From: Bacteroidota bacterium
GTDB lineage: Bacteria > Bacteroidota > Bacteroidia > NS11-12g > UBA955
Length of the DNA: 34,987 bases
Direction of reading: 5' to 3'
Assembly (NCBI GenBank): GCA_030834125.1
Contig: JAURFW010000017.1
Location: 1-34,987 of the forward strand
Shown: positions 1 through 34,987 of the stretch, piece by piece
How positions within the stretch are numbered: position 1 is the first letter of the stretch
Layout: each line of letters opens with the position of its first letter
Notes under the pieces: generated by a model
The model's input: the letters and a program-made list of their open reading frames with translations, nothing else
The model's database searches: none
What the model was told of the DNA's origin: nothing
Translations under genes and position numbers: made by a program

Positions 1-648
1 CAAGATCCATATAGTTTCAGATGTGTTCCTCAGGTTCATGGGGCTTCTTATACTGCACTTGATCATTGCTTTCAAGTTTGGGAAGTAGAATTAAATTCGG
101 TCACTGACAATCCAAATGTTTTGGAAGAATATAATGCAGTGCTTTCCGGAGGTAATTTTCATGGCCAGCCTCTTGCATTAACTTTAGATTATGCAGCCTT
201 GGCGATAGCTGAATTGGCAAATATTTCTGAACGACGTACCTATTTATTAATTAGTGGTCAGAGGGGATTGCCGCCATACTTAGCAGAAAATGCTGGATTA
301 GATTCTGGATATATGATTGCACAATATTCAGCGGCCTCAATGGTTTCTCAAAATAAACAATTATGTACACCTGCTAGCGCAGACAGCATCATGAGTAGTA
401 ATGGTCAAGAAGACCACGTATCAATGGGAGCAAATGCAGCTACAAAACTTTTAAAAGTATTGAACAATACAAAAAATGTTTTGGCTATTGAGTGGTTATG
501 TGCGGTGCGAAGTTTGAGATTTAGGGGTAATCATACTTCACCTAAGATCAAAGAATTAAAGGAAACCTTTGAAAAGAATGTCGATTTAGATCATCAAAAT
601 ATTCCAATGTCTGAATTGATTTCAAGTAGTGTAGTTTATTTGTTTTGA
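1..648 (+). CDS. hutH: Histidine ammonia-lyase, C-terminal part (cut by window edge)
   Basis: Catalyses deamination of histidine to urocanate, the first step of histidine degradation, in the cytoplasm. The frame is open from base 1, so the gene begins before the window; 215 residues of a usual ~500 are present. Visible family signatures are QDPYSFRCVPQVHGA at the very start, VLSGGNFHGQP around bases 136-170, and SNGQEDHVSMGANA around 397-435, whose Glu-Asp-His segment belongs to the active site in the HAL/PAL family. The Ala-Ser-Gly that forms the MIO cofactor lies upstream and cannot be seen. An internal TTG at 121 is not a start because the homology continues upstream of it. A related aromatic amino acid ammonia-lyase is possible but the QEDHVSMG context favours HAL. 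Confidence 0.9.
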   Translation, partial: QDPYSFRCVPQVHGASYTALDHCFQVWEVELNSVTDNPNVLEEYNAVLSGGNFHGQPLALTLDYAALAIAELANISERRTYLLISGQRGLPPYLAENAGLDSGYMIAQYSAASMVSQNKQLCTPASADSIMSSNGQEDHVSMGANAATKLLKVLNNTKNVLAIEWLCAVRSLRFRGNHTSPKIKELKETFEKNVDLDHQNIPMSELISSSVVYLF

Positions 649-743
649 AAAAGATTCTAAAAAAATAATTAACATAAGTTCTTAATAATTATTCGATCCT
701 TATTTTTGGTTGAATAGCTTATTAAAGTTATTTTTAGGGTAAT

Positions 744-1379
744 TTGAAATCAAGAAATCAAATAGTATTTTTATTTTTTACAATTATTGCGATTCTAAGG
801 GTTAATGCCCAAGATATTTCAAATCCAATAAATAGTTTGAATGAGAAGAAGGAAATTATCTATGGTTTTGATAATCGCCGTACTCACATTCGTGAAGATA
901 ATACGGTTATCTACGGTATTTATTCTGGAATTGGTTTTGGTAAAAAGTTAAGATTAAAAGTAGGATTTAATGCCGCACCATTTGAAAGAGGCATATTCAG
1001 AGATAACAGAGATCTAACAAAAAAAAACCGCTTCTATTTCGCTAGTTTAGGCCAAGAGTATGATTTTTTTCAATACAAAAAATTTGGTATGACGGTATAT
1101 TTACAAGCGGGTATTGGGAAGAACTATTACCGTGAATTTTCACCTCAGGGAGATGTAGTAAATGAAGGTAATAAATTAATTATTCCTATCGAAACAGGGC
1201 TTCATTTTGGTTATTACTTGAATAGTTATTTGCGTCTAAAAACCGGAATTGGATGGCGTTTTGTCAAACCTGAAGAATCTTCTGATTTGAGTGGCTATTA
1301 TTTTAAAGTAGGTCTAGGGTTTAACTTGAGAAAATATCAAGAATTACACTCCTTACCTATACTTGAGTTCATTGAGTGA
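744..1379 (+). CDS. Outer-membrane beta-barrel protein, unknown function
   Basis: A 211-residue protein with an N-terminal signal peptide (hydrophobic residues about 8-20, cleavage after VNA at 22) followed by alternating-residue strands rich in Gly, Tyr and Phe (for example YGIYSGIGFGKKLRLKVGF and YYFKVGLGFNLR), typical of small outer-membrane barrels of Bacteroidota. I do not recognise a specific family. The only start that keeps the signal peptide is TTG at 744; the next in-frame Met is about residue 112. The last 43 bases overlap the 3' end of the convergent carotenoid gene. The role is not predictable from the sequence. Confidence 0.6.
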   Translation: MKSRNQIVFLFFTIIAILRVNAQDISNPINSLNEKKEIIYGFDNRRTHIREDNTVIYGIYSGIGFGKKLRLKVGFNAAPFERGIFRDNRDLTKKNRFYFASLGQEYDFFQYKKFGMTVYLQAGIGKNYYREFSPQGDVVNEGNKLIIPIETGLHFGYYLNSYLRLKTGIGWRFVKPEESSDLSGYYFKVGLGFNLRKYQELHSLPILEFIE

Positions 1380-3382
1380 TTCTTAAAATAAAATTTCGTC
1401 ATTCCCCAAACATGGGGAAAACTGATGCAAGAAAGAAAAATGAAAAATGGACCAACATTAGATTTCCAATTACCAAAAGTGTTACTAAAGAAAAGTATGA
1501 ATATGAGAACAGCGCCAAAAGAAAAAGGCGTTGCTCTTTTAGTTAGTTCCCAGTTCGAGCAATTTAATTTTGCTTTCAAGTGTTTCCAACCATTTAAACT
1601 ATGAACAAAAATAAAATAAATTCCAAATGAATACAGGAGTGGTAATCTACTAGTAACGGCTAATACTGTAAATAATTCGGCTATATACAAATTTCGTAAT
1701 TTTAATAAGAATACTAAAGTTATAAATAGGCATATTTCTAAAATCAAATTAAATCCAAGCACACCCGAAGGAATTTCTATCGCTGAAACGCCGATACTAT
1801 TTATTATTAAATTGAATTCGTTCAAATGAAAAGAGAATAGGGTTACTAATACCCAAATTCCTAATATGAATTGAGTGAATTTATTGGATGTCAAATTCCA
1901 CTCCTCACTGTCGGTTTGCCCGAAATGCCAAGCCGAATATAATATGAAAAAAATAAGTCCTATTGACGGTGAAAGCCACCAAATTGCAAACATTCCGGCT
2001 CCTTTAAATAAATAATTAAAAATAAAAGTTGGGCTTATGGGAGTTTGAATCTTTCTGGTAACTAATAAGTGGTCTAATGCGCCATGCGGAATTCCTACCG
2101 TCAACAATCCAATTAATAGACCAAGTTGAGTTAAAATTCCGAGGCCTAATTTCTCGAAAAAGACAAATAATATCGAAAGTAAAATTGGGATGAATAGATT
2201 TAGTTTATTCTTAATTCTTTTGAAAATATCAAATATCGCGGTTTTAATAAAGATCCCTTTAGGGAGAGCACCAAGAATTTTTATATCTTGATTAAAACTT
2301 GTTTTTTCATCTAAAAACTTTAAAACTAATGAAGTAGATACTTTTTTAAATAATGTAGAAAATATGTTTCTCCCGTTGGTGGGTTCATTTTCAAGTATTT
2401 TGAGAAGTAATCTATCGTAAAATTGAAATCTTCTTGGAGCTTCAAACGGTGGATTGGGTTTGTGATTTTCTTTAATACTTTGTGCAATCGAAAAACTGTG
2501 ATATGCCATTCGTTTGAATGCATAGCCCGTACTAGGTTTTACTAATCCAGCCGCACTGCCCATTAAAATATGATTAGAGTTGATACTTTCGCTTTTGATC
2601 TTCCCAGATGACATTGGGATTTTACCAATCTCGATTTCTTTAATTTTAAAATCTTTGATTCCTATGCGCTCCTGTATGTAATGCAATAAAATTGGATCCG
2701 CTGTCTTTTGCGATAAAATTTTCTTATCGAATCGTGTGAGCTCAACTAATATTTCATTTTTTGAGAAGGGTAATGTATATATAAATTGGCACGAGTTGCT
2801 TTGTTCAACACCAAAGTCCATCATTGTAAAGGTGTTGGGTTCTGAATCCTCAAGCTTAGAATCTAGCTGGATTCGCCAACCAATGAATGATTGCCAAATG
2901 AAAGATTCATTTGATTTTAATTCATGCCATTGAGGAGGTCTAGAATCAAAAATAAATTTTGAAATATAAGTGTCTTCTTTGTTGATAATGCGAATACTCT
3001 CATTTTCGGTTATCTCCAAATGATTAACTTTATTTTGGATAAAAGAAACGGAATAATTTGATAATATTGATTTAGTCTGATTGTAGAGATCTAGACTGTT
3101 GACATAGTAATATTTTTGGTCATTAAGCTTTTCTGGAAGGGATTGGTTTACTTGGATATTTTCCCAATTTACCTTTGATAAGTCAGCAATTCCCAAAGTT
3201 TTATTTTCTTCTGTATCTGCCCAATAGCAAAAAGACTTGTCATTACTATTTTTCTCTTGAGGTTCAAATATTAAGATTGATTTATTCTTTAATAATCCTT
3301 TACGGTGTAGACTGTTTATTAGTAATGAATTAGCGGCTCCTAATCCAATAAAGGCATAATCATATGTTTTAAACTTGCTCAA
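1337..3382 (-). CDS. Fused lycopene beta-cyclase / Brp-Blh beta-carotene 15,15'-dioxygenase
   Basis: One uninterrupted 681-residue frame carries two enzymes. Residues 1 to about 375 look like flavobacterial lycopene cyclase CrtY: a dinucleotide-binding start (YAFIGLGAANSL, 9-20), SFCYWAD (50-56), TMMDFGVEQ (186-194), IPMSSG (255-260), MGSAAGLVKPSTGYAFKRM (274-292) and a C-terminal KFLDEKTSFNQDIKIL segment. Residues about 395-665 form a multi-helix membrane protein of the Brp/Blh family with its histidine motifs: IPHGALDH (H433, H438), AWHFGQTD (H486), FVHSLNGWKH (H594, H601) and FPHVWGM (H657). By family, CrtY cyclises lycopene to beta-carotene and Blh cleaves it into two retinals. The sum matches the usual lengths of the two separate enzymes (about 385 plus 290). 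Start is TTG; no in-frame ATG exists before residue 187. The coupling of the two activities is inference. Confidence 0.87.
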   Translation of the reverse strand: MSKFKTYDYAFIGLGAANSLLINSLHRKGLLKNKSILIFEPQEKNSNDKSFCYWADTEENKTLGIADLSKVNWENIQVNQSLPEKLNDQKYYYVNSLDLYNQTKSILSNYSVSFIQNKVNHLEITENESIRIINKEDTYISKFIFDSRPPQWHELKSNESFIWQSFIGWRIQLDSKLEDSEPNTFTMMDFGVEQSNSCQFIYTLPFSKNEILVELTRFDKKILSQKTADPILLHYIQERIGIKDFKIKEIEIGKIPMSSGKIKSESINSNHILMGSAAGLVKPSTGYAFKRMAYHSFSIAQSIKENHKPNPPFEAPRRFQFYDRLLLKILENEPTNGRNIFSTLFKKVSTSLVLKFLDEKTSFNQDIKILGALPKGIFIKTAIFDIFKRIKNKLNLFIPILLSILFVFFEKLGLGILTQLGLLIGLLTVGIPHGALDHLLVTRKIQTPISPTFIFNYLFKGAGMFAIWWLSPSIGLIFFILYSAWHFGQTDSEEWNLTSNKFTQFILGIWVLVTLFSFHLNEFNLIINSIGVSAIEIPSGVLGFNLILEICLFITLVFLLKLRNLYIAELFTVLAVTSRLPLLYSFGIYFIFVHSLNGWKHLKAKLNCSNWELTKRATPFSFGAVLIFILFFSNTFGNWKSNVGPFFIFLSCISFPHVWGMTKFYFKNHSMNSSIGKECNS

Positions 3383-3435
3383 ATCGCTCCTTGTTATAGC
3401 AATTGACGAGTTGTAAATGTTTGAAATTGAGTAGT

Positions 3436-4029
3436 TTAATTTTTTATTGCTTCTTCAACAACTTGCCAAATCTCATTTTTACCCAATCCAACATTAGATG
3501 AACTTGTAATAAATGGAGGTATTTCTTCCCAAACTTCAAGAAGCTTATCAGCAATAGCTGTTTTACTCGCCTCTATTTCTTCAGTTTTTAATTTATCTGC
3601 TTTTGTTCCAATCAAAATCATAGGAATTTCGTTTGCCCCACAATCGTTAATGAAATCAATATCCATTTCCTGTGGTGGAATTCTTAAATCTACCAAAACA
3701 AACAAACAATATAAATTGGATCTGTTTAGTAAATAATTTCGAATCATAAGTTGGAACTTCTTACGCATTCCTTTACTTACTTTAGCATAACCATAACCAG
3801 GTAAATCGCAAATCTGGACGCGGTCTTCAATATTGTATAGGTTTAGCATCTGGGTTTTGCCTGGTTTAGAACTAGTCCTTGCCAGTTCTTTTCGTTCCGT
3901 AAGCATATTAATAAGGCTGGATTTTCCGACATTACTTCTTCCAATAAAAGCAAACTCTGGTAGTTTTTCGTTTGACATTTCATCAGATTTTTCCCAACTC
4001 CCTAGATATTTAGCTGAATTCACCTTCAT
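3436..4029 (-). CDS. engB: Ribosome-biogenesis GTP-binding protein EngB/YsxC
   Basis: A small TRAFAC-class GTPase needed for assembly of the large ribosomal subunit. All G motifs are visible: G1 GRSNVGKSS, G2 region SSKPGKTQMLNLY, G3 DLPGYGYA, G4 GTKADK and a G5-like TSSSNVGLG near the end. Length (197 residues) is normal. I chose the ATG at 4029 (MKVNSAKYLG) because it aligns with the usual family start; an in-frame ATG at 4041 would add four residues. It lies upstream of the carotenoid fusion on the same strand (53-base gap) and is divergent from ubiE, whose promoter overlaps its 5' end. Confidence 0.95.
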   Translation of the reverse strand: MKVNSAKYLGSWEKSDEMSNEKLPEFAFIGRSNVGKSSLINMLTERKELARTSSKPGKTQMLNLYNIEDRVQICDLPGYGYAKVSKGMRKKFQLMIRNYLLNRSNLYCLFVLVDLRIPPQEMDIDFINDCGANEIPMILIGTKADKLKTEEIEASKTAIADKLLEVWEEIPPFITSSSNVGLGKNEIWQVVEEAIKN

Positions 4030-4040
4030 ATAATATTGCA

Positions 4041-4073
4041 TTTGATGAGGCCCATAGGAATGGCGTATATTTG
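4041..4073 (+). promoter_or_regulatory. Bacteroidota-type promoter of the ubiE operon
   Basis: TTTG at 4041-4044, a 21-base spacer and TATATTTG at 4066-4073 match the published Bacteroidota consensus (-33 TTTG or TTG, about 17-23 bases, -7 TAnnTTTG). It overlaps the first TTG of the ubiE frame (4071), which argues that translation starts farther downstream. Confidence 0.6.
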
Positions 4074-4082
4074 TACTTGATT

Positions 4083-4811
4083 TTGAGCACTACAGTTAAA
4101 CCAAATCCGTCCTCTGACAGTTCAAAGAAACAACAAGTCGAGGAAATGTTCGATAATATATCGGGGAATTACGATTTTTTAAATCATTTTTTATCCCTTG
4201 GTATTGATTATGGCTGGCGCAAGAAAGTTCGTAAAAAATTAGCGGCCACAGGAGCAAAAAAGATATTAGACGTGGCTACCGGTACAGCTGATTTAGCCAT
4301 TGAACTATGTAAAATTCCCGAAGTATCAGTAATTGGAGTTGATATTTCCAGAGGAATGCTCTCTAAAGGAGATCTAAAATTAGAAAAACTAGGTTTAACC
4401 GGTAGAATTAAATTACAACAAGCAGATTCAGAGAATTTACCATTTGAAAATGATACTTTCGACGCAATTACTGTTAGTTTTGGTGTAAGGAATTTTGAAA
4501 ACTTGGGTAAGGGTATGTCCGAAATGAGTCGCGTAATGAAAAAAGGTGGAAGTTTATTTGTGCTCGAGTTTTCTAAACCAACTAACCCAATCTTTGGAGG
4601 GTTGTATTGGTTTTATTTTAAATTTATTTTACCACCATTGGGTAGATTGATTTCAAAAGATGCTTCAGCATATACTTATTTACCTCAGAGTGTTGCTGCT
4701 TTCCCAGAGGGCGATATTTTTGCAGAAATGGCAAAAAATAACGGTTATAAAACTGTAACATATAAAAGGCTTACTTTTGGCGTTTGTACATTATACCATT
4801 GCGTAAAATAA
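4083..4811 (+). CDS. ubiE: Demethylmenaquinone methyltransferase UbiE/MenG
   Basis: SAM-dependent C-methyltransferase of the last step of menaquinone synthesis (and of ubiquinone synthesis where it exists; Bacteroidota use menaquinone, so that role is expected). Signatures: VEEMFDNISGNYDFLNHFLS near the N-terminus, SAM motif ILDVATGTADLAIEL, the acidic loop after VIGVDIS, and FDAITVSFGVRNFEN. Length is about 242 residues, normal for the family. The frame is open from TTG 4071, but that codon lies inside a perfect TAnnTTTG promoter box, so I chose TTG 4083 (MSTTVKPN); TTG 4077 is also possible. First gene of a run with overlapping ends: porT begins inside its last codons. Confidence 0.93.
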   Translation: MSTTVKPNPSSDSSKKQQVEEMFDNISGNYDFLNHFLSLGIDYGWRKKVRKKLAATGAKKILDVATGTADLAIELCKIPEVSVIGVDISRGMLSKGDLKLEKLGLTGRIKLQQADSENLPFENDTFDAITVSFGVRNFENLGKGMSEMSRVMKKGGSLFVLEFSKPTNPIFGGLYWFYFKFILPPLGRLISKDASAYTYLPQSVAAFPEGDIFAEMAKNNGYKTVTYKRLTFGVCTLYHCVK

Positions 4812-5494
4812 TATTCATCATATTGCTTTTTTGCCTATCCTTCCAATCATTGGAAGCTTATCCACGCGACCCAAATAGGCACTTGAGGAAGCGCTGGTTT
4901 TGGGGGATAGCATTTAGCGGTACGCAAGCAATGATGAAATTTCAATTAGACCCTTCATTTTGGTCAAGAACGGATTCACTGTTGAACATTACTCCTTTAG
5001 CTCAAGCGGGTGGAGGATTTGGTGGAACGGTAGCCATGCGAATGGGAAAATATTTTGAATGGAAATCAGGTACTATGCTCATGTTACACAATCGAGATAT
5101 TGAATTTGACTGGGCAACTCAGCCAAACGAGAAACTCACTATTGAATCTATTTCCTTGGATATTCCATTAGACTTAAAATATCGTTCAGATATGCCAAAT
5201 AATACGGATTTCTATGTGTTAGCTGGAGTACGATGGTCTCATGATTTTCAAAGTAATGAAGATCTAGTTATTGGAGATTCAAAACCATTAATTGCATTAA
5301 AAAAGGATACTTACTATTATGAGTTTGGGGCAGGGTTTGAGTTTAGATTAGAATATGTAGATTTTTCTATTGAACTAAAAATGTCCAATGGAATAAATAA
5401 TGGTTTGGTGAGAGTTCCTAATAGCTACTACTCAGGTTCATTAAGTTCGATCCAACCCAGATTATTTCAAATTACTTTAATGGCACAAAATTGA
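4799..5494 (+). CDS. porT: PorT-family outer-membrane protein of the type IX secretion system
   Basis: Predicted beta-barrel of the T9SS, needed in Porphyromonas and Flavobacterium (SprT) for secretion of proteins with C-terminal sorting domains. The product (231 residues) has a signal peptide (MRKIIFIILLFCLSFQSLEA) and then alternating strands ending in PRLFQITLMAQN, typical of barrels. The PorT call rests on overall character plus position directly after ubiE, an arrangement I know as conserved in Bacteroidota. TTG 4799 is chosen because it gives a compact signal peptide; TTG 4784 would add five residues. It overlaps ubiE by 13 bases and tgt by 4. Two T9SS cargo proteins occur later in this window, which fits. 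Confidence 0.78.
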   Translation: MRKIIFIILLFCLSFQSLEAYPRDPNRHLRKRWFWGIAFSGTQAMMKFQLDPSFWSRTDSLLNITPLAQAGGGFGGTVAMRMGKYFEWKSGTMLMLHNRDIEFDWATQPNEKLTIESISLDIPLDLKYRSDMPNNTDFYVLAGVRWSHDFQSNEDLVIGDSKPLIALKKDTYYYEFGAGFEFRLEYVDFSIELKMSNGINNGLVRVPNSYYSGSLSSIQPRLFQITLMAQN

Positions 5495-6609
5495 TTTTTT
5501 CTCTTCAACATAAAGATCCATATACCAAGGCGCGAGCAGGAAAAATTGAAACCGATCATGGTGTAATACAAACACCAATCTTTATGCCTGTAGGTACGGC
5601 TGCAACAGTAAAAGGTGTTCATAGAGAAGACCTTGAAAATGAGGTAGATGCTGATATAATTTTAGGGAATACCTATCATCTTTATTTGCGTCCAGGATTG
5701 GATGTTTTAAAGGAGGCCAGGGGAATTCACGGATTTTCAAAATGGGAAAGACCCTTACTTACTGATTCCGGAGGTTATCAGGTGTATTCGTTAAGTAATA
5801 CAAGGAAAATTAGAGAAGAAGGTGCCACATTTAAGAGTCATATTGATGGATCTAAGCATGTTTTTAGTCCTGAATATGTGATGGATATTCAAAGGATTTT
5901 AGGTGCGGATATTATCATGGCTTTCGATGAATGTACTCCTTATCCCTGCGATAAAAATTATGCGCGTCAAAGTATGCACATGACCCATCGCTGGTTAGAT
6001 CGATGCCTTATACGATATCAAGAAACAGAACCTTTATATGGACATCATCAGGAATTATTTCCTATAGTTCAAGGTAGTGTATATCCTGATTTGAGAAAAG
6101 AAAGTGCAGAATATATTGCTTCTCGAGAGGCCGGCGGATACGCAATTGGTGGTTTAAGCGTTGGAGAACCTCATGAGGATATGTATTCAATGACTGATTT
6201 AGTTTGTTCTATACTGCCCGAGGATAAACCTCGTTATTTAATGGGCGTTGGAACACCGGAAAATATTCTAGAATCAATATCCATGGGAGTAGATATGTTC
6301 GATTGTGTGATGCCTACTAGAAATGGTAGAAATGGAATGCTGTTTACAAGTGAGGGAGTTGTAAATATTAGAAACAAGAAATGGGAACGTGAGTTTACTC
6401 CTATTGATACTTGGCTCACGCCAGAGCATACATTTGCATATGTTCGTCATTTATTTGTAGCCGGAGAAATGTTGGGTCCGATGATTGCCAGTTTACATAA
6501 CTTGAAATTCTATTTATGGTTAGTGCGTGAAGCTAGAAAGCACATCTTAAATAATGAATTTCATATTTGGAAAGAATCCATTTTGAAAACCATCAATCGT
6601 AAGCTCTAA
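5491..6609 (+). CDS. tgt: tRNA-guanine transglycosylase
   Basis: Exchanges guanine-34 of GUN-anticodon tRNAs for preQ1 or queuine, in queuosine synthesis. Seen: TDSGGYQV with D92 (base recognition), FDECTPYPC, VQGSVYPDLR, GGLSVGEP, and FDCVMPTRNGRNG with the nucleophile D271. The 372-residue length is normal. Notable: the zinc site, usually CxCxxC then His, has no cysteines here; residues 305-321 read IDTWLTPEHTFAYVRHL, keeping only H320. I believe Bacteroidota enzymes commonly lack these cysteines but could not check. Start is TTG overlapping the porT stop (TTGA); no in-frame ATG precedes residue 32, so TTG is well supported. The tRNA-His in this window is a natural substrate. Confidence 0.95.
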   Translation: MIFSLQHKDPYTKARAGKIETDHGVIQTPIFMPVGTAATVKGVHREDLENEVDADIILGNTYHLYLRPGLDVLKEARGIHGFSKWERPLLTDSGGYQVYSLSNTRKIREEGATFKSHIDGSKHVFSPEYVMDIQRILGADIIMAFDECTPYPCDKNYARQSMHMTHRWLDRCLIRYQETEPLYGHHQELFPIVQGSVYPDLRKESAEYIASREAGGYAIGGLSVGEPHEDMYSMTDLVCSILPEDKPRYLMGVGTPENILESISMGVDMFDCVMPTRNGRNGMLFTSEGVVNIRNKKWEREFTPIDTWLTPEHTFAYVRHLFVAGEMLGPMIASLHNLKFYLWLVREARKHILNNEFHIWKESILKTINRKL

Positions 6610-7700
6610 TGCCTCGGTTCTTTAATAAACTGGATTACTACATAGCACAGAAGTTTCTTAAAACTTTCTTTGTTACCATTTTCTTGTTTGTTGTTATCAT
6701 TATCATTTTTGACGTTGCCGAAAAGTTAGATGACTTTTTAAAAAGAGATGCTCCAATTGATGAGATTATCTTTGATTATTATGTGAGTTTTATACCCACT
6801 CTACTAAATACATTTAGTTCGGTGTTTATTTTTATTTCGGTTCTATATTTTACTTCTCGACTTGCGTCAAGAACTGAAATAATATCTATGTTGGCAGGTG
6901 GCGTTTCATTGCTTAGAATATTTAGGCCATATATGGTGGTGGGAGCTCTCATAGCATGGGGGAGTTATTTACTAAATGCCTGGGTTATACCTATTGCCGA
7001 TAAATCAAGGTTAAAATTCGAAAATTCTTATTTACGTGATTATTGGTCAGAGTCTAAAAATGCTATTTATCGTCAAATCAAGCCGGGAGTGGTTATGTAT
7101 ATGGAGTATTTCAGTAATCATGATTCCTCTGGTTTAGGGGTTACTCTTGAAGAATACGATGGTGTAAGACTAAAAAGTTCTATTTATGGAAGATTTATTC
7201 GTTGGAATAGAGAAACAAAAAAATGGAGGTTGGAGCAGGTGAATATGAGAGAGTTTGAAAAAGATGGAGCTCAAAAAATTCAAGTCCTAAGTACCTTAGA
7301 TACGTTAATTGGGTTTAATCCGAATAATTTCTTTTTTAGATTAGAAGATGTTCAAAGTTTAGACAATAATGAGTTGAGGCGATTCATTGAAAGCGAGGCT
7401 TTACGCGGTTCACCTAATTTAAAAGGTCTTCAAACCGAGCTTTATCGAAGATATGCATCGCCTTTTTCTACTTTTATTTTAATAGCTATTGGTATTGCCG
7501 TTGCTGGTCGTAAGTCAAGAGGTGGTTTAGGCATAGCACTTGGCGTTGGAATATTTGTAATTTTATTTTTCCTGTTTTTCATGAGATTTTTTATAAGTTA
7601 TGGAGCAACAGGAGTAATGCAACCGCAATTAGCTGTTTGGCTGCCCAATCTATTATTTATTCCAGTTGCCTGGGTGTTTTATTGGAAAGCCCAAAAGTAA
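6609..7700 (+). CDS. LptF/LptG-family permease (YjgP/YjgQ)
   Basis: Inner-membrane subunit of the LptB2FG transporter that extracts lipopolysaccharide and sends it over the periplasmic bridge. The 363-residue product starts with YYIAQKFLKTFFVTIFLFVV (first helix, about 10-35), has two more helices about 60-85 and 100-125, a central periplasmic beta-jellyroll-like region (about 130-260) and a C-terminal helix set from about 285 with RRYASPFSTFILIAIG. This three-plus-three helix architecture is diagnostic. The ATG shares one base with the tgt stop (TAATG), so the gene is translationally coupled as last member of the ubiE-porT-tgt operon. I cannot tell LptF from LptG with certainty; Bacteroidota often name this copy LptG. 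Confidence 0.87.
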   Translation: MPRFFNKLDYYIAQKFLKTFFVTIFLFVVIIIIFDVAEKLDDFLKRDAPIDEIIFDYYVSFIPTLLNTFSSVFIFISVLYFTSRLASRTEIISMLAGGVSLLRIFRPYMVVGALIAWGSYLLNAWVIPIADKSRLKFENSYLRDYWSESKNAIYRQIKPGVVMYMEYFSNHDSSGLGVTLEEYDGVRLKSSIYGRFIRWNRETKKWRLEQVNMREFEKDGAQKIQVLSTLDTLIGFNPNNFFFRLEDVQSLDNNELRRFIESEALRGSPNLKGLQTELYRRYASPFSTFILIAIGIAVAGRKSRGGLGIALGVGIFVILFFLFFMRFFISYGATGVMQPQLAVWLPNLLFIPVAWVFYWKAQK

Positions 7701-7777
7701 AAGATTAATCAAAAAACTAATGTTTTTAGGAGTTTCAATCCAAGGAATTGAATAATTCTCTTATTTGTTTATTATTA

Positions 7778-8692
7778 CTAACTTAAGATAAAACTTCGTT
7801 CACTGAATGCCGGTAATGATACAGGAGCTTCATAGAAAAACTCCATATTGTCTTTATTATCCATTAGACCAAGAGAATACAATACGGGTACAAAATGGTC
7901 TGGGGTAGGTGCTGCTAACAAGCCAAGTTTGTGGCTATCCTTGTAATTGATAATATTTTGAACGGTTCTTGCTTCTAATTGAGATTTTAACCATTCGTCA
8001 TATTCTTCCTCCCAACCATACGCATTTTTGTCACCTGTTCTAAGTTTTTGCATTGCCAATGGCAGGTTGTGAATGAGTGAACCACTGCCAATAATTAAAA
8101 CGCCTCTATCACGCAATGATTTCAATTGTTTCCCTAATTCAAAGTGATATTGAGGAGAGGCATTGTAGGCGATGCTTAATTCAAAAACAGGGACATCTGC
8201 ATTTGGAAATAAATGCATTAGCATTGGCCATGCTCCATGATCAAGGCCCCATTCTTTAGTTATTTTTACACTAGGGATTATTTTAGAAATTTCTTCAGCC
8301 CATTCTGGTGATCCCTTGGCTTGGTAAAATATCTCATAATATTCTTTAGGAAATCCGTAGTAATCAAATATTTGTTTTTGTATTGGAGATGCGTTTACAA
8401 GTGTTTCATTCCCAGTGCACCAATGAGCAGAAATGACAACTGCTGCTTTTACTTCATAATTTGACTTTAAGTCCTTTCCTAAATTATAAAGTCGTTGCCA
8501 AAAAGGTCTCTCATCTCTGGATAATGGGATATCCATTGGGTTTCCATGAGAAGTGAAGAGGACAGGCATTTTTTTACTCTGTTTTTTATAGGCTTGAGTA
8601 ATTTGATTCAAATCATTTAGCGTCATTCCATTGGGGATTAAGGGCGATAATGATACCAAAGAAAGTGTTTTTATGAAATCACTACGCTTCAT
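7778..8692 (-). CDS. DODA-type extradiol aromatic ring-opening dioxygenase (YgiD-like)
   Basis: Member of the LigB-superfamily group that includes 4,5-DOPA extradiol dioxygenase; the physiological substrate in bacteria is uncertain. The putative metal ligands and acid/base histidines are visible: H49 in TSHGNPMD, H90 in ISAHWCT, H152 in GLDHGAWPML and H208 in GSGSLIHNL. Length 304 residues includes about 40 N-terminal residues beyond E. coli YgiD, beginning MKRSDFIKTLSLVSLSPLIP, which resembles the MKRRDF-type export leaders of Bacteroidota but lacks the twin arginine. Whether it is exported is unclear. Transcribed toward the lptG-type gene; its promoter region holds a TATATTTG box and three GATACA repeats. 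Confidence 0.85.
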   Translation of the reverse strand: MKRSDFIKTLSLVSLSPLIPNGMTLNDLNQITQAYKKQSKKMPVLFTSHGNPMDIPLSRDERPFWQRLYNLGKDLKSNYEVKAAVVISAHWCTGNETLVNASPIQKQIFDYYGFPKEYYEIFYQAKGSPEWAEEISKIIPSVKITKEWGLDHGAWPMLMHLFPNADVPVFELSIAYNASPQYHFELGKQLKSLRDRGVLIIGSGSLIHNLPLAMQKLRTGDKNAYGWEEEYDEWLKSQLEARTVQNIINYKDSHKLGLLAAPTPDHFVPVLYSLGLMDNKDNMEFFYEAPVSLPAFSERSFILS

Positions 8693-8703
8693 TTTTGTTT
8701 AAA

Positions 8704-8711
8704 CAAATATA
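8704..8711 (-). promoter_or_regulatory. -7 promoter box of the extradiol dioxygenase gene
   Basis: Minus-strand TATATTTG, a perfect TAnnTTTG match, 11 bases before the ATG at 8692, implying a very short leader. No clear TTTG lies at the -33 distance, so activation by a factor bound at the adjacent GATACA repeats (8740-8771) is conceivable. Confidence 0.5.
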
Positions 8712-8739
8712 GAGATTACTTTCAAATTTAATTTTTTTT

Positions 8740-8771
8740 GATACAATGATGATACATATTATTACGATACA
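8740..8771 (-). repeat. Three TGTATC elements upstream of the dioxygenase gene
   Basis: On the minus strand TGTATC occurs at 8771-8766, 8756-8751 and 8745-8740, all in the same orientation, with start-to-start distances of 15 and 11. Flanks are AT-rich and one copy extends to TTGTATCAAAA. The same hexamer triplet occurs at the other side of the adjacent gene (10132-10169). They look like binding sites; the cognate protein is not shown by the sequence. Confidence 0.5.
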
Positions 8772-8795
8772 ATCAAATCTTCATTCATACTAATT

Positions 8796-10109
8796 CTAAC
8801 TATTGTATGGTGATTTAAAGTTAGGAGAGAAGTAGTTTAATATGTAATCTTTATTGATTATTTGGAATTGCATGTTGCGAGCTTGGTTTATAAATGTTTC
8901 GAGTATTTCTAGCTTAACTTTGGGCTTTTCAGTCAAATGGTAATTAGCAATATTGAAAAATAATCCATGATATCTCTTAAAGCTACCTCTAAAAGATTGA
9001 GGTTTTAAGTTAACAATTAATTGTTTGGCTTTTTGTTTATCCCCAAGATGAAGATAATAGTAAACTATGACTAGCCTTATTATTAAATAGTGATAATTGT
9101 GGTACCAATATAATGGATTGATATTTTTACTATGAATAAGGTTAAAGATGAATTCAAATAGAACAAAATCGTTTAAGAAAAATGCCAAATTCACTACTTC
9201 ATATAGATATTCAGAAATTCTATTAGGGTTTTTAATAATTATTTCTTCAAATTCTCTGAGAATTTTTCGATTCAATATTTCATTATTTTTTGAAAACGTC
9301 AGTTTAAGAGAATATAACCTGCCGATCAAAATAGGATGAAGTTTATATGAGATTTTTGGGATTTTTTTTTCTAGTAATCGACCTGAAATTATTCCTTTAG
9401 TCATTGTTTTTTTCAAAATTTTTACAGCGGTTGTGAATATCTGTGTTTCCTTGTCATATAAATTTAAATTTTCATATACATAATCAACTTGTTTTCCATA
9501 ATTACTGTTGAAACTAGAATAATCAACATAAATCTTGTAAATTAAATCTATGTAGTTTTTTGACCGTAAAAAGTCTATTTGTACTGAATCAGGGATTTGT
9601 TCTTTCCTTAATAGCGTACCAATTGAATTGCCGAGCATAATTACATGGTTGTATTCTCTACTATTAAAGGATAGCCATGGTTGGTTAATCAACTTAATGA
9701 AGGAGTCGTAATTTTTTCGAATTAAAAGTTCTCTACAGACGAGAATAATAATATTGATAAAATCTCGACCTTGACGTCTTTCATTTGACAATTGGTATAT
9801 TAATTCGTCTGTTGAATGGTTGTCTAAAAAATCAAAAACATTTTCCCATTCACGCCAATCATCAATGGTGTTATACCTTTTAAAGAAGTCGTTGTAAGAT
9901 TGATAGCCGACAAATTCGGATAATAAGTTTAGTGTGTATTTTCGCGGGGTAGTGCCTTTTGCAAGTCCAAAAAGTCTTCTAAGAGTGTTGTAGTTAATAT
10001 TCTTTTGGGTGTTTTCATATATTATTTCTGAAAGTTCTTCGCAATCTCCTCTTGATAGAATTTCTTTTCCAAATTTCAACTGTATTTCTTTTTTCAGCTT
10101 TTCAATCAT
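8796..10109 (-). CDS. Putative DNA-binding helical-repeat regulator, unrecognised family
   Basis: A 437-residue cytoplasmic protein with no signal peptide or membrane segment. The N-terminus (about 1-75: KFGKEILSRGDCEELSEII, then NYNTLRRLFGLAKG, then LLSEFVGYQSYNDF) resembles the start of a Bacteroidota group of hypothetical proteins and reads like a helix-turn-helix. The remaining 350 residues are almost all helix-forming, rich in Leu, Ile, Tyr, Asn and Lys, in a TPR-like pattern. This HTH-plus-helical-repeat plan recalls Rgg/PlcR-type sensors by architecture only. I chose ATG 10109 because an upstream frame extension to 10160 would start inside the TGTATC repeats and adds an unlikely hydrophobic leader. 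TGTATC triplets lie on both sides of the gene, suggesting autoregulation and control of both neighbours. Function unproven. Confidence 0.6.
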   Translation of the reverse strand: MIEKLKKEIQLKFGKEILSRGDCEELSEIIYENTQKNINYNTLRRLFGLAKGTTPRKYTLNLLSEFVGYQSYNDFFKRYNTIDDWREWENVFDFLDNHSTDELIYQLSNERRQGRDFINIIILVCRELLIRKNYDSFIKLINQPWLSFNSREYNHVIMLGNSIGTLLRKEQIPDSVQIDFLRSKNYIDLIYKIYVDYSSFNSNYGKQVDYVYENLNLYDKETQIFTTAVKILKKTMTKGIISGRLLEKKIPKISYKLHPILIGRLYSLKLTFSKNNEILNRKILREFEEIIIKNPNRISEYLYEVVNLAFFLNDFVLFEFIFNLIHSKNINPLYWYHNYHYLIIRLVIVYYYLHLGDKQKAKQLIVNLKPQSFRGSFKRYHGLFFNIANYHLTEKPKVKLEILETFINQARNMQFQIINKDYILNYFSPNFKSPYNS

Positions 10110-10131
10110 AAGTAGTAAACAAATTTTAATT

Positions 10132-10169
10132 TGTATCAAAATTAAAACAAGATGTATCAATTGTGTATC
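10132..10169 (+). repeat. Three TGTATC elements between the divergent regulator and small-protein genes
   Basis: TGTATC at 10132-10137, 10153-10158 and 10164-10169, all in the same orientation, spaced 21 and 11 bases, close to two and one helical turns. Two copies share the longer core TGTATCAAAATT. They lie 23-60 bases upstream of the regulator start (10109) and 51-88 bases upstream of the small-protein start (10220), as expected for shared operator sites. Confidence 0.55.
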
Positions 10170-10219
10170 AAAATTCGGTACTTTTTTTTACATTATTGCT
10201 TTACAAAAAATTAAACATT

Positions 10220-10528
10220 ATGGCAGAAATTAGAATTACAAAAGCAACCTCTGTAAAAAGTTTACAGAGACAATTTCAAGAGGACTTTAAATGTACGTTA
10301 ATCGTTTATCGCGGAAATAATACAATAGCAGACCAAGACGATAAAATTCATGAATTGGCAAAGAGTGATTATTCCGGGGGAGATTTAGATTTAGGTGCTC
10401 GATCTAGGGTTGGTAATGTAGAAAAATATTTCCAGGAGTCATTTGGTATAAAAGTACAAATCAAGAATTCCGATGGTACTAAATTAGCAGATAATGAAAT
10501 GACCCTTACCCAAGCGGGAAATATGTAG
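10220..10528 (+). CDS. Small acidic protein with internal duplication (paralog A), unknown function
   Basis: A 102-residue, leaderless (no signal peptide), probably cytoplasmic protein that I cannot assign to a family. It consists of two similar units of about 37 residues: VKSLQRQFQEDF...IVYRGNNTIAD (about 12-45) and VGNVEKYFQESF...GTKLADNEMTLTQAG (about 64-100). Each unit predicts an amphipathic helix, a strand and a turn with Ala-Asp. ATG 10220 is chosen because a GTG at 10163 would add residues encoded by the TGTATC region. The gene is divergent from the putative regulator, is closed by a strong terminator, and is followed by a paralog at 10586. Confidence 0.7.
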   Translation: MAEIRITKATSVKSLQRQFQEDFKCTLIVYRGNNTIADQDDKIHELAKSDYSGGDLDLGARSRVGNVEKYFQESFGIKVQIKNSDGTKLADNEMTLTQAGNM

Positions 10529-10542
10529 AGAAAAATTAGTTT

Positions 10543-10571
10543 AAGAGTCTCATTTGTGAGACTCTTTTTAT
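10543..10571 (+). terminator. Intrinsic terminator after paralog A
   Basis: Perfect 10-base stem AAGAGTCTCA (10543-10552) / TGAGACTCTT (10557-10566) with a TTTG loop, followed by TTTAT. It lies 14 bases after the stop of paralog A and 15 before paralog B, so B probably has its own promoter or depends on readthrough. Confidence 0.85.
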
Positions 10572-10585
10572 ATATTTACATACTT

Positions 10586-10951
10586 ATGGGATTTTTAAAT
10601 AATTTTATAGATCGATTTAATAAAGCTGAGTTTACAATTGCACCTAATAAGAAACTAAAAACTCTTAGTAAAGAGTTTGCTGAAAATTTTAATTTGGGAC
10701 TTGTCTTTTACAAAGGTAACATGATTGCAGATGGAGATTTAACACTCAAAAAATTAAACGATAAAACATCAATGGATATTCAAACTTCAAGTAGCGAAGA
10801 GCTTTTATTAAAAGCAAATATGACAATAGGTGATGTGGAAAAATCGTTTGAACAAGTATATGGTGTTAAAGTGCAGATTAAGGATAATACTTTATCTAAA
10901 TTAGTACCCAATAAAATTACACTGGGGCAAGCTTCACGCGAAGAATATTAA
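10586..10951 (+). CDS. Small protein with internal duplication (paralog B), unknown function
   Basis: A 121-residue homologue of the preceding small protein. Shared positions include LKTLSKEFAENF (versus VKSLQRQFQEDF), a strand ending Y(K/R)GN, IAD, and in the second half GDVEKSFEQVYGVKVQIK (versus GNVEKYFQESFGIKVQIK) and a closing TLGQAS. An N-terminal extension MGFLNNFIDRFNKAEF replaces the short start of paralog A and may be an amphipathic helix. Start ATG 10586; an in-frame upstream extension runs back through the terminator hairpin and is not credible. It is 12 bases upstream of the DUF481-like gene, so the two may be co-transcribed. Family and role unknown. Confidence 0.7.
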   Translation: MGFLNNFIDRFNKAEFTIAPNKKLKTLSKEFAENFNLGLVFYKGNMIADGDLTLKKLNDKTSMDIQTSSSEELLLKANMTIGDVEKSFEQVYGVKVQIKDNTLSKLVPNKITLGQASREEY

Positions 10952-10963
10952 AATTTGTATTTT

Positions 10964-11719
10964 ATGAAGAAGTATTTTTGGCTTTTTCTTATCGTATTAT
11001 TGGGGAATTCTAAAGTCATTCGTTCACAAGCGATAATAAATACAGCAACAATTTCACATGATTTAGATTCGGCAATTTCTTTGGTTGTTGATTTATCAGG
11101 GAATTTTTCTAGAGGAAACTTGTCTGTCGATGATCTTGGCGGAAGTTTAGGATTTGGCATAAGTTTGAATGAAGATCAGTCGATTTGGGTATTAGCAGGT
11201 GGTAATGTTTTAAATACTCAAGATGAACAGGTTCAACGTGGAGCTTTTTCGCATATACGTCATAATTGGGAGTTAAACCCTCGATTAACCTTACAAACAT
11301 TTGGCCAAATACAGTCTAATACTGCGCTTGATATAAATAATAGGATATTGTTAGGTAGTACATTAGGTTTAGATCTCGATCAATCTGGTAATAGTTTTAT
11401 TGGTTTAGGAAGTTTTTGGGAGGCAGAGTTTTATGGGATTTCTCCAAATGCAAATGGTTTAAGAGCAAATGCTATGTTTGCATCAGAATGGTCCGGAGAC
11501 GTTGTTGAATGGACGGTGTTAGTTTATTATCAACCGTACTGGATGAATCTAAATGATTATAGAGCAATAATCAATAGTGATTTTAGAGTAGAGGTTTCAG
11601 AGTCTGTAGAAATTGGTACTTCTTTATCTTCAAGGTTTGATAGTCGTCCGCATTCTAACTTATTCCCTTGGGATTTTTCTTTGCTTACCACCCTTCGATA
11701 TTCATTTAATAAAAGTTAA
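10964..11719 (+). CDS. DUF481-like outer-membrane protein
   Basis: A 251-residue exported protein: signal peptide MKKYFWLFLIVLLGNSKVIRSQ, then a beta-barrel-like chain. The order FSHIRHNWELNPRLTLQTFGQIQSN, ILLGSTLGLDL, FIGLGSFWEAEFYG and a C-terminal DFSLLTTLRYSF is what I expect of DUF481 (YdiY-like putative salt-induced outer-membrane proteins). This assignment is by pattern only. ATG 10964 is chosen over TTG 10955. A near-consensus box AAAATTTG ends six bases before the ATG, over the last codons of paralog B. Its place next to the small duplicated proteins is unexplained. Confidence 0.65.
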   Translation: MKKYFWLFLIVLLGNSKVIRSQAIINTATISHDLDSAISLVVDLSGNFSRGNLSVDDLGGSLGFGISLNEDQSIWVLAGGNVLNTQDEQVQRGAFSHIRHNWELNPRLTLQTFGQIQSNTALDINNRILLGSTLGLDLDQSGNSFIGLGSFWEAEFYGISPNANGLRANAMFASEWSGDVVEWTVLVYYQPYWMNLNDYRAIINSDFRVEVSESVEIGTSLSSRFDSRPHSNLFPWDFSLLTTLRYSFNKS

Positions 11720-11768
11720 TGCGGATACCGCGAAGATATAAGTCGTATAAAAAAGCGTCGTTAAAAAT

Positions 11769-11921
11769 ATGAAATACGGATTTTCTTTCTCTTGGAAGAG
11801 GTTATTAGGTATAACTAGTGTAAAACAAAAAATTGCAAGAAAAACGGGAATTCCAACTACAAAAGGTGGAAGGGAAAGAAAATTAGGCCGTTGGTTATTA
11901 AACCTGATTTTTAAACATTAA
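11769..11921 (+). CDS. 50-residue basic protein, hypothetical
   Basis: Open frame of 50 codons starting ATG and ending TAA, six bases before the convergent frameshifted gene. The product is very basic (13 Lys/Arg) with no signal peptide: FSFSWKRLLG near the start, KIARKTGIPTTKGGRERK in the middle and a hydrophobic tail LLNLIF. The composition suggests a nucleic-acid or ribosome-binding small protein; the ARKTGIPTT stretch looks like one I associate with short hypothetical proteins in other Bacteroidota, from memory only. No clear promoter box is seen in the 49-base gap from the DUF481-like gene, so it may be the last gene of that transcript. Confidence 0.5.
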   Translation: MKYGFSFSWKRLLGITSVKQKIARKTGIPTTKGGRERKLGRWLLNLIFKH

Positions 11922-11927
11922 ACCCAG

Positions 11928-12958
11928 CTATTCAGATAAATACGGAACTTTCTTACTTCTTGTTCTGTACTTTTGGGCATCTACTATCTCGAATTTTTCT
12001 TGAATAACAACTGCAGCAGCTTGGAAGTTGTTGTAGATTTCAAGTCCTGGTTGTTTATTAGCAACACCAATTATTTGATTTCTGGATTCGCCGTTTACGT
12101 GCTTAATTTTAAAAACTTTGCTTTTTACTTTATTTTCTGAACCCGTGTTGTAAGCCTTAATATCCTTATTCTCCAAGAATGAGTTCTGATAAGCAAAATT
12201 AAAACGTACTACATCTGCTTTCACAGTATATTTTGTAGTGCATGTTGGAGTATAATTTCTGAATTTATTCCATGGTAACTCACTTAGTTTAGCTTCTAGA
12301 TCATCGGTTAGGTTGTACGATTCAGCATCTTTAACGTTTAAGGAGTTAGAAAAGAAACTAGAAACTTTATAGTACCAATACATCGTATTTTCTGGTACTA
12401 GAACACTATAAGCAACTCTATCCTTTTTAAAATCCCTTAATTTTTCAATTCGATTAATTGTAATAGGAACAATCTCCTTTACGAAAGTGTCTATCCCAAG
12501 AGAAACAGTATCTTTTACAGTATAAAAAATTGTATCGTATTCTAAACGCCACTTTACAGTATGATTAAAAGCAGTTGTATCTTCATCTGCAGGTGTTCTT
12601 GTAATACTAATATCAGCCATTCTTCCCCATAAAGAGGAATTCCAAAATTTAAGGAAGTAAACTCCTGTTTCGTTAATTGATATTTCTTTATTCGTTGTAA
12701 CTAAACCCTCGGATTTCCACAAGTCATCGCCCTCATATTTCCCAAGAATAACTTCTTTGATATCATCAGGCCTATCTTTTTTATCGGTAATTTTTTTTTT
12801 ACAGAAACATTTATCTGATCACCAGCCTTAGCCCCGAAATAAATATACTCGTTTGAAACTCCACCAACCTTAAACGTAGACTTATTAATGGTTACAGGAC
12901 TCTGAGCTTTGGCAGACGCAAATAATAAAAGAATTGATAATATTGAAAAGTATCTCAT
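11928..12958 (-). pseudogene. Secreted protein gene split by a -1 frameshift at a poly-A tract
   Basis: Two overlapping minus-strand frames (12958-12701 and 12722-11928) are one gene. The first has a signal peptide (MRYFSILSILLLFASAKAQ) and reads normally to VSVKKK at a run of ten A (12800-12791). Adding one A restores a continuous frame that continues as ITDKKDRPDDIKEVILGKYE and joins directly to the second frame at LWKSEGLVTT, giving about 343 residues. Without it, translation ends after 85 residues. The downstream part (Tyr/Lys-rich, with no recognised domain) ends at TAG-distal serine-glutamate SE. This may be a sequencing error, a real mutation, or slippage-dependent expression; the intact open frames on both sides and lack of other lesions favour error, recent loss or slippage over old decay. 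Confidence 0.75.
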
Positions 12959-13018
12959 AGCATGACAATTCCGGCAATATACATAAACGGATAGAAAAAT
13001 ATTGTATTTTACAATTAA

Positions 13019-13705
13019 TTAACCGAGATCTCCAAACCCAATATATTTCAGGAACTCTTTTCTTATTTGAGCTTCTTTGAATTTACCGTGATATGAAGCA
13101 GTAACAGTAGATGATGAATCATCTTTAATTCCTCGTGAGGCAACACATAAATGTTTTGCATCCATAACAACTGCCACATCTTCAGTTTGTAAAATATCTT
13201 TAAACTCCTCGGCAATTTGAATGGTAAGACGCTCCTGAACTTGAGGACGCCTGCTGTAATAATCTACAATTCGGTTCAATTTGGATAAACCTATTACTTT
13301 TCCGCTTGAAAAATACGCTACATGTGCTTTCCCAAAAATTGGTACAAAATGATGTTCACAGGTGCTGTAGAAATTAATGTCTCTTTCCACAAGCATTTCC
13401 CCGTATTGAAAATTATTATCAAATAGGGTAGGATGTGGTTTATGCTTAGGGTTTAACCCCTTAAAGTGCTCGTTAATAAACATTTTTGCAACACGTAAGG
13501 GAGTACCTTTTAGACTTTCATCCGAAAGGTCAAGACCAAGAACGTGCATTATTTCTTTAAAGTGTTTTGCAATGAGTTCAATCTTTAATTGATCATCCAT
13601 TTCAAATGCATCTTCTCTTAAGGGAGTATCGTTACAACTTCCTACATGTGAATCGCCCATCTCATCGATGGTGTTGAGGATTTTATTTAATTTTTCTTTA
13701 TCCAT
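13019..13705 (-). CDS. folE: GTP cyclohydrolase I
   Basis: Converts GTP to 7,8-dihydroneopterin triphosphate, the entry to folate, biopterin and deazapurine pathways. Zinc ligands C116 and H119 are in STCEHHFVPIFGKAHVAY and C187 in MDAKHLCVASRGI; SKLNRIVDYYSRRPQVQE and the C-terminal RKEFLKYI are also family features. 228 residues, normal with a longer N-terminus of about 45 residues. The start codon lies 8 bases inside the pterin synthase gene upstream, so the two are translationally coupled and the pathway is FolE followed by the PTPS-type enzyme. Confidence 0.97.
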   Translation of the reverse strand: MDKEKLNKILNTIDEMGDSHVGSCNDTPLREDAFEMDDQLKIELIAKHFKEIMHVLGLDLSDESLKGTPLRVAKMFINEHFKGLNPKHKPHPTLFDNNFQYGEMLVERDINFYSTCEHHFVPIFGKAHVAYFSSGKVIGLSKLNRIVDYYSRRPQVQERLTIQIAEEFKDILQTEDVAVVMDAKHLCVASRGIKDDSSSTVTASYHGKFKEAQIRKEFLKYIGFGDLG

Positions 13706-14111
13706 TGAACTCTACAAAGTTACGTGGTGTTTCATATAGACGCACACTTAGGTCAAGTTTCGGGTCGAGTTTTTGTTTTATCTTTTTCCAGCAGACCCAA
13801 ACAATATTTTCAGCCGTTGGGTTTAACTCTTTGAAGTCATCCACGTCTAGATTAAGGTTTTTATGATCGAAAGCTTCAATGATTTCATTTTCCATAATGT
13901 CCTTCAATACCTTCATATCAATAAGGTAACCGGTAACTTCATCAACTTCGCCTTCTACACGAACCACAATATCATAATTGTGCCCATGATAGTTACGATT
14001 ATTACATAATCCAAAAAACTTTTGATTTTCTTCTTCAGACCACTGCGGTACATTTAACCGATGGGCTGCGTTAAAATGTGCTGATCGGTATACGGCTACT
14101 CTTCTTCCCAA
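13698..14111 (-). CDS. 6-pyruvoyl-tetrahydropterin synthase, PTPS-II-like (COG0720)
   Basis: Acts on the FolE product. Zinc histidines H17 (FNAAHRL), H42 and H44 (YHGHNYD) and the catalytic C36, D82 and H83 (FDHKNLNLDV) are visible; E127 in RLYETPRNFVEF probably binds the pterin. The spacing C36-x5-HGH (CNNRNYHGH) is that of animal PTPS and bacterial PTPS-II enzymes, whereas QueD has C-x3-HGH. I therefore favour 6-pyruvoyl-tetrahydropterin formation for biopterin over 6-carboxy-tetrahydropterin for queuosine, although automated annotation would likely say QueD. 137 residues. Start is TTG 14111; the next in-frame Met is residue 66. Confidence 0.85.
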   Translation of the reverse strand: MGRRVAVYRSAHFNAAHRLNVPQWSEEENQKFFGLCNNRNYHGHNYDIVVRVEGEVDEVTGYLIDMKVLKDIMENEIIEAFDHKNLNLDVDDFKELNPTAENIVWVCWKKIKQKLDPKLDLSVRLYETPRNFVEFNG

Positions 14112-14175
14112 AATGCGTTTTAGTAATAACGATTAGTAAGGGAAATTGTTTGAGTAAAATAAAGAAATGATAGTA

Positions 14176-14832
14176 TTACCCGTTAGCTTTTTTATGGTCG
14201 GCTAAGAATTGAGCTAAACCAATATCCGTCAATGGATGCTTTAATAGCCCAAGTATTGCACTTAATGGACAAGTCACAACGTCTGCACCAAATTCTGCAC
14301 TTTTTACAATATGTAATGGGTTTCGTATGCTTGCTGCTAAGATTTCAGTTTCATAACCCTGAACAGCATAGATTTCCGCAATAGACTTAATTAATTCAAT
14401 GCCATCCCAGTTCATATCATCAATTCGACCAATAAAAGGACTCAAATAAGTTGCCCCAGCTTTTGCTGCAAGAATTGCTTGGCCTGCAGAAAATACCAAC
14501 GTACAATTTGTTCTAATACCTTTACCAGTAAAATAGGAAATTGCTTTAATTCCATCTTTAATCATTGGAATTTTTACCACAATATTGTGATGCAGAGCAG
14601 CCAATTTTTCACCTTCAGCAATCATCCCTTCAAAATCAGTTGAAATCACTTCAGCACTTACATCTCCATCTACTATTTCACAAATAGCTTTATAATGATT
14701 TAAAACGGCTTCCTCGCCCACAATACCTTCTTTAGCCATTAGTGATGGGTTTGTAGTAACTCCATCTAAAATACCTAAGTCGTTTGCTTCTCTAATTTGG
14801 TCTATGTTTGCTGTATCGATGAAAAATTTCAT
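14176..14832 (-). CDS. tal: Transaldolase, short TalC/FSA-type
   Basis: Class I aldolase of the non-oxidative pentose phosphate pathway. Seen: FIDTANIDQIREANDLG at the N-terminus, GVTTNPSLMAKEG, the Schiff-base lysine in NIVVKIPM, NCTLVFSAGQAILAA and SPFIGRIDD. 218 residues, standard for the short decameric form. In SPFIGR the residue matching Y131 of E. coli fructose-6-phosphate aldolase is Phe, as in true transaldolases, so I favour transaldolase over FSA activity. The ATG begins four bases after a TAACTTTG promoter box, so the transcript should be leaderless or nearly so. Confidence 0.93.
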   Translation of the reverse strand: MKFFIDTANIDQIREANDLGILDGVTTNPSLMAKEGIVGEEAVLNHYKAICEIVDGDVSAEVISTDFEGMIAEGEKLAALHHNIVVKIPMIKDGIKAISYFTGKGIRTNCTLVFSAGQAILAAKAGATYLSPFIGRIDDMNWDGIELIKSIAEIYAVQGYETEILAASIRNPLHIVKSAEFGADVVTCPLSAILGLLKHPLTDIGLAQFLADHKKANG

Positions 14833-14836
14833 GTAG

Positions 14837-14844
14837 CAAAGTTA
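14837..14844 (-). promoter_or_regulatory. -7 promoter box of the transaldolase gene
   Basis: Minus-strand TAACTTTG, a perfect TAnnTTTG match, with only four bases (CTAC) before the ATG. No clear -33 TTG is visible. Confidence 0.5.
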
Positions 14845-14895
14845 AGTGTTTTTGCTAATAACTTAAGCGAATACTTCACGGTTAATGCTGACTGC

Positions 14896-15522
14896 CTATT
14901 GAATATTTCTGAATAGAAAACGCATATCTGGCATAAGTAATAAAATCTTTTCTTTTGGCGTCTTAGTAATGTCTGCAAAAACACAATTTTTTCCGTGATC
15001 TGTTGTTTGTCCCGCTAGTACTTGAAGTTGATATTGATCGTCTGGAGCTCCTTTTACCCACCTTCTTATCGGTAGTATACAATACCAACCTGTAATATCT
15101 CCTCTTTCATTTCGTGCAGCTGACATTGAATCTACAGGACCTACTACTACTTGATCATAGTCATATGTATCTTGGGATTTCATTGCTTGTGCTCTTTTTT
15201 TGAATTCCTCAGTTCCCCCTAAACTTCTAATTATTGTTGGGTGTAAAAATCTTACGTAAATGTCAAAATTGTTTTCTACATATGCATCCCAAAATGATTG
15301 AGCTGACTGATTGAATTTTTTTCTTACTCTTAGACTATCAAGTTTTTCAGGGGCGATTCCTTCAATCTGAGGTTGCTGTAAATCATCCTTTCCATTTGGG
15401 TTTTCAGTTTTTACAGTGTCTCCGCTATTTATTTCAGTAGTTTCTGAATTGATAGATGAGTCGCCGCATGCGCCAAAAATGAACAATATAATAAGTACAA
15501 ATAAGAAACTTTGTAATTTCAT
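14896..15522 (-). CDS. Lipoprotein of unknown function, possibly NTF2-like
   Basis: 208 residues with a lipoprotein signal peptide: hydrophobic MKLQSFLFVLIILFIFGAC, lipobox ending at C19. A Ser/Thr/Asn/Asp-rich linker (20-60) is followed by a compact domain starting FNQSAQSFWDAYVENNFDIYVRFLHP, which has the helix pattern of NTF2/SnoaL-like folds, and ending in strand-like segments (GWYCILPIRRW, YQLQVLAGQTT). No catalytic motif is apparent. It lies 69 bases after dnaK beyond the dnaK terminator, so it is probably transcribed on its own. The fold suggestion is weak. Confidence 0.6.
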   Translation of the reverse strand: MKLQSFLFVLIILFIFGACGDSSINSETTEINSGDTVKTENPNGKDDLQQPQIEGIAPEKLDSLRVRKKFNQSAQSFWDAYVENNFDIYVRFLHPTIIRSLGGTEEFKKRAQAMKSQDTYDYDQVVVGPVDSMSAARNERGDITGWYCILPIRRWVKGAPDDQYQLQVLAGQTTDHGKNCVFADITKTPKEKILLLMPDMRFLFRNIQ

Positions 15523-15545
15523 GATTCGAAAATAATCTTTTGTAT

Positions 15546-15568
15546 AAAAAAAGCAGGACTAGCCCGCT
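15546..15568 (-). terminator. Intrinsic terminator after dnaK
   Basis: On the minus strand AGCGGG (15568-15563), loop CTAGT, CCTGCT (15557-15552), then seven T. The stem has one G-T wobble. It sits 24 bases after the dnaK stop and 24 before the lipoprotein start. Confidence 0.75.
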
Positions 15569-15591
15569 TTTCTTTTTATGTATTTCTGATT

Positions 15592-17508
15592 TTATTTAAC
15601 TTCTTCGAAGTCTACATCTTGAACTTCATCACCAGAATTGTTGTTACCGGCATTCGCATCGCCAGCAGCATTAGGATCGGCTTGTGCATTTGCATCACCT
15701 TGTGTTGCTTTGTACAAATCTTCACTTGCCGCTTGCCACGCAGTATTCAATGTCGCAGTGTGAGTTTCAATATCTGCAAGATTCTTGTTCTGTACTGCTT
15801 CTTTTAGTTTTCCAAGAGCTTCTTCGATAGGACCCTTCTTCTCTTCAGGAATTTTATCACCGTACTCTTTTAATTGCTTTTCAGTTTGGAAAACAAGGCT
15901 GTCTGCTGCATTAAACTTCTCAATTTCTTCTTTACGTTGCTTATCAGCATCTGCATTCTGCTCAGCTTCTTGCTTCATGCGCTCGATATCTTCTTTGCTC
16001 AGTCCAGAACTTGCCTCAATACGGATTTTTTGTTCTTTTCCTGTAGCTTTATCTTTTGCATAAACATTTAATATACCGTTTGCATCAATATCGAATGTAA
16101 CTTCAATTTGTGGCACTCCTCTTGGAGATGGTGGTATACCGTCAAGAATGAATCTACCAATAGTTTTGTTATCTGCAGCCATTGAGCGCTCTCCCTGAAG
16201 AACGTGAATTTCTACGGAAGGTTGATTATCAGCAGCAGTTGAGAAAGTTTCTGCTTTCTTAGTTGGGATAGTTGTATTTGACTCAATCATTTTGGTCATT
16301 ACACCACCCATTGTTTCAATCCCTAGGCTCAAAGGTGTAACGTCAAGTAATAATACATCTTTTACCTCACCAGTTAATACACCCCCTTGTATAGATGCAC
16401 CAATTGCAACCACTTCATCTGGATTTACCCCTTTAGAAGGAGCTTTTCCAAAAAAGTCTTCAACTAACTTTTGAATTGCTGGGATACGTGTTGACCCACC
16501 AACTAAAATTACTTCATCGATATCGCTTGCGCTCATACCTGCATCTTTCAAAGCTTGCTTACAAGGCCCCAGAGTTCCTTGTATTAGGCGCTCTGCAAGT
16601 TGTTCGAATTTTGAACGAGAAAGTTTACGAACCAAGTGCTTTGGAATACCATCAACCGCGGTGATGTAAGGAAGATTAATGTCTGTTTCAGTTGAACTGG
16701 ATAATTCAATCTTCGCTTTTTCTGCCGCCTCTTTCAAGCGTTGCAGTGCCATTGGGTCTTTTCTTAAGTCAATGTTTTCATCATTTTTGAATTCATCAGC
16801 CATCCAGTCAATAAGAACCTGGTCAAAATCATCACCACCTAGGTGAGTATCGCCGTTTGTACTTTTAACTTCGAATACTCCATCACCTAACTCAAGGATA
16901 GAAACGTCAAATGTTCCTCCACCCAAGTCATAAACGGCAATTTTCATATCGCGTCCACCTTTGTCTAATCCATAAGCTAAAGCTGCTGCCGTAGGCTCGT
17001 TAATGATACGCTCTACTTTTAAACCTGCAATTTCTCCTGCCTCTTTTGTAGCTTGACGTTGAGCATCGTTAAAATATGCGGGTACAGTAATTACCGCACG
17101 TGTTACTTCTTGTCCAAGGTGATCTTCAGCTGTCTTTTTCATTTTTTGAAGAGTCATTGCTGAAATTTCTTGCGGAGTGTATAAACGATCTCCGATAGAT
17201 ACTCTCGGAGTATCATTGTCTCCTTTAACTACTTTGTAAGGAACACGTTCAATTTCTTTCGACATTGCAGAGAATGATTCTCCCATGAAACGCTTAATTG
17301 AACTGATTGTGTTGTGAGGATTGGTAATAGCCTGACGTTTTGCAGGATCTCCTACTTTACGCTCGCCTTTACCGTCGTCTAAAAATGCAACTACTGATGG
17401 AGTAGTTCTACGTCCTTCACTGTTTTGGATTATAACCGGCTCGTTACCTTCTAATACGGCAACACAACTGTTTGTGGTTCCTAAGTCGATTCCAATTATT
17501 TTACTCAT
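15592..17508 (-). CDS. dnaK: Molecular chaperone DnaK (Hsp70)
   Basis: ATP-dependent chaperone acting with DnaJ and GrpE. Full-length, 638 residues: ATPase phosphate motifs [16 protein letters not shown] (5-20), [18 protein letters not shown] and [17 protein letters not shown]; the linker [19 protein letters not shown]; a substrate-binding domain; an Asn/Ala/Asp-rich tail ending [11 protein letters not shown], the usual C-terminal motif. No dnaJ or grpE is adjacent, as is common in Bacteroidota. The upstream 170 bases hold palindromes that may be regulatory, and a terminator follows. Confidence 0.98.
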
Positions 17509-17539
17509 GATGTTTGTTTTTTCTTTAACTCGTATATGT

Positions 17540-17589
17540 CAAAGGCAATGCCATTTTATAAAATGTCGTATTTGCTGACGAAATGTCAG
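17540..17589 (-). promoter_or_regulatory. dnaK upstream region with two palindromes
   Basis: The perfect 14-base palindrome CATTTTATAAAATG (17552-17565) lies directly upstream of a -7-like box TGCCTTTG (17547-17540, one mismatch to TAnnTTTG). An inverted repeat CTGAC-N5-GTCAG (17575-17589) lies 9 bases farther upstream. Their position suggests operator function for dnaK; no CIRCE element is seen. Function is inference. Confidence 0.35.
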
Positions 17590-17678
17590 ATTATTGAATT
17601 AATGTGGCAATTTTCAAGGACGGATTGTCGGGGATTTGACAGCTTTAAATCATGTTTACTAATCAAAACTGACGATTG

Positions 17679-18668
17679 CTAATATATGAAGTTTAGAGGG
17701 GCCGTTATTGGATTGTTATTTAAGATAGAAACAGAACCGGGATCCATGGGAACATTTTCAATGGTTTGTTTACATCTTGAACCAAATAGACCATAACCAT
17801 TGTTGATGTTTGTGTATTCTGCTTGTTTTTGGACAATCCCAATAGATGGCTCATTAACAGAGATGTAATCGATTAAACTTTGACTTCCTCCATAATATTC
17901 CATAGAAACAGACTTAATACGGCGATAAACAGGCGCTGCAGTATCTAGGGTGTACGCCAGGAATTGGAAAAACGAAGTGCGTTCTACTTGATGTATTACT
18001 GTAGAATTTGTTCGCCCACGAGGCATGAAATAATTAGTTATTACATCCCATTGCAAGGTTTTAGTATCAATTAAGGTGGTGTCATTTTGGGAGTATTCCT
18101 CCACATTAACTTTCATTTTTACATCGTAGGCAAAAGCGTTAGCTCCCGGTACGTATGATATGGTTATGTATTGAGGCCCCAAGGAAAAGATAGGATTTGT
18201 TGTGCGAAAAGGTGCCTCTATTCTTGCCTTTTTTAGTGTCCAAGTATTGGCCCAAGACCTGCCTAGTGGAGTGGTTACCTCAATTTCATAAGGTTCATTT
18301 TCAATTATGGGTTCAGAAAGCTTATATAAAAAGTTAACATCTGAAGCAAAAATGCCGGAGTCTTTTTTGATCTCATTAACCTTATTCAAAATAAATTCCT
18401 CCCCAGTATTAAGTCTTTTTAACTTAACCACAGCGTCTGTTAGAAATAAACTATCAGAATTTTTGGCAACTAATAAGGCTGATGTGTTTTCATTAAGAAA
18501 AGCTTTGTTGATTTTAATAAATTGATCGTTTTGATTCGGATCTAGCAAGCCGTAAATGATAATAGTTTCTTTCCATTCAGCATTAATATCAACGTTATTC
18601 TCACACCTTATAAATAAAAGAACCACGAAAAATGCCAAGATAAAATGGGAAAGAGTAGACCGTTTCAT
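17679..18668 (-). CDS. DUF4249-like lipoprotein
   Basis: 329 residues with a lipoprotein signal peptide (hydrophobic 9-20, lipobox LFIRC with C22). The mature start ENNVDINAEWKETIIIYGLLDPNQNDQFIKINKAFL and the following Ig-like strands (FLTDAVVKLKR, EPYEIEVTTPLGRSW) resemble DUF4249 lipoproteins, which in Bacteroidota are often encoded beside TonB-dependent receptors. No such receptor is next to it here. The C-terminus (NINNGYGLFGSRCKQTIE) is also reminiscent of that family. Probably attached to the outer membrane; function unknown. A TATTTTTG box ends six bases before the ATG. Confidence 0.7.
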   Translation of the reverse strand: MKRSTLSHFILAFFVVLLFIRCENNVDINAEWKETIIIYGLLDPNQNDQFIKINKAFLNENTSALLVAKNSDSLFLTDAVVKLKRLNTGEEFILNKVNEIKKDSGIFASDVNFLYKLSEPIIENEPYEIEVTTPLGRSWANTWTLKKARIEAPFRTTNPIFSLGPQYITISYVPGANAFAYDVKMKVNVEEYSQNDTTLIDTKTLQWDVITNYFMPRGRTNSTVIHQVERTSFFQFLAYTLDTAAPVYRRIKSVSMEYYGGSQSLIDYISVNEPSIGIVQKQAEYTNINNGYGLFGSRCKQTIENVPMDPGSVSILNNNPITAPLNFIY

Positions 18669-18674
18669 TCATTT

Positions 18675-18682
18675 CAAAAATA
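18675..18682 (-). promoter_or_regulatory. -7 promoter box of the DUF4249-like gene
   Basis: Minus-strand TATTTTTG, a perfect TAnnTTTG match, six bases before the ATG at 18668. The same six-base spacing is seen at 27175/27182 and 28029/28036. Confidence 0.5.
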
Positions 18683-18786
18683 CATCGAATAGTGTGGAAC
18701 ACTGCTATAATTTTTACGGAATGGTAATATTTTGACAAAATAGTTAGGGGTTATGGAAATTAATTCGAAATTTTGCATTGAATAAA

Positions 18787-19602
18787 ATGTCTGTACACAA
18801 AGAATTTAAGAAAGTTACCACCCACTCATTGAGTGAAATGAAGCACTTGGGTGAGAAAATATCAATGCTTACTGCCTACGATTTTTCTACAGCAAAAATT
18901 GTGGATGATGCTGGAATTGATGTGATACTTGTGGGCGATAGTGCATCTAATGTAATGGCGGGTCATGAGACTACGCTTCCAATTACTTTAGATCAGATGA
19001 TTTATCACGCAAGTAGTGTGGTAAGAGCGGTAAATAGAGCATTGATTGTGGTGGATTTGCCTTTTGGAAGTTATCAAGGGAATTCTAAAGAAGCTTTGAA
19101 TTCTACAATTCGAATTATGAAGGAAAGCGGTGCTCACGCCATTAAAATGGAAGGGGGTGAGGAGATTATTGAAAGTATCAAAAGAATTTTAACGGCAGGA
19201 GTTCCGGTAATGGGGCATTTAGGTCTAACACCTCAAAGTATATATAAATTCGGTACATATACAGTTAGGGCCAAAGAAGATGCTGAAGCTGAGAAATTAG
19301 TAGAAGATGCCAAACTTCTTCAAGAGGCAGGTTGTTTTGCTTTGGTGTTGGAAAAAATTCCTGCGGGTTTGGCAAAACGGGTTGCAGAGTCCATAGAAAT
19401 TCCAGTAATTGGTATTGGTGCCGGCCATCATGTTGATGGTCAAGTATTAGTGCTGCATGATATGATTGGAATTAGTCAAGAATTTAATCCAAGATTTATT
19501 CGTAGGTATTTAAATCTATATGACGATATAAAAGGTGCAGTTGAAAATTATATTAGGGATGTTAAGGCCAAAGAATTTCCAAGTAATAAAGAGAGTTATT
19601 AA
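18787..19602 (+). CDS. panB: 3-methyl-2-oxobutanoate hydroxymethyltransferase
   Basis: First committed step of pantothenate synthesis: transfers a hydroxymethyl group from 5,10-methylene-tetrahydrofolate to alpha-ketoisovalerate. Signatures: [22 protein letters not shown], the metal-binding [43 protein letters not shown] and the C-terminal [19 protein letters not shown]. 271 residues, normal. ATG 18787 is chosen because it gives the usual [12 protein letters not shown] start; TTG 18778 is in frame but offers nothing extra. Monocistronic, followed by a strong bidirectional terminator. Confidence 0.97.
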
Positions 19603-19639
19603 TAGTCAAAATAAATTCTTGATTTCAAATTTTATCCAT

Positions 19640-19666
19640 AAAAAAAGGCCCATTGGGCCTTTTTTT
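19640..19666. terminator. Bidirectional intrinsic terminator between panB and the zinc-ribbon gene
   Basis: GGCCC (19647-19651), loop ATT, GGGCC (19655-19659), flanked by seven A (19640-19646) and seven T (19660-19666). The symmetric sequence can serve panB on the plus strand and the convergent gene on the minus strand. Confidence 0.9.
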
Positions 19667-19684
19667 ATACATATCATTTTAAGA

Positions 19685-20476
19685 TTATTTAGCGGTTAGC
19701 TTCATTTTTCTTCTAGTAGTCTTTTTCTCTTCAATAACCGCTGCAGCAATCCCTGATATAGTTTCATCTACTAAAATACGACCGCAATGTTCACATACAA
19801 TAATTTTGATGTGTGCACGGATATCGCTATGTCTTTGTGGCGGAACTTTAGCAAAACATCCTCCACAAGAGCTTCTAACAATAGGAGCAACAGCAATTCC
19901 GTTTTTCATATTCTCGCGTACACGAGTATAGGCGCGTGAATAACGATCATCAAGTTTCTTTAAAGCAGATTCACGATCTTTAAGAAACTTTGCCATTTCT
20001 TCTTCGTTCTCTTTCTCAATTTCAACTAGTTCAGCTTTTTTAAAATCTAAATCGGATTTTCTCGAATTTAACTGTTCACGAGTTTGTTCAAGCAATTCGC
20101 TTTTCGCCTCGATGATTTTTGTAAAATCTTTAATTTTCTTTTCAGCAGAAAGAATCTCTAATCCAGCAATCTCTTTTTCTTTGTCGATTGCTTCGTATTC
20201 ACGAGAGTTTTTGATATTATTCATCTGCTCGTCATACTTCACAATTAATGATTGAAAATCTTTGATTGCATTTTTCTTTCCTGCAATCTGAGAGTTTAAC
20301 TCATCGATTTCTTCTTCAAAGTGTTGGATACGAGTTTCTAGTCCTGCGATATCATCCTCCAAATCAGCTACTTCCATAGGCAATTCACCGCGGATAGCGC
20401 GAATAGCGTCTGACTTGCTATCAATTTGTTGCAATTTCCAGAGGTCATGCAATTTTTTTTCTATACTTACGTCCAT
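19685..20476 (-). CDS. Coiled-coil protein with C-terminal C4 zinc ribbon (zf-RING_7/DUF164 type)
   Basis: 263 residues. About residues 30-180 are a long charged coiled coil of Glu/Lys/Leu heptads (for example QHFEEEIDELNSQIAGKKNA); an N-terminal LWKLQQIDS segment is typical of the family. The zinc ribbon has C204 and C207 (SSCGGCFAKVPPQ) and C228 and C231 (VCEHCGRILV). A basic tail KKTTRRKMKLTAK follows. These proteins are widespread; relatives have been linked to translation or secretion but no firm role is known to me. The start is five bases after the Nif3-like stop, a gene pair I regard as typical of Bacteroidota. Confidence 0.88.
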   Translation of the reverse strand: MDVSIEKKLHDLWKLQQIDSKSDAIRAIRGELPMEVADLEDDIAGLETRIQHFEEEIDELNSQIAGKKNAIKDFQSLIVKYDEQMNNIKNSREYEAIDKEKEIAGLEILSAEKKIKDFTKIIEAKSELLEQTREQLNSRKSDLDFKKAELVEIEKENEEEMAKFLKDRESALKKLDDRYSRAYTRVRENMKNGIAVAPIVRSSCGGCFAKVPPQRHSDIRAHIKIIVCEHCGRILVDETISGIAAAVIEEKKTTRRKMKLTAK

Positions 20477-20481
20477 GTTGA

Positions 20482-21585
20482 TCAGTAATATTGAATAGGG
20501 TTAGTATTAGTGTTGGCAAAAATGGTTGCAAAATTAGGGAATTTTTTTGATAAAATGTCTCTGAATATCTCAATAGTGTATTTTTCAGATTCGTAATGAC
20601 CCACATCACAAATAAACAAATCATCTTCAGCATCAAAAAACTCGTGATATTTGACATCTGAGGTAATATAGGCATCTGCACCGTTAGCTTTGGCTTTATT
20701 GATTAAGAAGCTACCCGCGCCACCGCAAATTGCCACTTTATGAATAGTTTTTTTATTGGTTTTTGTTCCCTTAAAAGTATCAATTTCCAAATTGGATTTT
20801 ACATGTTTAGTAAAGTTTTCTATACTCATTTCTTCATTTAAATAGCCAATTAGTCCCGCACCAATATCTTGTAGCGAGTTTTTTATTTCATTTATTTGAT
20901 ACGCTATTTCCTCATATGGATGGGAGTCATTCATAGCCGATAATACTTCACCCAATTTATATTTTGGAAGTATTACTTCTAAACGCTTTTCAATTTCAGC
21001 AGTTCTCTTGCCTTGTTCTCCAATGTAAGGCATTGAGCCATCCATTGGTTTAAATGTTCCTAATCCTTCATAAGAGAAACCACACTCACTATAATTACCA
21101 ATTTCACCAGCTCCTGCTCGAAATAATGCATTTTGTACAGTTTCAAAATGCGAATTAGGAATATACAACACCAATGATACTAACTGTCCATTCATTGGTG
21201 CTAATATTCGCCCATGTTTTAATTTCAACTTCTCTGCAAATTTTTCATTTACACCTTGATTTAAAACATTGTCTAAATTGGTGTGACAGGCATATATTGC
21301 AATGTTATATTTAATCGCTTTAATAACAGTCCTTTCAACAAAATTATCGCCATTCAAGCGCTTTAATCCTTTGAAAATAATGGGATGGTGGCAAATTATA
21401 ATATCACATTTATTTAAAATAGCCTCTTCAATAACATCCTCTGTAACATCCAAACAAAGTAGAGCTTTTTCAACTTCGTCATTTTTATTACCAATTAACA
21501 AACCACTATTATCATAGTCTTCTTGAAGGCTAACAGGCGCCACTTCTTCAATTGCATTTGTTATACTACCAATTTTTATAGGCAT
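20482..21585 (-). CDS. Nif3-like dinuclear metal-centre protein (GTP cyclohydrolase I type 2 / YbgI family)
   Basis: 367 residues. The N-terminal part has VSLQEDYDNSGLLIGN, CLDVTEDVIEEAI and the metal-binding IICHHPIIFKGLKRL; the C-terminal part has KVAICGGAGSFL and DVGHYESEKYTIEIF with its metal His and Glu. A central insert (LYIPNSHFETVQNALFRAGAGEIGNYSECGF) is the PII-like domain found in the long form. Family function is uncertain despite the GTP cyclohydrolase I type 2 label. Start ATG 21585 (MPIKIG) is chosen; the frame stays open to 21774 only because it runs antisense through the divergent methyltransferase gene. Confidence 0.93.
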   Translation of the reverse strand: MPIKIGSITNAIEEVAPVSLQEDYDNSGLLIGNKNDEVEKALLCLDVTEDVIEEAILNKCDIIICHHPIIFKGLKRLNGDNFVERTVIKAIKYNIAIYACHTNLDNVLNQGVNEKFAEKLKLKHGRILAPMNGQLVSLVLYIPNSHFETVQNALFRAGAGEIGNYSECGFSYEGLGTFKPMDGSMPYIGEQGKRTAEIEKRLEVILPKYKLGEVLSAMNDSHPYEEIAYQINEIKNSLQDIGAGLIGYLNEEMSIENFTKHVKSNLEIDTFKGTKTNKKTIHKVAICGGAGSFLINKAKANGADAYITSDVKYHEFFDAEDDLFICDVGHYESEKYTIEIFRDILSKKFPNFATIFANTNTNPIQYY

Positions 21586-21614
21586 GTGACAAATTTCTAT
21601 TAAAAGGATGAAAT

Positions 21615-22790
21615 TTGCATAACGATTTGAAAAAAGCATATTTAAAAAAGGGAAAAGAACAGGCCATTTTAAGGAGGCACCCTTGGGTGTTCTCTGGTGC
21701 CATTCACGAAATTGAAGTGGTAGAGGAGGGGGACCTAGTTGAGGTAATTGACAGCAGAGGCAATTTTCTAGCAATTGGAATGGTAGGAGATGGCAGTATT
21801 TTAGTTCGAATTATTTCATTTGATAAAGTTAATATCAATCGAGATTTCTGGAAAGAAAAAATCTCGGTTGCCAGGGCATTAAGATCAAGATTGAATCTTA
21901 AGTTGGAGAGTAATACTAATTCTTATCGATTAATACACGGTGAGGGCGATGGGTTGCCGGGCTTAATAATTGATATTTATGGTGAACATGCAGTAGTTCA
22001 AGCACACACCTTTGGCATGCATAAAATTCGTATGGAAGTTGCAGAAGCATTAAAATCTGAATTTGGGACTGCACTAAAAACGGTTTACTACAAATCGAAA
22101 AGTGCTTTACATAGAAATGATGTTTCAGATGAGTTTTTATTGGGAGATACCATAGAATCTGTAGTTTTAGAAAATAACATGAAACTCAATATTAATTGGG
22201 TTGAAGGACAAAAAACTGGTTTTTTTCTAGACCAGAGAGTTAACAGAGCATTACTGGGAACTTATGCAAAAGATAAATCTGTGTTAAACACCTTTGCCTA
22301 TTCCGGTGGATTTTCCATTTCTGCTTTAATTGGCGGTGCAACAAATGTGGTTTCCGTTGATATTTCTATGGCTGCAATTGAATTATGTAATCAAAATGCT
22401 GAATTAAATAAGGTAAGCGAAAAACATACGGCAATAGCTGCTGATGTATTGGCATACTTAAGAGATGAAAAAGTGAATTATGATATTGTAGTACTGGATC
22501 CACCCGCATTTGCGAAGAGTTTGAAGAAGAAACATGCGGCTACTATGGGATATAAAAGATTAAATGCCTTAGGACTTCAAAAGGTTAAGTCAGGAGGTCT
22601 ATTGTTTACATTTTCATGTTCGCAGGTTATTGATGAGTCATTATTTATAAATACAGTAACCGCTGCAGCCATGGAAGTAGGTCGGGAGTGTCAGATTTTA
22701 CACCGGTTATCCCAAGGTCCGGATCATCCTGTTAATATATTTCATCCCCAAGGACATTACCTTAAAGGATTGGTTTTAAGAGTGATTTAA
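21615..22790 (+). CDS. RlmI-like PUA-domain rRNA (cytosine-C5) methyltransferase
   Basis: Class I SAM-dependent methyltransferase of the COG1092 family, related to RlmI (23S rRNA m5C1962). N-terminal PUA-like domain (about 5-75, KGKEQAILRRHPWVFSGAI), an RlmI-type middle region (SYRLIHGEGDGLPGLIIDIYG), KTGFFLDQRVNRALLG, SAM motif VLNTFAYSGGFS, VVLDPPAFAKS and FSCSQVID with the likely catalytic Cys. About 390 residues, normal. TTG 21615 or TTG 21627 could start it; a GAAATTTG box at 21610-21617 overlaps the first, which slightly favours 21627. Divergent from the Nif3-like gene with a 29-base gap. Confidence 0.9.
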   Translation: MHNDLKKAYLKKGKEQAILRRHPWVFSGAIHEIEVVEEGDLVEVIDSRGNFLAIGMVGDGSILVRIISFDKVNINRDFWKEKISVARALRSRLNLKLESNTNSYRLIHGEGDGLPGLIIDIYGEHAVVQAHTFGMHKIRMEVAEALKSEFGTALKTVYYKSKSALHRNDVSDEFLLGDTIESVVLENNMKLNINWVEGQKTGFFLDQRVNRALLGTYAKDKSVLNTFAYSGGFSISALIGGATNVVSVDISMAAIELCNQNAELNKVSEKHTAIAADVLAYLRDEKVNYDIVVLDPPAFAKSLKKKHAATMGYKRLNALGLQKVKSGGLLFTFSCSQVIDESLFINTVTAAAMEVGRECQILHRLSQGPDHPVNIFHPQGHYLKGLVLRVI

Positions 22791-22830
22791 AAAAAATAAA
22801 ATCTATCGATCTTTAAAATAGAAAAATTGG

Positions 22831-22838
22831 TATATTTG
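22831..22838 (+). promoter_or_regulatory. -7 promoter box of tRNA-His
   Basis: TATATTTG, a perfect TAnnTTTG match, 13 bases before the mature 5' end, consistent with a short RNase P-processed leader. No -33 TTTG is evident. Confidence 0.6.
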
Positions 22839-22851
22839 CACCCCAATATAC

Positions 22852-22926
22852 GGCGGTCGTAGCTCAGTCGGTTAGAGCGCCAGTTTGTGGCACTGGAGGT
22901 CGCCGGTTCAATTCCGGTCGGTCGCC
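22852..22926 (+). tRNA. tRNA-His (anticodon GTG)
   Basis: Cloverleaf: acceptor GCGGTCG (22853-22859) pairs with CGGTCGC (22919-22925) with two G-U pairs; TAGCTCAGTCGGTTAGAGC D-arm; anticodon stem CCAGT/ACTGG with anticodon GTG; T-arm GCCGG-TTCAATT-CCGGT. G at 22852 is the encoded G-1 pairing with discriminator C at 22926, the identity element of tRNA-His. CCA is not encoded. A GUN anticodon makes it a substrate for the Tgt enzyme encoded at 5491-6609. Confidence 0.97.
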
Positions 22927-22928
22927 CG

Positions 22929-22956
22929 AAAAAAGAGGTTCTCGAACCTCTTTTTT
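22929..22956 (+). terminator. Intrinsic terminator after tRNA-His
   Basis: AAAAAAGAGGTT (22929-22940), loop CTCG, AACCTCTTTTTT (22945-22956): a 12-base perfect stem whose upper half is GC-containing, ending in a T run two bases after the mature tRNA. Confidence 0.92.
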
Positions 22957-23002
22957 ATTATCAAGATTTTCATTAATTGGTTTTTAATATTAATAGTGTA
23001 AC

Positions 23003-25162
23003 TTGCTTTTTGTGAAAACTTTATTCTTAATGATTTCCGCATTATTTACGCTAGTAAGCATAGATGTGTGGGGCCAAAATGCTCTATTGTTCGACGGTAG
23101 TAATGATCAGATAAATTGTGGTACTGATTCTTCTTTAGCGATGGATGGTGGAGAAATTACTATTGAAACATGGATTAATGCCTCTTCATGGAGAACTCAA
23201 GTTTACGAAGGAAATATTATTTGTAAAGAAGAAAATACCAGTAACTTGGGATACATGCTGCGAGCAGGAGATGGAGGTCGATTGAATTTTACAATTGGAA
23301 ATGGTTCTTGGTATGAACTTATAACGAGCAGTTCAGTTATGAAAACAAATCAATGGTATCATGTTGCGGGAACCTATGATGGGAAAGTATTACGACTTTA
23401 TTTAAATGGTAAAATGATAGATTCACTTATTGCAGGAACTCAACTAGGAGTGTCTTACTCAACACAGCTCGCAATTGGAAATCACAGTAATGTGTATTCT
23501 CGGCATTGGCATGGTAAAATAGATGAAGTTCGAATATGGAATTATGCAAGGACACAAAAGGAAATTCAGAGTAATATGTACGATGAATATTGTGATCCAC
23601 AAAAAGGACTAGAGCTCTATTATAAACTAAATGAAGGAACGCCAAATGGAAATAATTTGGCTGTAAAAACAGCCAAAGATTATTCTGGGAATGGCATTAC
23701 TGGGACTTTAGTAGGCTTCGATTTAAAAGGATCATCATCTAATTGGTCAACTGGGTATAAATTCAATGTAGGGTCGGTGTTAGACAGCTTTAAAGTGAAT
23801 ATCTGCGACAGATATTCGGTGCCTAGTCGATCTTATATTGTAAGTAAAACTGGTACTTATTACGATACATTACCAACATACATGGGTTGTGATTCTGTTT
23901 TGAAAATAGATGTAACTATTAGAAATAAAAGTTATTCTTCAATAAACTATTGGGGCTGTGATTCTGTATTAGCACCTTCTGGTGATTTGTATTATTACTC
24001 ATCAGGTATTTATACAGATTATTTGAAAAATGCAGTTGGTTGTGATAGTGTTATTACTGCAACCGTAGTTATTGGTGCAGATTCTAGTGAATTAGATGTA
24101 ACTCAATGTAATGCTTATGTTTTGCCAAGTGGGAATGATACAATCACAGAATCAGGAGTATATTTTGATCATCTCAAATCATTTAGAGGCTGTGATTCTG
24201 TGGTGAAAATAAATGCCACAATTCTAAAAACAACGACATCAAAAATCACTTTGAGTTCTTGTAATTTCCCAGTACAAAGTCCAAGTAAAAAATATACTTA
24301 CAAGGATTATGGACGTTATTACGATACTTTAATAAACAAACAAGGATGTGACTCCATAATAACAATTGATTTTATATCTAATGTTTCATATGGTGAGATT
24401 AGCCCTGTAGAATGTAGAGGTTTTACTTCTCCTTCAGGGAAATATTTTTGGGATAAATCAGGTACATATTTGGATACCATATTCAATAAGAAATTTTGTG
24501 ATAGTATAATTACAATAAATCTCATCATACTCACAAAGAGTGAAACCATCGTAGAATTATCTGGTTGTAAAAAGGTGGCTTCCCCTTTGGCTGATAGGAT
24601 TTTTCAATACTCAGGTACTTATACAGATACATTAGTCAATGCTATTGGTTGTGACAGTATTATTACATGGAAAGTAAAAGTCACAAGAATTGAAAATGGC
24701 ATTGAGCAAACGGATAAGACTTTAAAATCTTTATCAAATGTGGGTACTTACCAATGGTTGGATTGTAAAAATAAATATTCTCCAGTAGATGGAGAGACAG
24801 AGCAATTGTTTACACCTAATGTTAATGGATATTACGGTGTAGAGGTTACTGTTGGAGAATGTAAAGATACAAGTGCTTGTAAAGTTGTGTCGGGAGTTGG
24901 AAATGTTGAGTTAACAAACCATTTTATAAATATCTATCCCCAACCCGCGAGCAATAATCTCCACATTCAGTTATTGGAACAATATAATCACATAGCATTA
25001 GAAATTATTACCCTTGATGGTAGGATTCAATTCGAAGCAGAATTTACAAATCCCGACTTAGATTTTGAGATTACTCCTAGAATAGGTCCAGGAATGTATT
25101 GGCTAATTATAAAAACCAAGGACGGAAATTATACTCGCCCAATTGTTTGGTCGGCTAATTAA
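23003..25162 (+). CDS. LamG-domain, six-repeat secreted protein with T9SS sorting domain
   Basis: A 719-residue surface or secreted protein. Signal peptide 1-25 (cleavage after VWGQ); LamG/concanavalin-A-like domain about 27-190 (ALLFDGSNDQINCG, FTIGNGSWY, WYHVAGTYDGKVLRLYLNG, GKIDEVRIWNYART); six Cys-paired repeats of about 51 residues from 263 to 562; an Ig-like segment (YQWLDCKNKYSPVDGETEQ, 583-601); and a C-terminal type A sorting domain (INIYPQPASNNLHIQ to the end). The last signals export by the T9SS whose PorT is encoded at 4799. LamG domains commonly bind glycans. Start is TTG 23003 or GTG 23012; the stop overlaps the convergent phosphatase gene by 4 bases. Role in adhesion is inference. 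Confidence 0.85.
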   Translation: MLFVKTLFLMISALFTLVSIDVWGQNALLFDGSNDQINCGTDSSLAMDGGEITIETWINASSWRTQVYEGNIICKEENTSNLGYMLRAGDGGRLNFTIGNGSWYELITSSSVMKTNQWYHVAGTYDGKVLRLYLNGKMIDSLIAGTQLGVSYSTQLAIGNHSNVYSRHWHGKIDEVRIWNYARTQKEIQSNMYDEYCDPQKGLELYYKLNEGTPNGNNLAVKTAKDYSGNGITGTLVGFDLKGSSSNWSTGYKFNVGSVLDSFKVNICDRYSVPSRSYIVSKTGTYYDTLPTYMGCDSVLKIDVTIRNKSYSSINYWGCDSVLAPSGDLYYYSSGIYTDYLKNAVGCDSVITATVVIGADSSELDVTQCNAYVLPSGNDTITESGVYFDHLKSFRGCDSVVKINATILKTTTSKITLSSCNFPVQSPSKKYTYKDYGRYYDTLINKQGCDSIITIDFISNVSYGEISPVECRGFTSPSGKYFWDKSGTYLDTIFNKKFCDSIITINLIILTKSETIVELSGCKKVASPLADRIFQYSGTYTDTLVNAIGCDSIITWKVKVTRIENGIEQTDKTLKSLSNVGTYQWLDCKNKYSPVDGETEQLFTPNVNGYYGVEVTVGECKDTSACKVVSGVGNVELTNHFINIYPQPASNNLHIQLLEQYNHIALEIITLDGRIQFEAEFTNPDLDFEITPRIGPGMYWLIIKTKDGNYTRPIVWSAN
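23789..24688 (+). repeat. Six diverged tandem repeats of about 153 bases in the LamG protein gene
   Basis: Protein period is 51, 50, 51, 51, 51 residues by the first Cys of each unit (C268, 319, 369, 420, 471, 522). Each has a second Cys 28-29 residues later in a GCDS(V/I) motif, and SG(T/I)Y(T/Y)D before it. Diverged at DNA level, so an old expansion. Confidence 0.85.
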
Positions 25163-27105
25163 TGTTGAATCAAAACCTTGGTAGTATATTGAATGTTTGA
25201 GGCTTTAATTCTAACGAAGTACATTCCATTAGGTAAATTTGAAATACTTATGGCATCATTTTTTATTCCTTGGGGATATGTTCTTGAATAAACAATTTTT
25301 CCGTTTATATCCATAAGTTTAATTATTTCTAAATTCCCATTAGGAATATTTATATTCAATATTGAATTTGCTGGATTGGGAAATGCCAATAAGAAGTATT
25401 CTTTTAAAGTTTCACTTGATAACAAGTTTATAAATCGGGGTGCTGGTATATCTTGAGCGTTTCTTAAAGGAACTGCCGATTTTGCCTGACGCAGAAATGG
25501 GGATCCATTTATTGTATAAAACCCATTACCCCAACTTTCATTTAATGTGGCATTCATTATTGATTCCGTAAAATAGAAATCTCCTTGAAGTGTGTCGTTG
25601 TTTATGTCAACCAAAATATAACCATGTTGCCTAAGATTCACATATTTCATATGGGGATTTGGAATATAACCGCTTGGTGATGGAGAAGGTAATTCTGAGA
25701 CTAATTGATTTTCTAAAAAAGCTGCAACTGTTGGGGATGCATTTTCATCAAAATTCGATGAAGAAATACTCGGTGAAACAAATTCAACACCAACAGAAGT
25801 ATTACCAGTTTTTGGATCATAGGACCAGGGCTTATAAGGATAAGGTGTAGATTGAGTTTGAGTCGCACTATCTGTTAGGTCAAATGCCATAGCACAATGA
25901 AAATCACCTGTTAAAACTACAGGATTTGAGATTTTATTTTTTTTGATGAAATTAAAAAGTTCTTGTCTTTCCGCAGGGTATCCATCCCAAATATCTAAAA
26001 ACTGAGATTCTACTTGCTCTGGTTGTTGATTTAAGAGTTTAGAAGCCCAACCAATATTGAATTCAGAGAAAATCACTTGATTACCTAAAAGTTTCCATTT
26101 TGAATTTGAGGCAGTTAATTCTTCTTTAAGCCATGATTTTTGAGCATCACCAAGTATAGTTCTATTTAAAGAATATAGTGCCGTATCTGTAACATCATTT
26201 ATTTGCGGGTCACGTCCTATTATTCGAGTATCTAGCATAAATAAATCCGCAGTTTTACCGAAGGTAATTTTTCGATAAATACTACTATCTGACTTCTCGC
26301 GTATTGGCATCCATTCGAAAAAGGCAATTCTGGAAAATCGTTTCCTATCATTCCAATAGCCTTCATCTCCTTCGGTGTGATTTTGTGCGTTCAATCGATT
26401 TGAACCATTTGCACTTTCGTGATCATCCCAAACACAGATTACAGCATGTTGTTGATGCATCTTTTGAAGATTACTGTCTAATCGATATAGTGCATACCGT
26501 GCCCTGTATTGTTCGAGTGTAACTGTCTCAAAACTATCATGAATACGACCTTGGTTTTTTACTTCTTCTACCCCATACCCCGTGGATCCTACCTCATAGA
26601 TATAATCCCCTAGGTGTATAACTGCATCTAAATCGTTATATGATGCTACATTGCCATATGCATTAAAAAATCCACCTTGATAATTAGCGCAAGAAACAAC
26701 AGCAAACCGTAGGTGCTGATTGTCTGAATTTGAAGGGGTGGTTTTGGTTCTTCCAATAGGTGAATAAATATTATTCCATTCAAAACGATAATAATAAACA
26801 GTATTTGGATTAAGTTGATTTGCATCTACTTTTAGAGTAAAGTCCTTGTTCCGGTTTGCGGTTGCCGTTCCTGAATTTGTGATATTTTGAAAACCAGTAT
26901 CTGTAGCAATTTCCCAAAATACAATCTCTGAATCGTTCAATGTTGGGTGCAGTCTTGTCCATAAAATTACTGTACTGGTAGTTGGGTCACCTGAGGCTAT
27001 ACCGTATTCAAATGGTATTGAAAAAAGTTGAGCCTTAGCAGGAATTACAACTATCGAAATTAAAATACTGATAAACCTTAAAGATTGGAAATTAAATGAT
27101 GACAT
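25159..27105 (-). CDS. PhoD-like alkaline phosphatase/phosphodiesterase with T9SS sorting domain
   Basis: 648 residues. Signal peptide (hydrophobic 9-21, cleavage after AKA), then the PhoD N-terminal Fn3-like domain (FEYGIASGDPTTSTVILWTR, 33-51) and a metallophosphatase core: FAVVSCANYQ (C139), IHLGDYIYEVG (D167, Y169), VWDDHESANGS (D227, D228, H229) and LTGDFHCAMAFDL. By family it is a Fe/Ca-dependent phosphomonoesterase or phosphodiesterase that acts on extracellular phosphorus compounds. The last ~75 residues (AFPNPANSILNINIP to TKVLIQH) are a T9SS type A sorting domain, so the enzyme is secreted or surface-anchored. Convergent with the LamG gene. Confidence 0.92.
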   Translation of the reverse strand: MSSFNFQSLRFISILISIVVIPAKAQLFSIPFEYGIASGDPTTSTVILWTRLHPTLNDSEIVFWEIATDTGFQNITNSGTATANRNKDFTLKVDANQLNPNTVYYYRFEWNNIYSPIGRTKTTPSNSDNQHLRFAVVSCANYQGGFFNAYGNVASYNDLDAVIHLGDYIYEVGSTGYGVEEVKNQGRIHDSFETVTLEQYRARYALYRLDSNLQKMHQQHAVICVWDDHESANGSNRLNAQNHTEGDEGYWNDRKRFSRIAFFEWMPIREKSDSSIYRKITFGKTADLFMLDTRIIGRDPQINDVTDTALYSLNRTILGDAQKSWLKEELTASNSKWKLLGNQVIFSEFNIGWASKLLNQQPEQVESQFLDIWDGYPAERQELFNFIKKNKISNPVVLTGDFHCAMAFDLTDSATQTQSTPYPYKPWSYDPKTGNTSVGVEFVSPSISSSNFDENASPTVAAFLENQLVSELPSPSPSGYIPNPHMKYVNLRQHGYILVDINNDTLQGDFYFTESIMNATLNESWGNGFYTINGSPFLRQAKSAVPLRNAQDIPAPRFINLLSSETLKEYFLLAFPNPANSILNINIPNGNLEIIKLMDINGKIVYSRTYPQGIKNDAISISNLPNGMYFVRIKASNIQYTTKVLIQH

Positions 27106-27167
27106 GATTTTAATTTATTTATACTGTAAAAATAATGTGATATTTAAATTTGAACCAATTGCCCTCA

Positions 27168-27175
27168 TATATTTG
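27168..27175 (+). promoter_or_regulatory. -7 promoter box of the 27182 lipoprotein gene
   Basis: TATATTTG, perfect TAnnTTTG, six bases before the ATG. A TTTG at 27149-27152 is 15 bases upstream, slightly short of the usual spacer. Confidence 0.55.
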
Positions 27176-27181
27176 TGAAAT

Positions 27182-27988
27182 ATGAATCGATTTATTTTAA
27201 TTTCATCGTTTTTGTTGTTTTTAGGAATTACTTCCTGTTTCAATGAAGATGTAGAAGTAAATAAATCGAATCGAGGTGAAAAAATATCTAAGGATTCACT
27301 TACAAAATATTCATTGGAAATTATTTCTTCAATAGACTCTGCTAAATGGATTCCTATAAGTTTTGATTCTTTTGAGGAGTATTCTTTTGTTACTCTTAGC
27401 ACGGAAGATACAAGTTTAATGGGGTGTCATTCTTGTGTTGCCGATATAACCGTTATTGGTTTTTATTGGGGTGATAATAATAAATTGGTAAATATTGATA
27501 CTTTGATTTATTTGCCAATTTCTAGCGTTTGGGGACAACCGCCAAAACTGAGTATAAAAAAACTTGTAGGGCAGTTTGTTTTAATTGCCGCAGAAAAAGA
27601 TGGTGCTGGAGGTGAACATAAAGAATGGGTGGAGGTGGTTCCTTTAACAGGTTGCAATAGTGGGGAGGTAGCCCTAAGTTGGGAGGCTTCGACTGGGTAT
27701 GAACAAACTTACTTTAATGCAAATTCTTTGCCTGCTGATTTAAAAGATTCAATTAAAACTACTGATTTAACCTTTCCTATTACAGCATCTTACAATTCAA
27801 CGTTAAGCTATAAATGGGAGGAAATGGAATCCATGTTTTCTATTTGGAAATCCCAGCAAGCGTTTATAATAATTCCAACGAGGAAATCCCGTAAGTCACC
27901 AATTGAAATAAAGCTTCCCGACTTACCACTAAAGAATTTTGTTTTTGATGGATGTCAATGGACAGACAGAAGTATAAAAGGTATTTAG
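27182..27988 (+). CDS. Lipoprotein of unknown function
   Basis: 268 residues with a lipoprotein signal (MNRFILISSFLLFLGITSC, C19 after ITS). The mature part is strand-rich with four cysteines: GCHSC (C80, C83, a CxxC), C155 and C260, which could form disulfides. Motifs such as KDGAGGEHKEWVEVVPLTG do not match a family I know. An envelope protein of unknown function. Preceded by a promoter box giving a nearly leaderless transcript; followed after 47 bases by the glycosyltransferase gene, which has its own box. Confidence 0.6.
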   Translation: MNRFILISSFLLFLGITSCFNEDVEVNKSNRGEKISKDSLTKYSLEIISSIDSAKWIPISFDSFEEYSFVTLSTEDTSLMGCHSCVADITVIGFYWGDNNKLVNIDTLIYLPISSVWGQPPKLSIKKLVGQFVLIAAEKDGAGGEHKEWVEVVPLTGCNSGEVALSWEASTGYEQTYFNANSLPADLKDSIKTTDLTFPITASYNSTLSYKWEEMESMFSIWKSQQAFIIIPTRKSRKSPIEIKLPDLPLKNFVFDGCQWTDRSIKGI

Positions 27989-28021
27989 TACCTGTAGAAT
28001 GAGATTCAATTTCAAGCCACC

Positions 28022-28029
28022 TATATTTG
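28022..28029 (+). promoter_or_regulatory. -7 promoter box of the glycan operon
   Basis: TATATTTG, perfect TAnnTTTG, exactly six bases before the ATG at 28036. No -33 TTTG is evident. It probably drives the glycosyltransferase-amidotransferase-flippase operon. Confidence 0.55.
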
Positions 28030-28035
28030 TAAACT

Positions 28036-29217
28036 ATGCTTTGGCTGGCTGGATGGTACCCAACAAATGAAAACCCTCATGCAGGAGACTTTATTCGAAG
28101 GCATTTCAAGGCATTTCACAATTCAAAATCATTTATTAAGTCAAATCAGGAATTACACCTTATTCATTTTGCGACCAATAATAAGTGGAGTCCAATTGAA
28201 TTTCGTACTTGTTTAAATAAAATTAAGGATAAAAACTGTTCAGATTTAGAATATATAGTTCCGATTTTTCAGAGCAGCAATTATCTTTTCAAACCTGTAA
28301 ACTTTATTTGGTATCACCTTGTTGGAATATTTGTTCTATTAAACTATTTTAAATTCCACAAAACCAGGTATGTGCATCTTCATGCAGCCGATAAGGTGGG
28401 TGTTTTAGCAGCGCTTTTTAAAGATTTTGTAGGTTATAAATTACTTTACACCGAGCATTGGGCAATTTTTAATGACAATATTTCGGATAGGTTTGAACAA
28501 AGAAATTTTTGGTTTCAATTTTATTTCAAGAAGGTTTGGGAGAAAACTGATTTGTTCGTGAGTATTAGTAATAATCTATATCAATCGATGTTAAGGGTTT
28601 ATTCAGAAAATAAAACATTTGTTATTGTCCCAAATGTTTTAGATAATGTATTTGAAAGAGATATAGTGGATTCAACAGTTAGAGCTTGTAGAATTGATCC
28701 TCAAAAAATTCGATTCTTGCATATTTCTAATTTTGAAAATAGAAAGAATATTCCAATTCTAATAAATGCTTTTCAGGACTATCGTAAAAAATATCCTCAA
28801 GCTCAACTTTCACTTGTTGGTGGAGACCTTAATGACAAAGAAGGTATTGATTTAACTTCTGTATTCGTTTATCCGAATTCCCCAGTTGAAGAATTAATTT
28901 CTCACTATCGTAATAATGATGTTTTTGTTTTGTATTCTGATGCTGAAAACGCTCCTTGTGTTATTACCGAAGCATTGTGTTACGGATTGCCTATTATTAG
29001 TAGTGATGTAGGTAGCGTCTCGGAAATGTTAAACACTGAAAACGGAATACTGATAAAAGCTACTTCAAAAAATAAATTCCTAAAAGAGAATTTGTTGACA
29101 GCACTTTTGGAATTCACCCAAAAATCTCAAATCTTTGATAAAATTGAAATCAGTAAAAAAGCGTTTGAGAAGTATGGAAAATCAAAGGTTTTTGAAAATT
29201 TCTATTGGGTAAGATAA
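28036..29217 (+). CDS. Glycosyltransferase family 4 protein
   Basis: A 393-residue GT-B glycosyltransferase, cytoplasmic and probably membrane-associated. N-terminal lobe: LWLAGWYPTNENPHAGDFIRR and LHAADKVGVLAALFKD. C-terminal lobe: VPNVLDNVF, FLHISNFENRKNIPILINAF, LSLVGGDLN and the donor-binding E-x7-E-type motif in SDAENAPCVITEALCYGLPIISSDVGSVSEML. It retains configuration and uses a nucleotide sugar, by family. Sugar and acceptor are unknown; the neighbours suggest surface polysaccharide or O-antigen synthesis. One base separates its stop from the amidotransferase start. Confidence 0.9.
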   Translation: MLWLAGWYPTNENPHAGDFIRRHFKAFHNSKSFIKSNQELHLIHFATNNKWSPIEFRTCLNKIKDKNCSDLEYIVPIFQSSNYLFKPVNFIWYHLVGIFVLLNYFKFHKTRYVHLHAADKVGVLAALFKDFVGYKLLYTEHWAIFNDNISDRFEQRNFWFQFYFKKVWEKTDLFVSISNNLYQSMLRVYSENKTFVIVPNVLDNVFERDIVDSTVRACRIDPQKIRFLHISNFENRKNIPILINAFQDYRKKYPQAQLSLVGGDLNDKEGIDLTSVFVYPNSPVEELISHYRNNDVFVLYSDAENAPCVITEALCYGLPIISSDVGSVSEMLNTENGILIKATSKNKFLKENLLTALLEFTQKSQIFDKIEISKKAFEKYGKSKVFENFYWVR

Positions 29218-29218
29218 C

Positions 29219-31138
29219 ATGTGTGGAATTGCTGGTATATCAACATCTATCCTAAAGGATCGCGGTTACTGGGAGCGTTGGGCTCGCATATTTAGCAATT
29301 CAATAGAAGAAAGAGGTAAAGATGATGCTGGTTTATTGTTATTGAATAGGAATGCAGATCCAACACCTGTATTATGGGGGAGGGAAGGATATGAAACCTC
29401 ACTACAATATTTGCCAAAACGAAATTTTTATGATGCTGTTTCTGAATCTGTAAATGGATTTATATTACATCAGCGTTTATCAATTATCGCACCTGGAGAA
29501 AGGGGGCATCAGCCCATGTGCGATTCTTCTTCACGTTACTGGATAACCTACAATGGAGAAATCTTTAATTATATTGAACTGCGTAAACAGTATAATTTAA
29601 ATACAATTACAGATACGGATACTGAGGTTCTACTTGAGCTTTGGGCGAAAATGGAAGAAAAGTGTCTTGCTTTACTTGATGGCTTCTTCGCATTTTGTAT
29701 TTATGATTCAAAAGATAATACCTATACAATTGTTAGAGATAAAACGGGTGTTAAGCCATTACACTATATTCTGAATAAGGAAGGTTTTGCATTTAGTAGT
29801 AATGAATTATCTCTGAGAGAGTTTTCAGGATCTTCTGAAATAAATAAACAGGCAATCTATCTACACATGAAATATGGTATGTCAGAAGTGCATGATTGGT
29901 ATGAAGATGTTAAGACGTTGCCACCAGGACACTGGTTGAAATGGATACCAAATCTCAGAAATACTATTTTTCGTAGATGGTATTTCCCATCTTCGCATTA
30001 TAGAAATAACGAGGCAAGAGATTTAAGGGAAATGCTTTTCGAGTCAATGAGAAAGAGACTCAGAAGTGATGTCCCCATTGGTTTTTCCGTAAGCGGAGGA
30101 ATAGATAGTGCAATTCTTTTAGGTCTTGGTCGATGGATTTTAGGGGTTGATGAAAGAATCCATTTGTTTTCTGTTGGCAGCAGGGGTAAATCAGGAGATG
30201 AAACAAAATGGCAAGAACAAGTCCATAGAAAACATGGCGGGAATATGCATCGTATTGATGTTGAGGGATTGACCACTGCCGATATTGAGGAACAAATTAT
30301 AAAAACTAAACGACCTCAAGTAGCTTGGAATAATGTTGCACATTTTGCCTTGTGCAGACGGGTAAAAGATGAGGGAGTTGTTGTGTTGTTCAACGGACAA
30401 GGTGCAGATGAGATTTTTGGTGGATATCCGGATTACTTTATCCAAGGATTAAAAGACGAAGGAAGTTCTATCGGAAAGTTTAAGGAATTTTGGCCCATCT
30501 CTGCCAATAAAGCGCGTCAGGTATATTTTAAGAGGAAGCTACGTTCTAAAATGTCCGAAAATCTCAAGAAAAAAATTGATAGATGGGCATGGTCAGAATT
30601 ATTTACAATAAATGTAATCAATGCAAATTCTATAGAGTTACACCCCAAAGTAGAAAATGTACAGGAAATGATGCTCGGCGATTATTATGGTAAACTTCAG
30701 GATTCAAAGTTTTATGGGAAACTATACCAAATGCTAGCTTGGGAAGATAGAAACGGAATGGCTTTTCAATTAGAGAGTAGAAATCCATTCGCAGATGATT
30801 TAAATATTCCAAAATATTTTTTAGGTAAAAAAACACTTTCCCAATTATCCCAAAATACTTTGCCTAAAGGATTACTGAGAAATACATTTAAGGATTTACT
30901 CCCCCAAGACTTATACAATAGAACTGATAAAAATGGGTTTAGCATGCCAGATACTTGGCTAACTCATGAGCATGGTTTTGAATGGACTGATTGGATTATG
31001 AACTCTGATCTAGATGAAATTATCAATCGGGGATATAGAGAAAAGTTAATTTCAAACTTTGAAAAGTTAAATGTAAGTCAATATCAGAACTATTTTAGAA
31101 TTGCGACTCTCGGTAGGTTTTTATCTGAATTAAAATGA
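29219..31138 (+). CDS. asnB: AsnB-type glutamine-dependent amidotransferase
   Basis: Asparagine-synthetase (class II) family, 639 residues. N-terminal glutaminase with nucleophile C2 (MCGIAGIS), NGEIFNYIELR and a TDTE segment; synthetase domain with the PP-loop FSVSGGIDSAILLG (SGGIDS at 292-297), FNGQGADEIFGGYPDYF and ESRNPFADDLNIPKYF near the end. It could make asparagine, but such genes inside glycan clusters often amidate sugar carboxyl groups, and here it lies between a glycosyltransferase and a flippase with a four-base stop/start overlap to the latter. I favour glycan modification, as inference. Confidence 0.88.
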   Translation: MCGIAGISTSILKDRGYWERWARIFSNSIEERGKDDAGLLLLNRNADPTPVLWGREGYETSLQYLPKRNFYDAVSESVNGFILHQRLSIIAPGERGHQPMCDSSSRYWITYNGEIFNYIELRKQYNLNTITDTDTEVLLELWAKMEEKCLALLDGFFAFCIYDSKDNTYTIVRDKTGVKPLHYILNKEGFAFSSNELSLREFSGSSEINKQAIYLHMKYGMSEVHDWYEDVKTLPPGHWLKWIPNLRNTIFRRWYFPSSHYRNNEARDLREMLFESMRKRLRSDVPIGFSVSGGIDSAILLGLGRWILGVDERIHLFSVGSRGKSGDETKWQEQVHRKHGGNMHRIDVEGLTTADIEEQIIKTKRPQVAWNNVAHFALCRRVKDEGVVVLFNGQGADEIFGGYPDYFIQGLKDEGSSIGKFKEFWPISANKARQVYFKRKLRSKMSENLKKKIDRWAWSELFTINVINANSIELHPKVENVQEMMLGDYYGKLQDSKFYGKLYQMLAWEDRNGMAFQLESRNPFADDLNIPKYFLGKKTLSQLSQNTLPKGLLRNTFKDLLPQDLYNRTDKNGFSMPDTWLTHEHGFEWTDWIMNSDLDEIINRGYREKLISNFEKLNVSQYQNYFRIATLGRFLSELK

Positions 31139-32415
31139 GTACCGATAATCCAATAAAGTCTTATTATTGGCAAATTTCCAAAGCTGCTATTTCGTTTTTA
31201 TCGATTATCATTTATTCTCAGTTTTTGGGGGCAGAAGGACGGGGTGAATTAAGTGTTTGGCTTTTAGTATTACAAGTAGTACTAATGTTTAATGAATGGG
31301 TGATGGGTTCGGCGATGGCCAATTGGTTTAGCCAGTTTGGATTCAGTACTGTTTTAAAGAAAATATGGTTTTTCCCAATAATTGTCTTAGCATTATCTTA
31401 TTTATTCTCATTAATCTTTCAAATCCCGTTTACAATTTTCATTAATCTCGCTTTGATTGGTATAGGGATAACAGTTCAAAATGTTTTTGCAAATTATTTT
31501 CAATCTACGGGTGAGGTCTTAAAGCGTAATAAATGGCAATTTACCTACGAATCATTGAAAGTGGTTTTATTATCAATTTTCTTATTGCTTATTTTAAAGG
31601 GGTTTATAAATAGATACAATGATGGTGTAGAATTAACTTTAATGATAATTTCTAATTCAGCAATTTTATGGGTAATAGGAGCATTGTTCTTATTTAGTCA
31701 ACGAGCAAATAAGGAGAAAGTAGTACAATCAAAGTTTCCTCGAATCGCATTAGTTTTAAGAGAAGGGTTTTGGGCACAATTTGGACATTTGTTATTATTT
31801 ATATTGTTTAAGTCTCCCATTTATTTTGCTGCAAAATTAAGTGGAGATGCTCTTGCTGGTATTATTGCCAACACATTACTAATAGCAGATGCTGTTTGGA
31901 TTTTTGCCAATACATTTGGCATGGTATTGCATTCCAGAGCACTGGAAAATCAAGATTTGAGATATCATCAAAAGTTGGCCTCCCGATATGTTGTAATTAG
32001 TTTTTGGGGAACGGTAACTTTGGCAAGTTTTGTGCTACTGATTCCTCAATTTGCTTATGAGTGGGTATTTGGGGAAGAATTTGGTTCAATGAAGCAACTT
32101 TGGCGTTTGATATTTCCAGGGGTAGTGGCCATGTCATTTTCTGCCGTATTAGGCAATTTATTACATGCACAAAATAGATTCATTGAATTAGCGAAAAATC
32201 ATTTCTTGGCTTTATTGATAATGTTAGTGTCTTTTTATTTTATGAAAATCATGGGGGTAAGTGTTAAGCATACACTACTGTATAGCTTTGATTTTGGTGT
32301 GTTTTTGCTTGTAGTTTTCAATGTTTTATCGTTGAAAATTCCTTTATTCAATAAAAGATTTTGGAAGGATAATACATTGATAATGTTACGTTTGCTAAAA
32401 AAACGTTTAAAGTAA
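31135..32415 (+). CDS. Polysaccharide flippase (Wzx/MOP-superfamily)
   Basis: 426 residues with about a dozen predicted hydrophobic membrane segments and few charged residues apart from loops. The opening ISKAAISFLSIIIYSQFLGAEGRGELSVW is typical of the polysaccharide biosynthesis/MVF-like transporters, which move lipid-linked oligosaccharides across the inner membrane. Its start overlaps the amidotransferase stop (ATGA), making it the third gene of the operon. The substrate is unknown. No polymerase or ligase gene is visible after it; transcription of the next gene restarts from its own promoter box. Confidence 0.85.
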   Translation: MSTDNPIKSYYWQISKAAISFLSIIIYSQFLGAEGRGELSVWLLVLQVVLMFNEWVMGSAMANWFSQFGFSTVLKKIWFFPIIVLALSYLFSLIFQIPFTIFINLALIGIGITVQNVFANYFQSTGEVLKRNKWQFTYESLKVVLLSIFLLLILKGFINRYNDGVELTLMIISNSAILWVIGALFLFSQRANKEKVVQSKFPRIALVLREGFWAQFGHLLLFILFKSPIYFAAKLSGDALAGIIANTLLIADAVWIFANTFGMVLHSRALENQDLRYHQKLASRYVVISFWGTVTLASFVLLIPQFAYEWVFGEEFGSMKQLWRLIFPGVVAMSFSAVLGNLLHAQNRFIELAKNHFLALLIMLVSFYFMKIMGVSVKHTLLYSFDFGVFLLVVFNVLSLKIPLFNKRFWKDNTLIMLRLLKKRLK

Positions 32416-32482
32416 TTTCTGTTTGTGTGTACATTTTTTTAGTTTCTTCATAAAATTCTTTTTTATCCCATTGCCATTGTTC

Positions 32483-32490
32483 TAAATTTG
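32483..32490 (+). promoter_or_regulatory. -7 promoter box of the glutamate dehydrogenase gene
   Basis: TAAATTTG, perfect TAnnTTTG, 30 bases before the ATG. It implies a leader of about 25 bases. No clear TTG at the -33 distance. Confidence 0.5.
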
Positions 32491-32520
32491 TCCTTTGAAA
32501 TAGATTAACGACACATTTTT

Positions 32521-33795
32521 ATGTCATCACAATTGAACGGCGGATCACCAAGATATAATCCGCTAGAAAGTATGAATCGCCGTTTTGATACGGCTGTTGA
32601 GATTTTAGGTCTAGACAAACAATTTGCAGATGTCTTGCGTGTGCCAGATAAAGTAGTGATTTGCAATATTCCGGTCACTATGGATGATGGTACAATTAAA
32701 GTGTTTGAAGGTTTTCGAGTAGTGCATTCTGATCATTTAGGTCCATCAAAAGGCGGAATTAGATTTAGTCCTGACGTGAATTTAGATGAAGTGAAAGCAC
32801 TTGCAGCCTGGATGACTTGGAAATGTGCAATAGTAAATATTCCATACGGAGGAGCTAAGGGCGGAGTTAAGTGCGACCCTCGATCTATGTCTAAAGGTGA
32901 ATTAGAGCGTTTAACTCGAGGTTACACAATAGCGATGAAAGATGTTTTCGGGCCTGAATCTGATATCCCTGCACCAGATATGGGAACAGGGCCACAGGAA
33001 ATGGCTTGGATTGTTGATGAGTATAGTAAGGTAAAAGGACAAAATGCTTGGGCTGTTGTTACTGGTAAACCAATTGTACTTGGTGGATCTTTGGGAAGAG
33101 TTGAGGCTACAGGACGAGGAGTTATGGTAAGTACCCGCACAGCGTTAGCGAAGATGGGGATTAAACCTAGTGAGGCCACATGTGTTGTACAAGGCTTTGG
33201 TAATGTAGGGAGTATCTCAGCAAGATTAATTAGTCAAATGGGAGTAAAAATTGTTGGTATTTCTGATGTTTCTGGAGGTTACTACAATCCTGAAGGAATT
33301 GACGTTAACGATGCGGTTGAATATGTAAAGAATAGCCCAAAAAGAAACCTTGAAGGTTTCCCAAATGTATCATTAATTTCAAATTCAGAGTTATTAGAAT
33401 TAAATTGTACAGTTTTAGTTCCTGCTGCAATGGAGGACCAAATAACTCCAGAGAATGCTCATAATATAAAAGCAAAGTTAATTGTTGAAGGTGCTAATGG
33501 ACCGACAACCGCTGCTGCCGATGCGATTTTAGAGGAAAAGGGCGTGTTGGTTGTTCCAGATATATTAGCAAATGCTGGAGGTGTAACGGTTTCATATTTC
33601 GAATGGGTTCAAAATCGTTTAGGATATTACTGGACTGAAGAGCGTGTAAATCGTAGAGCAGATCGTGCAATGAAAATAGCATTTGAAAACATTTATAATG
33701 CAGCTGCAAAGTACAAGGTTAATATGAGGGTTGCGGCTTATGTAGTTGCTTTAGATAAAGTATCCCAAACGCTTAAATTGCGAGGTCTTTTTTAA
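32521..33795 (+). CDS. Glu/Leu/Phe/Val dehydrogenase, probable glutamate dehydrogenase
   Basis: Oxidative deamination of glutamate or reverse. 424 residues: SKGGIRFSPDVN (K77), AWMTWKCAIVNIPYGGAKGG (K101 and catalytic K113), PAPDMGT (D153), Rossmann motif VVQGFGNVGSISA (225-231) and PAAMEDQIT. The length and TWKCAIVNIPYGGAKGG context fit the short hexameric NAD(H)-linked form. The acid residue after the Rossmann glycines cannot be read with confidence as NAD or NADP selective, so the cofactor is unsettled. Downstream psd follows after 19 bases and may be co-transcribed. Confidence 0.93.
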   Translation: MSSQLNGGSPRYNPLESMNRRFDTAVEILGLDKQFADVLRVPDKVVICNIPVTMDDGTIKVFEGFRVVHSDHLGPSKGGIRFSPDVNLDEVKALAAWMTWKCAIVNIPYGGAKGGVKCDPRSMSKGELERLTRGYTIAMKDVFGPESDIPAPDMGTGPQEMAWIVDEYSKVKGQNAWAVVTGKPIVLGGSLGRVEATGRGVMVSTRTALAKMGIKPSEATCVVQGFGNVGSISARLISQMGVKIVGISDVSGGYYNPEGIDVNDAVEYVKNSPKRNLEGFPNVSLISNSELLELNCTVLVPAAMEDQITPENAHNIKAKLIVEGANGPTTAAADAILEEKGVLVVPDILANAGGVTVSYFEWVQNRLGYYWTEERVNRRADRAMKIAFENIYNAAAKYKVNMRVAAYVVALDKVSQTLKLRGLF

Positions 33796-33814
33796 GTATC
33801 CAATTATTTTAAAG

Positions 33815-34468
33815 ATGAGAATTCACAAAGAAGGATTTGGAATTATTCTAACTACATTGTTATTGTTAATTGCAATAAATGCTCCCCTAGAAATATGGGC
33901 GTCTGCTACCTGGTATCAAAAAACAGTTTTAGGGTTATCACTAATCTTTTTTATTCTTATAGTTCAGTTTTTTCGTCATCCTCATAGAACAACACCCCAA
34001 GGTAACGATTTAGTTATTGCACCTGCCGATGGTAAAGTCGTAGTTATTGAGGAGGTTGAAGAACCAGAATTTATTAAAGGTAAGTGCCGTCAAATTAGCA
34101 TTTTTATGTCACCTTTGAACGTTCACGTAAATAGATATCCAGTTTCAGGCTCAGTTATTTATGAGAAATACCATCCAGGTAAATATTTAGTAGCTTGGCA
34201 TCCAAAAAGTTCAACTGAAAATGAAAGAACTACAGTAGTTGTAAAGCATGAAAAAGGAAACGTTCTTTTTCGTCAAATTGCGGGTGCCTTGGCGAAGAGA
34301 ATTGTATGTTACTCGAAAGTTGGACATACTGCAAAGACCGGAGGAGAGTATGGTTTTATTAAATTTGGCTCACGAATAGATATTTATTTACCGTTGTCAG
34401 CGGAAATTAATGTAAAATTAAATCAAAAAACAACAGGAGGTGAAACGGTAATTGCAAAAATGGTGTAA
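33815..34468 (+). CDS. psd: Phosphatidylserine decarboxylase proenzyme, short form
   Basis: Makes phosphatidylethanolamine from phosphatidylserine at the membrane. 217 residues. Two N-terminal hydrophobic segments (about 10-28 and 38-52), then APADGKVVVIEEVEE, ISIFMSPLNVHVNRYPVSG and KFGSRIDIYLP. Self-cleavage at G185-S186 should yield the pyruvoyl group on S186. Length and the GSR motif match the archaeal-like/short Psd group (about 215-230 residues). The gene follows gdh by 19 bases. Well recognised; only the physiological head-group preference is assumed. Confidence 0.95.
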   Translation: MRIHKEGFGIILTTLLLLIAINAPLEIWASATWYQKTVLGLSLIFFILIVQFFRHPHRTTPQGNDLVIAPADGKVVVIEEVEEPEFIKGKCRQISIFMSPLNVHVNRYPVSGSVIYEKYHPGKYLVAWHPKSSTENERTTVVVKHEKGNVLFRQIAGALAKRIVCYSKVGHTAKTGGEYGFIKFGSRIDIYLPLSAEINVKLNQKTTGGETVIAKMV

Positions 34469-34501
34469 ATCAGAGGCAACTAAAATCTCTAGTTTTTTGT
34501 C

Positions 34502-34509
34502 TATCTTTG
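34502..34509 (+). promoter_or_regulatory. -7 promoter box of the cysteine-rich protein gene
   Basis: TATCTTTG, perfect TAnnTTTG, 20 bases before the ATG at 34530. No obvious -33 TTTG. Confidence 0.45.
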
Positions 34510-34529
34510 AAATAAATAATATTTTGACT

Positions 34530-34892
34530 ATGAAAAAATTTATCATATTATCAATCGTAGCATTTGGATTTGCAACGGTTTCATTTGCTCAAACTGAGGT
34601 TACAGCTGAAACAGCACCTGTAAAAAAAGAGTGTACTTCTAAAAAATCTTGTTGTAAAAAAGGCGCAGAAGCTAAAGCAGATTGCAATAAAGGGTCACAG
34701 AAAACTTCTGAGGCAAAAGCAGATTGTAAAGCAAAAACAGCAGAAGAAAAAGCGGCTTGTCAATCTAAAGATGGTGAAAAAAAGTCATGCTGCAAAAAAG
34801 CAACTGCATCAACTGAAGCTACTGAAAAAAAGTGCTCGGGTGAAAAGAAAGATTGTTGTAAAAAGAAATCAGAATCTAAAACTGAAAACTAA
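34530..34892 (+). CDS. Secreted cysteine/lysine-rich repeat protein
   Basis: 120 residues: signal peptide MKKFIILSIVAFGFATVSFA, then a low-complexity chain of Lys, Glu, Ala, Ser and 11 Cys. Three double-Cys motifs, KKSCCKKG (39-45), KKSCCKK and KKDCCKKK, and units KADCNKG, KADCKAK, KAACQSK, KKCSGEK recur. No known domain. The Cys pattern suggests metal binding or redox function in the periplasm or outside, by inference. ATG 34530 is chosen; the frame is open upstream to 34452 but that would bury the signal peptide. Followed by a terminator. Confidence 0.7.
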   Translation: MKKFIILSIVAFGFATVSFAQTEVTAETAPVKKECTSKKSCCKKGAEAKADCNKGSQKTSEAKADCKAKTAEEKAACQSKDGEKKSCCKKATASTEATEKKCSGEKKDCCKKKSESKTEN

Positions 34893-34911
34893 ATTTGTTC
34901 AAATACAAGGT

Positions 34912-34941
34912 AAAAAAGGCTCCCAAACAGGAGCCTTTTTT
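34912..34941 (+). terminator. Intrinsic terminator after the cysteine-rich gene
   Basis: GGCTCC (34918-34923), loop CAAACA, GGAGCC (34930-34935), flanked by six A (34912-34917) and six T (34936-34941). Confidence 0.92.
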
Positions 34942-34963
34942 ATTTTGTACGGCCCAACCTTAT

Positions 34964-34971
34964 TACCTTTG
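34964..34971 (+). promoter_or_regulatory. -7 promoter box at the window end
   Basis: TACCTTTG, perfect TAnnTTTG. TTTG at 34944-34947 lies 16 bases upstream. Two ATGs follow at 34974 and 34977. Confidence 0.45.
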
Positions 34972-34973
34972 TA

Positions 34974-34987
34974 ATGATGATTGATAA
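34974..34987 (+). CDS. Possible 5' end of the next gene (truncated by window edge)
   Basis: ATG ATG ATT GAT follows a consensus promoter box by two bases. Only about four codons are present, so the call rests on the promoter-to-start pattern seen at other genes in this window; no product can be inferred. Confidence 0.3.

Follow-up and report, generated by a model that had tools for sequence, protein, structure and literature searches.

Retinal for rhodopsin phototrophs is normally described as being supplied by separate crtY and blh genes. Such separate genes have been described in Dokdonia strains (PMC3587595). The Blh of the uncultured marine bacterium 66A03 loses its activity when His21, His78, His188, or His192 is changed (PMC9227343). 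Fused carotenoid enzymes are also on record; thraustochytrids have a fused CrtIBY, and Thecamonas trahens has CrtI, CrtB, CrtYc/d, and Blh in one protein (PMC10016063). The window analyzed here, which is the whole stretch of 34,987 nucleotides, belongs to a draft genome of a Bacteroidota bacterium (94 contigs, 98% complete, 3.3% estimated contamination) and encodes a CrtY-type lycopene cyclase and a Blh-type dioxygenase in one polypeptide.

A crtY-blh gene in one reading frame

It was found that a single 681-codon ORF at 1337-3382 on the minus strand has no internal stop codon (ORF analysis). The features of the locus are as follows.

1337-3382, minus strand: CrtY-Blh fusion gene of 681 amino acids, TTG start, stop codon at 1337-1339 (ORF, Pfam, NCBIfam, and homologous fusions)
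2264-3361, minus strand: CrtY-type FAD-dependent lycopene cyclase domain, residues 8-373 (Pfam PF05834; flavoprotein fold)
2741-2743, minus strand: Glu214, candidate catalytic acid of the cyclase (invariant; aligned with a Glu of Pantoea CrtY)
2111-2263, minus strand: junction between the Pfam domains, residues 374-424 (helix 375-391 leading into the first Blh membrane helices; AlphaFold model)
1400-2110, minus strand: Brp/Blh beta-carotene 15,15'-dioxygenase domain, multi-pass membrane, residues 425-661 (PF15461, TIGR03753, helical model)
2084-2086, minus strand: His433 in GIPHGALDH, candidate Fe ligand (invariant in 100 fused and 34 split Blhs)
1925-1927, minus strand: His486 in WHFG, candidate Fe ligand (invariant in the same 100 fused and 34 split Blhs)
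1601-1603, minus strand: His594 in VHSLNGWKH, candidate Fe ligand (invariant in the same 100 fused and 34 split Blhs)
1412-1414, minus strand: His657 in SFPH (present in 99 of 100 fused proteins, with one gap, and in 34 of 34 split Blhs)
3387-3392, minus strand: Shine-Dalgarno-like AAGGAG, 4 nt 5' of the TTG start (sequence)
3436-4041, minus strand: EngB/YsxC-like GTPase gene, upstream of the fusion on the same strand (ORF and Pfam MMR_HSR1)

The GTPase gene sits on the side of the fusion where several relatives have a rhodopsin gene. On the other side, a convergent ORF without a Pfam match (744-1379) overlaps the 3' end of the fusion by 43 bases. Promoter and terminator scans gave no score above those of shuffled sequence. 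Elsewhere in the window, the C-terminal part of an aromatic amino acid lyase (PF00221) lies at 1-648, truncated by the contig start, and two long ORFs at 8796-10160 and 31135-32415 (454 and 426 amino acids) have no Pfam match.

The cyclase half matches PF05834 (Lycopene_cycl) with 139.6 bits against a cut-off of 23.4 and covers positions 1-370 of the 380 positions of the profile (residues 8-373). It stays under the NCBIfam CrtY cut-offs, with 88.7 of 209.5 bits for TIGR01790 and 54.9 of 215.2 bits for TIGR01789. These scores weaken the exact naming and not the Pfam family membership, the NCBIfam models being set for narrower groups. Glu214 is present in all of the 100 fused and 27 split CrtYs compared, and it aligns with the Glu residue of LLIEDTHY in Pantoea CrtY, which I take to be the catalytic acid of that enzyme. 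The glycines of the FAD motif, G13 and G15, are conserved and also align with Pantoea CrtY. A fold search with the predicted model assigned the head to the geranylgeranyl-reductase-type flavoprotein fold (Z 20-23; Z 23 to 3oz2), and a sequence search of solved structures found no meaningful relative of the fusion.

The second half matches PF15461 (BCD) with 115.8 bits (cut-off 28; profile positions 2-263 of 267, residues 425-661) and the Brp/Blh model TIGR03753 with 124.7 bits, above the cut-off of 95.25. This half is polytopic; hydrophobic segments run from residue 390 onward and the model shows a helical bundle. The fold search says little on it, since the matches listed were filled by the flavoprotein part. 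His433, His486, and His594 correspond to His21, His78, and His188 of 66A03 Blh by motif. His192 of 66A03 has no counterpart at position +4 after His594; a histidine at +7 (His601) is found in 81 of 100 fused proteins. The +4 histidine is also missing from several split Blhs of Bacteroidota.

The AlphaFold model (pLDDT 84.5, pTM 0.71) consists of the flavoprotein head, the helix 375-391, and a helical membrane domain. The helix is equivalent to the C-terminal tail of a stand-alone CrtY. This tail is 10-19 amino acids long in stand-alone CrtYs and accounts for most of the interdomain stretch of the fused proteins, whose median is 23 amino acids with a range of 18-45 among 100 sequences. The initial annotation had described two complete halves sharing one frame, with the first ending near residue 375 and the second beginning near residue 395. 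Both points hold; the two Pfam domains are near full length without a stop codon between them, fused homologues recur, and the boundaries fit the helix 375-391 and the first Blh membrane helices of the model.

Are both halves maintained? In nine close pairs of fused genes, dN/dS was 0.08-0.26 for the CrtY half and 0.09-0.43 for the Blh half. Both halves were below 0.3 in eight of the nine, and the highest value came from a pair with very few changes. These values indicate that both halves are under purifying selection. The pairwise distances of the two halves were correlated in the fused proteins (Spearman 0.44, a value reached by none of 300 permutations) and in split pairs (0.57). It was considered whether only one half is active, the protein being either a Blh whose CrtY part has decayed into an anchor or a CrtY whose Blh tail has decayed. 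Such decay might be read from the scores under the NCBIfam cut-offs and from the unusual spacing of one of the four characterized Blh histidines, but both halves conserve their candidate active-site residues and have a low dN/dS. Moreover, a search that covered CrtY-type cyclases and Blh found no second member of either family in this genome. The loss of either activity would break the pathway despite the intact crtB and crtI genes and the associated rhodopsin. An enzyme with only one working half is thus very improbable.

Recurrence and origin of the fusion

A protein search revealed full-length fused homologues in the same genus, family, and order, with 35-41% identity in many genomes. Among the best 80 of 405 relatives in a public genome collection, a domain scan of ORFs for the CrtY plus Blh architecture found one uninterrupted CrtY-Blh ORF in all 80 loci. 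A frameshift or an assembly artefact is therefore excluded as the cause of the fusion. The draft state of the genome, its 94 contigs, and its estimated contamination could still raise the suspicion of misassembly or misbinning. However, there are about 100 independent in-frame fused loci, one of them (AG-349-I04, L092) from a record without a MAG label, and tgt, a neighbor of the fusion on its contig, has 73-82% identity with the tgt genes of genomes of the same genus. The probability of an artefact is negligible.

All 100 sampled fused proteins have the CrtY domain before the Blh domain. The records, nearly all of them MAGs, are labeled as Crocinitomicaceae, Cryomorphaceae, Chitinophagaceae, other Flavobacteriales, and Bacteroidetes, with one labeled as Sphingomonadales. 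Of 392 genomes sampled evenly across the phylum, five have a fusion (the genome of the window, G113, G276, G292, and G388), and many others have adjacent crtY and blh genes whose reading frames abut or overlap. Two phylogenetic trees were built from fused and split genes together, one with 68 rows for the CrtY half and one with 74 rows for the Blh half, and in each of them the fused sequences lie on one side of a single branch with an SH-aLRT support of 99. In both trees, the fused forms are one clade apart from all sampled split forms.

Two apparent exceptions were rejected. L019 looked like a split gene inside the fused clade and turned out to be a fused gene truncated where its contig ends. 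A full-span match of 455 bits in G195 looked like an independent second fusion and consists of two ORFs with one stop codon between them. In this G195 locus (L187, 984-3173, minus strand), split crtY and blh genes lie in one frame, one stop codon apart. The arrangement is one step from a fusion and looks like an intermediate towards the fusion or a parallel of it. The simplest account may be one fusion of a coupled crtY-blh pair followed by vertical and lateral spread.

Within the genus of the window, the fusion is only about 38-41% identical to its counterparts, while tgt from its contig reaches 73-82% identity with the same genomes. The genes beside the fusion also differ from those in the same-genus relatives. 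The low identity compared with tgt and the different neighbors suggest gene replacement, mobility, or fast evolution of the fusion in this genus. Viral origin or carriage was rejected because no relative was confirmed in viral contigs and none was found in phage records. The plasmid matches listed span the CrtY half only.

Rhodopsin genes in fusion-bearing genomes

Rhodopsin genes (PF01036) were tallied in 65 genomes of the order that are at least 90% complete. A rhodopsin gene was present in 29 of 31 genomes with the fusion (including G013, whose fusion is cut by a contig end), and in all 8 that have crtY and blh as split genes. It was also present in all 4 genomes having blh without crtY, in none of the 3 having crtY alone, and in 1 of the 19 lacking both. 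Taken together, 41 of 43 genomes with a Blh have a rhodopsin compared with 1 of 22 without it (Fisher p ~9e-14, an overstated significance since the genomes are related). Among the best 80 fused loci, 33 have a rhodopsin gene at most 4 kb from the fusion, 30 of them on the same strand (22 upstream and 8 downstream). The fusion co-occurs with rhodopsin genes in this order. A genome of the same family as the window's, G067, has a rhodopsin and no CrtY or Blh match; it may be a retinal scavenger, or the gene may be lost in a gap. G024, a fusion-bearing genome, has a second, partial Blh match (C2: 27946-28437) 274 bases from a rhodopsin match, which is perhaps an older stand-alone blh. In other Bacteroidota, very divergent rhodopsin-like ORFs adjoin blh (L214, 4228-5109, and L226, 37-912, both on the minus strand), scoring 47-51 bits on a model that gives typical rhodopsins 300-400 bits.

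The initial annotation predicted a rhodopsin elsewhere in the genome of the window. No PF01036 match was found in this assembly, which is 98% complete. Heliorhodopsin was set aside as the retinal partner, with no match in 38 genomes including that of the window, a weak negative since no positive control matched either. Does the retinal, or a related apocarotenoid, serve a non-rhodopsin purpose in a species truly lacking rhodopsin? The missing matches for both rhodopsin families would agree with that, but the gene order around two contig ends speaks against it. In four genomes of the same genus (G001, G004, G009, and G011), the fusion is likewise away from the rhodopsin gene, which lies beside an RNase E/G-family gene. 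An OmpA-family gene is on the other side of the rhodopsin in three of the four, in two of them after one further gene, and the contig ends there in G004. In the genome of the window, contig C65 begins 54 bases from the end of the RNase E/G-family gene, and an OmpA-family gene is reduced to its last 74 residues at the end of contig C28 (100,237-100,458 of 100,460). The gene order flanking these contig ends matches the same-genus relatives on both sides. The rhodopsin site of the relatives therefore falls in an assembly gap, and after this test a true absence of rhodopsin was set aside. The prediction thus stands as plausible; the assembly lacks a match, but a rhodopsin gene may be hidden by the gap.

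The other fused genome without a rhodopsin, G005, is a similar case. The contig carrying its fusion (L121) has 3,035 bases and stops 246 bases upstream of the gene, at a position where close relatives have a rhodopsin. A non-rhodopsin use of the product is accordingly very unlikely. The rhodopsins of the same-genus relatives have the motif sequence RYVDWLLTVPLMCVE, which is the D-T-E pattern known from proton pumps.

Carotenoid pathway, proposed role, and known systems

The genome of the window has other carotenoid genes on contig C35 (L232, G000:C35, 5581-14503): a crtZ-like gene, crtI, crtB, and then a cruF-like gene and crtD. The CrtZ-like hydroxylase keeps its histidine boxes. Enzymes of these families are known to make hydroxylated carotenoids with one or two rings, such as those of the zeaxanthin, myxol, or saproxanthin type. 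Such carotenoids need cyclized carotene outside the Blh site. The C35 genes suggest myxol/saproxanthin- or zeaxanthin-type pigments, and possibly rhodopsin antenna carotenoids too.

It had been proposed initially that the fusion channels lycopene through beta-carotene to retinal without releasing any carotenoid. A dedicated retinal synthase of this kind, with lycopene in, retinal out, and beta-carotene never released, would fit the CrtY-then-Blh order kept by all sampled fused proteins and the short, length-constrained junction, mostly an ordinary CrtY tail, which holds the halves close. However, this genome has only one CrtY found, together with CrtZ-like, CruF-like, and CrtD enzymes whose products usually need a beta-ring. 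Because of this combination, some cyclized carotene must presumably leave the fusion enzyme, an argument which is strong but not final. Strict channelling is thus unlikely, and this part of the proposal is not supported.

The preferred reading is that the fusion is a bifunctional membrane-anchored enzyme converting lycopene via beta-carotene to retinal for rhodopsin, with some cyclized carotene escaping, and I consider it quite likely. The CrtY half, FAD-dependent and peripheral at the cytoplasmic face of the membrane, would close the beta-rings of lycopene. The Blh half, a predicted multi-helix membrane non-haem iron dioxygenase, would cut beta-carotene at the 15,15' bond into two retinals. 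The retinal would load a microbial rhodopsin, which in the same-genus relatives is the gene of the OmpA-family/RNase E/G locus with the DTE proton-pump-like motif. The fusion would set a 1:1 ratio of the two enzymes and hold the cyclase at the membrane beside the cleaving enzyme, a co-localization which may be its benefit. Some cyclized carotene would escape towards the xanthophyll-making enzymes. The lycopene-to-retinal role, also named in the initial annotation, appears the most likely one from the domain identity, the conserved candidate residues, and the co-occurrence with rhodopsin. I infer from the same evidence that both activities are present and that retinal is the product. More tentatively, and with considerable doubt, the fusion may represent a clade-wide bacterial retinal synthase of single origin with partial channelling, spread among uncultured aquatic Bacteroidota with proteorhodopsin.

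The fusion is of note for its wide distribution, its apparent single origin, and its close association with rhodopsin. Gene annotation or metagenome counts that place each gene in one family only would overlook or wrongly count one of the two reactions. The fusion would also provide engineered cells with one compact gene for the route from lycopene to retinal, and it allows a direct test of whether joining the enzymes steers carotene to retinal or to xanthophylls.

The enzymes themselves are known; what the fusion adds is a genuine arrangement of them that many genomes share, and not new chemistry. No bacterial CrtY-Blh fusion was found in the open-access papers searched. The initial statement that no characterized protein of this kind is known holds to that extent for bacteria, but Thecamonas provides a precedent for joining a cyclase to a Blh (PMC10016063). 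The split crtY and blh of rhodopsin-bearing Bacteroidota encode the same two enzymes in the same order, usually on the same strand, as the halves of the fusion. They make two proteins, whereas the fused forms are one polypeptide and a separate clade in both trees. The characterized beta-carotene 15,15'-dioxygenase of the Brp/Blh family, 66A03 Blh, has conserved histidines comparable to those of the fusion (PMC9227343), although it is a stand-alone protein and its His192 lacks a counterpart at the same spacing. Pantoea CrtY shares the FAD motif, the MD..V.Q....F.Y.LP motif, and the conserved Glu with the cyclase half, while it is only 21% identical, stands alone, and has no membrane domain. The thraustochytrid CrtIBY is a precedent for fusing consecutive carotenoid steps; it joins other enzymes and has no retinal-forming step. 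The closest likeness is the Thecamonas protein, which also has a lycopene cyclase and a C-terminal Blh in one polypeptide. However, that protein is eukaryotic and has four domains with a CrtYc/d cyclase, whereas the bacterial fusion has two domains with an FAD-dependent PF05834 cyclase, and crtI and crtB, parts of the same protein in Thecamonas, are separate genes on contig C35 in the genome of the window. The Thecamonas fusion and the bacterial CrtY-Blh fusion are independent events.
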